Shown one piece after another: positions 1 to 64,000 of a stretch of 64,000 nt of DNA (position 1 is its first letter; every line of letters begins with the position of its first letter). Source of the stretch: Antedon bifida (lineage: Eukaryota > Echinodermata > Crinoidea > Comatulida > Antedonidae); assembly GCA_963402885.1 (NCBI GenBank), contig OY727093.1, positions 6,645,501-6,709,500 on the forward strand, given 5' to 3'. The notes below the pieces were generated by a model that was not told the DNA's origin, ran no database searches, and worked only from the letters and a program-made list of their open reading frames with translations. A program made the translations under genes and the position numbers.

Positions 1-30
1 CATAAAGTTTGATAGTGTGGACTTAGCTTT
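1..30. repeat. Terminal fragment of the CTGTCTACACTATC MITE
   Basis: The window opens inside one end of the short inverted-repeat element that recurs about twelve times here (motif ATAAAGTTTGATAGTGTGGAC then TTAGCTTT, one base off the usual GTAGACAGAGCTTT). The rest of the element lies off the left edge. Confidence 0.75.
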
Positions 31-554
31 AGAATAATGCTCGCTTGAATTCAATATCATTTGACTGAATCGACACAATAAACCTAATACTCAGTGCACA
101 TAAGTTTATCAGCAAATAACCTATCATTCTCAATTCCATTTTTTCAATTCAATTTTATTAATATCACCATAAATAGACAATACAATATAAATACATGATA
201 GAAACAATACAATCATTTACAATTGAGTGCAATTTTAATATCATCCAGGACAGAAGAGGGGTTAATATTGACCTTATACGCGAGAGAGACTAAACCAAAC
301 CTTATCTACAGATGATGATAATAAACAAATTAAAAATCTAAACACACCTTGTATTACATTAATACTTTCATCTTATATAAGATCTCTCATTTCATACTTT
401 AAGATAAGATAAGAGATAAGATAATAAGATTTATAAAATGCACATATCCACAAAGTGCTCAAAGCGCTTGTGAAAACCATGAAAAACTTTATTTTAAATA
501 AAACAACCAATAATATTATTATAGTAGCTTTATTCCCATCAAGCAATAAGTTAC

Positions 555-2008
555 CTTCACAAACATACTATAAAGAGCATCTTTCTTGCCTTTAGCCTTC
601 ACAGGTTTTTCATTGCTTATGATGCTACTTTCTTTTTCCTTTTTAAGCACCTCCACACCATTCTTTAACGAAAATTTAAATCAGTTTTGAAGTTTAAAGT
701 AAATGTATGAACTAATTAAATCAATTTTTGTAATTTTATTTCAATAAAAATAAACTATAATAATATATAACTATATATATAATAAGCATATTAGGAAGCT
801 TTCGATTTGCGACCCCCAACGACCAAACTATGTCATCACGTTGATTGAGACGTATTTCCTCATTTCCCAAGAGACACAGGTTTTATGGTTCCTAGGTCCG
901 GATGATGACTGACAACACATCAATTGACCTGACCAAAGTTAGGTCGTCAGTCGTCACAAATCAAAAGTTGCCTATTAATTAACTGTACTCATCACATCCC
1001 GGTATGCCATTTAAAAAACAACGCGAAAAACACTTTAGAATTACCTCATTGTGTTTAACTGTGATGTTACTTGCTGCTTTGTTGAATACATGATCCCACC
1101 AGTGAAATGTAAACTGCTCAGCAGCATCATGACCGACCTTATTAGAAATGATTAATTTACTATGTTATTGTTAATAAAGTACAATAATAATAATAGTCAC
1201 ATAATATATATTTTGCATTGAAGATTGAAAATAAAAAGATGATCAAATGTTTGTATTTCCTACCCCAGCATTGCCTCGTTTAATCTTGACTTTAATAGCC
1301 TCTGAGATACCATCCTCATTTCTTCCAAGGCCGTTACCTGAGAAATAAATCATTATAAATAAACATACAAATGCTGTTGTCAGTGAATGAAAGTTTTATT
1401 CAAAAGTGTAGCAAAGTTTCATTCTGACTTGAATGAAAGGCCTCTGCAGACAAATGTAGGTCCACAAGATGTTTTAATAGCGCCCTCTATGGTTTGATAT
1501 ATTTTTCAAAATGTTATTGCACCCTCTATAGTTTGGCTATGCTTATAAATAAAACCTTCCGATATAAATTATTTCATTAACTTACTTTATACCTTACTTA
1601 GATAGGACTAATTAAGCCTAACTATGCCCTAGTTTAGTAAGGAGTATGAGTAGTACTAGACCTAGCCTAGTATAGTAGGCCACACTGTAACACTACACTA
1701 CTCAGTCAGTGTTTGTAGGCCTGCCTACCTGCCTGGTCCACACACTACTTCTACTAGTACTACACTAGCATAGGCCTAGCTAGGCCCCTAGCCTAGATCC
1801 GGCTACCCTAGCCTAGCAGCTAGCTAGGCATAATAGAGTCCTAGTTTATTAGCCTAGCCTTATTATCGAAAAACAAATAGACATTTTTTTAATCGACAAT
1901 TTAAATTTTACTCAATACAATTTACTGTATTTGAAAATTAGTATTACCCGACTTCCAGCCATGTCGCTTCATGTGATTTTTTGCGAAGTCTCCCATGTGC
2001 GCCGCCAT
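555..2008 (-). CDS. GPATCH4: G-patch domain protein, GPATCH4-like, 5' part
   Basis: Four exons join in frame on the minus strand: 1948-2008, 1264-1337, 1045-1137 and 555-662. They encode 112 residues and then a donor at 551-554, so the 3' exons lie off the left edge. Exon 1 starts at the ATG at 2006-2008 (MAAHMGDF). Residues about 8-45 are a G-patch: HGWKSGNGLGRNEDGI shows the spaced glycines. The next exon carries VGHDAAEQFTFHWWDHVFNK, matching the family's VGHDPAKEFTxxWW segment, and the last visible exon is lysine-rich and ends LYSMFVK, like the family's LYQKFVK. G-patch proteins recruit and activate DEAH-box helicases. Mammalian GPATCH4 is nucleolar and partners DHX15 in ribosome and snRNA work; that role is inferred here. 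The exon 3 acceptor is AAG rather than CAG/TAG. Confidence 0.85.
1590..1865. other. CTAG/AGGCCTAG-rich cluster in GPATCH4 intron 1
   Basis: About 270 bp packed with CTAG, GCCTAG, TAGGCC and TAGTACTA words, starting about 80 bp downstream of GPATCH4 exon 1. Similar clusters sit just after the first exons of most genes in the window (see findings). No function is known to me. Confidence 0.6.
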
Positions 2009-5000
2009 GTTTGTGGATTCACGTGGCCCACTAGATCACAATAGAGGGCAGCAGATTCATTATTTTTGTTGTCAGGAGCACCCCCATGGTACCACTGTTT
2101 CAGTATTCTTTCGCATTTTCAAATAAAATAAGAATGTTGAGTCAAAGAAGATATATATTCTTTGGTTGAGTTTACAGTCAGTAACTAATTATTTAGAAAA
2201 CACACCAATAAAGTGCATCATGTCCCTCCTCTCTTCCCTTTCTCTCATTTCTTTATTTCTTCTTTTTAGTCGCGTGGACGCGACTCTATAGTTCACTATG
2301 TCGGTCGGTCTGTCTGTCGGTCTGGTATCACTATGCGTTTTAGCACGCAACTTATGGCTGTTGGCCTTGTTTTAATTAAGAAACGGAGACCCATCTTGGT
2401 TAACAGTGACAGAAAATCATACAAAAGTAATTAAAAACATAAACATTTATTATACAGCATACCACTCATCTCAAAATTAGATACTAACACGAATAACATT
2501 GTACATTTGCATATACTATTAATTTTAATATTTCAATCTCTATTCAAGCAGACTTAATTTGGTTGATTGACGTACTTGAGATATGTGTTAGTAATGCCAG
2601 CAACTTATTAGTTAGATTATATGTTTAACACAGGAAGGCATTAATTGTTTACACAAATTCTGATATACAAAGGTCTATTAGTACTAATATTATCAATAGC
2701 CATCAATACAAGTTATTACTGGCAGTGTACCACCATAAAGAGACAACTGACAACACAAACAAAATTATGCATCACCCAGTGTACAGGGCCACCATAGCAA
2801 GAGTGTTAAAAATGTTCAGTTGAGGCGACGGTCTCATCATCCTCATGCTAGCTACGGCCCTGGTGTATGTGTACTAAGTATGCGTGAGTCTAAAATCCAC
2901 AAATTAGTTATAAAATAATCAATAAACTAATAAATTGTAGTAAAATGTGGGTAAGTTTGCCCAAATACTGTGATATAATTTCTTTTTGGTGGTGATGAAC
3001 TGTTTACATTATAACTATTATATAATAATTTCAATTTTAAAATAAATTTTTATAATTTAACTTGCACTCATTTACTTACACAATAAAACCACAATACAGA
3101 ACATTGATGATTAATGATACATATAGTAATGATGACATCACAACTATTAGTATATGTTAATGGGCTGATAAATCCATTTATATTATGATAATGTATATAT
3201 CATAAGAAATCAACCAGAAACAAACACTCCCTTAAAAACACATGTTATCCAGTAAAATAATGTTAACATATACAGATAATATTAAATCATAAATAAACAT
3301 TGCATTATCAAAAAATTGTCAAAATTTGAAATAATTACATTGCACAAATAATGTGTAAAAACTGATGATTTTCTTATCATTTCGTTACTTATTCAAAAAT
3401 CCTGGATTCATCAAGCCATGACATAAGTCTTATTATTATTTTATCTTATCTTATTATATGTGAGGAGGAAGAAAGACCAATGGGCAGTTCTGTCATTTCT
3501 TAAAACTATGATTAACAGATTTTATGATGGGCTTTTTTCATTTACACTCTTTCTGATTAAAAGTTAGTAGATAAACTGAATTGCATTACAACCTCATTAT
3601 TGAATGATATACAGTAGCATTGTACTACATACGGTACAGTCGCATATTAACCCTGTGTTTATTAGAATTAGGCAATCTATAGTTGCCATTATATAAGAGG
3701 CAGTGAAAGAAAAACTGTTAAAATAAAACTGTGCTTGTTTTACCAAAGAATGCCTACTGTAATGCTGAGAATATACATTTTAAACACAAATAAAATGCCT
3801 TGTACACTTTGAAATTAATTCTGCTATCTAAACCCTTTTTTTTACAATATAAACTACCATCAAGTTCACATTCATAGTGCTTAAGGCAGCTCTAAACTAT
3901 TTGTACTTTACTCAAGATGTTACGACTGTATACATACCCTAAACGTCATATGTAGCTTTCCTTTTCAAACCTACAAGGTGGATTTTATACTAAAATTACA
4001 GTTTAAAACAAATAAAATTGCTGCTTTTTCTAAATCATGGACGTAAATATTTGGTATTCTAGTGACAACAGTCTATTGTTGTTTGTATTCTTTTTCCTTT
4101 TTTGCTCACTTACAGTATATTTAGCTTCTTCATGTAAATTAGAACAACGTTTCAACATATTGTCTAATAATATAATCATGTATAAACAATAACATTCTAA
4201 TTATCTAATCAACACGACTGATACTGTATTGACATATATTCCGACATCTACTAATTATTGCTATGGGCTTATATTTACACGAGCACCACCTATTCAATGT
4301 ACCACAAATCCATATTTCTAAATGTAAGTAGGCATGACAATATTACATCTAAGTAGTTACACTATAGTATGTTGCTTCTCATCATCACTGTATGAACATT
4401 TAAAAACATTTGCTTTTTATCTTAAAATTACTCAATTAGTATGTTGCCTGATCTCGGAAATCTGCGAGTGTTAAGGCCAATATACACAGACGAGCGGTAA
4501 TGGTATAAGCAGAAAACCGCGTAGCTTGTCCCATGTAGAATCTGTATTATCCGGAGCGTAAACCACCCGTCCGACCGCTCCGCGTTGTGTGTAAATGGTC
4601 ATAAGGACTAATCTAACATATGTAGATTCTATATTTTGATTACTGTTATCGCTCATCTGTGTAAATTGGCCTTCAGAATTGTACCATAAGACTAAGTAAG
4701 ACTGAATTTTACATACATTTACATAAAATGTGAACATTTGCAGAGAATAAGAACATCATCTTACTGTTCAATTATCCACAAACAAACACAATTTCCCGAG
4801 TATGAGTTACCATTAGTATACATCACTCTATGGTAGTACTAATCTACTATGTAAATACAACATTAACATCAAATTTCTATTCATTAACAATGATATTTTA
4901 GTAACAAAACAAAAATCTAAAAACACAAATGTCTAATATAATCACTATATTAACTACAAATTGACTTCATATTGTAGTTTGACCATGAAATGTTAAAATC

Positions 5001-5616
5001 AGAAATTTCAAATCTGAAAGAGCCAACATGTCTTTATACTCTATTAAATTTATATTAATTTCATATATTAATTGCACAATTTAAATGGTGGATTTAAAAA
5101 AATGGGATTCCAGAAGCGGTGGATTGATATATTGTTATTTAATCATTCAAAGGTGGACTTTCTTGAAAGAATTTTATTTGTAGAGGACTGTACTGTATTC
5201 TACTGTGGCACTTAATATGGCCATGGTAAGATAACAGACATTTTAGCACTTTGAGCATTTCGGCAAGGTATGTTGAAATGTAAACTTTGAATTTCTTAAA
5301 ATATTGAAAGCCATAAACAATCATGCTCAGTACACTTATTCGACAGCAATGTTACTCAACCACTTCGATAACAATAACATACTGCTGTACTGTAACAATT
5401 CAAAGGTGGGTATATAATTAATCTTTTTAAAATCATATAAAAAACTCAAGTATGTTTTGTTTATGTTTGTTTATGGAGCATCAAAATACTTCTATTACAA
5501 TGTACTGGGATTTGTTTAAATTTAAATTTCCCCCTACCTATGTTTACAAGTATCCTTATTTGCTTGATATCACCACACCATACAGTATTCACATTTACCT
5601 AATTTGAGATATTATG
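2009..5616. other. Intergenic DNA between GPATCH4 promoter and LYSMD 3' end
   Basis: No coding exon was found on either strand. The right part presumably holds the LYSMD 3' UTR. The left edge holds the GPATCH4 upstream region. About 2268-2330 contains a hairpin (TAGTCGCGTGGACGCGACTCTA) and a short TCGG/TCTG simple repeat. A MITE lies at 4473-4673. The rest is AT-rich sequence without recognisable structure. Confidence 0.5.
4473..4673. mobile_element. MITE with AAGGCCAATTTACACAGACG inverted ends, copy A
   Basis: About 200 bp. The left end AAGGCCAATATACACAGACG is mirrored at the right end (CTGTGTAAATTGGCCTT). A second copy at 58111-58299 shares the interior, including GCTTGTCCCATGTAGAATCT. It has no coding capacity and is a non-autonomous DNA transposon by structure. 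Confidence 0.8.
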
Positions 5617-8600
5617 TCATACCAGACTTGTGTTATTTGCATCATAAGCTGGCTTAGATTCTTCTGCATGAACTTTGACCCCAGAAAGCTGGTAGCTATC
5701 ATTTAGTCCTGGCACTGCTGAGATTTTTGCCGAAACTTGAGGTGACGTGCGACTGATTGATATCGTAACATCAGGAAGATCTCGTATTTGGCCAACACTG
5801 AAAAATATTAATTTTATTTGATATTAAATTATCTTTATGAAAGAGATCAGTAAAAACTGTTTCATATTACTTTTTTACTTCGATTAACTGATAGGATATT
5901 TAAAATCACAGCTGCTGTAAATGTAAAGTCAAGTTTCAACAACACAAACAATTTTCATTTGAATATTTGATATGCTTTATGTACAATACTGCCTACCAGC
6001 TTACTATCAATAATTATATAATTAGATTATAGCCCACACACTATAATTCTAGAATAATATAGGGAAAAGGGTATGATAATAGAAAATAAACCATAAATCT
6101 GTCTATTATAATTCCCTTAACTGTAATCTCTTACATAGGGGGGTCCCAAAATCAGATTTATGGTAGTATACAGTAGAACTTTTATTTTGGATGTTTTTAT
6201 AAATTTTCAAGAGGGCAAAAAAGAGGCAGTTACTACTGTAACTTCTAAGAAATGCAAGGGAAATTTTCATTAAAAAAAACTAGAATTTAATTCGTCACTT
6301 TGACGAATTATAGGTGATCATTTTTATCATTTTACTGAAATTAATTTTTTTTAAACATGCACGTACGTTAACATACGATCGGAAAATGTTGATGTATGCC
6401 ATCCTATTATATGCTTATAGTGCTGAGTTGTGCCTATATGCCATATACAATATGTACAGTATATACTGTATATCTATATACAGCACTGTAGCATAGGTGA
6501 AATTACGGGACACACATGTTCTAATTTTTTGGCATGATGACGTTATCAAACTAAACTTTAAGATGACAATTTCGAAAGATAATTAATTGAGCAAAAAAAT
6601 ATAAGATTTGGAAAAAAAATTGGCACGTAGAAGCGCTGTGCGCGCTCTTTGAATTGTGTATAACTTTGACGAAAAATATGAAAAAACTACTTTTTCACTT
6701 CAACTGGCCATATGTTAACGTCACAACATCCGATAGGCTTAATTTTTATATGAATTAATATCTACATTTCATCAGCTTTCATAATAAATTATAATCATCA
6801 AGGTAACCTTCAATTCTGAAGAGCTGTAAGATATTCAAATTTACTGCGAAGGTGAAATTACACGGCCTACGTTATTCAAGTTTTTACGCGTGATGACGTC
6901 ATTAAAATGAAGATAGTGTCAACTCATGATAAAGATAATTAATTAAGCAAGCACATACTGAAAGTTGTGCGAAATTCGAGCACACATAACCAAGATGCGC
7001 TCTGTTGAATGTGATAATCTACACAAAAAGATAACAAATCCTAATTTTTAAATTCAAGTGGCCATTTGATGACGTCAAAACATTTTGTACGTAAAATGTG
7101 TACATGAATTCATATCTACAACTCAATGGCTTCCAGAATAAGTTAAAAAAATCGGGGGTCATCTTGCATTCTGAAGAATTATTTTCATTTAAAAAAAGAC
7201 CTATTTTTCACCATTTTCAGAACTTTTGTAAAATTAATGTGCGCATTTTGTCATTTTTAACGTGCTCGTATAGCGTTATTTTAAGTCGGAACTGACTCAA
7301 ATTTGGTGAATGTACTAAGGATGGTGAGTAGAATGAGATTTGTAAAAAAAATTCATGTTTTTTACGCTTTTTAAGTATCGCGCGCGCAAAAACGCATTTT
7401 TGCGCAGTAATTTTTTGAAACACGCAAATGGCCTAATTCATGCTCTAAATTGATCAAAACTTAATTTTGAGCGTTTTAAATTTTTAACGCGCGATATCAC
7501 GCGCATGAACCTACGTGCGCGTGCGTTTTTATTTGCTAATATTTTTACCCTTGATCTGAAGTTTACGTGTAGTGAATTTCATTAATATGTGATAATGAAT
7601 TATGGAGATATGATTGATAATGTGATTTCGCAAAATGGCGTATAAATGTCGTCACGGATGAGTGATCGCGCTGGAAAGCTTATTAGGATTAAGTTATATT
7701 ATTTGAAAGATATTCTGAAATTTTTGTAATCATTGACATTAAACTTTTTGAGATAATTGTTACACAAAATAGTGTACAGAAACAATAAAAAGAAAAAAAA
7801 AAATAATAATAAAGATTTTATACAATAACAATAGGTGATCATTTTATTCTAAATGATCACCTAATAACACAATTGAATACAGTAATTCCAAAAACTGAGA
7901 TCCACTTTAAATTGAGGGACATATTTTTTTCTATGAATTCTATTCTATTAACATTAAACTTAAAAATGATAATCTTTATTTAAATATTTGATTACAATAA
8001 GTAAGCCTGATATTTCTTAACCTATTTTCCTCCCTACCTGGATGTTTCTTCAATTTTCTTGAAACTGCTAGTATGTTGTTTTAACTGTTTATCAATTCGG
8101 TTTAAAAAATCCATTGGGTTTTCTTTGACAACATTCTCTTTTGTGGTGGTGGCGTCTACTGCTTCTGGTTCATTCTCCTCACCGCTTTCATCACATGATT
8201 GGCTGCGGGAATGCGTACCATTTGTATCTGCTGTGGCAGTTTGTAAAACATGAGCTGGGAGCGGTATATCACCCACAGGAACATTTAATGTTGGTCTAAG
8301 GAAAATGCTATCATTGGTATATAATTTATTGACTCTTTTAATATGCTGAACCTAGGAGGAAAAATAAAAAAAGAAATTTGTTTGATCTGGTCATAGAGAT
8401 ATTGTCTCTATGATCTGGTAGAGGAAAACCTGGTATGTTGAAACAGAGGCCAACCAGTCAGGTTTTGAGGAGGAAAAGTTTTTAGTAAGTAATTGTGATT
8501 TTATTTCAATCATACATAAACAGTCCATAGTAATTTTTATATATCATAAGTTAAAAAAGGCTGCGCCGCTACTATAATACAGCTCATTCCACTAGAAAGA

Positions 8601-9375
8601 TTAGTTTAGATTCTGAATCTCTATTGAAGTTCTGAAATCTCAGTCTGATCAACCCTTGATGATAGAAAACAATACAATCATACATGAATGACCGTGCCAA
8701 TAACCCAATTCTATCTTATTGATTTAAAAAAGTAAATATTTATAGCTAGGCCTACTATATTATTTATTTTATGAAAGTTTGTTATTCAACCAGTTGATAA
8801 TTGGATAATGTTATACTGTAAAGGTTATTGAACCAGCCAAAGGTTGGACATTATTGAATAACGGCTACCGGTTGATCGTTTGTATAGTTATAATATATCC
8901 TACCTAGCCTCAATTTATATTCTAATTCTAGGAATTTATTATTTATGATTTTATTTTTATTCTAAATTTTAAAATAAAAAAGGGTCTTTCTTTAAAACAA
9001 CAAAAATAAGAACATTTTTTAATTAATGCACTATGGGCCTAGGTCTAGTGTAGTTTTAGCCTAGGCTTAGATTCATAGCAAGGATCAGTAATCAATAGCG
9101 GCTAGAAGAGCCTTGCTTGCCTGGCCCTGGTCACTCGATAGAGAATGAGATCGAGAATAATAAATCCGGCTTACCGTAGTCCCGTATTTCAATGCTATTC
9201 CTTGCAATGTATCATTAGGAGATACGGTATGCTTAATGTACGTTTCTTGTGTAGCAATAGAAGTTCTTGTACTTCCATATGACCGTCCATAAGATTTGTT
9301 AGTATTTGAACCAAAAATCGAGGTTTTCCCAGCACTACCACCAGACTTTACCTTTTTACTGGGACTCGACGCCAT
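5617..9375 (-). CDS. LYSMD2: LysM domain-containing protein, LYSMD1/2 type
   Basis: Three exons join in frame: 9175-9375, 8038-8351 and 5617-5797, giving 231 residues (human LYSMD1 and LYSMD2 are of similar length, from memory). The start MASSPSKKVK opens a serine-rich, disordered N-terminus. Residues about 49-94 are one LysM: HTVSPNDTLQGIALKYGTT, then across the intron VQHIKRVNKLYTNDSIFLR and PTLNVPV. The acidic, serine-rich linker leads to NPMDFLNRIDKQLKQH, the conserved MDFLxRLDxQI element of LYSMD1/2. There is no signal peptide or membrane helix, so it should be an intracellular LysM protein, unlike LYSMD3/4. The molecular role of this subfamily is poorly known. One pre-duplication gene probably represents both vertebrate paralogues, so the symbol is provisional. 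Intron 2 holds a 1.6-kb repeat. Confidence 0.88.
6278..7867 (+). repeat. 1.6-kb modular repeat, copy 1
   Basis: This copy is nearly identical to those at 37206-38787 and 39849-41435. It begins AACTAGAATTTAATTCG with a hairpin AATTCGTC-ACTTT-GACGAATT. It ends in a long hairpin TAGGTGATCATTT/AAATGATCACCTA followed by ATAA. Inside are at least two diverged tandem modules (about 6496-6848 and 6850-7190), each starting GGTGAAATTAC and containing GATGACGT and GATAATTAATT. No credible protein is encoded. It lies in LYSMD intron 2, antisense to the gene. Confidence 0.9.
9025..9070. other. CTAG/GGCCTAGG cluster in LYSMD intron 1
   Basis: Contains GGGCCTAGGTCTAGTG and TTTAGCCTAGGCTTAG about 105-150 bp downstream of LYSMD exon 1. 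It belongs to the first-intron motif pattern described in the findings. Confidence 0.5.
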
Positions 9376-9738
9376 TTTGTGTGCACTGATTCTGAATGAA
9401 CTGTTGCCAGGTAGTAATACAATTTGCTCAAAATTTTAAGCTTATTTTCAAGAATTGGCTCATGCATATATTGGCACACTGTATATGGAAAAATGCGTGC
9501 CTGTATAAAACAATTTCGTAGTTTGAATACGTAAAAAAAAATATTTTATTTATTTCCGTATTGCAGTTTGGGGAAATTCCAACTAGCTTCACACCGCACT
9601 TTTAAAATAGCGACCTCAATCGTCGATCGATAACAAAAAAGAATTCACCGTCGCCTTTTTGCTTTGTGTTTTTCGTTTCTCCCCTGGACATTTTATACAT
9701 TAAAATTTGACGATTCCTATTTAAATAAAAGGTTTAAA
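9376..9738. promoter_or_regulatory. Bidirectional promoter, LYSMD / GTF2A2
   Basis: 363 bp separate the divergent start codons of LYSMD (minus) and GTF2A2 (plus), so both core promoters and 5' UTRs must lie here. No obvious TATA box is placed sensibly for either gene. This fits two broadly expressed genes sharing a promoter. Confidence 0.65.
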
Positions 9739-10766
9739 ATGAATTACCAGCTTTATAGGACGACCACACTTGGTAACTGTCTTAATGAGAGCTTAGATGA
9801 ACTAATTCAGGTTAGTAAAATATTAAGCCTAGGCCTAGTTAATTAAGTACTGTCTGTAGTACTAGTAGTAGTAGTGGGCTAGACATACCGCTAATATACC
9901 TTCTTCGTCGGTTTGATGGAGCCAAAGACTATTCGGTCGCGCTTCATTATGATCCAACCCGTATCTTCGGTCGCGAAGAATGTTTTATAGAGATGTTGCC
10001 TCGAGGTTCAAAATATAAAGAAGCACATTAACAACAAAATTGCTAGCTTAATTATATTATATATTTTTCATCTTTATTTCAGTCGCAGCATATAACACCA
10101 CAGCTTGCTTTAACGGTACTTCAAAAATTTGATCGAGCAATTAACATTTCACTTGGCAATAAAACAAAGAGTAAAGTCAGTTTTAAGGTAAGAAGAATCA
10201 ATATTCATTAAACTGCTAATTCATATTTAAAGATGTATTGTCCCCCTGAAAAAATAATTCTTAAAAAATTTTTTTTTTAATATTCCATTTTAATGTAACA
10301 TAATAGTTAACTACTTTGATCGAAAAAAAAATGTCTTTACCTGAAAAAATTTAATTTAAAGCAAAAAATGGTCAAATTGGCTGCCAGCCAATGGATTTTT
10401 GGTTGAATTTAACCATTTATTTTATCATTTTACAAGTGAAAACATTATTTTTGTTCGTTTTTTTTCTATGGATTGGAAGTGATTAACTTATTAAAACTAC
10501 AAAATAACATATTCAAAGTCTGATTTAATTAATCTTCATTTTTCATGTTTTTGGGGGACAATACATCTTTAATATTAGTAAAAATCTTTCTTTTTTCACT
10601 AACTTTTGTTTTCGTATTGTAGGGGCATTTGAATACATACCGCTTCTGTGATAATGTTTGGACATTCGTTCTTGATGATGTCGAGTTCAGAGAAGGCTCT
10701 GACTCTGTAAAAGTTGACAAAGTGAAAATAGTTGCTGTTGATGGGAAGAATGCACAAACAGAATGA
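9739..10766 (+). CDS. GTF2A2: Transcription initiation factor IIA gamma subunit
   Basis: Three exons (9739-9810, 10083-10187, 10623-10766) encode 106 residues; the human protein has 109. The start [20 protein letters not shown] matches the TFIIA gamma N-terminus almost residue for residue. Exon 2 ([20 protein letters not shown]) completes the helical four-helix-bundle half. Exon 3 ([20 protein letters not shown], then [14 protein letters not shown]) forms the beta-barrel half that contacts TBP. TFIIA stabilises TBP on promoters and opposes TBP inhibitors; the gamma subunit pairs with the processed alpha/beta subunits in the nucleus. The start is firm because it matches family length. A 344-bp MITE fills most of intron 2 and ends about 50 bp before exon 3. 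Confidence 0.97.
9820..9890. other. CTAG/TAGTACTAG cluster in GTF2A2 intron 1
   Basis: AAGCCTAGGCCTAG is followed by GTAGTACTAGTAGTAGTAG, beginning about 10 bp after the exon 1 donor. It is another instance of the first-intron motif pattern. Confidence 0.5.
10228..10571. mobile_element. MITE with TAAAGATGTATTGTCC ends, copy 1
   Basis: The ends are perfect inverted repeats (TAAAGATGTATTGTCC and GGACAATACATCTTTA). The interior shares AAATGGTCAAATTGGCTGCC and GTCTGATTTAATTAATC with the copy at 27797-28013. It lies in GTF2A2 intron 2. Confidence 0.85.
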
Positions 10767-11235
10767 TGAGACTCACTGTCTGTAACTCAAAAACTGAACA
10801 GGCATTAACAATGTTTTAAAGTTAAACTCAGTAGCACAATTTGAAACAGAACTTTTGTGCAATGGGTTGAGTGTTATACAGTCTGTTGACTCGCAACTGA
10901 ACCCTGAGAAAGGAATCTCAGTCCTGTGGTGGATGAACAGTTACAAACAGGTTTTGTATAGTGCTGTACATTTTTGTATCACAGAAAATGGAGATTGGTT
11001 TCAATTTACACAGACTGAAGAATTTAACTAATTGATGTACTGTACTAGGTTTATGCAATTTATTGTAAAGTGATTTATATTCTTTTGGCCATTTAAAAAC
11101 ACCTGGAAACCGATATGAATCAACCAACTTAATGGGACTAATTTGGCTGGCAGCCTATTGCTTGGGGGTCGCACTAATTCTAATTCCTCTTTGCTGTAAA
11201 TGCTACAGTATCATTTATTAATGAATACTGTATTA

Positions 11236-11296
11236 AATAAATAGTATATTAAATGAATTAGCAAGACATCTCATCATGAAAAAATTGTGGTTTATT
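11236..11296. terminator. Facing poly(A) signals of GTF2A2 and SNAPC5
   Basis: AATAAA at 11236-11241 (plus) is a likely GTF2A2 cleavage signal, 470 bp after its stop. The reverse-strand AATAAA at 11291-11296 (TTTATT on the plus strand) is a likely SNAPC5 signal, 132 bp after its stop. The two 3' ends are therefore about 50 bp apart or overlapping. This is inferred from the hexamers only. Confidence 0.45.
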
Positions 11297-11427
11297 GATA
11301 AATAAATACTATATTACTATTATTACTGCACTGTATAATTCAAAAGTATTCCTTTTTTTGGATGTAAACAATAAAAGTGGTGTGGGAAGCCATCTGTATT
11401 GTAATATTTGATTGACATCTAAGGTCA

Positions 11428-12675
11428 TCAACTCTGACCCATGCTCTTCCAAAGTTCCATGAGGTTTTGAGAGCTTTCATCTTCTTCATCTTCCTCATCC
11501 TCCTCTTCTGAGAAGGCATCATCTCGCATCAATGATGATCCCAACTGAGACAATGGTAATCTATTTACAGCTAACTCCTTCTCAGCCAGTCGCTCACTTG
11601 AAGTCTAAAATAATAACTTGAATGTCAATATTTTTATGTATATGAAAAATATTAATTTACAGTATCTAGCCCTCTGTAAAGTTTTGTATACATAAGGGTA
11701 TAAAATAAAGGAGAAACATACAATTTGTTAATACAGTATTTCAAAATGTGTTTCAGATGTACAGTGATAACTACAGTAAAAGTTTGTACAGTCTGCCCAA
11801 AACCTTTGTTTGTAAATGAGTTACTTTACTTACTAAATCTGTCCGCTGTGGTAACTTGGTGTCATGGTAGTTTATGGAGGTGAAGCTTTCCTTTATAAAC
11901 AAAAATGAAAATAATTAAAATCACTAGTTATATAAGTATTTTGTTTTTCTACTTTCTACTACTGTAATTTTGTACAGTATATCATAATTACCCGGGCTGT
12001 ATTATCCTCTTCTGCAATTTCTAATCTTAAGGATGGTGAATCAGCATTTTCTTCACGAATCAACCTTTTTAAGTACACCTCTTCTTCCTGTGCCAAAGGT
12101 TAAAAAAAAAAACTGGTGTATGCTGTACAAATCTGAATTGCACAAATTGAGTTTTTTTTTCAAAGTGAAATTTTTTGGCATGGTATCTACAGGGTTGGAG
12201 CATGGAGGTATAAAATATATTTTATACCTCCATGGTTGGAGGGGGTAGCTTTTGTACTTCTAAAATTGCAAAGGATTTACCCCCTCGCTGTGAAATAATT
12301 GGGCCTAGATAGGCCTACATTATGTGTAAATTACACATACAATCAAATTAATTAATTAATTGCCCATATAGAAACTGAATTAATTAACTCCTTCCTTTCC
12401 TAGTTAGCTAGGCTAGCTGATGGTGGCAATTGTGTAGCTAGCCGTCATCCACCTACTGACTGTAGTAGTAGAGTACTACCTAGTAGGCTAGGGTGCCCTA
12501 CCTAGCAGCTAGAGTAGATAGAAGAGAGGGAGGCTAGGCCTAGCCTTTATCTCGAGTTTTAGGCCTAGGCTCTAATTAATCTTACCCGAAGCCGGATTAA
12601 TTGGACGTTTAGTTTTTTTTCAATTGCTTCCATCATTTTTTCTTCTTCCTTCAATTCAGGTAGTTCTGTGAGCAT
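11428..12675 (-). CDS. SNAPC5: snRNA-activating complex subunit 5-like protein
   Basis: Four exons join in frame: 12586-12675, 11992-12087, 11834-11890 and 11428-11604, giving 139 residues. The N-terminus MLTELPELKEEEKMMEAIEK leads into LNVQLIRLR-EEEVYLKRLI, a leucine-rich coiled coil like the human SNAP19 start (MLSRLQELRKEEE, LNRLKVEELAL). The C-terminal region has an acidic run (FSEEEDEEDEEDESS), as in the family. SNAPC5 is the smallest SNAPc subunit; it holds the complex together on the proximal sequence element of snRNA promoters for RNA polymerases II and III. This protein is longer than human (98 aa), with an extra middle exon. Identity rests on the coiled coil and acidic tail, so another small coiled-coil protein remains possible. 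Confidence 0.65.
12201..12234. repeat. Perfect 34-bp palindrome in SNAPC5 intron 1
   Basis: CATGGAGGTATAAAATA is followed directly by its exact reverse complement, with GGTTGGAG-like sequence on both flanks. It can extrude a loopless hairpin. It may be a remnant of a foldback element; a related CATGGAGGAAA hairpin lies near 56038-56090. Confidence 0.8.
12310..12575. other. CTAG/AGGCCTAG cluster in SNAPC5 intron 1
   Basis: Dense TAGCTAGGCTAGCTGA, GTAGTAGAGTACTACC and AGGCCTAGCC-type words begin about 15 bp downstream of exon 1. It is one of the longest clusters of this pattern. Confidence 0.55.
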
Positions 12676-13322
12676 TTTTACGTTTAAATTTAGAAACAGA
12701 TCTCACTACTAATACTACACTGCAATCAATCATGCATGCAATTCAAAGCAACAATGTCACACACGCCCTCAACTAATGAAGAAGTTGAGCGATATCTGTC
12801 AGATCAATTCATTCATGTTCTATTCCTCATTAAAGTGTAGCAGCTTGGCTAGTTTACGAAAAAAGATAGATAATGTATGGTTTTGTCAAAATAAAAATTT
12901 CGTTTCAATTCATTATTGTTTTATGTACAAGAAGGAACATTTTATTTGACAAATAAGATACAATTTCAAACTATATTGGTTAGGATTACATCCAGAAGGT
13001 AAATAAAATATAAATGTCTGTGATAATAATCATAGGGACATGACATAGGTGCCTACATTAAAACTCAATTCGAATAATGTTTTGAGATTTGTAGGAGGAT
13101 TGACATTCTTTGTATAAAAGTTGGAGAAAAGTTGAATGAAGCGTTATTGATGAATGAGGTTAACCACACATGTCTATACTATTACTACAAGTTTTAATCA
13201 ACTCTAAAATATGCGTAAAATTGAAAAAGATGAATTAAACATTTTCAGATAACCGCAGTAACATCTTCCGAAAGTGTGTCTTTAGGTCAAGTAGCTTTCA
13301 TTATCCAGCTACTATGCAGTAA

Positions 13323-15375
13323 TTATATAGTATCGTACTTATTGAGACAGGCTTCAACTTTCTCCCAGTATCCTAAAGTATTTGGGTTTTTATAACCGTT
13401 AGGCCCTCCATTGTGGATACGTGCAAAGTCCTCGCATGTGGGATCGTGACCAATACGGCTTTCAATTGCATACCGAGCCATGTACCCTTGAACACATCTC
13501 TCACTACAATCAAATGTCTTTGTACAGTTTTTCCAATCTGAAAAAAAACATCGATACCGGTTCAAATGGGGGATGGGGTTGCGACGGACCAAACAGATGT
13601 AAAGCTCTGTCTACACTAACAAACTAGTTTGACAAACAAGTTCCAAAAGTGCCCAAATATGGTAGTGATATGTTTAAATATGGTAGTGATATATCATCAT
13701 GTCCATATATGGACACATCGCATTTTTTGCCACATCAAGTTTGATAGTGTAGACAGAGCTTTACGATGGGCCCTATATACGGTCTTTTTTTTTCGTGGTA
13801 CGTTTTCGCACTGCTGTTGCTATTTTCCTTGCATGTTGTTGTCTTCGAGATTTGGGTCCTACGATTGGGACCCACTCTTTGTCAATTGTTCACCATTTAC
13901 GCACAAAATGGGTTACCTTTATGCAAAACTTTACCGTAGTATAATCAAATAGTCCAAACAACAATCACACGTAAAATATCGTTAACAAAGTTTTTAAAAT
14001 CTCCTTAATGAGAATAATTAGGCCTATAATATATTAAAATCTACATAACGGATTACTCTTATATCCTACCTAAAACTACATTTAGTACCGTAAATATTAA
14101 CACTGCAAATTGGAAACAAAATTATAATAATTACCATAGGTTAAAACAATCCGGGATCCAGGTCTAAACTTGAAACAATTTCATTTGGATCCTAAATTGA
14201 TCCAATTAAACCTGATCCAATTAGTAGGCTTACCATATTTCGTACTCCGAACGGCCTATTGAATAGGAAAAAACTCCTCCACATACTGTTATGAAAATGC
14301 AGACTTACCTCCGTCTAGGTCCTTTCCCTTCAATGTAGCATCCTTATAATAAGGTTCCTTAATTTGGTAAGGGCCACAAGACAACGAACCGACATCCATA
14401 CTGCAAACTGGATTGGGCATTTGACAGTTTGATTCCACTTGGCAAATACACTTCATACAGTTATTGGGAACTGTTCCTACATACAAGATATAATTATAAT
14501 GATAATATTAAATAATTAAACAATAGGGCGAAACACTTTTGCTGCTATAAATAGAAGATGTTACAACAGAACAATTAGGTAATTCTGTTAAGAACTTACT
14601 TAAAAGTAAGTTCATCTCAGTTCTGTTGTTATATGCGTTGATGATCGATGGATTTGAACAATTGGAATTAGACGTTTCGTCGGCCCTGTAACTAATACTG
14701 TTCTGTAGTAAATATGTTATTTTTTAGATATTATTATGTAAAACGTGGCCTCTTTTTAATGATAGCCAACCATGTACCCAACATGCTTAATATTTTTAGT
14801 TCCGCATTCGTAACTTGCATATAATATGTGCTTCCCGGAACAGCCATATCAAAGTACCTTTGGCCTACATATCATATGATGAGGGAAGAGCGATATTCAT
14901 ACACTTATAAATAATTATAAACGTTCCTACAGAATGGAAATGTCCATGGTTTGTCACATTGTTGAAGAAAAAAGTTAGGATCGTCTTTTCCGGGTATAAG
15001 CACATTTTTTGTATAAGTATATGATTGCCGTACAGTGACGCGCCTAAATTTCAATTAATGAAGCAGAAGTCACTTGCCAAATCAACATAATTAATGTTTG
15101 AAAATGATCTATAACTTTATATGTCATATATAAGTAATACAACAGCTAGCTATATGCTTGTAATATAGTAACATATTCAATCTGTGCTTGGGTCGCACCC
15201 CCGGTCGCACCCTATAAACAATAAAGAATAAGCCTACAATTGAAATAAGGAAATCAATCCGAAGACAAGACACCGTTGAAAAGATCTTACCGATTTTGTC
15301 TGGTTTGCTAGCAATTGTGTCTAGCAGAACTACGGTACATATGGTAAGGTAAACAGGCTTCCACAGTCCAATCAT
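13323..15375 (-). CDS. i-type (destabilase) lysozyme
   Basis: Three exons join in frame: 15291-15375, 14309-14476 and 13323-13537, giving 155 residues. The start MIGLWKPVYL opens a signal peptide of about 23 residues, so the enzyme is secreted. An upstream in-frame GTG was not used. Exon 2 holds the destabilase core: CMKCICQVESNC, then MDVGSLSCGPYQIKEPYY. The catalytic pair of i-type lysozymes (Glu18/Asp30 in Tapes) corresponds to Glu43 and Asp56, both present, with spacing 13 instead of 12. Exon 3 carries CSERCVQGYMARYAIESRIG and many cysteines expected to be disulfide-bonded. The family hydrolyses peptidoglycan and some members have isopeptidase activity; it serves in digestion and innate defence. 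Vertebrates lack it. Unlike its neighbours, it lacks a strong CTAG cluster after exon 1. Confidence 0.95.
13600..13763. mobile_element. CTGTCTACACTATC MITE, full copy downstream of lysozyme exon 3 acceptor
   Basis: TAAAGCTCTGTCTACACTAA at the left is mirrored by GTGTAGACAGAGCTTTA at the right. Internal marks are GCCCAAATATGGTAGTGATA and CATGTCCATATATGGACACA. It lies in lysozyme intron 2. The end bases suggest a TA target, as for Tc1/mariner-type elements. Confidence 0.85.
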
Positions 15376-16054
15376 TCTAACGCTGTGCAAATAATTGTTG
15401 ACGACGAACACACAATAATAATACGGTATTCTAGCAGAACAGAAAATACACTACTCCGCCTGTGCGCACTGTAAAGCAACTAAAGCAAAATTAAGACGAG
15501 TACCGTATTGCCCCTAAGTTTAATCTGGGAAATTTTGGGGTTTCCCGTTTCTATTATGATACACTGAGTAATATCTATTGTAAGTTCCGCATAACATTGT
15601 CTGATCAATTATAGCTTTATTTGAAATCAAAATTAACCATTTAGCCTTTATATTCAGCATAATAATGAAAGTTATTGTATGTCAGGTCAAACAAAAACAA
15701 ATATGTTAGAACAATAGGATTCATAAACTAGCTAACAAAGAACGGATTTAGCAGGTGTTTATTCTTAGACGGGTCCGACTTTTTTATTTAAATGAATTTT
15801 CGAAAGACTCCCTAGCAGCAGAGTGGCAATGATCATGAAGCTACATGGAACGTTAGGACCCTGCGGACATCACGAGAACTATATATAAAGTAATATGAGC
15901 ATTCCTTTCATTTCCTTAATTCTTTCTGGTTAATTGGCCTATGCTTCGCAATACCGAAAGCTGACGTACTTGAATAAAGTTCTTAGCCATAATTAACCAA
16001 TCAAGGAACTGAGATATTTCGTAATACCGAAAGTTTACTTTCGGTACTATTTCA

Positions 16055-16257
16055 CTTAAGTCACGGCGTTATGAAAAGAAATGAAACGGTGGTTTGTGTT
16101 CCCACTCTACTGAGTAGAGGGTAAAGTTCACTGTATCATTCGAGGACGACACCATTATCCGATAGGGGTGCAGGGGTGTATTTTTTTCGTAAACGTGTTC
16201 CTCTCTTCGGAGAGAAAGCCTATTATCGTTTATCCAGATAACCAGGCACGAAATAGT
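16055..16257 (+). repeat. Unclassified 200-bp repeat 'TTTATCCAGATAACC', copy 1
   Basis: Shares almost every base with the copy at 16626-16825. Marks are GGTGGTTTGTGTTCCCACTC, GACGACACCATTATCCG and GTTTATCCAGATAACCAGGC followed by ACGAAATAG. More decayed copies lie at 43714, 45694 and, inverted, 58750. No clear terminal inverted repeat or A/B boxes were seen, so its class is open. Confidence 0.75.
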
Positions 16258-16625
16258 CAAAGTTTTCGATCAAAACATATCTCATAATGCAACGCGCTTA
16301 TTTGGCTACTCTGTATGCATAATCATAAAACTTCCTCGCGATCTGTGTAAAAACACCTTCTCAACCGTGGCGAGTTGTAAACAATCCTAATTAGCATCAT
16401 GCATAATGTATACTCATGGTTTGAAATCTTTGTTTACTTTCGCTCGCGACGATTTTCCAGACAAAATGTAATCAAATTAATTTAGCTGTTAATTACGTAA
16501 CATTTTTGTTTTTGGCTAGAATTTTCGACTTAAAGTGAATAACTTTAATATTACTTTGATATGGCCAATTTAAATTTAGAATATTTTGACCTTCATTTTT
16601 TTGTGTTTCAAGGGACAATACATCT

Positions 16626-16825
16626 TTAAGTCAACGGCGTTATGAAATGAAATGATAACGGTGGTTTGTGTTCCCACTCTGCTGAGTAGAGGGTAAAGTT
16701 GTATGTTCGAGGACGACACCATTATCCGATAGGGGTGCAGGGGTGTATTCTTTTCGTAAATGTGTTCCTCTCTTCGGAGAGAAAGCCTATTATCGTTTAT
16801 CCAGATAACCAGGCACGAAATAGAC
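16626..16825 (+). repeat. Unclassified 200-bp repeat, copy 2
   Basis: Direct copy of 16055-16257, about 570 bp further on, differing by a few substitutions and a short deletion. Its left edge abuts the solitary TAAAGATGTATTGTCC MITE end. Confidence 0.75.
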
Positions 16826-17520
16826 TTAAGAATTTCTTTAAGTTGTTTTGTTCATTTAGATATGGAGAATGTTTAGAAGGGTGTTTTTCCTGAAGCTTGG
16901 TTCCCATTAGGACGCATGCAAGGACTAAGCACAATGTAAGAAATCTAACCAATCACGACGCAATGCATCTTCCAAAGTCTTGCTTGTGATTGGTCAACTC
17001 ACCAAGCTTTAGGCCAAGTATGAATAGGGAATACGACTAGCAGGGCTCCTTGCTTGATTAAAATATAGTACTGTACAGATAAGTCAAAGACATTTTATTT
17101 CTACTTCTCTTTCTCTTTATACAACTACACTACTATCAGTTATTTGTAACAAAATTAAAACATCATTCCGTTTTTTTTAATATAGAAATGCTGAAGCTTC
17201 TAATAAAAACGCAAAAGTATGTTAAAAGAATTTTCTGTAAATAAAGTGGTTTTTTTTCACATTGATTCAGAAAATAAATGAACATTACATTGTTTTGTAT
17301 AAGATTAAAATGTATAAAAATAGTCTGTATATACATCTACATAAAGTCTAGATGTAATAAGACAAGCTGATCATTATTTAAATACTAATTTTTTTTCTTA
17401 TGAAATAGTTGGTTAAAATTATAATCAAATTCTTTTCTATTGGAATGTTAACATGTTTTTTAGGAACTGCACATGGTCTGCCTCCAATCTGAATATCAAA
17501 ATAATTACAACGATATTCTT

Positions 17521-17671
17521 AATCTCTGTCTACACTATCAAACACAAACAAACTGTGCCCATATATAGACATGATGATGTCATCACTACCAAATTTAAGC
17601 ATATCACTACCATATTTGGGCACATCACACTTTTTTTGTCAAACTAGTTTGATAGTGTAGACAGAGCTTTA
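17521..17671. mobile_element. CTGTCTACACTATC MITE copy
   Basis: CTCTGTCTACACTATCAAAC at the left is mirrored by GATAGTGTAGACAGAGCTTT at the right. It lies about 245 bp beyond the LSM7 stop, probably in or near its 3' UTR. Confidence 0.85.
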
Positions 17672-17915
17672 GATAGATATATTGGAATCATAATGTGGAG
17701 CTGTTGCGTTGTAAACTGCAATGCAGCGTTGGCACACATCTCAACCATAATCCAGCGTTTAAAATAAAACAAATCTCTGCTGTTACAATGATGCCATCAT
17801 TACCTTACATTGTGTAATTCTCAAATCTAAAAAAAAATGTTGTTTTACACATAAGCCTTTTAGCTCAAACATGGGACTTAATATTTACAAAGGTGTTAGT
17901 TTAAAAGTTCAAAGG

Positions 17916-20090
17916 TCATCCTTCCTGTTGTACAAATGGATTTGCTATAGGTTCCATTCCCTCTGCAGGGCATATGAGAACAACAGACGTGCCACGACAC
18001 ACCACCAGACCAAGTACTCTAGTGTCTTCTGTTAATTTGTATGGATCATCAGGGTCTATGGATTTAAAAATTGGATTTTTATACATACAGTAAATAAATG
18101 ACAATCTATTGTAAGGGCGTGTGGCGCAGTGTGTTGGACGTTTGACTACTGATCGTGACAGCGAGGTTCGGATCCAACTCTCGCCGCATTGCTTGTATCC
18201 TTAGGCAAGATACTTTACTTACGTTTGCCACTCTCCACCCAGGTGTATAAATAGGAACCTGGTTAGATCAAGACACAACTTTCCGCTGATTACTAGCTGC
18301 ATTATGGGAGCATGTTTCCATACGTGTTTGATCAGGAAAAAATTACTGGGGTAATAATGTTCAGCGCTTAGAGGTTTGACAACATTAGGCGCTATATAAA
18401 TCTAGGATATTATTATTATTATTATGAACCATTTAAAATGTGTGTCAAAAATCTATGTGAATGTTTTCAGGCTTCCAGATTCTGGTGGAGTTCTTATTAC
18501 ATGGATAATTTTAATCAACATTTAATTAAATGTATCCTACCTCTCAAAAATTCAGTAGCATCATCAAGTACCAAGTTTAAAAGTGGGTCATAACCTTTTA
18601 ACAAACCACTCACTATAAGAAAAATAGAACGAAATTGACAATTTTAACTATGAACGGTATGATGTAATACATTAAAATTATCAATAAATAATACAGTTGC
18701 TTGCATTTAATATTTCCAAAAAGAAAAAAAGTATTTGAATGATATTTTGACAGAAAATGGTGGTGCCTCATATGTAATATATGCATGGTTCTCAAATACA
18801 TTAAAGGGTTGGTGTAAGCAAGTACCAAAATATACTGAACCCTTCCAGTTTGTTTTAAATCAATGTTTTGTATGTAAATCATTTGAATTGTAATAATATT
18901 CAAAAGGTGATTTTTGTATTTATTTATTCATTTAGCATCCATTCAACAATAAATTTAAAATACATAACAAAGACAAAATACAAATAATTGGAATATTAAA
19001 ATTGAATAAAACCAAAGTGAATGGATGCAAGGGCGACCCATAAAATCAACATGTTAATTTATTTGCAATGGGGTCCATAGCAAGAGAAATCGGAGATGTG
19101 AAAATGAACAAGGATCATAAGAAGGACATATGGAAATGTGAAAGACATAATAAAAAATAACATATAAAATGTTAAAAAGGTAATATAAAAAAGCACAATT
19201 AAAAAAAATAAAAAGTGAAGAGCAACAATATCAAAAAACCGGAATATATAAAATCATATATCTTCAAATGTGATCTTTATTATTATTATATTATTATAAC
19301 TATTCATTATGACAATGTCATGGATGCAGTTAGTTTATTGTATATACTATTTTAACCTAGAGTGTAAACAAGTAGATTTTCAAGAACTAATAAATATGAA
19401 CAAGAAAAAACAATGAAGATACCTTCTCTTCCTCCTTGAAACTTGACACGGATTGTTTTATCAATGAATTTGGATAGTTCTAAAATACTTTCCTTTTTTC
19501 TTCTTTCTTGTTGCTACACAGAACATAATTAAATGGTTAAAAATGCGATAAATTCTTTTGGAATTTATATTATAGAACAACAAAATAGTACTAGTAGTCC
19601 AACTTTCTTTTTTTTTCTGTAAGTAAAGTAAATAAATTATTTAAACTCATCAATATAGTATTAGTAATTACTATTATTATATCAATGATGTGGTCAAAAA
19701 CTGTACATGTATAGTTATTTCAATTTTGTATAATAGTGCTGCCTGGTAAAAATACGTTTTTTTGAATAGTTGAATAGTACCAGCCTCTTTGTCAAGACCC
19801 AGCTAGGCCGCCTCCGTGCGTAGTTCGTACAACAACGAACACCGGCCAAGCAAGGTGCGTTCTATATAGCTAGCTGAACGGGCACATGTGTTGGATGGAT
19901 ATGCATGGCCTAACATTAAAATGGGCAAAGTATAACATTTAGTTGCTCTAGCATTAAAGAAGGAGAACTAATACAATATTCTATTATTTAAAATATTAAC
20001 CTAATTAATGTTGTACAGTAAAACGGTCTATGGATAAGTATTTCAGTTTAAAATACAATTTTTAAATTTGTGTATACTCACCGCCATCAT
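17916..20090 (-). CDS. LSM7: U6 snRNA-associated Sm-like protein LSm7
   Basis: Four exons (20082-20090, 19423-19513, 18541-18612, 17916-18055) encode 103 residues, the same as human. The start exon is only MMA. Exon 2 gives ESILELSKFIDKTIRVKFQG and GRE, the Sm1 start. Exon 3 gives SGLLKGYDPLLNLVLDDATE. Exon 4 gives DPDDPYKLTEDTRVLGLVVC and RGTSVVLICP, the Sm2 motif with the RG(T/N) RNA-contact loop. LSm7 is one of seven Sm-like subunits of the LSm1-7 ring (cytoplasmic mRNA decay) and the LSm2-8 ring (U6 snRNA 3' end). It starts 274 bp from the SPPL2 start codon, head to head. Intron 3 contains a tRNA-derived SINE. Confidence 0.97.
18113..18424 (+). mobile_element. tRNA-derived SINE with ATT-repeat tail
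   Basis: It begins with a tRNA-like head: an A-box region GTGGCGCAGTGTGTTGG and a B box GAGGTTCGGATCC. A tRNA-unrelated body follows (GTGTATAAATAGGAACCTGG; AGCGCTTAGAGG; TTAGGCGCTATATAAAT). It ends in ATTATTATTATTATT. This is the RNA polymerase III promoter and tail layout of a SINE. It sits in LSM7 intron 3 on the opposite strand to the gene. Confidence 0.85.
19795..19910. other. CTAG-rich patch in LSM7 intron 1
   Basis: CAGCTAGGCCGCC, TATAGCTAGCTGAACG and ATGGCCTAAC lie about 170-290 bp downstream of LSM7 exon 1. A weaker example of the first-intron motif pattern. Confidence 0.4.
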
Positions 20091-20364
20091 GAAATATTGA
20101 CCACTTAAGTTAATCATTTAAATTAAACAGATGACGAGCTAAAACAAAACTAACGGTATATGAAACTTCATATTAAAAAACATTATTTTTAATTAATTAA
20201 TTATTAATTTATTTATTCAATTTCATAGAAGAAAAACAGATTAAATAAAATATAAATTAAATAAGTAATATTTATGCCCTCTAAGCTACAGTTAAAAGTC
20301 AAGCAGACCAAAAGAGGGCGACATTTATTTACTCTAAAAACTAAATTAATAAAAAATAAACAAA
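20091..20364. promoter_or_regulatory. Bidirectional promoter, LSM7 / SPPL2
   Basis: 274 bp separate the two divergent start codons, so both promoters and 5' UTRs lie here. The sequence is AT-rich. Human LSM7 and SPPL2B are also arranged head to head on 19p13.3 (from memory), which suggests an old shared promoter. Confidence 0.65.
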
Positions 20365-23300
20365 ATGCGCAAACTTTATGTATTACTTTTTATTTTTTGG
20401 ACACTTAAACGGGTTAGTTTGCATAATAGTAACTAATATTACATCTACTTGATTCCACATCTCATAAATTTAATAATTAGCTAGGTTATAAGTTATCATT
20501 AGATAGGCTAATTTATAGGAGGGCTAGGCTCTAGCCTACTATACTACTCTAGCTAGCTAGCTATCCTCTCATCTCAGATAGGCAAGGGCATGATACAGGT
20601 CTGGTCAGCTCAGGTCTGACTGTAGGCCTACTCAACTGTCATGTATGCCTAGGTCTGACTGGGATTTTAATCAACTAGGCCTAGCTTGGCTTTTTTATAT
20701 GTTTGTTGAGGTATATTATTAAGATCAGCTTTGTAAAGTAAACAATTTCCTCATTTCAGGTATCGTTGGCAAAGGAACATGGAATTTTTACAGTTAAAGA
20801 GCATACTGTTTTAGATGAAAATAAAGGAAAAGGTGAAAACTTCTGCATTGCATATAATCCTGACAACACAACATTACCTACAGAAGTCTCTGTAAGTTAA
20901 TTAAATTTATTTACTGTAATTACCATTTAAGTTCTATATCCCGCATGATTGAACTCTATTTGACTGTCATTTTTTATATTATAACCAGAAAAGAACCTCC
21001 AAACAGCTGTGGAGAAACAGCACATCTTTAAAATCCATTTTTAGTTTTAAGACTGACATAATTTTAATATGTTTTTACATTATTTTGAATAGTTAAAGCC
21101 ATTGTTGGACCTGAGTTCTTCGATTCTGTGTGTAGATCCTGTCGATCCAGAGAGCTTCCATGGAAAGGTGGTCATCGTACAAGGTGGTAACTGCAGCTTA
21201 CTTGAGAATGCTTTAATTGCTCAGAAACACAGAGCACAATCAGTTGTCATCTCTGTCACTAAACCACATTCCATGAAGGTTAGCAAACAAAATGTGTTGA
21301 AAAAAAATATCCATACCAATGCATTAAAGATATACAATGCAAAATCCAATTTAACTATGCTATAACATTTTGGCCATTCTTTGTGTAGTATAATACATTG
21401 TTATTGTATTTTCAGTTCAATGGATCAGAAGAACTAACTATTCAAGTTGCAATTATTTTCAGGGATGACATCAAGTTAATCAAGGTAACACAATTGGATT
21501 TTAATCATTTAATTATCAATCTGTTTTTTTTTATTAAAGTTCAATATTTGGTTGGAAAAAAAAATTTAAAAGATGCTGAAAAGTGTAGTCAGGGTTTTAA
21601 AAATGACAACCTTTTCTGAGAGTTTTACAATTAGTTTCATTTTCTGCTTCATGTATTTCATAATTTTATTTTTATATAGGATATTGGTAATAATTTGGTA
21701 GCTGGGTTGTCAGTACCTGATCAACCTAACATTGATTACAACATGGCTGTCATATGGATAATGGCAACAGGAACGGCAGTCATTGGTGCATTGTGGGGTG
21801 GTTCATCAGCTCATAAAGCGTAAGTGGGCTTCAGAACAAAAGTTAGATAATTACTTAAGCCCTGTCTACACTATCAAACTAGTTTGACAAAAAAGTGTGC
21901 CCAAATATGGTAGTGATATGGCATCATCATGTCCATATATGGTCACATCACATAAAGTTTGATAGTGTAGATAGAGTAGCCAAAAAAAAAAAGGAAGTTT
22001 TCAATTTTTGTTTCCAATTGTTGTGCTTTTGATATTTAACAGTGCAACAAAGAAGAAAAAGAAGGAGATTAGACGAGGCACTGCAGGCAATGAAGAAACA
22101 GACAAGGATGAGGGGGAAGATGATGATTCTAATGATAGTGTACCAATCACACCTGTGGTCGTGGTAGTCTGGGTGTGCATGATAGTAATTGTGCTATTAC
22201 TTATGTTCTTCTTGTATGATTATTTTGGTAAGTGCATGTTGTGGCTCATTTTCAATCAGTATCCAATGCTTAAATGAATGTTTTCACACTTCGATTTACA
22301 AAACTGGGTATTTCTTCAAACCAGGTAGCTATACTTTCACCAAACACCCACTCTGATAAGCCTCTATACAGTGGTGTAATGTAGGGTAGCTGGCTTAGCT
22401 AAACCAGGGGCTCTCTAACACTGGGTAGTTGCATTGAGGCTACTCATGCTCTGGGGTCCTGGATTTACCCAGTGAGTGCTCATACCATTACCCCTCCAAC
22501 CTTACCATCCACTCTTCTACGTTCACCTTAAGTTCACCTTAAGTTATTATTATTATTTTTATAAGTGCATACATTGTATTTTTTCTTGCTTATTTCAGTC
22601 ATTACATTTTTTACATGTATATATTTGTTTTATTTGGAGGTTCATACCTAAAGCCAAATTGGCTTAATGCAATCTCCACACACATTTTTTTTATCAATTA
22701 TATTTTTTAAAAAAGAACAATTTATGTATTGTGTTATATTTATGTGTGAAATAGAAACTGAACTGAACTGTATGATGGTAGTTTAAAGATTTTTATCATT
22801 TTTAAGATATTATATTTTTGTCTTTCTTTTCAGTGTACATTATTATTGGTCTGTACAGTTTAGGAGCAGTACATGGGATGTACATCTGTCTGTCACCACT
22901 TGTTTTAGTCATCTTTCCATTTAAAGCAAGGTATCTTATCACATTATAACCAACACAGTAAAGAGAATTTGGCACAACCAAAATTCAGATCTTATGCTTG
23001 TGTTACCATTAAGCAAAACAAAAACAGTGTGATGTGCCTAAATATGGTAGTGATATGACATATCATGTCCATATATGGGCACATCACATTTTTTGTCACA
23101 TAAAGCTTTAGACCAATGTCTCTTATACAGTAGAACCCATATTGAAGGGACACCTTTAAACTGGCCCTTTAATAGGGGTGTCCCCTGAATGGGGGTTAGC
23201 TGTAGTATTAAAATATATTGCTCCTCATTTTATTCACAGGAAAGTATTTGCTTAATAAGAGTGTCCCAGGGGTTCCTCTATGATACTAGTTATCTAATTT

Positions 23301-26049
23301 TTTTTCAGAATAAAAATATTACCATGTAAGAAAGATACAAAGAACCGGCCACTTGTAGTGAGCGTTGTTTTGGTAATTTTCTGTATTGTGTTTGTAGCAG
23401 TATGGTTTTATTATCGTCATGCAGATTTTGCTTGGATACTCTTAGACATAATGGGAATAGCATTCTGTATAAGTATCTTGAAGACAATACGTATAAATAG
23501 TTTTAAGGTAAGATACAGTATAACAACTTTTAGTGGGATTTGTCTGTCTTTAAATGTATAAACAATTTGACACTGTAGACTGCTATGTCCTTTTGAAATT
23601 AAAGATTAAAAAAAATAATAATAATTTTAATAAGTTTAATATTACATTTTTTTTATCTAGACTTGTTTTCTGCTATTGTCCTTGCTGTTCTTCTATGACA
23701 TTTTTATGGTTTTCATCACTCCATATCTTACAAAGGTATGTTTTTTTATTAATAAGAATTATAAATTGTGTTGTCATAAACCAGTACCAAACTGAGCAAT
23801 CTTACTAGCAACTAGCAATATACTGTAGTCAGTGCATGAGTGTTCTATTTTGATGTACAGTAAATGATAAAGAAAATGCTTGTACACTAACAGACATCTT
23901 GGTTTCATGCATATTACCAAAGATAACAAAACTTAGAAAAAAGATTAATTTCAAAGCCCCATTTTGATGTATATTTTTATAATTTGTATTTAGACGGGCG
24001 AAAGTATAATGGTCGAAGTGGCAACAGGTTCTGGTGGAACTAAGGAACAGGTAATTTCTAATGCAATATTCAATTCTTAAATTAATGATTTAGATCATAT
24101 TTATTCAATGTTTATTCAAAAATATTACAAATTTACAGCAGGACTCCTTTTAAAGGGATAACTTCGGGGACCCAACAAAGTTCCCCTTAATAATAGTGTC
24201 CGCTGAATAGCCATGCAGTAATTTTAAAACATTGCCTCTCGCTTGTTCCATGGTACATTTTTATTCTAATAGGGATGTCCCTTAGTAGAGGTGTCCCACT
24301 CCTACTGTATGTCAAAATTGAACCTTTGTATATTAACACAATTATTTTATGATTTTGCTTTTTTAGATTCCAGTGCTATTACAAGTGCCTCGCCTTAGTA
24401 CATCTGTTTACTCAGTGTGCTATGCTACTGCCTATTCAATGCTTGGCTTTGGAGACATACTTATCCCTGGTGAGTTGATAGAGGAATTATAGATCATGGG
24501 ATGACGGTAAATCCTTAGTAATAATGGAGGAACATGTTTTTTATCTGTATTTGTATCTTTTGTATATTTCCTTGTATTTTAATTGTGTCCTGAACTTGTT
24601 TCTTAATTTCAACAAATTTGATTGTGTTGTCATTTTACTTAATATCTTAAAACATTATTTTATATTTGATTTTCAGGTTTGCTTATAAGTCATTGCTATG
24701 CATTTGATCTTAAAGTTAACAGCAAAAGAATTTACTTAATAACTACTAGTATTGGTAAGTTAATTACATTGTACTGTATAGGTCTTAGTTTAGTAGTCTA
24801 TAGATCAGTGGCCATATTCACCATTCACACTTTAAAATAAAAAAATCCTCTATCTAAGTGAATACACTTTAAGGGAAATGCTTAAATATTTATTGAGTTA
24901 AGTGAAATACTTAATATTCAAGGGAAATATCTCACGTAAGTGTGATTAGTGAATATGGTAACTGGATCATAAAGATACATTGGGATCACTGCAGATGGGA
25001 GGGCATATTCTGTGGGGTTTGAGTCAGGTGGGAAAAATCGCTCCAGCTCTTGAGCCACATGGCTCTGTTGAAGATTTCTATTATTGTAATAGAAAGTTTG
25101 TTTTGGCATTTTTAACTTGAATTTTTTGACACGAAAAAATTGAAATTTCTTCGGTTATTCTTCTATGTAGCTTATGGAATTGGGTTGCTGTTGACATTCC
25201 TTGCCTTAGCCATCATGCAGATTGGTCAACCAGCTTTGTTGTATCTTGTACCAACAACGGTTGGAACAGCTTTGCTAGTGGCAAAATATAGAGGAGAGGT
25301 TCGACACTTATGGAATGGTTGTCTGGTAAGTTATATGAATAAAGTAATCACAGTAACACTATAAGCCAGTGAGTGGCCAATCGGTTAAGACAGTGGAACC
25401 GTAATTACGTGTCTATAACATCAGCAAGGGTTCTAGAATCACTCACTCCCTGGTTCTGGTGCTAGAATGAGTCTTCTCGGATAAGGACTATAAACAGTCC
25501 AGGTCCAGTGTTGGTCCCATCCTTCACTAATGAATATCTTAATGAGAAGTTGAATAAATAAAAAATGCGATATGCTAACAGTATACCAACCAACAGATAC
25601 AGCAGTTAAGTGCAGAATCATGGCTGACAATCCATTAAACTGAACTCTAAAATGTGACAACTAAATCTATATCTATTGTTGTTTAGTTTAATTTATTTAT
25701 AAATGACTCATAATACAGTAATGAAGGATTTTGTCCAAATGACTGTGAATATAATTTCTACTAATTCCTAGCATAACTTTTCATTTCAATTTTGCATTTT
25801 ATGTCACACAAAAATGTCCCACAATTTAAATTCTACTGTTAGAAGTTACTGCAGTAATTGACAACTGTTTTTTTACAGGATAAGAAAGATGAAGATGACG
25901 GTGATTCCAACACAGTGTCCAGTTGTCCATCATCTCGAATGGCCGAAGAAGGCCAAAATACATGTCATAAACGAGCAAGCTCTAATAGTGACAGTGATAT
26001 CTTGGAGCCACTGATTGAGTCAGAGATTCTAAATGTACATACAAATTAA
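20365..26049 (+). CDS. SPPL2: Signal peptide peptidase-like 2 intramembrane aspartyl protease
   Basis: Fourteen exons join in frame to 564 residues: 20365-20412, 20760-20891, 21093-21278, 21416-21484, 21680-21819, 22043-22227, 22834-22930, 23309-23507, 23661-23735, 23994-24050, 24367-24469, 24677-24754, 25171-25325, 25879-26049. Residues 1-16 are a signal peptide (MRKLYVLLFIFW). Residues about 30-145 form a lumenal protease-associated domain (GNCSLLENALIAQKHRAQSV). Nine hydrophobic segments follow. Both catalytic motifs are intact: FFYD (Tyr364-Asp365) and GFGD (423-426), plus QPALL (PAL at 477-479). The tail is acidic and serine-rich and cytosolic. SPPL2 enzymes cut type II membrane stubs such as CD74 and TNF in endosomes and lysosomes. 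Human has SPPL2A, B and C; this is probably the single ancestral form. Exon 1 rests on frame and hydrophobicity. Confidence 0.95.
20478..20690. other. CTAG/AGGCCTAG cluster in SPPL2 intron 1
   Basis: GGGCTAGGCTCTAGCCTAC, CTCTAGCTAGCTAGCTATCC and CTAGGCCTAGCTTGG lie 65-280 bp after exon 1. A strong example of the pattern. Confidence 0.55.
21856..21977. mobile_element. CTGTCTACACTATC MITE in SPPL2 intron 5
   Basis: TAAGCCCTGTCTACACTATC at the left is mirrored by GATAGTGTAGATAGAG at the right, about 35 bp after the exon 5 donor. The interior GTGATATGGCATCATCATGT matches the family. Confidence 0.85.
22369..22497. mobile_element. Decayed hAT-like MITE in SPPL2 intron 6
   Basis: Starts CAGTGGTGTAATG and carries CTTAGCTAAACCAGGGGC and CATGCTCTGGGGTCC. 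These match, in reverse orientation, the better preserved element at 60482-60638. The right end (ACCATTACCCC) is eroded. Confidence 0.65.
23024..23110. mobile_element. Truncated CTGTCTACACTATC MITE in SPPL2 intron 7
   Basis: The interior GTGATGTGCCTAAATATGG and CATGTCCATATATGGGCACA is clear, but both terminal repeats are damaged. Confidence 0.7.
23126..23283. mobile_element. MITE with TACAGTAGAACCC ends in SPPL2 intron 7
   Basis: TACAGTAGAACCC is followed by GGGACACC. The right end reads GTGTCCCAGGGGTTCCTCTA. A second copy is at 24134-24309. TA-flanked ends of this form are typical of Tc1/mariner-derived MITEs. Confidence 0.7.
24134..24309. mobile_element. MITE with TACAGCAGGACTCC ends in SPPL2 intron 10
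   Basis: Related to 23126-23283: left TACAGCAGGACTCC, then GGGGACCC, and on the right GGTGTCCCACTCCTACTGTA. Confidence 0.7.
24812..24958. mobile_element. MITE-like inverted repeat in SPPL2 intron 12
   Basis: CCATATTCACCATTCACACTT at the left pairs with AAGTGTGATTAGTGAATATGG at the right, two mismatches in 21. The AT-rich interior has short AAGTGAAATAC/GGGAAAT repeats. Only one copy was noticed. Confidence 0.6.
25364..25530 (+). mobile_element. Decayed tRNA-SINE-like repeat in SPPL2 intron 13
   Basis: An A-box-like GTGGCCAATCGGTTAAGAC and a B-box-like GGGTTCTAGAATC are 45-50 bp apart. They are followed by GAGTCTTCTCGGATAAGG. The latter block recurs near 56456-56490, supporting a dispersed SINE family. 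Confidence 0.55.
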
Positions 26050-27190
26050 ATATTGTAATTAAAGTACTTATAAATGTACAGAAATATTGTTATATATAAA
26101 GGTTATTTTTTGTGTTAGGCTTTCTATAAGGCATGGGGATACATTTATGGTTCTCATTAAGTGCTTTGAGCACTTTGTGGATATGTACGCTTTATAAATC
26201 TTATAATCTGATCTTAGCTTAGCACATCTTAACATTTTGGTGCTAGATTTTTTTTTTTTTCTTTCATCTTCCATCACTGCATTTTTATTGTACTTTCAGC
26301 GCATTGCATCAAATCAAGGTTGGCAATAATTCGTATAGTACTTGCTAGCCAAAATATCTAGGCCAAAACCCATTACAGAAATCAAAATTAATCAAAGACA
26401 AAAGATAAATTTAACTAGGATAGTTTAAATAGAGATAACTTTATTGGTGATTCAATAACTATCAATCAGGTAAATTCTTTTAATTCTATTTTCTACAGTC
26501 TTTCAGTGTTATTATTTATGATGTATTGTTTAAGATAACATAACGTTTTTAGGGGTTTTTTTCACAATTTTATATAAATGGACTTAATAGTTTTAGTTCA
26601 TAGTAATATGCCACAAAAAATAAATATAATATGTGTATGTATTTTTTTAGTTAATATTCTGCCATTCTAAACTTTTTTAAGAATCATAATGTTGTAATTA
26701 CAGTTTATTAAATTAAAAATTAGAATAAAATATCTGTAATTAAATTTATCCATGGAATCATGATTCATCTACATGATTAATTTACAATTAATAATATGGA
26801 AGAATTTGTTGTGTATGTTCAGAAATAAAGTTTATGAGTTGAATGGGTAGAATGGTAGTACAGTATGAGTAAAAGATTAATAAATAAATAATTAAATGGG
26901 ACAGTCAGGTTTTCAACAAATGAAAAATGTTCTCCTCAAATGCTTACAAAAAGCTAAGCGTGCAATAGTAGGCCTACCATCAATCGTAGAAATGGGAGAA
27001 CATAATACAGGGCATGTGATACGAAATCAACCAATCAAATTGCAAGAATCATATAATATTGTTAGTTGTTGGTGGTTTAAGGAAAGCCTGATGTCTAGAG
27101 TTCAATAAATTTTAGATGTATTCTGTATATATTTTGTTTATTCATTGCACTGCACTGTGCAGATTCAATCAAATTACAAACTCATAAATA

Positions 27191-27438
27191 TATGCCCATA
27201 TATGGACACGATGATGTCATATCACTAACATGTTTAAGCATATCCCTACCATATTTGGGCACTTCACACTTTTGTCAAACTAGTTTGATAGTGTAGACAG
27301 CTTAAAGGTCTTTCTGCACTATCAAAATTTGTAACAAAAAAATGCGATGTGGCCATATATGGACACGATGATTTATATCACTACCATATTTGGGCATATC
27401 ACAGTTTTTTGTCAAACTAGTTTGATAGCGTAGACAAG
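27191..27438. mobile_element. Two adjacent CTGTCTACACTATC MITE copies
   Basis: A left-truncated copy (27191-27302) ends TTTGATAGTGTAGACAGC, and a second copy (27303-27438) starts at once with AAAGGTCTTTCTGCACTATC. Both have the CATATATGGACACGATGAT interior and the same orientation. Confidence 0.8.
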
Positions 27439-27796
27439 CATGATAGGTCCATGGTTTAAGTGTGAATTCTGTAAACCTTTGTGAGAAACCTATGTGCATG
27501 AGAACTATAGTTAAAATTCTATATGCGAGATATTTATGTGAGATTTAAACATGAGGAAGTATTATGTTTATTAACCATATGTTAAAATATGTCTGTACAC
27601 CTTTCCTGTTTAATTACAGCCACAGTAACTAATGGGCCTTGATTAATTATTATCAAGGAACGAAATTCTTATCGTTTCTGTCATGACTTCCTGCGTTCAT
27701 GCTGATGATGTGTTCAAATTTTAAACAAGTTTAAGTGTTATACATTTTCAAATTTCTTTTAAAGCAAGTCATTTACAACTGCAGGCCGGGAAATAT

Positions 27797-28013
27797 TAAA
27801 GATGTATTGTCCTGAAAAATTAATTCTAAAACATTGTTGAAAGTGCCATTTTATTGCCACGAAAATAAATGTAATTTAAAACAAAAAATAGTCAAATTGG
27901 CTACCAAATTGAACCATTTGTTTTGTCATTTTATCAGTGAAAACATTATTATAAGTCTGATTTAATTAATCGTCCTTAAATTTGTCATGTTTTTGGGGGA
28001 CAATACCTCTTTA
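27797..28013. mobile_element. MITE with TAAAGATGTATTGTCC ends, copy 2
   Basis: TAAAGATGTATTGTCC at the left is mirrored by GGACAATACCTCTTTA at the right. The interior is a shortened version of 10228-10571. Confidence 0.8.
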
Positions 28014-28830
28014 ACCAAATGATTCTTTTAGACTTCAACCTCATATAAGATTAGGTGAGCAGAAGAGAAGCACTAATATTTTGCATGTCTGTAATAATAT
28101 AAAAAAACGTAACAAGCTTCCATTAACTAGCATAGTACTTTATTCACATATAAAAAAAATCTGTAAATAAATTTTAGTATCCTATTTTCAACTTAAAAAA
28201 AGAAATCTTCCAAGCTAAATGTTGATAATAACTGGCACAGCCTTGTAAAGAATTGATCATGTTGTATTGGCCTCCTAACAGCACAACTTGAATATTATTA
28301 TTATTTTACAATGTGCAGAAAATATACCATCCTGAATAACTATTAATAAATAAATTACATGAGAAAGACATTGGTATAACCACACTATCAGACTCAATTC
28401 TAGATGCTTTACTACCAGATTACTCTATGGCTGCGGCTTTATTCAATTTAATAATAAAATATATTCTTTGTTAAACCAAAAAAAAAATAATTTGCGTGAT
28501 AAAACATTTCATTAAAATTCAACAATGAATATGCCATTTAAAATGTTTTTATCAAAGAATGATTATACATGATTTTAAACTGTAAATGCTTACTCATTTA
28601 AAAGACTTTAATTTACATTTAAAATCTATTTAGTTTGAGGAATCCGAAAATAACATTTGTATGTACTGTACTACATACAGTACATGTAATAATTAAGGCA
28701 CAGTAGTAGAATAGACACAAATACACAATGCTATTTTCATCAAATTGATCATTCTGATCGGCCATAATTCACTTTAGACATGTGAAAATAGTTAGTTGGC
28801 CAGACTGATGCTAAGAACGATACCCCTCCC

Positions 28831-29238
28831 GTTCACACTGACCGATCACTCAGTTTGAGTTGATCTACAGGAGGAACCTAAAAAAGCAGTGTATGGGAAT
28901 TTGTTTTCCATTTTGCAATAAAAGTATACACTACTTTGTAAGCTTTCAGCCATGTTCATCAAAATAGTTCACACTGACCGATCACTCGGTTTGAGTTGAT
29001 CTACAGGAGGAACCTAAAAAAGCAGTGTATGGGAATTTGTTTTCCATTTTGCAATAAAAGTATACACTACTTTGTAAGCTTTCAGCCATGTTCATCAAAA
29101 TAGTTCACACTGACCGACCACTCAGTTTGAGTTGATCTACAGGAGGAACCTAAAAAAGTAGTGTATGGGAATTTGTTTACAATTTGGCAATAAAAGTATA
29201 CACTACTTTGTTAGCTTTCAGCCATGTTCATCAAAATA
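28831..29238 (+). repeat. Tandem repeat, three copies of 136 bp
   Basis: Units start at 28831, 28967 and 29103, each with GTTCACACTGACCGA and ending ATGTTCATCAAAATA. The units are nearly identical; the third has a few more changes (GACCGACCAC; AAAAAAGTAGTG; TTGTTAGC). Each contains AGTATACACTACTTTG. No coding potential. Confidence 0.9.
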
Positions 29239-29415
29239 CTCATACCAGTAATATAACTTGTTCATTATAATACCAATATGAAAATAAAAACAATAATATA
29301 ACAATGAAAATAATACACAAATTTTACAGAACATTTCTGCTACATAGAAATGAAATTATATTTAGACATAAATTTTGTACATTCTTAAAACAAGATAAAA
29401 ACATGCAATGTATTC

Positions 29416-29575
29416 AGGCTCGTTTTCCACTAGGCAAATTGTTTCGTACAAGTAAAAAATATTGGTTTATAGACATTAATATCTACTTTTTTGTGATGTG
29501 AAAATATGCACAACCAATCAGAGCTCAAGAATGTTATACTCGCACAAATAAATTTGCATAGTGAAAAACAGGCTT
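29416..29575. mobile_element. MITE-like element, AGGCTCGTTTTCCACTAGGC ends
   Basis: The left end AGGCTCGTTTTCCACTAGGC pairs with the right end GCATAGTGAAAAACAGGCT, imperfect inverted arms of about 35 bp. Only this clear copy is present; the element near 16893-17010 may be a distant relative. Confidence 0.6.
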
Positions 29576-30348
29576 TAGGGAGTGGTCATAAAATTCTTAA
29601 TATATTTATCTTCATATATCTTATGTAATGTTTTATTTTCAAAAATCAAAAAAAATCAAAAAGGACTACAAGTTTTCCATCTTTCAACAATTTACACTCG
29701 CATTCATACCTGCCACGCCTTTTCCTAATATCTAGATTACACTCTTACAGGCATAGATAACAACAACCACGCAATTTAAATCAACTATAATACCTGAACA
29801 ATGACACGATGCGAAACTTGAACAGCTCAGTAGTCACTTCCTGAATGAACTATCAAGCATGAATAATGAGGCTTTGTTAATACAAAAACATTTTCTGACT
29901 TTTAGAGAATGTGCAATAAATAAAATGATAAATTGAGAGCATAATGTAAAAAATCTCATTTGAGAACTTGAAAAAATATGTTCCAAAGTTTTATGCTTTA
30001 TACTGGTGGGAAAAAAATGTCTATTATAAAAAGGAAATTACATCAAAACCACTAATTGTAATTTGAACAACCATGATGAACAATATCACATGTTTAGAAA
30101 AACCGCAATATAAATGATTTCTTTTTTTATGGGATATTGCATGCAAATGTCTTTCAGAGAGAGGGTCAAAATGATTTGAAATGTGAGTTTCCGAGAGTAT
30201 CTGAACCCTGACCTGGCAGAAAAACGTTTTATGCTGGATATCCGAGGCAGAAATTAATAATTTATGAGATTAGTTATGGATTAAATTAGGATATTATAGG
30301 GGTACTATATGGACATACTGTACAGTAGATCAAATAGGTTGTGTCAAT

Positions 30349-30425
30349 GCAAGCTGTGTAGCTAAATGGTATAGACCTCAGTTTGTGAAGCTGAAGTCCT
30401 GTGTTTCGAATCCCATCAAAATCTT
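30349..30425 (+). repeat. tRNA-like (SINE head) fragment
   Basis: An A-box-like TGTAGCTAAATGGTATAGAC and a B-box-like GTGTTTCGAATCCC are spaced as in a tRNA. No acceptor stem closes, so this is a SINE head or tRNA relic rather than a working tRNA gene. Confidence 0.45.
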
Positions 30426-31551
30426 TGATGATATTTTGAATGAGAGATTGTGTTTTAGGTTCAGTTTATATTTAAGTCGGCTATCTTGTTATTATGTAAC
30501 ATAGAAAATAAAGCATTATTTATGATTTCTGCCTTAACAAATTTTACCCGGGAATTTATTTTTGTTTATAGTTTAAATAAATATATTCATAATTTAGCCT
30601 TATGATTTGCTTTGATGTCACATGACTTCACACCATCCTTTACTCACGTTTCTGAACTTGACAAACTCACCTCTGATTAATACTAAAGATATTGCAATTT
30701 CAAAAGCATTAGGCAATAATAAAATATATATATATATATAACTATTATAAAGTCATTTAGAGCATAGGAGATTTTTTTAGATAAAAGAGCACAGAATAAG
30801 TGTATAATATACATAACAAAAATAATTTTTAAACATAGAATTTAACATACAGCAAGACTACAATGTAGAAACAACAGTGTGTTAAATACATCTCAGGCAT
30901 TTGGACGGGGTTCACACAAATTTTGTCATTTGTGTCTTAGTGACATTCAAATATTCGAGGGTTAAGGTTAGTTAAAAAACTGCCCATTTAAAATAGATTC
31001 AATTAACAAGAATATTTAAAAGTATATCATTTAGGATGGTCTTCTCCGGCCGTGCAAAGTGTTGTGTTTTTGTAGCAGTAAGCAAGCATGCTTGTACTGT
31101 ACTGGCTACCATCTGTGTGCTGTTAGCCCAATAACTATAACATCATTTTATTCTCAAAACGTCTTGAATTCTTACTGATTGTCATTAAATTCCAATTTAA
31201 AATCAACTTCAGAAAACTGCTAGTAAATAATCCGTTCATAATCGTTCAAGCAAGAAATCCAATGATGCATTGATATCGCCATTTTTTTCCCCAAAACTTT
31301 GGTCACAATGCAGACAAGCAGTTTTCATTGCAAACTCTTTGATTTTCTGCCAAACTTGTTTTTAACTTGGAAGACATTTTGTTTTCTCTAAAATTATCAT
31401 AAAAGTCTTCTTTTATTTACAATGAATTGTCTGTACAATGTCTTTAATACTACAATTCTCACTGCAAGAAATAAAAAGTAGATAGTATTATTTATATTGT
31501 AGAAATTAACAACAAATATTAAAATGTAGTGAATCTCCTTTGAGACACCTC

Positions 31552-31708
31552 TAAAGCTCTATCTGCACTATCAAACTAGTTTGATATGATGTGCCCAAAT
31601 ATGGTAGTGATATGTTCAACTATGGTAGTGATATGACATCACTATGTCAATATATGGGCACATCACAGTTTTTTGTCACATAAACTTTGATAGTATAGAT
31701 AGGGCTTT
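31552..31708. mobile_element. CTGTCTACACTATC MITE copy, CDC42SE 3' flank
   Basis: TAAAGCTCTATCTGCACTAT at the left is mirrored by ATAGTATAGATAGGGCTTT at the right, with the standard GCCCAAATATGGTAGTGATA interior. Confidence 0.85.
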
Positions 31709-32031
31709 GGAAGTAACTTTTCAGGGAAATGTTTTTACCACTAAAAGATAGTCTTTAGTTTAATTCTGGTTTATATTATTACAGCCTAATTGGGTCAAAA
31801 TTGATCTGAAATGCGTTGGTTTCTCTAATTCTTTTGCCAATATTACCACTGGAATATAGTACTGTATTTGATGCCATGGTTCTATGGCAGGCAATGTCAA
31901 AGGTTAATTCTATTATTTGATTTGACTTCAAATAAATCACAACTACTGTACTTGCTGTCACCAAGACAATGCTATCATTATGTTGTCAGGATGGTTGAGA
32001 ATGCTAAGCTTTAAATTTTAGCAAATAATAC

Positions 32032-35000
32032 CTAGTTCTGGTCTCCTCCGCCTACTGCGATTTCAACACCACGAATCTCTACGGCAACTGGCATATTATA
32101 TTCATAACCACCTTTTGAACTCATCTGAGTTTGTAATGCATTTAACTGAAAGACAATAAATAATATTTCATGGATCAAACATTAATTTTAATTCCTTTTT
32201 TTTTTTGGCAATACAATTTAACAGTCAGAAGAGATTAGTTAACTAAGATACAGGAACTTCTGATATTGAGTTGTTGTGGAAGCCAAGCCTGTAGCCACCT
32301 TTTGAAGTACCCTTTTCAGACAAGAGACTTTGCCTGAATACAAACATACAGTGAACCTGTTTGTTTTACCTTTAAGACATGTTATCGATAAAATTCTCAT
32401 ATTAATATTTCTTTAAATCTTTATATTATTATTAACTGTAGGTATTCTAACTTTTATTAAGAAAAGTTCAAAAAAGAATCATGAAAATTATGTTAAATTT
32501 AGCTGATATTGCAACTTTTGAATTAGTTGAATTATACAATAAATATATTATTATACTGAAAATATCATATTATATCCATCAAAAATATCGATTTAAACAA
32601 AATGGAAAACTTTACATCAAAAAGAACAGACAAAACAAAAGTCAGGGGAACATACGGCTGTGCAAGGATACTTATGAAAAAGACCAAAGTTTACAAGTTA
32701 ATCTGAACAAGTGTGTGTACCTTGCCTATTTAGGTTAAATAACTAGTAGGAGTGTTAAACGTTATTTACTTCTGGGCCATGTACTCTCAGGATGTTATTA
32801 AGTCAAGTACCTGACGATGTTAAAACCTTTGCAATGCCCCACCCAATTTTATGTCAGTAAATCCAGTTGAATCATTCATATGTTGAGTATATTACAGTAT
32901 TGTTCTAAATAATATCTATATTGTTTGTGCATGGTCACTGAAATAACTTGTCATAAATAAAGTATGATTACTGTATCTACTATAGTAACTTACACACAGG
33001 GAGTTTCCCAACCGGCAGGCAAAATTGTTTGATTTTACACATAATGTTGACTAGTAACTACAGGAAGTTAATTAACATAGATAATTGGTTGTAATAGAAA
33101 TAATGAATGATTTTATACTTAATTAATTAATTTTCATGTATGATTTTAAATTATGAAATTCACAGACTCGAATGCTGATAGGAAGTGAGTCAAGTCACAT
33201 GGTCTTGTTTTGCAAGTATTAAGATTGATATCATACCTGCATTAAAACATAAAGCTGTGTCATGATATACAGGTCACTATTAATAATAGCAGTTACGAAA
33301 TTTACTACCTCTATTTCACTTAATTATTTTCAATTCTGCTAATATATTTTATACGTATAAGTTTTGTTTGAATGTTGTTAACTGTTTTTATATTTAATTG
33401 CCTACACATTTTTACATATGCATATATTTTAACTTTTGTATTGTAAAATGTTACGGTTTCAGCATTCTGGCTATTTGTGGCATTGTTCATCTTTTTTTGG
33501 ATAATAAATGTACCTGAATTAGTATTATATTAAATTTGCTTATTAATTTATTTTAACAAAAAAAAAATTATTTTATTTTGTATTAGATGGTAATATAATA
33601 CTCGTCAGAAAGCATTAACTTTATATTTTTCTTTCTTTTTTACTGCTTTTATTAGGGGATGATGTGAAATTTATCCTTCTTCTCAAAAAGAAAGTACATA
33701 AACCCTATAATACATTCCTTTAAACTTTATCTACACTAACAAACTTTATGTGGCGCAAAAAAATGTGATGTGCCCATAATTATATGGACATGATGATGTC
33801 ATATGACTACATATTTGAGCACATCATACTTTTTTTGTCAAACTAGTTTGATAGTGTAGACAGAGCTTAAGACTTACTCCTTGATTACCAGAGGTGGACA
33901 TTTCTCCTGATCCTATATGACCTGTGTGCCTAAAATCTGTTGGAAGCCCTATCATACTTCTGTCGATGTGTCGCCTCCTCTTCTGTAAAAAAAATGCAAA
34001 ATTAAATAAGGTGTTAATTAATATTATTGTGAATCCGACAGTGACAATGGTATCAACATGGAAACTACGATTTGGCTCTAATTAATATCTCTGGATGACA
34101 CTCTAATACGCTAAAAATAAAATAATGTCTGGATGACACTTTAAGACGCTCAAAATAAAATAATGTCTAGATGACACTTTAAGACGCTCAAAATAAAGTT
34201 GAAACTAAGCTATAGTAGTACTGTAATACTGTAATGTTTATTTTGAAAATTGGAAATTTTAGTTTGGGGCAAATATCCAATACCATTGGAGACTAATTTT
34301 GGAAAAGTTGATTGTAGTACTACAATAGGCTATCAACAAATAAAAAGGCATTGTTCAGGTGAAATCCAGATACCTGGATACAGTACTAAACAATTTATAA
34401 ATTGAAAGGAGAAAACGAGTTAAATAGTTTTCACATGCCTTTGTAAAGTATGACTCCAGACACATTGTGACCTTATACTACACCTAACATTAACAATGAT
34501 ATTAATAACAACACATAAATTATGAGGCCTGTATTTGGCTGTATTGTACCTGCGTCAAGTCAATCCCCTTGAGAGATTTAGGCAGACAACTGCGGCATAT
34601 TACAGTACTGTATGTATAATGTGCATAGATCATGCGACAACACTGGCACAGAACTGAGTCATACTGTAGTGCCAGTAATGTTTAAAATAAAAGGCAAAGA
34701 TTTGGTAACAGATTTAGATTTGGTAACAGATTTAGATTTATTAGTCTAATTAATTTCAGACAAATTTTAATGTAGCATTGATAATCTCAAAATAATACTG
34801 TACTATGTTTCTCCGATCTTGAAATCTGAGCCTAAAATAACATTATTTTCTAACTTTAACTATGCTTTTAGTATCTAAATGGAGACGTTTTTAACTGGAA
34901 AAAAATAGTACTGTACTATATGTTTCTCTGATCTTGAAATCTGAGCCTAAAATAACATTATTTTCTAACTTTAACTATGCTTTTAGTCTGTAAATGGAGA

Positions 35001-38000
35001 AGTTTTTAACTGGAATAGATTTTTTCTAAGTGAATGTATTAACTACATCTGCCAGGTGCGTTGACTTGGATTGTTGTTTTAACCAGAGCTTGTACTTTAG
35101 GTTTGAAACAACTATAGGCTAATGTAGCAAATCCTGCTGGTACTTAGTGATTGGTGGTAATGCATGATAGGAAAGACAAGGTAGCAGTTAGTAACAGCCA
35201 ATCATTTTTACTATTGTCAAGTCAAGGTAAAAGACAAGGTCTGAGAAATTGTCATATTTGATATTCCATATAAGTTGATAATATTAGTTACACTCTGCTT
35301 GTTCACGGAATACGGGAAATATCTACGTTCTGGTTCCATATTCCATGAGGCCGAATGGAATATGGAACCAGAATGTAGATATTTCCCGTATTTCGTAAGA
35401 ACAAGCAGGGTGCAACGATTTTATCTCTTAGATAAATATTCGATGGTTGAAATCACAACTACGCATGCGCTCAACGATAAAAATACAATACATAAACAAC
35501 GCGCGTAGAAACATCAAACAGGTAATACGGGATATATTACCCTTCTGATCCGCTTGACTGAGTAAATGGGCGTTATACGGAATTATATCTCATACACATT
35601 GACCAATCAGATTACAGAATTCACGTACACTAAGAGATAACATGTAATATCTCTAATTCAAATGTTTCCAAAATTTATATTTCACAACAAATATTATTTC
35701 TTTGTAACTGTATACTGTCTTCAAGTCCAATCAAATGACGACATAATCAACAAGAACAATACAATCGTTGTATCATATGAATTGATTGTTCTTATTGATC
35801 ATGAGATCATTGATTTTACTTGTGATTTGAATTATATTTTCATCAAAAACAGTATATAAATGTTTTTTGTTGCACTGTATATTCAGGGCAAAGATATTTC
35901 ACATACAAAACTAAAAATGAAAACTAAAATGATACTATAAATAATTACAATTTACAGTAGGCTAGAAACAAACGCCATTTCATACTATAATAATTATAAT
36001 ATAGGCTAATATTAATAAAACAATTTTACCTTACTAACCTGAGGCCTAGGGGTATGATGCCTGGACCACAGTCTACTTAACCAGTCCATTATCACAAAAT
36101 AAATCCAAGTAAAAAATATCCGTAACAGAAATATTTAATTGTCCTTATTTATACTGTACTGTTTTAGTAGTCCTAATAAAACCTCAAAACAATCACTGTC
36201 TTCTGTCTTTAGTTCTGTCAGCAAACTGATTACGCAGTCTTTATCGTGACTACCTTCGTTTGAAATGAATCATAGGCCAGAAGGAAACATATGTAAATCA
36301 GTTCAACTGGAAACCACTATTTTTTAAACAGGGATATCAGCGATTCCAAGGTCTATTGTGAATTGAGATAGCAATTTTGAATTGATATTTCTATAATAGG
36401 TGATATAGAAAAAGTATTAAAGGCTTAGATAATTTAAAACAGATAATCGGAAATGCACACTAAAGGAATTTCCTTTCAAACAGCGAATTAGTTTTACGAC
36501 CAAGTTGAAAAATGTTATGGTACATGAAACATGACGTACGTAAAGAGTTTCTGCAGAAACAAACGTCATTACTGTCTAGATTGTAAAAAGTTTATGATCT
36601 TTATGAAATCATTTGTTAGACAGTTTGTTACTACTACAGTACACTATGGTCATTACTGTACAAGTAGGTAATTTGACCATCACTCTCCTAATAATAAATA
36701 CAATAAAAAACCAAAATAAATAATATTAAGTATAATTTTCCAATTGTAAATTCTGCCAAGCGTTGTGTACTAAAATTCTATTTAAAAAGTTCCAGTTTAA
36801 CAAAAGTTGTTTATGATCATGTAAAATGTTTTTTTCAATAGATTTTCCACATATAGAAGGCAACAACGGCAGACATCCACAGGTTTGACATATTAATCTT
36901 TAAATTTCACAACATTTTCAGTTTTTATGCAATTTCCTGATAAATTGTATAATAAAGTTTCCAACATGAACTATTGACCTATGCAGACAGCTATGTTGAA
37001 AACTGTATTGTGCCTGTCAGAGTGTCATTATGTGGAATTTGTTAACAAAAAACATCATTGTATAAAGCTAAATATTTGTCAACTTCTTCCTTAATACTAC
37101 TAATCTGTCAGCCAGAGAAGCACTTTACAGATAAAAATCTCTTTACAATCATCAGTAAATCAACCAAATATTTTCTCTGCATACTTACTACAACAATAGT
37201 ATACAAACTAGAATTTAATTCGTCACTTTGACGAATTATAGGTGATCATTTTTATCATTTTACTGATTTTTTTTTAAACATGCACGTACGTTAACATACG
37301 ATCGGAAAATGTTGATGTATGCCATCCTATTATATTCTTATAGAGCTGAGTTGTGCCTATATGCCATATACAATATGTACAGTATATACTGTATATCTAT
37401 ATACAGTGTAGCATAGGTGAAATTACGGGACACACATGTTCTAATTTTTTGGCATGATGACGTTATCAAACTAAACTTTAAGATGACAATTTCGAAAGAT
37501 AATTAATTGAGCAAAAAAATATAAGATTTGGAAAAAAATTTGGCACGTAGAAGCGCTGTGCGCGCTCTTTGAATTGTGTATAACTTTGACGAAAAATATG
37601 AAAAAACTACTTTTTCACTTCAACTGGCCATATGTTAACGTCACAACATCCGATAGGCTTAATTTTTATATGAATTAATATCTACATTTCATCAGCTTTC
37701 ATAATAAATTATAATCATCAAGGTAACCTTCAATTCTGAAGAGCTGTAAGATATTCAAATTTACTGCGAAGGTGAAATTACACGGCCTACGTTATTCAAG
37801 TTTTTACGCGTGATGACGTCATTAAAATGAAGATAGTGTCAACTCATGATAAAGATAATTAATTAAGCAAGCACATACTGAAAGTTGTGCGAAATTCGAG
37901 CACACATAACCAAGATGCGCTCTGTTGAATGTGATAATCTACACAAAAAGATAACAAATCCTAATTTTTAAATTCAAGTGGCCATTTGATGACGTCAAAA

Positions 38001-41000
38001 CATTTTGTACGTAAAATGTGTACATGAATTCATATCTACAACTCAATGGCTTCCAGAATAAGTTAAAAAAATCGGGGGTCATCTTGCATTCTGAAGAATT
38101 ATTTTCATTTTAAAAAAGACCTATTTTTCACCATTTTCAGAACTTTTGTAAAATTAATGTGCGCACTTTGTCATTTTTAACGTGCTCGTATAGCGTTATT
38201 TTAAGTCGGAACTGACTCAAATTTGGTGAATGTACTAAGGATGGTGAGTAGAATGAGATTTGTAAAAAAAATTTATGTTTTTTACGCTTTTTAAGTATCG
38301 CGCTCGCAAAAACGCATTTTTGCGCAGTAATTTTTTGAAACACGCAAATGGCCTAATTCATGCTCTAAATTGATCAAAACTTAATTTTGAGCGTTTTAAA
38401 TTTTTAACGCGCGATATCACGCGCATGAACCTACGTGCGCGTGCGTTTTTATTTGCTAATATTTTTACCCTTGATCTGAAGTTTACGTGTAGTGAATTTC
38501 ATTAATATGTGATAATGAATTATGGAGATATGATTGATAATGTGATTTCGCAAAATGGCGTATAAATGTCGTCACGGATGAGTGATCACGCTGGAAAGCT
38601 TATTAGGATTAAGTTATATTATTTGAAAGATATTCTGAAATTTTTGTAATTATTGACATTAAACTTTTTGAGATAATTGTTACACAAAATAGTGTACAGA
38701 AACAATAAAAAGAAAAAAAAAAATAATAATAAAGATTTTATACAATAACAATAGGTGATCATTTTATTCTAAATGATCACCTAATAATGAATGATGAATA
38801 GAAAAGAGAATATTTATGAATTGACTGAATTATTTAACAAGGATGGAGGTGGAGTCAGGTTTATGACAGTCAGTCAAGCTCTCAACAAATGGAAATACAC
38901 TTCAATGAATACAAACATTATTTATGTTGTTCTAACTAGTGTAAGTAAACTTTTACTAAACAAATTGGCTGCTTCCATCTTGAATCAATGTCGAAGGAAG
39001 TCTAGGTCATTCAAAAACGCAGTGCTTCGAAATTGGCCGCAGAGCAGAACATTATATTGAAAGTGTACACTACAGGTCGGTTTTCAAACACACACAGCCA
39101 CCAGCCTAAGAAAATCTTTAAATGGTTACAAAAGGTAAAAGTGCAATAGTACTATTAAATATAAATGTTACTGTGCAATAAACCTATTCTGATACTAACC
39201 ATTAAATTGAACCATTAAACTATTGAGAGTCATGTGATATGAAATCAACCAATCAAATGGCAAGGAAAATGTGCGTAATTGTCTAGAAGTTACTGTACAG
39301 GATGTACAGTACAGTATAAACACCTCAGACATACACTCATTCAAAATACAGTAATTAACAAATTGAGATTATAATCATTTTAATAACATGAATGAGATGT
39401 ATGTGACTAAACTTCAGTTCCACTTTAGTTTGGATGAAGGATAGAAGCTGACACTATAGTACTAGTAGTCAATCCATCCTCAAAAAGTACACTTCAACTT
39501 TATCACCAAAATACCAAAGTACTATAAAAACAATTCAATATTTTCACTTTATTCAAGTTCAAATATCATAGATGTATAAACAAAGATATTTCAAATGTCA
39601 TATTTTCCAGGGGCGGATTTTAAGCTGGATAAATAAAATATTTCTGAAGGAAGCAAGATTTTATTTGTTGAATCATTTATTTTATTTTTGCAACATGTGG
39701 ATTTACACAAGTACTTTAATGACTTCCTTTAGATTGACGCACATGTGTCTCATGTCCGAGAAAACATGTCCAAGTAATAACAACAAATCCCGTTTTTGGT
39801 ATGGTTTTAATCATTTTTACAGTATGATGTTGACAAAATGAAAATAACAACTAGAATTTAATTCGTCACTTTGACGAATTATAGGTGATCATTTTTATCA
39901 TTTTACTGAAATAAATTTTTTTTAAACATGCACGTACGTTAACATACGATCGGAAAATGTTGATGTATGCCATCCTATTATATGCTTATAGTGCTGAGTT
40001 GTGCCTATATGCCATATACAATATGTACAGTATATACTGTATATCTATATACAGTGTAGCATAGGCGAAATTACGGGACACACATGTTCTAATTTTTTGG
40101 CATGATGACGTTATCAAACTAAACTTTAAGATGACAATTTCGAAAGATAATTAATTGAGCAAAAAAATATAAGATTTGGAAAAAAATTTGGCACGTAGAA
40201 GCGCTGTGCGCGCTCTTTGAATTGTGTATAACTTTGACGAAAAATATGAAAAAACTACTTTTTCACTTCAACTGGCCATATGTTAACGTCACAACATCCG
40301 ATAGGCTTAATTTTTATATGAATTAATATCTACATTTCATCAGCTTTCATAATAAATTATAATCATCAAGGTAACCTTCAATTCTGAAGAGCTGTAAGAT
40401 ATTCAAATTTACTGCGAAGGTGAAATTACACGGCCTACGTTATTCAAGTTTTTACGCGTGATGACGTCATTAAAATGAAGATAGTGTCAACTCATGATAA
40501 AGATAATTAATTAAGCAAGCACATACTGAAAGTTGTGCGAAATTCGAGCACACATAACCAAGATGCGCTCTGTTGAATGTGATAATCTACACAAAAAGAT
40601 AACAAATCCTAATTTTTAAATTCAAGTGGCCATTTGATGACGTCAAAACATTTTGTACGTAAAATGTGTACATGAATTCATATCTACAACTCAATGGCTT
40701 CCAGAATAAGTTAAAAAAATCGGGGGTCATCTTGCATTCTGAAGAATTATTTTCATTTTAAAAAAGACCTATTTTTCACCATTTTCAGAACTTTCGTAAA
40801 ATTAATGTGCGCACTTTGTCATTTTTAACGTGCTCGTATAGCGTTATTTTAAGTCGGAACTGACTCAAATTTGGTGAATGTACTAAGGATGGTGAGTAGA
40901 ATGAGATTTGTAAAACAAATTCATGTTTTTTACGCTTTTTAAGTATCGCGCACGCAAAAACGCATTTTTGCGCAGTAATTTTTTGAAACACGCAAATGGC

Positions 41001-42785
41001 CTAATTCATGCTCTAAATTGATCAAAACTTAATTTTGAGCGTTTTAAATTTTTAACGCGCGATATCACGCGCATGAACCTACGTGCGCGTGCGTTTTTAT
41101 TTGCTAATATTTTTACCCTTGATCTGAAGTTTACGTGTAGTGAATTTCATTAATATGTGATAATGAATTATGGAGATATGATTGATAATGTGATTTCGCA
41201 AAATGGCGTATAAATGTCGTCACGGATGAGTGATCACGCTGGAAAGCTTATTAGGATTAAGTTATATTATTTGAAAGATATTCTGAAATTTTTGTAATCA
41301 TTGACATTAAACTTTTTGAGATAATTGTTACACAAAATAGTGTACAGAAACAATAAAAAGAAAAAAAAAAATAATAATAAAGATTTTATACAATAACAAT
41401 AGGTGATCATTTTATTCTAAATGATCACCTAATAAAAGGAGTTTTTTATGATACTGTATACAGCACTGTACAAGAATAGAGAGAGGGAAGAAAAAATGTC
41501 TTATGAGTCATAAACCATAATGTAATATTAATTATAATATCCACACAACAGTTAACACCCATCTTCTTTATTCTCCGGTCTTTGATAATCTAAAATAATA
41601 TCGAAACTACTGTTTTCTATAAAAAAAAATGTAATTGCTAATAAATAAACAAAAAATACATTGTGTACAATTATTATTGTTCAACTATCTTCTCTAATGG
41701 CGAAGGATTTGAAATCAATTTTTTTTTCATATACAACAGTTTTAAATACTGTATCAACAGGCACACAGTTTTTTTTTCAAAAACACACATACAGTATTAC
41801 CAATGCTTGTATGTTTGTGACAAGGTCATAATATGGCACAATATTTGCAATTTAATTTGTACTGTATTACTTTGTAAAATTAAAAATCAAAGGCCACATT
41901 TATTTTCAAAAGGAAAATATCACTTGAAAGTTATTAACCTTCTATTTGATTTTCACTTTCACTCCATGGATGATTCTTAAACACATGTTGATATTTTTAC
42001 AATGACTCTTCACTATTTGTAAGTTTACAGTACATATAATCCGTGCAATGTTCTCTCAAAAGCTGGTTTTGCCAGATATAAATTGGCTCCCAACCGGTAA
42101 TAAATATGGTGTATAAAAATATTACCTAAAATGTATTGTAGTTGTAGGCTACAGAGGGTATTACTTTTTAATTGGATTTAGAAAAAGTACAATATATTTT
42201 TGGTGACATTGTTATTATAGTACAGTACAGCACCGGTCTCACTTCATTTTGTAGGGCAAACAGGCCTTTTCTTTTGAGGTGAGCGAGTGTGATCACTCAC
42301 CTAACACACTCCTAAACTGCCCTTGAGGTGTGCGATTTATAACACACTTAAATTTGGTATTAACTTCTACACACCAAAATACAAACGGCACACCTACAGC
42401 ACCCCTGAATTTATTGAGGAGTGCAATTTGTAGCACACCTACAGCACCCCTGAATGTATTGAGGAGTGCAATTTGTAGCACACCTACAATTTTAAAAAGA
42501 CAAGGCCTGGCAAATGCTCTCTCTGATGCTTCACCTGCAATCCCAGTATAGGTTGAGATAAGACGCACAAGGATCAACACACCAAGTACTGTACTAATGG
42601 TATATTGAACCATATACAAAAATGTCTTTGTACTGTTGCAATTGTATAAATCTAAACGCATAAAATACTGAATATAACACAATACCACATAGATTAATTA
42701 AATAACAAATAAAAATTGAATTACTTACGGATGAAGGCGGTTGCTGGGCAACACAGCATCCAAAACATATCCATAAATCACCCAT
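32032..42785 (-). CDS. CDC42SE: CDC42 small effector protein (SPEC family)
   Basis: Three exons join in frame: 42729-42785, 33878-33982 and 32032-32145, giving 91 residues (human CDC42SE1 79, CDC42SE2 84). Exon 1 (MGDLWICFGCCVAQQPPSS) has the Trp and the Cys-Cys pair that in mammals are palmitoylated and anchor the protein at the membrane. Exon 2 starts with the basic KRRRHIDRSMIG and holds the CRIB motif IGLPTDFRHTGHIGSGEM, which binds GTP-loaded Cdc42. Exon 3 has LQTQMSSKGG, like the family's QEQMRSKG, then a longer tail than in human. The family links Cdc42 to actin and phagocytosis. Intron 1 is 8.7 kb and contains two copies of the 1.6-kb repeat and a second candidate first exon (36039-36089). 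A vertebrate SE1/SE2 distinction cannot be made. Confidence 0.9.
33721..33870. mobile_element. CTGTCTACACTATC MITE abutting a CDC42SE splice donor
   Basis: TAAACTTTATCTACACTAAC at the left is mirrored by GATAGTGTAGACAGAGCTTA at the right. Its right edge is 2 bp from the donor GTAAG (33873-33877, minus strand) of CDC42SE exon 2. Confidence 0.85.
34091..34198 (+). repeat. Tandem repeat, three copies of 38 bp
   Basis: Units start at 34091, 34129 and 34167 with CTGGATGACACTYTAA-type starts and AAAATAAAATAATGT ends. Within CDC42SE intron sequence. Confidence 0.85.
34797..35012 (+). repeat. Tandem duplication of about 113 bp
   Basis: GATCTTGAAATCTGAGCCTA followed by ACATTATTTTCTAACTTTAA occurs twice (about 34797-34905 and 34910-35012) with few differences. 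A recent local duplication. Confidence 0.85.
35287..35416. repeat. Foldback hairpin, 130 bp with about 60-bp arms
   Basis: One arm runs GTTACACTCTGCTTGTTC to GGTTCCATATTCCAT. After about 8 bases of loop (GAGGCCGA) its near-perfect complement returns. Few mismatches remain, so it formed recently or is maintained. It lies in CDC42SE intron 1, between exon 2 and the alternative first exon. Confidence 0.85.
36039..36089 (-). CDS. CDC42SE: Candidate alternative first exon of CDC42SE
   Basis: An ATG at 36087-36089 opens MDWLSRLWSRHHTPRPQ and ends at a donor GTTAGT in phase 0, the same phase as exon 42729-42785. Splicing to 33878-33982 would give an 89-residue protein with intact CRIB but without the Cys-Cys pair of the distal exon. 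A conserved-looking Trp and basic residues remain. It lies just upstream of the shared exons, with TAGGCTAG/AGGCCTAGG words around it as at other first exons. Inferred from frame and splice signals only. Confidence 0.5.
37206..38787 (+). repeat. 1.6-kb modular repeat, copy 2
   Basis: Near-identical to copies 1 and 3; the differences I noticed are a few substitutions and small indels near the left end (for example a shorter CTGATTTTTTTT stretch). Same terminal hairpins. It lies in CDC42SE intron 1, upstream of the alternative exon. Confidence 0.92.
39849..41435 (+). repeat. 1.6-kb modular repeat, copy 3
   Basis: Same orientation as copy 2 and separated from it by about 1.06 kb of unrelated sequence. 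Flanks differ (AAAATAAC before, AAGGAG after) and no clear target duplication is visible. It carries the same hairpin ends and modules. Confidence 0.92.
42391..42490 (+). repeat. Tandem repeat, two copies of 45 bp plus a start
   Basis: CACCTACAGCACCCCTGAAT units start at 42391 and 42436, and a third start (CACCTACAAT) is at 42481. The open frames of about 70-130 codons here are by-products of the repeat. Confidence 0.8.
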
Positions 42786-43141
42786 GATGTATAGTAATAG
42801 TAAAAGTTCAAGTTAAAATTATTAATATTGCTAATCCCTTCCTTATACTGTTTGTACTCCCCTTGTTTGTAGTTGTTTTCCAAGTATTGTTGTTTACATT
42901 CAAAACATTTTGGTCAAGATAATTTTTCTTTTTCAATCTAGTCTATCAGCAACGTTCCTGCAAAGAACAAAAAAAAAGTGGATTTTATTTAATACCAAGT
43001 ATATTTGTATTGTTTTTCAAAGTTCAAATGGTGCAGTTATTAAAATTGAATTTCCTGGGTTATCCTCGAATAACTTAGAAGATTATTGCTGTCTATCTGA
43101 ATTTTCAGGTTACTTACACACCAGTCCTTTGGGACTCTGTA

Positions 43142-43690
43142 GTGACCATCTCAGAAAATAAATACATGAACCAACAGTGGTGTTGGTTGTCTATGACCGC
43201 TGTTACTTGGATGCCTGTTTCTGGGATGGATCCCATTAGATGTAAATGTTATCTATTTAAGAGTTACTGTGTCAGCATGTACTGTTCAACCTTATGGTGT
43301 AGATATAATAAGAGCACCCTGAGATCACTGAAAGTATGTTATAACAATGCCTTACGTTTGCTGCTGAAGCAGCGTAGACATTGTAGTGCAAGCATGATGT
43401 TTGTCTTAAATGACGTCCCATCCTTTGATGAGTTCATTAGAAAATCTGTTTTTAGTTTTAAAAATCGTGTGAACGCAAGTAGTAATTCCTTGATCATGGC
43501 CATTAATCGCCACGTTCTTAATGTGTCAAGAATGCACATACAATGGAATGCTTTGTTGCATTGACTTTATATATTTACATATCTTTGTTTTTGTTCTATG
43601 AGCTGTTAGATTAAGATTTTTTTTTTCTCTCTTTTGCTATGGATATAATATTATGTCACCATGATATTCCGAAATAAAAAGATAAATGAA
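43142..43690 (+). pseudogene. Decayed LINE, C-terminal region and 3' tail
   Basis: The frame from 43142 to 43564 reads LFKSYCVSMYCSTLWCRYNK and LRSLKVCYNNALRLLLKQRR, then SASMMFVLNDVPSFDEFIRK. This is the region after the reverse transcriptase domain in CR1/Rex/L2-like non-LTR retrotransposons (family pattern YCxxLYGxxLW, LRVAYNxAxRxLL, SxSxMFVxNxVP). It is followed by a 3' tail with CTATGGATATAATATTATG and CCGAAATAAAAAGATAAATG repeats. The enzyme domains are absent, so it is a 5'-truncated dead copy. Confidence 0.8.
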
Positions 43691-43713
43691 AAGATAAATG
43701 AAAATGAAATTAG

Positions 43714-43843
43714 AGGGAGCAGGTCACGGATGACACCATTATCTAGGGCTCTACTCTTTCATTCTATTTGCAAATGACGTATTCCTCTTTTCGGAAAGAG
43801 GCTATTGTTGGTTTATCCAGATAAGCTAGGCATGAAATAGACC
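43714..43843 (+). repeat. Unclassified 'TTTATCCAGATAA' repeat, decayed copy
   Basis: GGTCACGGATGACACCATTA, CCTCTTTTCGGAAAGAGGC and GTTTATCCAGATAAGC match the 16055 and 16626 copies in order. It follows directly after the LINE tail. Confidence 0.65.
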
Positions 43844-44485
43844 ATGATTTTGAGATTTTATGTAAAATTTAAATTTATCCAGTGGTTTTTGTGAATAGCT
43901 TAATAGATTTGTACTCTGCTGCTAACAGCCAAACAGTGTTAAAAAATGTTGCAAAAAAACAGCATAATATATGGATCCAGGGTGAATAGTATTTGCAACC
44001 TTCAGGGTTGTAATATCTAAGGTATTTTCCTCTTCAAGGAAATATCAGCCATTAAAAAGGGAACCCTTAAAAAGACAATTTCTGAAATTGCTCAATCAAT
44101 GGTTTTATATTTAAGCTCAAGACTTTTTTGGTAGAGAGAGAAAAACATCAAAGGAGTGAGACTTGATACAGTACAGAGAGGCAGCATACTGTCCTTTAAT
44201 GCTTGCATATTTTGACGACATATAACTCAGTGATCAGTTGGTATTTAAAAGAATTTCTATTTCAGAGTTTAGCCTGCCCTGGGACTTCTGTTCAATTAAT
44301 TAAATTCCAATGCTAAATCAATATTACATCAGTTTGCCAATATTCTACATTCCCTTGAGGAATATGAGTGGTATACAATATAATATATAAATAAACAAGC
44401 TGGACCGAAATCATATGAAACTTGTTTTTCTTTTTGTGCATAAATAAGCAGTACATTTTATCCTGGTGGTCTATACTGTATTATG

Positions 44486-44925
44486 TAAAGCTCTGTCTAC
44501 ACTATTAAACTAGTTTGACAAAAAAAGTGTGATGTGCCCAAATATGGTAGTGATACTCCCAAATATGGTAGTTGTAACTGCGGCCTCACTGGCCACTTCT
44601 TTGAGTTGAGATTAATACATAATAAAGAACACGGAAGTATCATGCAACAATCGAAATATTTTATTGTGTACTTCATATAGTGTAACTTATTTATACTAAT
44701 AACTAAGACCTCCGGTCTATACGCTGGCATCATCTCAACTAGCCACACTAGCCAGTGAGATTCTATTATACGTCGCCTGGTCTGGCATTTATGCAAATTA
44801 ACCCAAATACAACAATTACGTAATTGTTTGCTAGTCTACGCATACTGCCGTTACAGTAGTGATATGACATGTCCATATTGGTAAATCACATTTTTTTGTT
44901 GCATAAAGTATGATAGTGTAGACAA
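44486..44925. mobile_element. CTGTCTACACTATC MITE split by a nested insertion
   Basis: The left part (TAAAGCTCTGTCTACACTAT to 44572) and right part (44856 to TATGATAGTGTAGAC) together match one full family member. They are interrupted in the ATGGTAGTGATATG motif by the 283-bp element at 44573-44855. Confidence 0.85.
44573..44855. mobile_element. 283-bp MITE nested in another MITE
   Basis: Starts TGTAACTGCGG and ends CTGCCGTTACA (imperfect inverted repeat), flanked on both sides by GTAGT, a 5-bp target duplication that restores the host MITE motif. No coding capacity. Confidence 0.8.
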
Positions 44926-45693
44926 ACAAACAAACTGGTTGTATCATCTACAGTAGAATACCCTGAGATAATAAGTTTACTGTTTCCTGGAAATACACTC
45001 GTCACATAGACGTCCATTCCCTTCAACACAATTGTCACAAAATATTTAGTTATTATTTAAAGTACAACACTATGAGACAGACGAATAAGTTTGCTTAAGA
45101 AATATACAATAAGTGTTCAAGTCATTTGGAATAAAAAGATGCTTTTAAGAAGTGTGTATTATTATTACGGGCCTACTATACTATGAATTAATAATTGATG
45201 ATCAATACCCTCATTACTATAGGTTAGCATATCTCAAATGTCATTTAATACCACATGATGTAAATATTTCAAGTATTGGTACTCGATGTTATTCAATTAC
45301 CATTGCCTATTAAGATTCCAAAAGTTCATTGACCTTTATTATTATAATTATATAGACAAAATTGAAAGTTGTTTTCTCTTTTTTAATGGCTGACCAATTA
45401 CATACATGTGAGTTCCAAACTGTTGATAAAGGTTGTGTGGTCCCTTGTGATATAGAACATTTTTTATGTCTAATTAATAATGGGCTAATGTACATGGAGA
45501 TGAATCCCTCAATGAAATAGGATAATCAAATAATTTAATATTTTTGTTTATATTATGCGCCTGCTTCTTTTGGTACTATTGAACATTGTTCTAATAAATT
45601 ATCGAAAGTGACCTAATTTACTATAAAGTTATGTTTGACATGATACACATATGAATTAAATATATTGGGAAATGTAAAAATATATGTACTGTA

Positions 45694-45810
45694 TGGGTGC
45701 TGGGCGATACCACTCTCTTGGAGGGAGTTCAAGAAAACATCTTATTTTTCGGGTTATGTTCTCTCCTTGAAGGGGATAAGGCCTATGTCGGTTTATCCAG
45801 GTAAGCTAAC
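45694..45810 (+). repeat. Unclassified 'TTTATCCAGGTAAGC' repeat, decayed copy
   Basis: GGGCGATACCACTCTCTTGG, CTCCTTGAAGGGGATAAGGC and GTTTATCCAGGTAAGC match the family order, with heavy divergence. Confidence 0.5.
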
Positions 45811-47336
45811 TGTATTATTGATTTTTAAAAACTATTAAGTATTAGTATTACTATTTTTAATTATAAATCAGATTTAATATGTCTAATGGTACAGTATTGT
45901 ACAGTAATTTGGATAGTAACACTCATACTGTCAGCATTTAAAACAGCACCAATACACTTTTTATTACACATTTTTATATTTAAATGGGCTGTTCCAGGCC
46001 GAAACCATTTATAGTAAACGTTGAAATAACAAAAATGGTTTTTAGTTTCAATTAAAGATAAACAGAGGGAGACAGAAATGACCAACTTCCTTGTATAGGC
46101 CTCTGATTTCTAATTAATACCGTGGGCATAGCAAATAATTACAGTAACGCCATGTATCATCAACTACAGAATGATGTACTGTTTATAGTTAATCCCTGAT
46201 GACTTGTTGTAAAACTAAGCAATCATTAAAGTTTAGGAGAAAAATTAAGTTGTGGTTTACAATCATACAAAACAAATAGGAGTCTATTTATTACTGTTTG
46301 TTGTATAAGTAGTAACTACATACTGTAGGCTTATAGTAAAAATACTCTACAAGTCATTAACACATTTCTGAGAAAGAAAGGTGGGGGATGTTGGGGGTAA
46401 AACAAATAATAAATGTTACTTTATCTTGCATTCGTTGTGGGAATATCAACATTTACTGTACACTACAGTGTGTTAGCAAACAGTACAGTATTAGTATTAC
46501 TGTCGTAGCAGTACTACTACTAGTTAATATAAATTAACATTATGAAATTCTTGGTAAGATAAAAATAGGGATTTCCTATAAATCACAAGTTAACTGCTTT
46601 GTCATTTCATAAAGTACATTATTACAGGACAAACATCTGTCTGCTGATCAGTAAAAGAAAAACAAACATTGATATCATTCAGAAACCTGATATAGCTATA
46701 GGCATTGTAACCTGGAACCATACTACCCATGCACAATAAAAGTTAGTAAAGATACGGTTTTCAAATACATGCCCCTGACTTGCATAAACAGTAAAAACAT
46801 ACTTATATACTTACTAAAAATTACAATTCAATAAAAACAACATGTGATTTCAAAAGCAATGCAACAAGTTAATGAAGCCAGACAGGTATAATATACTTCC
46901 CTTATTCTACTATTGTTTGACCACCAAAGCAGGACTAACCTTGCACAGGTACCAAGGCTAACAAACAATGGACTTTAAATGTTTACAAGCTCTTTCCTAC
47001 TATACAACAATATTAATGTACATAGTAACATGTGTATTTAGAACATGCAAACATATTGGAAAAGGATAAACAAAGTGTTCAGTTTGAATTGCATGACAAT
47101 ATGTTTGTTTTGATATCCTTTTATAAAGCACCATGCTTGCTGTACTGTGGAAACAATGTGTTGGTAGTGTACAATTCAAGTGCTAAGCTATAAAGTTTAT
47201 TGCTAGAAAAAAGATCACAAAAAACTAAGTACAGTACATTATACTTGGGAAACTAAAGGATGAAATAAGTTTCTAAATACCTATCATACTATACTATAAT
47301 CCTAAAAAATGGTAGGGATAAATATAATTATTTATA

Positions 47337-47473
47337 GTTGATATAAAGTTTGCGGTACACCACATGTATTAGTTCTGAAAAGAACTGTTGAGTTTCTCGA
47401 CGTTTCGATCAATATGCTTTGATCGTCCTCAGGAGTGAGAATACACATGGTGTACCGCAAACTTGATATCAAC
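47337..47473. mobile_element. Foldback element with 33-bp inverted ends
   Basis: GTTGATATAAAGTTTGCGGT at the left is mirrored by ACCGCAAACTTGATATCAAC at the right, each extending to ACACCACATGTATT / AATACACATGGTGT. The interior reads TCGACGTTTCGATCAATATG and TTTGATCGTCCTCAGG. This GACGTTTCG...CCTCAGG signature is common in invertebrate repeats related to Penelope-like elements, though I cannot place it firmly. Confidence 0.7.
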
Positions 47474-49740
47474 ATTTGATTTCGCCCTTGCAAACCTTCA
47501 AACAATATATTATTTATTAATTAAATATCAAATATGGAATAATATTTACATGTATTTAGTTATCATAAAGACTGTTGTAGACATTCTATTTAGAATATGA
47601 TGAATAATGATGGTACTACAGTATTACTAAACTTAAAATGCAATCATTAAACAAAAATTACGACAAGATTTCTTACCTTTAAATAAGCAAACTGCGCTAA
47701 TATAAACTAAAAATAAGTTTAACAACAATTTAAATAACCGCAGATCAATTATGATACACAACAGCCACAAACTATAACACAAATTATCCTGTGTGTTGAA
47801 AGTAGCAATTCTGGGCGTCAGTTTGAAGACTTACCGCAGATAAGCAAGTACTGAAAGCACTATAAAATATCTACCAAACTCTGTCAAGGTGATTCATAAA
47901 GGGCGAACAACTTCCCTTTTGTTTCCTGCCTCAATTTAATTTGCAGGAAAACAAATTTGCATTGTTTTACAGACTCATTTACAACAATTATCTTTATTGT
48001 ATTAATGACCTCTCCCCAATAAAAGAATGAAATCAACTTTAAACTTTGGTAGAGTTTCGATATGATTTACAGATTCTATTATCTGACCTTTGTAGATGGT
48101 TGGTGACCTTTGGAGATAGCAGACAGTATTAAAAGTAGAAGAAATTATTGGATATTCAAAAACTTAATTATGTAATGTGTCAGTTCTCAATCTTCAGTGC
48201 AGTTAAAATTTATAGTTGGGCCGCATTAAAAAAAAAGCGTCTACAGTATTCCTAAAACAATAATCAGGCAGAGGGGGTGAAAATCCAATAGGGGAAGTAA
48301 CGCTAAACAAGTTCCTTTTATATATTCAGTACAGTTTCAAATCACACAGACACATACTGTACAGTAAATTGAAGAGGCCACCCTCATATTTAGTTAAGTA
48401 AACCTCATAAAAGGTGCTCAAGGCTGATAATCAAAGACTAATAAAAACTCTTCAAACTTTTTCATTTCATTTCAGACATTCAAGAAAGATCCAGGAAGTA
48501 TACGATCTATCATGTGTGTGGTTTTCCTGAACTCATCAATAAAAAAAATGAAATTTAAGAACTTTCCTCATCAAAATTTAACACCAAAAAATGATATAAG
48601 AATAAGACATCCTGAATAAGGTACTAACGGCACAATGCAGACTTTACACTTCATACAGATAAATATCAGTTTAGTCTACAGACAAGATAATCACCAGGAT
48701 ACTAGTACACTATTGAACATTATCAGGCAGACAGACACTTCTTATGTTTGTTTTCACTAATTACCTATCAAGAGTAAGGTCAATGGCATTCGCCATGAAA
48801 GACACAAATTACAAATTTATCACTTTTTAAAAGTTCAATAAGAACATGTGAATGTGATATGGTATAATAAATTACATGATATTACATGTAAATTAAGATT
48901 AGATGTGGTTAACCCATATTGTTCTTTGCTAGGCCTACCATCTGAAGTCAAATGAGCACATGGTAACTGTATTGTATGCTGGTTAATTGTTCATCTGCTC
49001 TGTACAGGGTATGAAGAAAGTAAATAAAACTATTTAAAATACACAAGTCCAAATATTAACGATCAATTATTCATTGCACAATTAACTTTAATCCATATTT
49101 TAATTATGTAACCTATAAATTTTGTGTTAATTTCTATAAAATTCAATAATATTAAATATACAAGGTGTACGACGAATCAATTTATACCAGATAAGATATC
49201 AACAACATTGGAATCCTCCAAAGATAAATTTGTGAGTGCCCTTCCTCAACTTCAAGGACTTTACTAGACTACTACAAGTCATCCATTCTATACAACTCTA
49301 TTATATTATAAATATAAAGTATAATAAATTATTTATTAAGTAAAAAGAATAGAATGGTCACATAATAAGTGTGCAAAAGTGTATGTCGTATCATAAAATG
49401 TACACAACAAATACAATCTATTATTTTTAAAGGGAAGTTACTGATTGAATTGTTTTACTTTTAAGTATTGTTCGTTCAATGCATGACTGGTTACCTTTGA
49501 AAATGGTACACCCATGACTGACTGACCATCCATGCATTGACTGAAGATAGAGCACAGAGGAACTTCACTAGGCAACAACAGTAGACGGCCTAGCTAGGGT
49601 GGTAGGCTAGCTCAAGTCATCCATTCAAAATGGACGTGACTAAAAATGATTAACCGAACACAACAAAAAATATCATAGGTTACAACCGTGCATGACTAGT
49701 AAAATAAAGCCTCAATATCCTAAGAAATTAATTGCTAGTA

Positions 49741-49953
49741 CTGCAGGAAACTGTCATTACCTACCGAACATTTAAAATCATGAAGGACATTACTTGCCAA
49801 TCCGAATGTGTCAATGGATAATTCGTGTTTCATCATCAAAACTTTAATTGAATTTGCCGTGTCACTCGTGTACCATGGTGTTGTGAGTTGCACTTCCGCA
49901 TTGGGGGAAAAAGAAGAAGCTCCTCCTCTCCGATATGCATCATTGCACACCAC
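49741..49953 (-). other. Possible first exon of unknown transcript (perhaps CDC42SE 5' UTR)
   Basis: A minus-strand open stretch (from GTG, no good ATG) ends near a consensus donor (TTCG then GTAGGTAA at about 49755-49766). A CTAG-rich patch (GGCCTAGCTAGGGTGG, TAGGCTAGCTC) follows at about 49585-49615, as after other first exons here. It could be a non-coding 5' exon of CDC42SE, 7 kb upstream of its first coding exon. I recognise no protein in it. Confidence 0.25.
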
Positions 49954-50467
49954 AACTTAAACCATGGGCGTGGCAAAATGTTATTTAATTTCATTTATTT
50001 ATTTTATTTTCTTCAGTTTTCAGGTACAAACAACAGCATAAAATTACATGGTAACGGTGCAGCACCCTGAGGATTGCTATGAGTGCTAAAGCACTATCGG
50101 CTCTACTTGCTGCACTTCAAACAGGGACAACTCTCTGTTCAAACATATAAAAGTAAAACAATAAAAATACATTGTCCTAAGATAAGATATAAATTTAAAA
50201 TTTGTGTTATTAAATATTTATTTTAATTGTATACAATATATCTATTCACATAGCAACCACAAACAACAATGGTGATTGTCTGTTTTTTTTATTGTGAGAT
50301 ACATACAAAATAAATTTAAATGCAAAGTAGAGAGTCAAATTAGAAATTGCCATTGACAATTATTTAGTTCCACTCACATTTACATTAAAATTTGTTTTAG
50401 TAGTTTAGAATTCATTTACTAATTTAAATATATAGTATACTATGGAACGCCGTTTACGCAACATTTC

Positions 50468-50710
50468 GATGATATGAATTTTATGACGCGATATGTGAAT
50501 GAAATGCATCGATATGAATTGAATGCCGCGATATATGAATGAAATGTTTTGAATGAAATGCTTTGAATTGAATGTTTTGAATGAAATGTTTTGAATGAAA
50601 TGTTTTGAATAAAATGTTTTGAATGAAATGTTTTGAAAATAAATGTTTTGAATTGAATGTTTTGAATGAAATGTTTTGAATAAAATGTTTTAATGAAATG
50701 TTTTGAATAA
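50468..50710 (+). repeat. Minisatellite of GAATGAAATGTTTT units
   Basis: The core is a 14-16 bp unit, GAATGAAATGTTTT with variants GAATTGAATGTTTT and GAATAAAATGTTTT. It is preceded by longer related units (GATATGAATTTTATGACGCG; GATATGAATTGAATGCCGCG). No coding potential. Confidence 0.9.
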
Positions 50711-51664
50711 CGTATATATTTGTATATAACGTATTACTACTTCAATGAATACCTGAGAATCAAATAAAGTTTTATTCAATTAAAACTATCTTTCAAGAGA
50801 GTAATTATAATAATTATTAATTTAACATTTTGTAATTGTATGCCCCTCTATCCCTAAACGATTTTGAACACCATTTGTCACCTAAAACATTTCTCAATCG
50901 TAAAGTTAAATTTAACAGTAAACTGATATTAGGTGTTAATTTAGAGAGTTTTTTTGTCAGTATAAAGTATAGAGGGCGATGTGCATTATTTTTGTAAGCG
51001 CAACTAAATTTAAAGAAACTTACAGCGCAGTAGTATTGTTGTTTTGTGATCCCAAGAGACTTTAATAATGTTATATCATAAAATGTTACTTTTTATATGT
51101 ATATTTAATCAATTTTTAAAATTTGCATCGATGTCCATCCCCAGCCACACTACTGGGAGTTAAAAACATCGCTTATAACACTCAAAGGATTCAAGATCAT
51201 TTTTTTTCATAAAAAAATAAATAAATACTTTAAAATTATAGAGTATAGATAGGGCGAATTTGGGACTTAACGCACAATTAGACTTTTTCAATACTGAATA
51301 ACAATAAAACTCAACTGTTATCTCATCTTTGTTCTCAGCACAAAGAACAAATAATAACAGATCTGTATCCAATAGATTTAAATTAACAAAGTATAAAATT
51401 TCTAACAAAAATACCAATTTTATAGTATTAATCTACATTCCGATGTGGTTCGTTGAACATTTATTTCTCATGATGTCATTATTTTCTTTTTGGGACAAGG
51501 TCATCGATCAAATTGCGTCTCGACGACACGAGTAAATCCGAAACCATTGGAAGGTTTTAATTGACTCAAATAACACTGTATTGTACGAAATTTGAAGCCT
51601 GAAGGCCCATGGGTTTTTTGGTCGATTCGTATAGGAACACCACCAAAAGCCAGTTTGGCAGGCG

Positions 51665-51824
51665 ATGGATTATGTTGATGCAGCTTCTTCTCTAGCTGTT
51701 GCTTCTAGAGGATACGAATATCTGTTTAAACTATTATTTATTGGTGATTCTGGAGTTGGTAAGACGTCGATGATATATCGTTTCTCAGACGATAAGTTTA
51801 GTTCGGCATTTATTCATACGATAG
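51665..51824 (+). CDS. Lone Rab first exon (P-loop and start of switch I)
   Basis: From the ATG at 51665 the exon encodes 53 residues and ends in a consensus donor (ATAG then GTAAGT) in phase 1. After an 18-residue leader ([19 protein letters not shown]) comes [20 protein letters not shown], an intact Rab P-loop, then [13 protein letters not shown], the run into switch I. The longer leader and SMIYRFSDD are closer to Rab3-type than to Rab8. No other Rab exon follows before Rab8 exon 1 at 53341, and its donor phase equals that of Rab8 exon 1. So it may be an alternative first exon of the Rab8 gene, giving a hybrid GTPase, or an orphan from a lost paralogue. Confidence 0.75.
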
Positions 51825-53340
51825 GTAAGTTTGTTGTTACAAGTTTTTATAAGGTCATCCAAACTCACAGATCGATGTGTTCCAGATGCGTTGGATGAAG
51901 AAAGGAGAAAAGGTTAATCATACGTTAGGCCTACTATTGCTCTAGAAATGGAAACAAAATCATTTATGACAATTGTCGTTTATTATTAAAGTACACAGTT
52001 AACTTACTGACTAACTTTCTTTGTGATTGCTCACTCACTCACATTGTCAAACTTTGCATTGTTCGCTCTACAATAATATTGATAAATATATAATATTCCT
52101 GTCCTGTTTATCTGTACATTAAACATGGAGTTATTATAACTCCATGCATTAAATAATGGTTTTGTCAAACAGTTTAAGGTCGGAAAATGGCAAAATCAAC
52201 ACTGTGATCATGTTACAAAGTTATCTAAACAGACTCCTAAAAAGTAGAAAGCCTTTTGCCATTCTTCCCCTGACTTGCAAAGTGAATATTATATGACATT
52301 AAAATGGCTTATTCAACAAGAAATTATTTCCAGGGGAAAATAAGTCTAATATTTAAGAATAATTATACCCTGTAAATGCAAAATTGAGATCAGAAAAGAA
52401 AGAGAAAAGGTCAGTCATGTTGACGGTTTCGAAGAATATAGAAGGCTAAAAACAGACAGAGAGAGTTTCGCAGAAGAGGACTTTCCCGGGGACTTTCCCT
52501 CTCAAACATTCATTCACCGATAATGGAATAATGTGTAGGAAAAATAAGCCAACAGATATTGTGAAACCAGCAAAGTAGATATTGACCCAACAAAAATAAA
52601 TAAAGATAACCTGGACTTTATTTCGTTTAAAATAAAGAAAAAAATACCGTTATAATATCCCGTCGCAATTGTGCGAACTTTGTATTTATAGGCCTGAACT
52701 AAAATGACTTCAGTCCTGATTGGAACAAGTAAATTAGTTATAGCTAAATAATGATTTTTTTTCCCTTTATGATATTGTTTTTTGTTATCCTTAACAAAAA
52801 TATAGAATTTGTCAACATTCTGCTATGCGCCGGACATTTTTCAAGTTGATACTGTGATAAGTTGTCTTTATAGGACTATCTGATTTTTAAAAAACGGTTG
52901 GTGGGTCGATAATTTTGTGATTTACACAAAACGTATTTTTTACAACATTGAATATGAACTATCCCTGACACTTTTTTTAAACGAGCGTGAACAAATCCAA
53001 ATGAAAAAGAGGAGAAACTATAATTTTTGTATGATCATTGACAGTAGAAATTTGAATTTTTGTATTCGGTTCCTGATTTTGATTACCTTTCTTTTGTGTG
53101 GCTGGCTACTCACTGAAACTTTGGAACAATCTAATTTTAGCCATACAAATATTATCACTGCTGTTGTGAAAAATTGAATTATTCTATTATATCGAATTTG
53201 AAAAGTTTTTTTTTATCGAAATCCCAAAATACAAATGCGGAAATGCATCAGACCTCACACACATGCTCAGAGTATACGTCATAGCCAACTAACACTATGC
53301 AAATGAGTTCGTGGCCGACAATGGTTGCAGTGGAATCGTC

Positions 53341-56300
53341 ATGGCCAAAACCTACGATTTTCTGTTTAAATTGCTACTTATAGGTGATTCTGGTGTCGGG
53401 AAGACTTGTGTATTATTCAGATTTTCAGAAGATGCATTTAATTCAACTTTTATATCAACAATAGGTGAGAAATCGACCCCAATAACTTGCAAATTACTGT
53501 TCATTAATGGTTATTTCTAGGCCTCGCTTGGAGGCTCTGTTCCAATGTGTTATCCACTACTTCCGCCCTTTTTGCGACTCGGATCCTTCCCTTTGAACTG
53601 GTGGTATACGTTGCTTACATGTACTTAATTTTAAATCGGCGCTAGGAAGGTAATTGAATAATGAATATAATAATAATATATTGCCTATTCATTGTCTATG
53701 TTAGTAAATTACAATTATTATTTTGTTATTTGGCTGTCTAATCATGTAAATTAACTGCACGGCATACAAAAAAGATAATTTAATAATAATAAATTATGAA
53801 CATCAAGAAAAAATAGCTAGGCCCCTAGGCCTATGTTGCAGCACCTAACTAGACCTAGAACTGTACTACTAATACTAGGTCTAGGACCTATAGTATTTCG
53901 ACTAGGGCTTGGTATTAATTATTATGAACTTTTTGATTAACTGGAAGCTTTGGGGAGTGAGTGGGGTGAAAGTGCCTAGCAGGTAGTACAGTCTGCTGAG
54001 TAGTACTAGAGTAGTAGTACTACAGTAGTAGGGATTTCAACCCTGCTGTGAAACATCTATCCACACCATGGACGGAATTATTCGTTGGTTTTTAGTTCTA
54101 CTAAAATGAAATGTACGTTGTAAGAGGATTATATAATAAATACAGAGATGAAAACATTTGTTGACAGTACTACAGTAATTCAAACTCATGTCATTTTGTC
54201 TAGTCAATACTAACATTACAAAGCTACACACATAAAATACTATTTGTACAGTACTTGCTGCTGTCGGAATTTAGGAAAGACAAGATTCATGAATTTCAAT
54301 CAGCGATATTACACAAACTTTAAAAGCCCATTAAGAATATTAATTGTCACTTTATATTCTGTGAAATGACTTATACATAGCAACAGTTTAATTTCAGCTG
54401 CCTATTAATAGCTCAGGTAAGTTGAGTAGAGTTGATATTCTTGTGAGACGTTTTATCAACTAGTACAAAACCGTACCTATTTTTGGTCCTACTGCTTAAA
54501 AATATCAATCCTACTTTAATGTGGGAACCATTTTCGATCGGGAAATACCTCGCCTCCAAGATTTACTGTACCCACCAGATATATCTTAAGTTGCAAAACC
54601 TTACTCAGCTTAAGGTAATTCTGTATAATAAAACCAACATTTTCTTATAATTTATTCAGTAGCTAGTGCCAATAATTTAGTTTCCATTAGTTTGTGTGGT
54701 AATTAGTAGATTGAAATGACACTTGCTGGCCTGCCCTGTTTCTCTTTTAACATCAATCGTTTTCATGATAATAATATCATGTACTGCTGTAGTCTACTAT
54801 ACACTTTGTCTGTGTTTCTCTTTATTATTATTCATTGTGATAACATATTAGTTAATTTGAATCTCCAGTGGGATTTCCTTTGTGCATTAATACGTTCCCA
54901 TGAGCATTTAAAATTACAGTAACTTTAATAATTGTTGTTTTTTAAAGGAAATTTTCATAGGCCTAATTCTGTACTATATCTGTAATAGTGGAAATTTGAA
55001 TTACATTTTAAATGTTAGTAATTCTTGTACAGACCTTGAGTGTACCTACAAACCAACAAATGAATTAGCAATGACTAGCTGGACAAAATGACGGGCAGCC
55101 TTGACACTTATAATAAAATAATACTGAGACTTTGTATAAAATAAATGAACCTGTATTTAAAATATGTTTTATTGTCCGTTTTGTCGTAAAGAAAGTATGA
55201 CTGATGGAATTATAGTTTACTAATATGTATTTAATGATTGTAAGATATAATAATAATATTATATTGTACAACAATTATTTTTAACTTAAAAAAAATATGT
55301 AAATAAATAATATATTATTTAAACAATTGTAGTGACAATGGCAATCTTACTTAATATGCTGATTCTCTTTTACAGTAATAACCTGTAGTATTCAATATTT
55401 ATACAGTTTGGTGTATAACCTACACTTAGCTACACTCAAGGTCACCTGATAGAATAAATAATTTTATTATCAAATTTTTATTGGCTCTTTGTAACTACAG
55501 ACACTAGTTGTGTGGGTAGGTAAACTATATAGCTGCTATTGCAGTGAGTCAGTTGAAGTACTTCCCACTCAAATTAGTACATGTACAATTTGCAATCATA
55601 TTCAGAAGTTAAACAAAACTTTATATATGTAATATTCTTATCTGATTTGTATGTTTATTTGCAGGAATTGATTTCAAGATTAGGACAATAGAATTAGATG
55701 GAAAGAAAATCAAATTACAAATATGGTAGGTTACTCTTTTTTTTAACCAAAAATGTTTTTTTATGAAAAACAATGCCCTCTTTTATCTCGACGATATAAC
55801 CCTGGTAAAAATATTATTCTGATACAGTAAATATATGAGTTGGCCAAGATGACTTTCCAATGTACAAAGTTCTGTTGACACTATCAAACGTTATGTAATG
55901 TGCCCATATATGGACATGATGATGTCATATCACTACCATATTTGTGCATATCACTTACCGTATTTTGGGCACCACACTCTTTTATTTGTCAAACAAGTTT
56001 GATAGTGTAGACAGAGCTTAAGATTAATTAATGAAACATGGAGGAAAAAATAAATTGTTTGAATTGTTGTTTCCTCCATGCTTGAAACTGGAAGCTACTA
56101 TATCGATAATATTTTTTAATTCAATTATAGAAGTCAGAAATCATAAATAAGATTGTACATGTTGTGAACTTAAACTGTATGCATTACACTGGATTTTGTT
56201 GTTTATTAGGGATACAGCAGGCCAGGAACGATTCAGGACTATCACCACAGCTTACTACAGAGGTGCAATGGTACGTAATAATTGCATAGTGGCTCATGAC

Positions 56301-59069
56301 AGGCAGATTCCAGGGAGAAATGGAAAGCATTGCCATAACTTTTCCATGACAAAATAGACCACTTTTACAAAAACCAGAAAGTAGATAAATATAAGGCAGG
56401 GGTGCCGCAAACCAAAGTCATAATATTGGCACAGGTTAAGGCCCTTCTCGACCATAATTCTGGTGGTAGAACAAGTCTTCTCGGATAACAACGCAAAATG
56501 GTGGTCCTGTTTACACATATGGCTTGTGTGCAATGGATTACCCCTTTTGGTTCAAAATTAAGCCCCTGTTGATGTTACAACAGTTATTGGGGGGGTTATT
56601 TAGGTTCACCTTCACCCAATCCCCATATAACTTTGTTTGAGCTGCAATAGAGATTTTCACACCACAAACCAAGAATGATTAAATTTCTATTTTTCACAGG
56701 GTATCATGCTTGTTTACGACATCACAAACATCAAATCCTTTGACAACATCAGAAATTGGATTAGGAACATTGAAGATGTAAGATCAGTTTTTTTAATTAC
56801 AACATGGACATGTTATGAGCTCTGTTGGAGTGAGGTCACTTCCAAAAATAATCAATTATAATATGATTGTTATTTATATTAATTGTTAAAAATGTCTATA
56901 CCGTGCTACATCATCTTTAATTCATCATTAATATTTGGAGGTGTAAAGTCCAGCTTTAATTTTAGCAGTCATTGGATTGATACTTTCTTTGTTTGTCGGC
57001 AGATATTTTAATTATGTAGTATTTTATACACCAATTTTGTTTTAACCAGTGGGTTGTGGAAAAGTAAATATAGTATGTTGTATTAATAATACATTCAGTA
57101 GATACAGTAAATGATAAACCAAACTCAATTGTATTTCGTTGTTTCTTACAGCATGCATCAGCAGATGTGGAAAAGATGATCTTAGGTAACAAATGTGACA
57201 TGGATGATAGGAGACAAGTATCAAAAGAAAGAGGCGAACAGGTAAGTTGCTTTGCTATACAATTCATTTTCAGACAAATTCCCAATAAAGCTCCACACTA
57301 TCAAACTTTATGTGACAAAAAAATATGATGTGCCCATATATGGACATGATGATGTCATATCACTACCATATTTGGGAATATCACTATCATATTTAGGCAC
57401 ATCACACTTTTTTTGTCACATAAAGTTTGATTGTGTAGACAGCTTTAGTAAAGCTCTCCTTTGAGAAATTGTGGATTCCAGCTAAATGTTGATGCAAAAG
57501 ATAGGACATTTAGTTCAGCATTTCATCACACCTCTGGTTTTAAATGTCACCCACACGCCCCAAATGGTGTTTGTATTGCTAGCCACCTCATATATGTAAA
57601 AATGAATACAATTTGTTTTTCAAAAGTAAATTCATTTCGTTGGTTTGACCTATTATTGTAGATAATGATAATATAAAACAAAAAACTCCGAACAAAAGGT
57701 GAGGAAGTCCATTTGTGATTCAATATTTTTCAATTTTCTGAATATGGACAAATAAAGTTCAAAATATTGAATCACAATGGCCTGCCTCACTTTTTTCTGA
57801 TTTTTTTTATATATTAACATATGTAACTTATTAGTAGACCCTCTGGTTTATTGTAGATAAGAATGTGTTACTCTTTTATTTTAGTTGGCCATAGAGTATG
57901 GAATTAAATTCATGGAAACAAGTGCAAAAGCCAGTATCAATGTAGAAGATGTAAGTACTGAAAGATTCATAATTGACATACTACACTACACTAACCATCA
58001 AAAGCATGATTGGTGTAGATTTCAAGATCATATTGTATTATTATAACAAAGTTGGTAGCACCTAACCCATTTAGTCTCGTTGTTTAGAGCTCCATACTGT
58101 CTTCCGGGTTAAGGCCAATTTACACAGACGAGCGGCAACAGTAAGCGGAAAACTGCATAGCTTGTCCCATGTAGAATCTGTATCTATCCTCAACGGAAAC
58201 CACCTGTCCGCTCCGCACTTTGTGTAAATGGTCATAAAGAATAACATAGATTCTATATTTTTATTACCATTACCGCTCGTCTGTGTAAATTGGCCTTTAG
58301 TGTGTCAATTAATTAATTAGACAAAATAATGAATTCGGTTTGTTTTCTTAACAGGCTTTCTTTACACTAGCAAGGGATATTAAGGCTAAGATGGACAGGA
58401 AGTTGGTAAGTTGCCACCTTACATCCTCTCTTAACACACGGTGTCATGTTTACACTTGTTTCAGTTTCTGTTTTCTGAGAACATACTTATTTTTGGAGTT
58501 GGATTACTAGATTGGAATAAAATATTATAAGAATAATGAATGTTTATAAGTTGAATGGTGAGAATATTTTGTTGATAGATTGACTGCTCTATTTATTCAC
58601 CAGAAGCCCATTGTCTGTCTGACAAATCAGGTTTTTAAATTTAACTGTTTTTTCTTTTTATAAGTGAAATATTATCAATATTTATTAAAAATTTTTTTTG
58701 GTGGAAGTGAATAATTCTATTAAAACTACGTGGCCTATTAAAAGTTGGGGTCTATTTCGTGCGTAGCTTACCTGGATAAAGCGACAATAGCCCTTTATCC
58801 TCGAAGGAGAAATTGTCATTGAACATCCCTCTCCACAAATGGACCATGAACTATTCCCTTAGGTGGGAGCCTCCCCAAAAACCACCATCACCATTTCTTT
58901 TCGAGAAATGAAAGAGTAAACAATCAGACAAATATGCAGTGGAGACAATACATCTTTAAAGATTGTAATTCTAAATTTGTTATAGGATGCAACACAGCCA
59001 CAAAAGAGCTTTCCCGATCGACCTAGCGAATCAGGACACAAAACTGGTTGGAGGTGTAGTATTCTGTGA
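53341..59069 (+). CDS. RAB8: Ras-related protein Rab8
   Basis: Eight exons join in frame to 204 residues (human RAB8A 207): 53341-53464, 55665-55725, 56210-56270, 56700-56777, 57152-57241, 57885-57950, 58355-58405, 58986-59069. Start [20 protein letters not shown] is the Rab8 signature; an upstream in-frame GTG was rejected. All GTPase motifs are intact: P-loop GDSGVGKT (15-22), DTAGQ (63-67, catalytic Gln67), NKCD (121-124), SAK (151-153). The switch [13 protein letters not shown] includes Thr72, the LRRK2 target in mammals. The C-terminus is CSIL, a CaaX-type geranylgeranylation site like human CVLL. Rab8 directs Golgi and recycling-endosome traffic to the plasma membrane and primary cilium. 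Introns 2, 5 and 6 contain MITEs. Confidence 0.97.
53815..54035. other. CTAG/TAGTACTAG cluster in Rab8 intron 1
   Basis: TAGCTAGGCCCCTAGGCC, ACTAGACCTAGAACTG, TACTAGGTCTAGGACC and GAGTAGTAGTACTACAGTAG lie 350-570 bp after exon 1. It repeats the pattern at other first introns. Confidence 0.55.
55865..56020. mobile_element. CTGTCTACACTATC MITE in Rab8 intron 2
   Basis: AAAGTTCTGTTGACACTATC at the left is mirrored by GATAGTGTAGACAGAGCTTA at the right; the interior has CATATATGGACATGATGATG. Confidence 0.85.
57286..57447. mobile_element. CTGTCTACACTATC MITE in Rab8 intron 5
   Basis: TAAAGCTCCACACTATCAAA at the left (missing TGTCT) is mirrored by GATTGTGTAGACAGCTTTA at the right. It starts 45 bp after the exon 5 donor. 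Confidence 0.85.
57698..57790. repeat. Foldback hairpin in Rab8 intron 5
   Basis: GTGAGGAAGTCCATTTGTGA and TTCAATATTTTT in the left arm pair with AAAATATTGAATCACAATGG and CCTGCCTCAC in the right arm, separated by about 28 bp. Probably a small foldback or MITE. Confidence 0.7.
58111..58299. mobile_element. MITE with AAGGCCAATTTACACAGACG ends, copy B (Rab8 intron 6)
   Basis: Intact ends AAGGCCAATTTACACAGACG and CGTCTGTGTAAATTGGCCTT, perfect over 20 bp. The interior is shared with 4473-4673. Confidence 0.88.
58750..58915 (-). repeat. Unclassified 'TTTATCCAG' repeat, inverted copy (Rab8 intron 7)
   Basis: Reads on the minus strand: GTTTTTGGGGAGGCTCCCAC, AAGGATAAAGGGC and TTTATCCAGGTAAGCTACGC then ACGAAATAG. 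It is the same family as 16055 and 16626, ending about 70 bp before exon 8. Confidence 0.6.
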
Positions 59070-59465
59070 TCACCTACAGCCACAGACACGCCTTTCCGCC
59101 CAACTCAGCTTGCAAAGAATCCTCTGTCTTCTATCATCCATGCGGCCAATAGTATTCACTGGCAAGGTGTCCGAGGGCTTCAGCCTAGGAGTATGTTCAG
59201 CAGTATTATTTTGTGCTTTGTGGCTCAGACTCGAGATATTATTATCTTGGTGTGTACAAAACATGTATAACTGAATGTTCATACATTTTATTGGTTGGTT
59301 ATATAACTATTATATATATTGTATTTTGAATTATTATTTTAACAAGAGTTAATCACACAAGCTCCTACCACAGAAGTATACCACCATGTTCCACAATCAT
59401 TAGTTACACAAAAATGTATGACCCAAGTGCTTTGGAGAAAAATAGTGTCTGAAATGAGTATAGTT

Positions 59466-59845
59466 CAAAGATAATAAGATATCAAATTATTTTATTTAAT
59501 TAAAAGTATTTTAAGGACACTATTTTTTTCCAAAATCACAGTTATAATTATGTCACCAGAATTAAGGAAGGGGTCGGGTCAAATCGGGTTGGTTACTATG
59601 GTACCATATCAACAAATTAGCCAGATATTTGAAATGATGGGTAAAAATAAGTTCAATGCAATTATTGTTCAAAGATAATAAGATATCAAATTATTTTATA
59701 TAATTCAAAAATCAGTTATAATTTTTTCACAAGAATTAGGGAAGGGGTCAGGTCAAACTGGGTTGATTACTATAGTACCATATCAACAACTTAACCAGAT
59801 ATTTGAAATGATAGGTAAAAATAAGTTCAATGCAATTATTGTTTG
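59466..59845 (+). repeat. Tandem duplication of about 175-205 bp
   Basis: CAAAGATAATAAGATATCAA occurs at 59466 and 59670. GAAGGGGTC followed by a ACCATATCAACAA block occurs at about 59568 and 59741. The first copy has an extra 31 bp. It follows the Rab8 stop and may be in its 3' UTR. Confidence 0.8.
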
Positions 59846-60481
59846 TGTACTATATGTACTAAACTCTAAAAATATTACTAGAATAACATCAGTAACTGTC
59901 AATGAGAAGAACCTATTTCTTTTATTGCCAAAATATGTTTACAAATTGAATATATTTGGTAAGTATTCATATCAGTTATATTTAATCATGTTGGTTTAAT
60001 TTTGATGTTCTTCCAATTGCAAATTTACAAACATGAAATTCATGAATAATACAAATACAATGTATTGTACAACAAAAAAGAAGTACAGTAGTTGTAATTA
60101 TCCCTACAACCTCATGACATTTATTCCCTCCATTTAATTTTATCACTACATATTTCTCATAAATCTGAAACAATTTACTTGGATGACTCATTTCAAAGAA
60201 TAAGCATAATTTTTCAATGTTATTAATGAACAACAGAATGGAAACTTCAGTTTTGGTCGATGTATTAAGATTTTTTTTTTTCCTTTACTAACTGTTTCAG
60301 TTACGTCACATTTTAATGTGTGATATTGCATCTTTTGACCATTTAATCCTTCATCTTGGTTTTATCAATATACAGTAACCAAACTTTCTTACCAAATCAT
60401 TTTCATTTGATAAAATAAGTTTATTATATAATTTATTTAGAAAGAAACTTTGTATATTCAGATTTGAGCTGGGTTGTGAAT

Positions 60482-60638
60482 CAGTGGCGTAACGGCTATG
60501 AGCGCTCACTGGCTAAAGCCAGGGACCCCAGAGCTCAAGGGGCCCCAGAGCATGAGCAGTCCAATGCAACTACTCAGTTTTGGAGGACCCCCTTAGAAGT
60601 GCTAAACCAAGGCCTTTGCCCTGTGCGTTACGCCACTG
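60482..60638. mobile_element. hAT-type MITE with perfect 8-bp target duplication
   Basis: CAGTGGCGTAACGG at the left is mirrored by GCGTTACGCCACTG at the right. TTGTGAAT flanks both sides exactly (60474-60481 and 60639-60646). The 8-bp duplication and CAGTGGCG ends indicate the hAT superfamily. It is related to the decayed copy at 22369-22497. Confidence 0.9.
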
Positions 60639-61711
60639 TTGTGAATGCTATTAGAGGTGACTTAAGCAGCATACAGAGATAATTTTAAAGATTTGCATGT
60701 TTACAGAATAATTACATTATTGTAACGAATTAATTTTTTTTAATGGTGTATAATTTTTGTGCAGACTTTATAGTTATTAGCGGATGATAAAATCATCAAC
60801 CGACAATGCGATATAGTTGGGGTTTAAATGGTAAAATGAACATTTTTTTATGTAAAATATTTATTTTATTTCCCCCATTAAAAGTTTTGAATCGTGCAAA
60901 CTTACCACCAACCACAAAATATTTTTTTAGTATAAAAATTACATTTTATGTTATACTGAGTATTACGATACCGTCTTTATTTTCAAATCATAAATAAATA
61001 TTAGTATTGTATCTAATATATCTGCAAGAAAAAAAAGGTGCAAAATATTTTAAATCAAACAAAATACTATATTATTTATGTATTATAAACATAAATTTGA
61101 ATAAATTGAAGTTGGTGTACTAAGGTTGTTTGGACTAAAATGGTTGGATCCTTTTGCGCAAAAATCATGCTAGAATGTGCAGTACATGTTTTAAGATTCT
61201 ATGCATATAAACTATGAACTAAAATTGTCTTATACAGTACATCCGGCTTAAACATTTTGTTTGTTTGCCATCAAAAATCAAAATTTTTTTTAATTCTTCC
61301 ACTTAAAAAAGATTGTAATAGTTCCTACTAAAGGAAATGACTACATTGGCTTTTATTGAGCGTTTTTTCCATGTGCTGATTCAAATCCATATTTTCCATT
61401 ATTGTTAAAAACTTTTCTGCTAAATTGATGGCAAACAAACGTTGCGTTTTAGGCCTACTATAAAATATATATATAATTGTTCTATCAACCTAGCTTTCAG
61501 ATTATTCCAGTTGTTTAAACAAATATTCTGTGTGATGATGATGCTAATTATGTATTCAAATTAATGCATCTAATTTAAATATTGATTTTTCAAAATGTGT
61601 ATTTCATGTTCTTAGTCATACAAGGTGATAGGAAATTGCCTACATTCTTTGGTTGCTATGACAACCAATGTTGTTGGGTGACTGATTGCCTGGTGATAAA
61701 GAAATTGTGAG

Positions 61712-62005
61712 TACTGTATATCCTCGGGTATAATCCCAGCTCTGGACTAATCCCACCCCCGGTATAATCCCACCCCCTACTTTATGTATGATTTCATAAA
61801 CAGGCATATCTCCGGGTATAGTCCCAGTATTGACTTTTGGTCTGGATGTAGGCCTCTCTTTAGCCAGTTCAGATATGTTTTTACAAGATATGAATACATT
61901 TTTTTTCCCTGACCCACGGTTTCCCTGGGTATAGTCCCATCCCCTAGCCGGTCGGCCCAATTTCGTGTTCTGGTGGGGTGGGATTATACCAGAGGATATA
62001 AGGTA
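61712..62005. mobile_element. 294-bp MITE with long TATATCCTCGGGTATAATCC ends
   Basis: Left TATATCCTCGGGTATAATCC and right GGATTATACCAGAGGATATA are near-perfect complements. The GGTATAATCCCACCCC motif is repeated internally (GGGTATAGTCCCA twice). Superfamily not determined. Confidence 0.8.
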
Positions 62006-63172
62006 GTTTGTAATGTTTATACTAAAAAGGCTTGTATAGCATGTACTGTATCTGATTGGGTGTGACTTTTTAAAGCCATGAGGAAAAGAAAGACATTACA
62101 GATTGTATTCTTGTTGGGAAATCAGTCCATCACATATTCCCTCATATCATTAATTTACTCTTATGAAAGACACATTTTAACACGCACGTTCAAAAGCTGA
62201 TGATAATTGTTACGGCTTTTGTATGTGCGCATTTAAATGCGGTTAATAATTGGTCCACTTTTCGTCTCATAATGTCACTGATGCTCTAGTTGTAAGTGCG
62301 ATTAATTTTATTCAATTTATTATGTAGAAGTGAGAGTCTATAATGGGCTCACCTCTGCCTTTCTGACTACACCAATAAAATTTAGAGTAACCAAGTATAA
62401 AATACTGTCAATGTGTCTCATTTAACTTGTTTTTATAGTACTTGTATTCTGCGATTATGAATATTTTTAGTAGTTCAGCAGTGGAATGCCCAGGTAAGTA
62501 ATTTCGCTGAATGGATAATGGAGAGAAAATGCGAAGAATTAAAAAATCTTGATGGTGGACGTCAAATCAACTGAGAATGTAGTCACAGTAGGTATGGTAT
62601 TATGAAAATGTCCGATTTTGAACATAATCAACTGATGAGATCACTTTACGTAAACAAAAAAACAGTTGGATTTATTTCAAAAGTGAGGGTGAGTTACGGA
62701 TGTGGTAAGGGGAAATTAGTTCCATAATTGGGGTTCAAGGACGGAAAACGAACTGCCACCAGTCCGCAGCCTGGTTTTCATAAGTAACCTAATATTCAGA
62801 CCAATTTTTCAATTATCTGTATTTAAAATAGTGTATTTTATAAAGTATACATGGATTTATATTTTATTCTATAATGTAACCTAGTGAATTTCATTCATTT
62901 GTATATTTGTAATTATGTTGTAATTATGGTGGTCAACAATTAATTTCACCGGAATTATCTTACAAAATGCGCCCCAAAAGTTTTTAATAATTTGATTGGT
63001 TGTTTAGTTATGCATATAATTAATAAACACTGTGTAGACTCGCATTCCTTCTCGTCCCGGATCATCGCCTAAAAATAGTCATGACTTTGTCTGCGCATGT
63101 GCATTGAAAAGGACAACAATAACAACAGCACATGGTGTGTGTGGCGTTAAGTTTCTTTGCACAAACATTAAA

Positions 63173-63967
63173 ATGGCCAAGAATCCCGTCCCCAAATCTT
63201 ATGATTTTCTTTTTAAATGTGTGGTTATTGGAGACTATAGTGTTGGGAAGACTTCAATAGTAATGAGGTTTACAGATGATACTTTTGATACGTTTCCAGC
63301 TACTATAGGTAAGAGTATGTAGACTAGCTAGCTAACTAAGAATTTTGTAGTACTAGTTAGGCCTAGGCAGTTTAGTTTGGCCTTAATGAAGAAAACACAC
63401 CAACCACCCTTTTCCACAGTAGTCTACTCTGGGCAGAATGTACCATTCAGCATGCAGCTAGGCCTATCCTCTACTGTAGTTTAAATGGTTTAGAGGAGTA
63501 GGGCCAGGTTGCTAAGACTGAAGCCAGCAGGGATTAACCTCAAACTTTCAAATGGAATGAGGCCTACACCCCACATAACACTGTTCAATTAATTATTACA
63601 TTGCGCATTAATTAACATTTTTACTTTGTGCAGGAGTTGATTTCAAGCTTAGGACAATAGAATTAGATGGAAAGAAAATCAAATTACAAATTTGGTAAGT
63701 TATGGTAGGCTTATGGGTATGGTAGGCCTACAATCAGTAATTGAAAATTGAGATTGGATTTAATTGAAGATCGATTCAATTTATCTGCTTTTTAGGGATT
63801 TACGAATGTCTGGAACCCGCTGCAAGAGTGTTTCACTTGTTTATTACAGAGGTACAGGGGTAATTTAAATTTATTTATTTGCTAAATGCTCTGTTTATTT
63901 TAGGGATACACCTGCAGGAGAAAGAAGAAGAACTTACGTTCTTCCATCACATTACAGAGGAACAAAG
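63173..63967 (+). CDS. Divergent Rab8-like GTPase with alternative switch II exons (5' part)
   Basis: Exon 1 (63173-63308) starts MAKNPVPKSYDFLFKCVVIG and has an altered but motif-complete P-loop, GDYSVGKTS (20-28; Rab consensus GDSGVGKTS). It ends PATIG in phase 1. Exon 2 (63634-63694) encodes [19 protein letters not shown] and differs from Rab8 exon 2 at only 3 of 61 bases. It can splice to either of two 64-nt exons, 63796-63859 or 63904-63967, both in the switch II position. Later exons lie off the right edge, so G4/G5 and the C-terminus are unseen. Open frames and good splice signals argue against a plain pseudogene. Upstream in-frame TTG was not taken as start. Function unknown; presumably a membrane-traffic GTPase or a Rab-like effector trap. 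Confidence 0.8.
63321..63500. other. CTAG/AGGCCTAG cluster in intron 1 of the divergent Rab gene
   Basis: GACTAGCTAGCTAACTAAG, GTAGTACTAGTTAGGCCTAG and GCAGCTAGGCCTATCC lie 10-190 bp after exon 1, as in other first introns. Confidence 0.55.
63796..63859 (+). CDS. Switch II exon variant a
   Basis: After acceptor TTTTTAG it completes Trp and encodes DLRMSGTRCKSVSLVYYRGT then G, with donor GTAAT. Aligned from the shared YYRG backward, the Rab Gln67 position is Gly and the Thr72 position is Ser. DTAGQ is not preserved (DLRMSG). It is 21 residues after the Trp, against 20 in Rab8. Confidence 0.75.
63904..63967 (+). CDS. Switch II exon variant b
   Basis: After acceptor ATTTTAG it completes Trp and encodes DTPAGERRRTYVLPSHYRGT then K, with donor GTAAT. 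Aligned from HYRG backward, Gln67 is Glu and Thr72 is Tyr. Length and phase equal variant a, and only 44 nt separate the two exons. Confidence 0.75.
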
Positions 63968-64000
63968 GTAATTGAATAAATTGCTATTTTAAATTAGCCA

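Follow-up and report, generated by a model that had tools for sequence, protein, structure and literature searches.

Whether a Rab GTPase gene can exchange its switch II region by splicing in one or the other of two neighbouring, strongly different exons is the question raised by the right-hand end of the 64,000-nucleotide stretch of DNA analysed here (the window). An earlier note on this DNA had described two consecutive 64-nt exons, referred to here as 3a and 3b, as apparently mutually exclusive choices, and both are indeed present, in identical phase and 44 nt apart (Table 1), each continuing the preceding exon E2 (63634-63694) after a Trp codon divided as TG and G, as had also been proposed. 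The window stops shortly past 3b, as described, so that its right edge is open and the gene runs beyond it. Of the interpretation offered then, the matching length and phase, the frame sums and a gap seemingly too short for ordinary splicing are retained, whereas a complete Rab8 gene lying upstream had been overlooked. In our reading the two exons probably belong to a tandem, part-seen paralogue of Rab8 with at least two copies of the switch II exon, exactly one of which would be spliced in.

Table 1. Rab-related features predicted in the window (positions counted from its first nucleotide)
Feature	Position	Strand	Description
R0, P-loop/switch I exon with its own ATG	51665..51824	+	phase fits Rab8 exon 2 (55665)
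Complete Rab8 gene	53341..59069	+	8 exons, 204 residues, ends CSIL; PDB Rab-8A E=1.9e-111
Rab8 exons 1-4	53341-53464, 55665-55725, 56210-56270, 56700-56777	+	
Rab8 exons 5-8	57152-57241, 57885-57950, 58355-58405, 58986-59069	+	
Canonical switch II exon (Rab8 exon 3)	56210..56270	+	61 nt, begins (W), has DTAGQE
E1, exon 1 of the divergent Rab8-like gene	63173..63308	+	ATG, P-loop GDYSVGKTS, switch I DTFPATIG
E2, exon 2 of the divergent gene	63634..63694	+	61 nt; 58/61 bases as in Rab8 exon 2
Exon 3a (switch II variant)	63796..63859	+	64 nt, (W)DLRMSGTRCKSVSLVYYRGTG
3a/3b gap	63860..63903	+	44 nt
Exon 3b (switch II variant)	63904..63967	+	64 nt, (W)DTPAGERRRTYVLPSHYRGTK

The complete Rab8 gene alongside provides a built-in control, and the divergent gene starts 4.1 kb behind it. 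The upstream Rab exons were found with a profile built on 47 prokaryotic Rab-like loci and run on 2926 reading frames of the window; these loci, mostly Lokiarchaeal, served only as the profile and as a yardstick for the G3 motif. Exons 3a and 3b share their borders and phases with Rab8 exon 3 and are each one codon longer, and a scan of splice sites and frames revealed no second switch II exon within the canonical gene itself. A stretch near 48768 that resembles exon 2 (blastn E 0.009) was discarded, having stops in all three frames read and no Rab reading. Elsewhere in the window, which to judge by its genes and introns appears to be of animal origin and has a GC content of about 32%, Pfam searches (among them scans of six frames over 15-45 kb and two minus frames over 1-15 kb) detected on the minus strand a LysM domain in gene pieces at 8034-9435, which we take to be LYSMD-like, a Destabilase domain at about 13.3-13.5 kb (E 4.9e-24), presumably an i-type lysozyme, a weak LSM domain at about 18.5-18.6 kb (E 2.6e-05) and a weak G-patch domain at about 1.3 kb (E 2.9e-06), and on the plus strand a signal peptide peptidase (Peptidase_A22B) domain at about 25.0-25.3 kb (E 2.5e-22).

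When joined to either of the two variants, E1, which has an in-frame stop on its 5' side at 63035, and E2 encode 87 residues that make up the first half of a small GTPase (PF00071, the Ras family of Pfam), for which the best PDB match is Rab-8A (E=7.4e-27 for the form with 3b, 2.3e-25 for that with 3a), most of the aligned length being supplied by exons 1-2. The P-loop (G1) and the conserved switch I Thr by which the Rab8 group was assessed are both found in E1 (GDYSVGKTS and PATIG), and relative to Rab8A switch I is short by one residue and switch II longer by one. The G4/G5 motifs and any C-terminal prenylation site of this gene would fall past the right edge. Divergence from Rab8 is unequal between the two exons: E1 differs with a dN of 0.28 and a dS of 0.96 (dN/dS about 0.3; 36 codons, from YDF onward) and E2 with a dS of 0.10 (19 codons with three differences, of which one is synonymous), a difference that gave p=0.014 in a Fisher test on rounded synonymous counts. 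The introns flanking exon 2 in the two genes match at 23 of 60 positions upstream and 17 of 60 downstream, the baseline for random 60-mers being a mean of 17 matches and a maximum of 30 (5000 draws). The near-identity of exon 2, combined with a diverged exon 1 and unlike introns, therefore suggests either a local gene conversion that copied exon 2 or an unusual constraint on this exon. Imperfect inverted repeats are located on either side of E2 (63560-63597 and 63711-63750), and their folding was no better than that of shuffled sequences (z -0.62, 57/200). A Pfam read-through scan of a single frame of 63500-64000 gave no match, probably because the exons occupy different frames.

Exons 3a and 3b differ from each other at 34 of 64 bases and at 14 of 21 residues, their ungapped identity (30/64) being distributed as 4/4 next to the acceptor, 12/42 in the core and 14/18 at the YRGT end. 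They share a 26-nt direct repeat, 85% identical and with a spacing of 108, and have the adjacency, homology and equal length and phase that would be looked for in tandem mutually exclusive exons. The similarity of their core proteins is at chance level, 1496 of 5000 shuffles reaching the same score, so that direct kinship between them rests on the exon ends, that is, on the 26-nt repeat. When compared with Rab8 exon 3, the core of 3b scores beyond chance (9/5000 shuffles) and that of 3a shows a weaker resemblance (123/5000), with 39/61 and 38/60 matching bases for 3a and 3b respectively in optimised gapped alignments; each of the two thus looks like a derivative of that exon. Compensated frameshifting of Rab8 exon 3 was also considered as an origin and rejected, both for 3a, where it was attractive in the alignment and the margin was equalled by 637 of 2000 codon shuffles, and for 3b, where 1879 of 2000 did so.

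One part of the initial description did not survive, namely that both exons run from the Trp before DTAGQ. DTAGQ is encoded by neither, 3a reading DLRMSGTR and 3b DTPAGERR, with the DTAGQE of Rab8 corresponding to DLRMSGT in the former and to DTPAGE in the latter, and the G3 motif, DxxG followed by the catalytic Gln, is therefore absent from both (DLRMSG in 3a, DTPAG in 3b). A DxxG-like regular expression matched in 42 of the 47 prokaryotic relatives; among the remaining five, the alignment of one (L046) ended early, another (L034) has DxxG without the next residue and three (L020, L024 and L037) have a changed G3 motif. As Glu replaces Gln in most of these relatives, the spacing of the Gly is the more telling loss. 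Since both the DxxG spacing and the Gln are missing from both exons, 3a and 3b are not ordinary alternative switches, and the loss of DxxG could reflect decay instead of new function. Rab-like matches L002, L032, L033 and L046 came from metagenome-assembled genomes, three of Gammaproteobacteria and one of Desulfosporosinus, and may be bacterial genes or eukaryotic contamination; in viral contigs five stretches fitted a pattern, none of which was confirmed.

The splice sites had been judged good, which is true of the acceptors, ranked in the top 0.5% (3a) and top 0.2% (3b) of 6433 AG sites on both strands, and less so of the donors, which are weaker (top 6.2% and top 2.1% of 7129 GT sites), the scores having been trained on Rab8 and R0 sites. 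Both donors read GTAATT and lack the +5 G that is present in 10 other donors of the locus (seven in Rab8, and those of R0, E1 and E2), an absence that fits regulated sites and equally fits poor use. The expectation that inclusion of both exons shifts the frame is borne out: E1+E2+3a+3b amount to 325 nt (1 mod 3), whereas E1 and E2 with either 3a or 3b amount to 261 nt and stay in frame, and E1+E2 alone, with both exons skipped, is out of frame.

A structural bar to joining 3a with 3b is thus found, the steric part of which is predicted from the positions of candidate branch points. The last AG before the 3b acceptor ends at 63857, within 3a, and by the AG-exclusion rule, the usual constraint on branch point position, the 3b branch point should fall in the gap and, if placed 12 nt or more ahead of the AG end, no more than 27 nt from the 3a donor, a limit that holds for every A in this part of the gap. 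Against the steric argument, introns of near 44 nt are spliced in some animals, and against the gap being too short, the second intron of the divergent gene is itself just 101 nt long. All seven Rab8 introns measure 374-2200 nt, so that gene gives no hint of tiny introns being usual, and the 44-nt gap as a whole is below the threshold of about 50 nt cited in the available text of PMC7969005. Positions 63858-63869, over the 3a donor, are 92% complementary along 12 nt to 63988-63999 downstream of 3b, a pairing that is possibly due to chance, with masking of the donor being conceivable. Of 100 shuffles of the region 63695-64000, just 1 folded as well as the actual sequence (z -2.64), part of this signal being supplied by a hairpin in intron 2.

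How readily such exons arise by chance can be gauged from the window itself, where 18 stretches on both strands passed a filter consisting of an acceptor, an open in-phase segment of 55-70 nt and a donor. Three of these end in [YHF]YRG, namely Rab8 exon 3, which passes by construction as part of the training set of the splice score, 3a and 3b, whereas 40 Markov-resampled windows gave a mean of 4.8 candidates and none ending in YRG, a criterion chosen after the exons had been seen.

It is unlikely, in our assessment, that only 3a or 3b (or a canonical exon past the edge) is used, an old exon duplication having left the other as a relic or as a cryptic exon that is seldom spliced in. The weak donors and the disappearance of the G3 motif from both exons agree with such an origin, while strong acceptors, GT donors, an open frame and a length of 1 mod 3, all retained in both, do not. 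Decay was simulated from Rab8 exon 3 with two indels per copy and 0.2-0.6 substitutions per site, at rates that were chosen and not fitted and with the copies taken as independent despite their common repeat; under these settings the probability that both copies retained their splice sites and stayed open was 0.011 to 0.0003, and 4e-4 to 1e-7 when YRG had to be retained too. It is thus very unlikely under this model that both exons persisted neutrally with splice sites, frame and YRG all preserved. A single decaying copy retained sites and open frame with a probability of 0.107-0.017, so that the presence of one relic exon is less firmly disfavoured.

Were the entire downstream copy instead a dying Rab8 pseudogene without functional protein, the divergence of its exon 1 from Rab8, in both dN and dS, and the one-residue deletion in switch I and insertion in switch II relative to Rab8A would be in keeping with this; we hold it to be quite improbable given the low dN/dS of exon 1, the intact P-loop, frames and GT/AG sites in the visible part, and an exon 2 nearly identical to that of Rab8. 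Double inclusion, as it shifts the frame, might also lead to RNA decay, the extra exon then being a poison exon that tunes expression and not a source of two proteins, but either exon alone is in frame, joint inclusion is disfavoured by the 44-nt gap and an open Rab-like frame would be unnecessary for a poison exon, all of which makes this explanation highly improbable.

If the divergent gene is, as we prefer to think, a Rab8 paralogue with alternative switch II exons, exactly one of 3a and 3b would link exon 2 to a phase-0 exon further downstream. Splicing of 3a to 3b would be blocked because the 3b branch point would be no farther than 27 nt from the 3a donor, and transcripts with both exons or with neither would be frame-shifted. 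GEFs, GAPs, GDI and effectors all read switch II of small GTPases, and a swap of the G3/switch II segment would be expected to yield isoforms differing in nucleotide handling as well as in their GEF, GAP, GDI and effector partners. Since neither variant retains the Gly spacing of DxxG or the Gln, a normal Rab8 cycle appears less likely than fast cycling, dominant-negative behaviour, or intrinsic GTP hydrolysis that is slow or missing altogether. Past the edge of the window there may be a canonical switch II exon.

Among the closest known systems are the RAB6A isoforms, which involve tandem duplication of the exon for the switch II region and in which the G3 motif is intact in both RAB6A and RAB6A'. 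According to the available text of PMC1950890 these isoforms arise by a substitution-type splicing event, and the difference of three amino acids between Rab6a and Rab6a', mentioned in the earlier note, agrees with the text of PMC3578815. The present gene would likewise be a Rab gene with two isoforms produced by exon substitution, here predicted, although 3a and 3b differ at many more positions than the three residues of RAB6A and both have lost the DxxG spacing and Gln.

Local duplication of GTPase exons has also been reported in G-alpha genes of cephalochordates and vertebrates, where mutually exclusive exons are described for preGNAI (exon 6), preGNAQ (exon 5) and GNAO (exons 7-8), in regions linked by the authors to effector or receptor interfaces, and where the duplicate exons of preGNAS are 80-81% alike in protein (PMC5896119, available text). 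Exclusivity is reported there and predicted here; G-alpha is a different GTPase class from Rab, and G3 loss is not mentioned for it in that text. In RAC1B, which includes RAC1 exon 3b, faster exchange, impaired hydrolysis and no interaction with Rho-GDI are described in the portion of PMC6356296 at hand; both cases concern splicing at or near switch II, with an altered nucleotide cycle known for RAC1B and expected for 3a and 3b, but RAC1B inserts a 19-residue cassette just behind switch II, whereas 3a and 3b would replace one segment. With regard to mechanism, the exclusivity of OGDH exons 4a and 4b is attributed in the available text of PMC7969005 to a branch point and 5' splice site separated by less than about 50 nt, given as the steric threshold for both complexes assembling. 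The predicted branch-point distance in the present gene is under the same threshold, being derived from candidate As in the sequence, while OGDH, unlike the Rab8 copy, encodes a metabolic enzyme and has experimentally mapped branch points.

Among the literature matches listed, judged by titles and the beginnings of abstracts, no Rab gene with exclusive and strongly different switch II exons was seen, which is weak evidence of absence, subscription papers and preprints being mostly outside the scope. In the available texts, 'rab' in PMC9741552 stands for rabbit or the authors' references and no GTPase appears, PMC9714508 contains neither 'mutually' nor 'tandem', and PMC9013439 contains neither Rab nor GTPase. 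Alternative or exclusive GTPase exons and steric exclusive splicing are already known, and a strongly different pair of Rab switch II exons is not named among the matches listed.

Upstream of Rab8, the exon R0 has a donor within the top 0.03% of GT sites (R0 itself being among the training sites of the score) and Rab-8A as its best match, and its dS to the normal Rab8 first exon is 1.76. A profile search found no exon-2-like piece between R0 and Rab8 exon 2, and R0 is considered a candidate alternative first exon of Rab8. Within 12.3 kb there are thus three differing first halves and three differing switch segments. It is conceivable, though rather unlikely, that a longer switch II array begins with 3a and 3b and that the Rab8 locus also has alternative P-loop/switch I exons, with halves and switches being mixed to give a family of Rab8-like proteins; the 108-nt spacing would then put the start of the next exon near 64012, just outside the window.

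If such an array exists, some of these proteins, with switches that do not hydrolyse GTP or are otherwise rewired, would act alongside normal Rab8 as its competitors or as platforms dedicated to effectors. A splice-swapped switch II without G3 would show how far the rewiring of a Rab can go while the gene is kept, and 3a and 3b would constitute a natural pair with which Rab-like function without the usual GTP-hydrolysis cycle can be tested.
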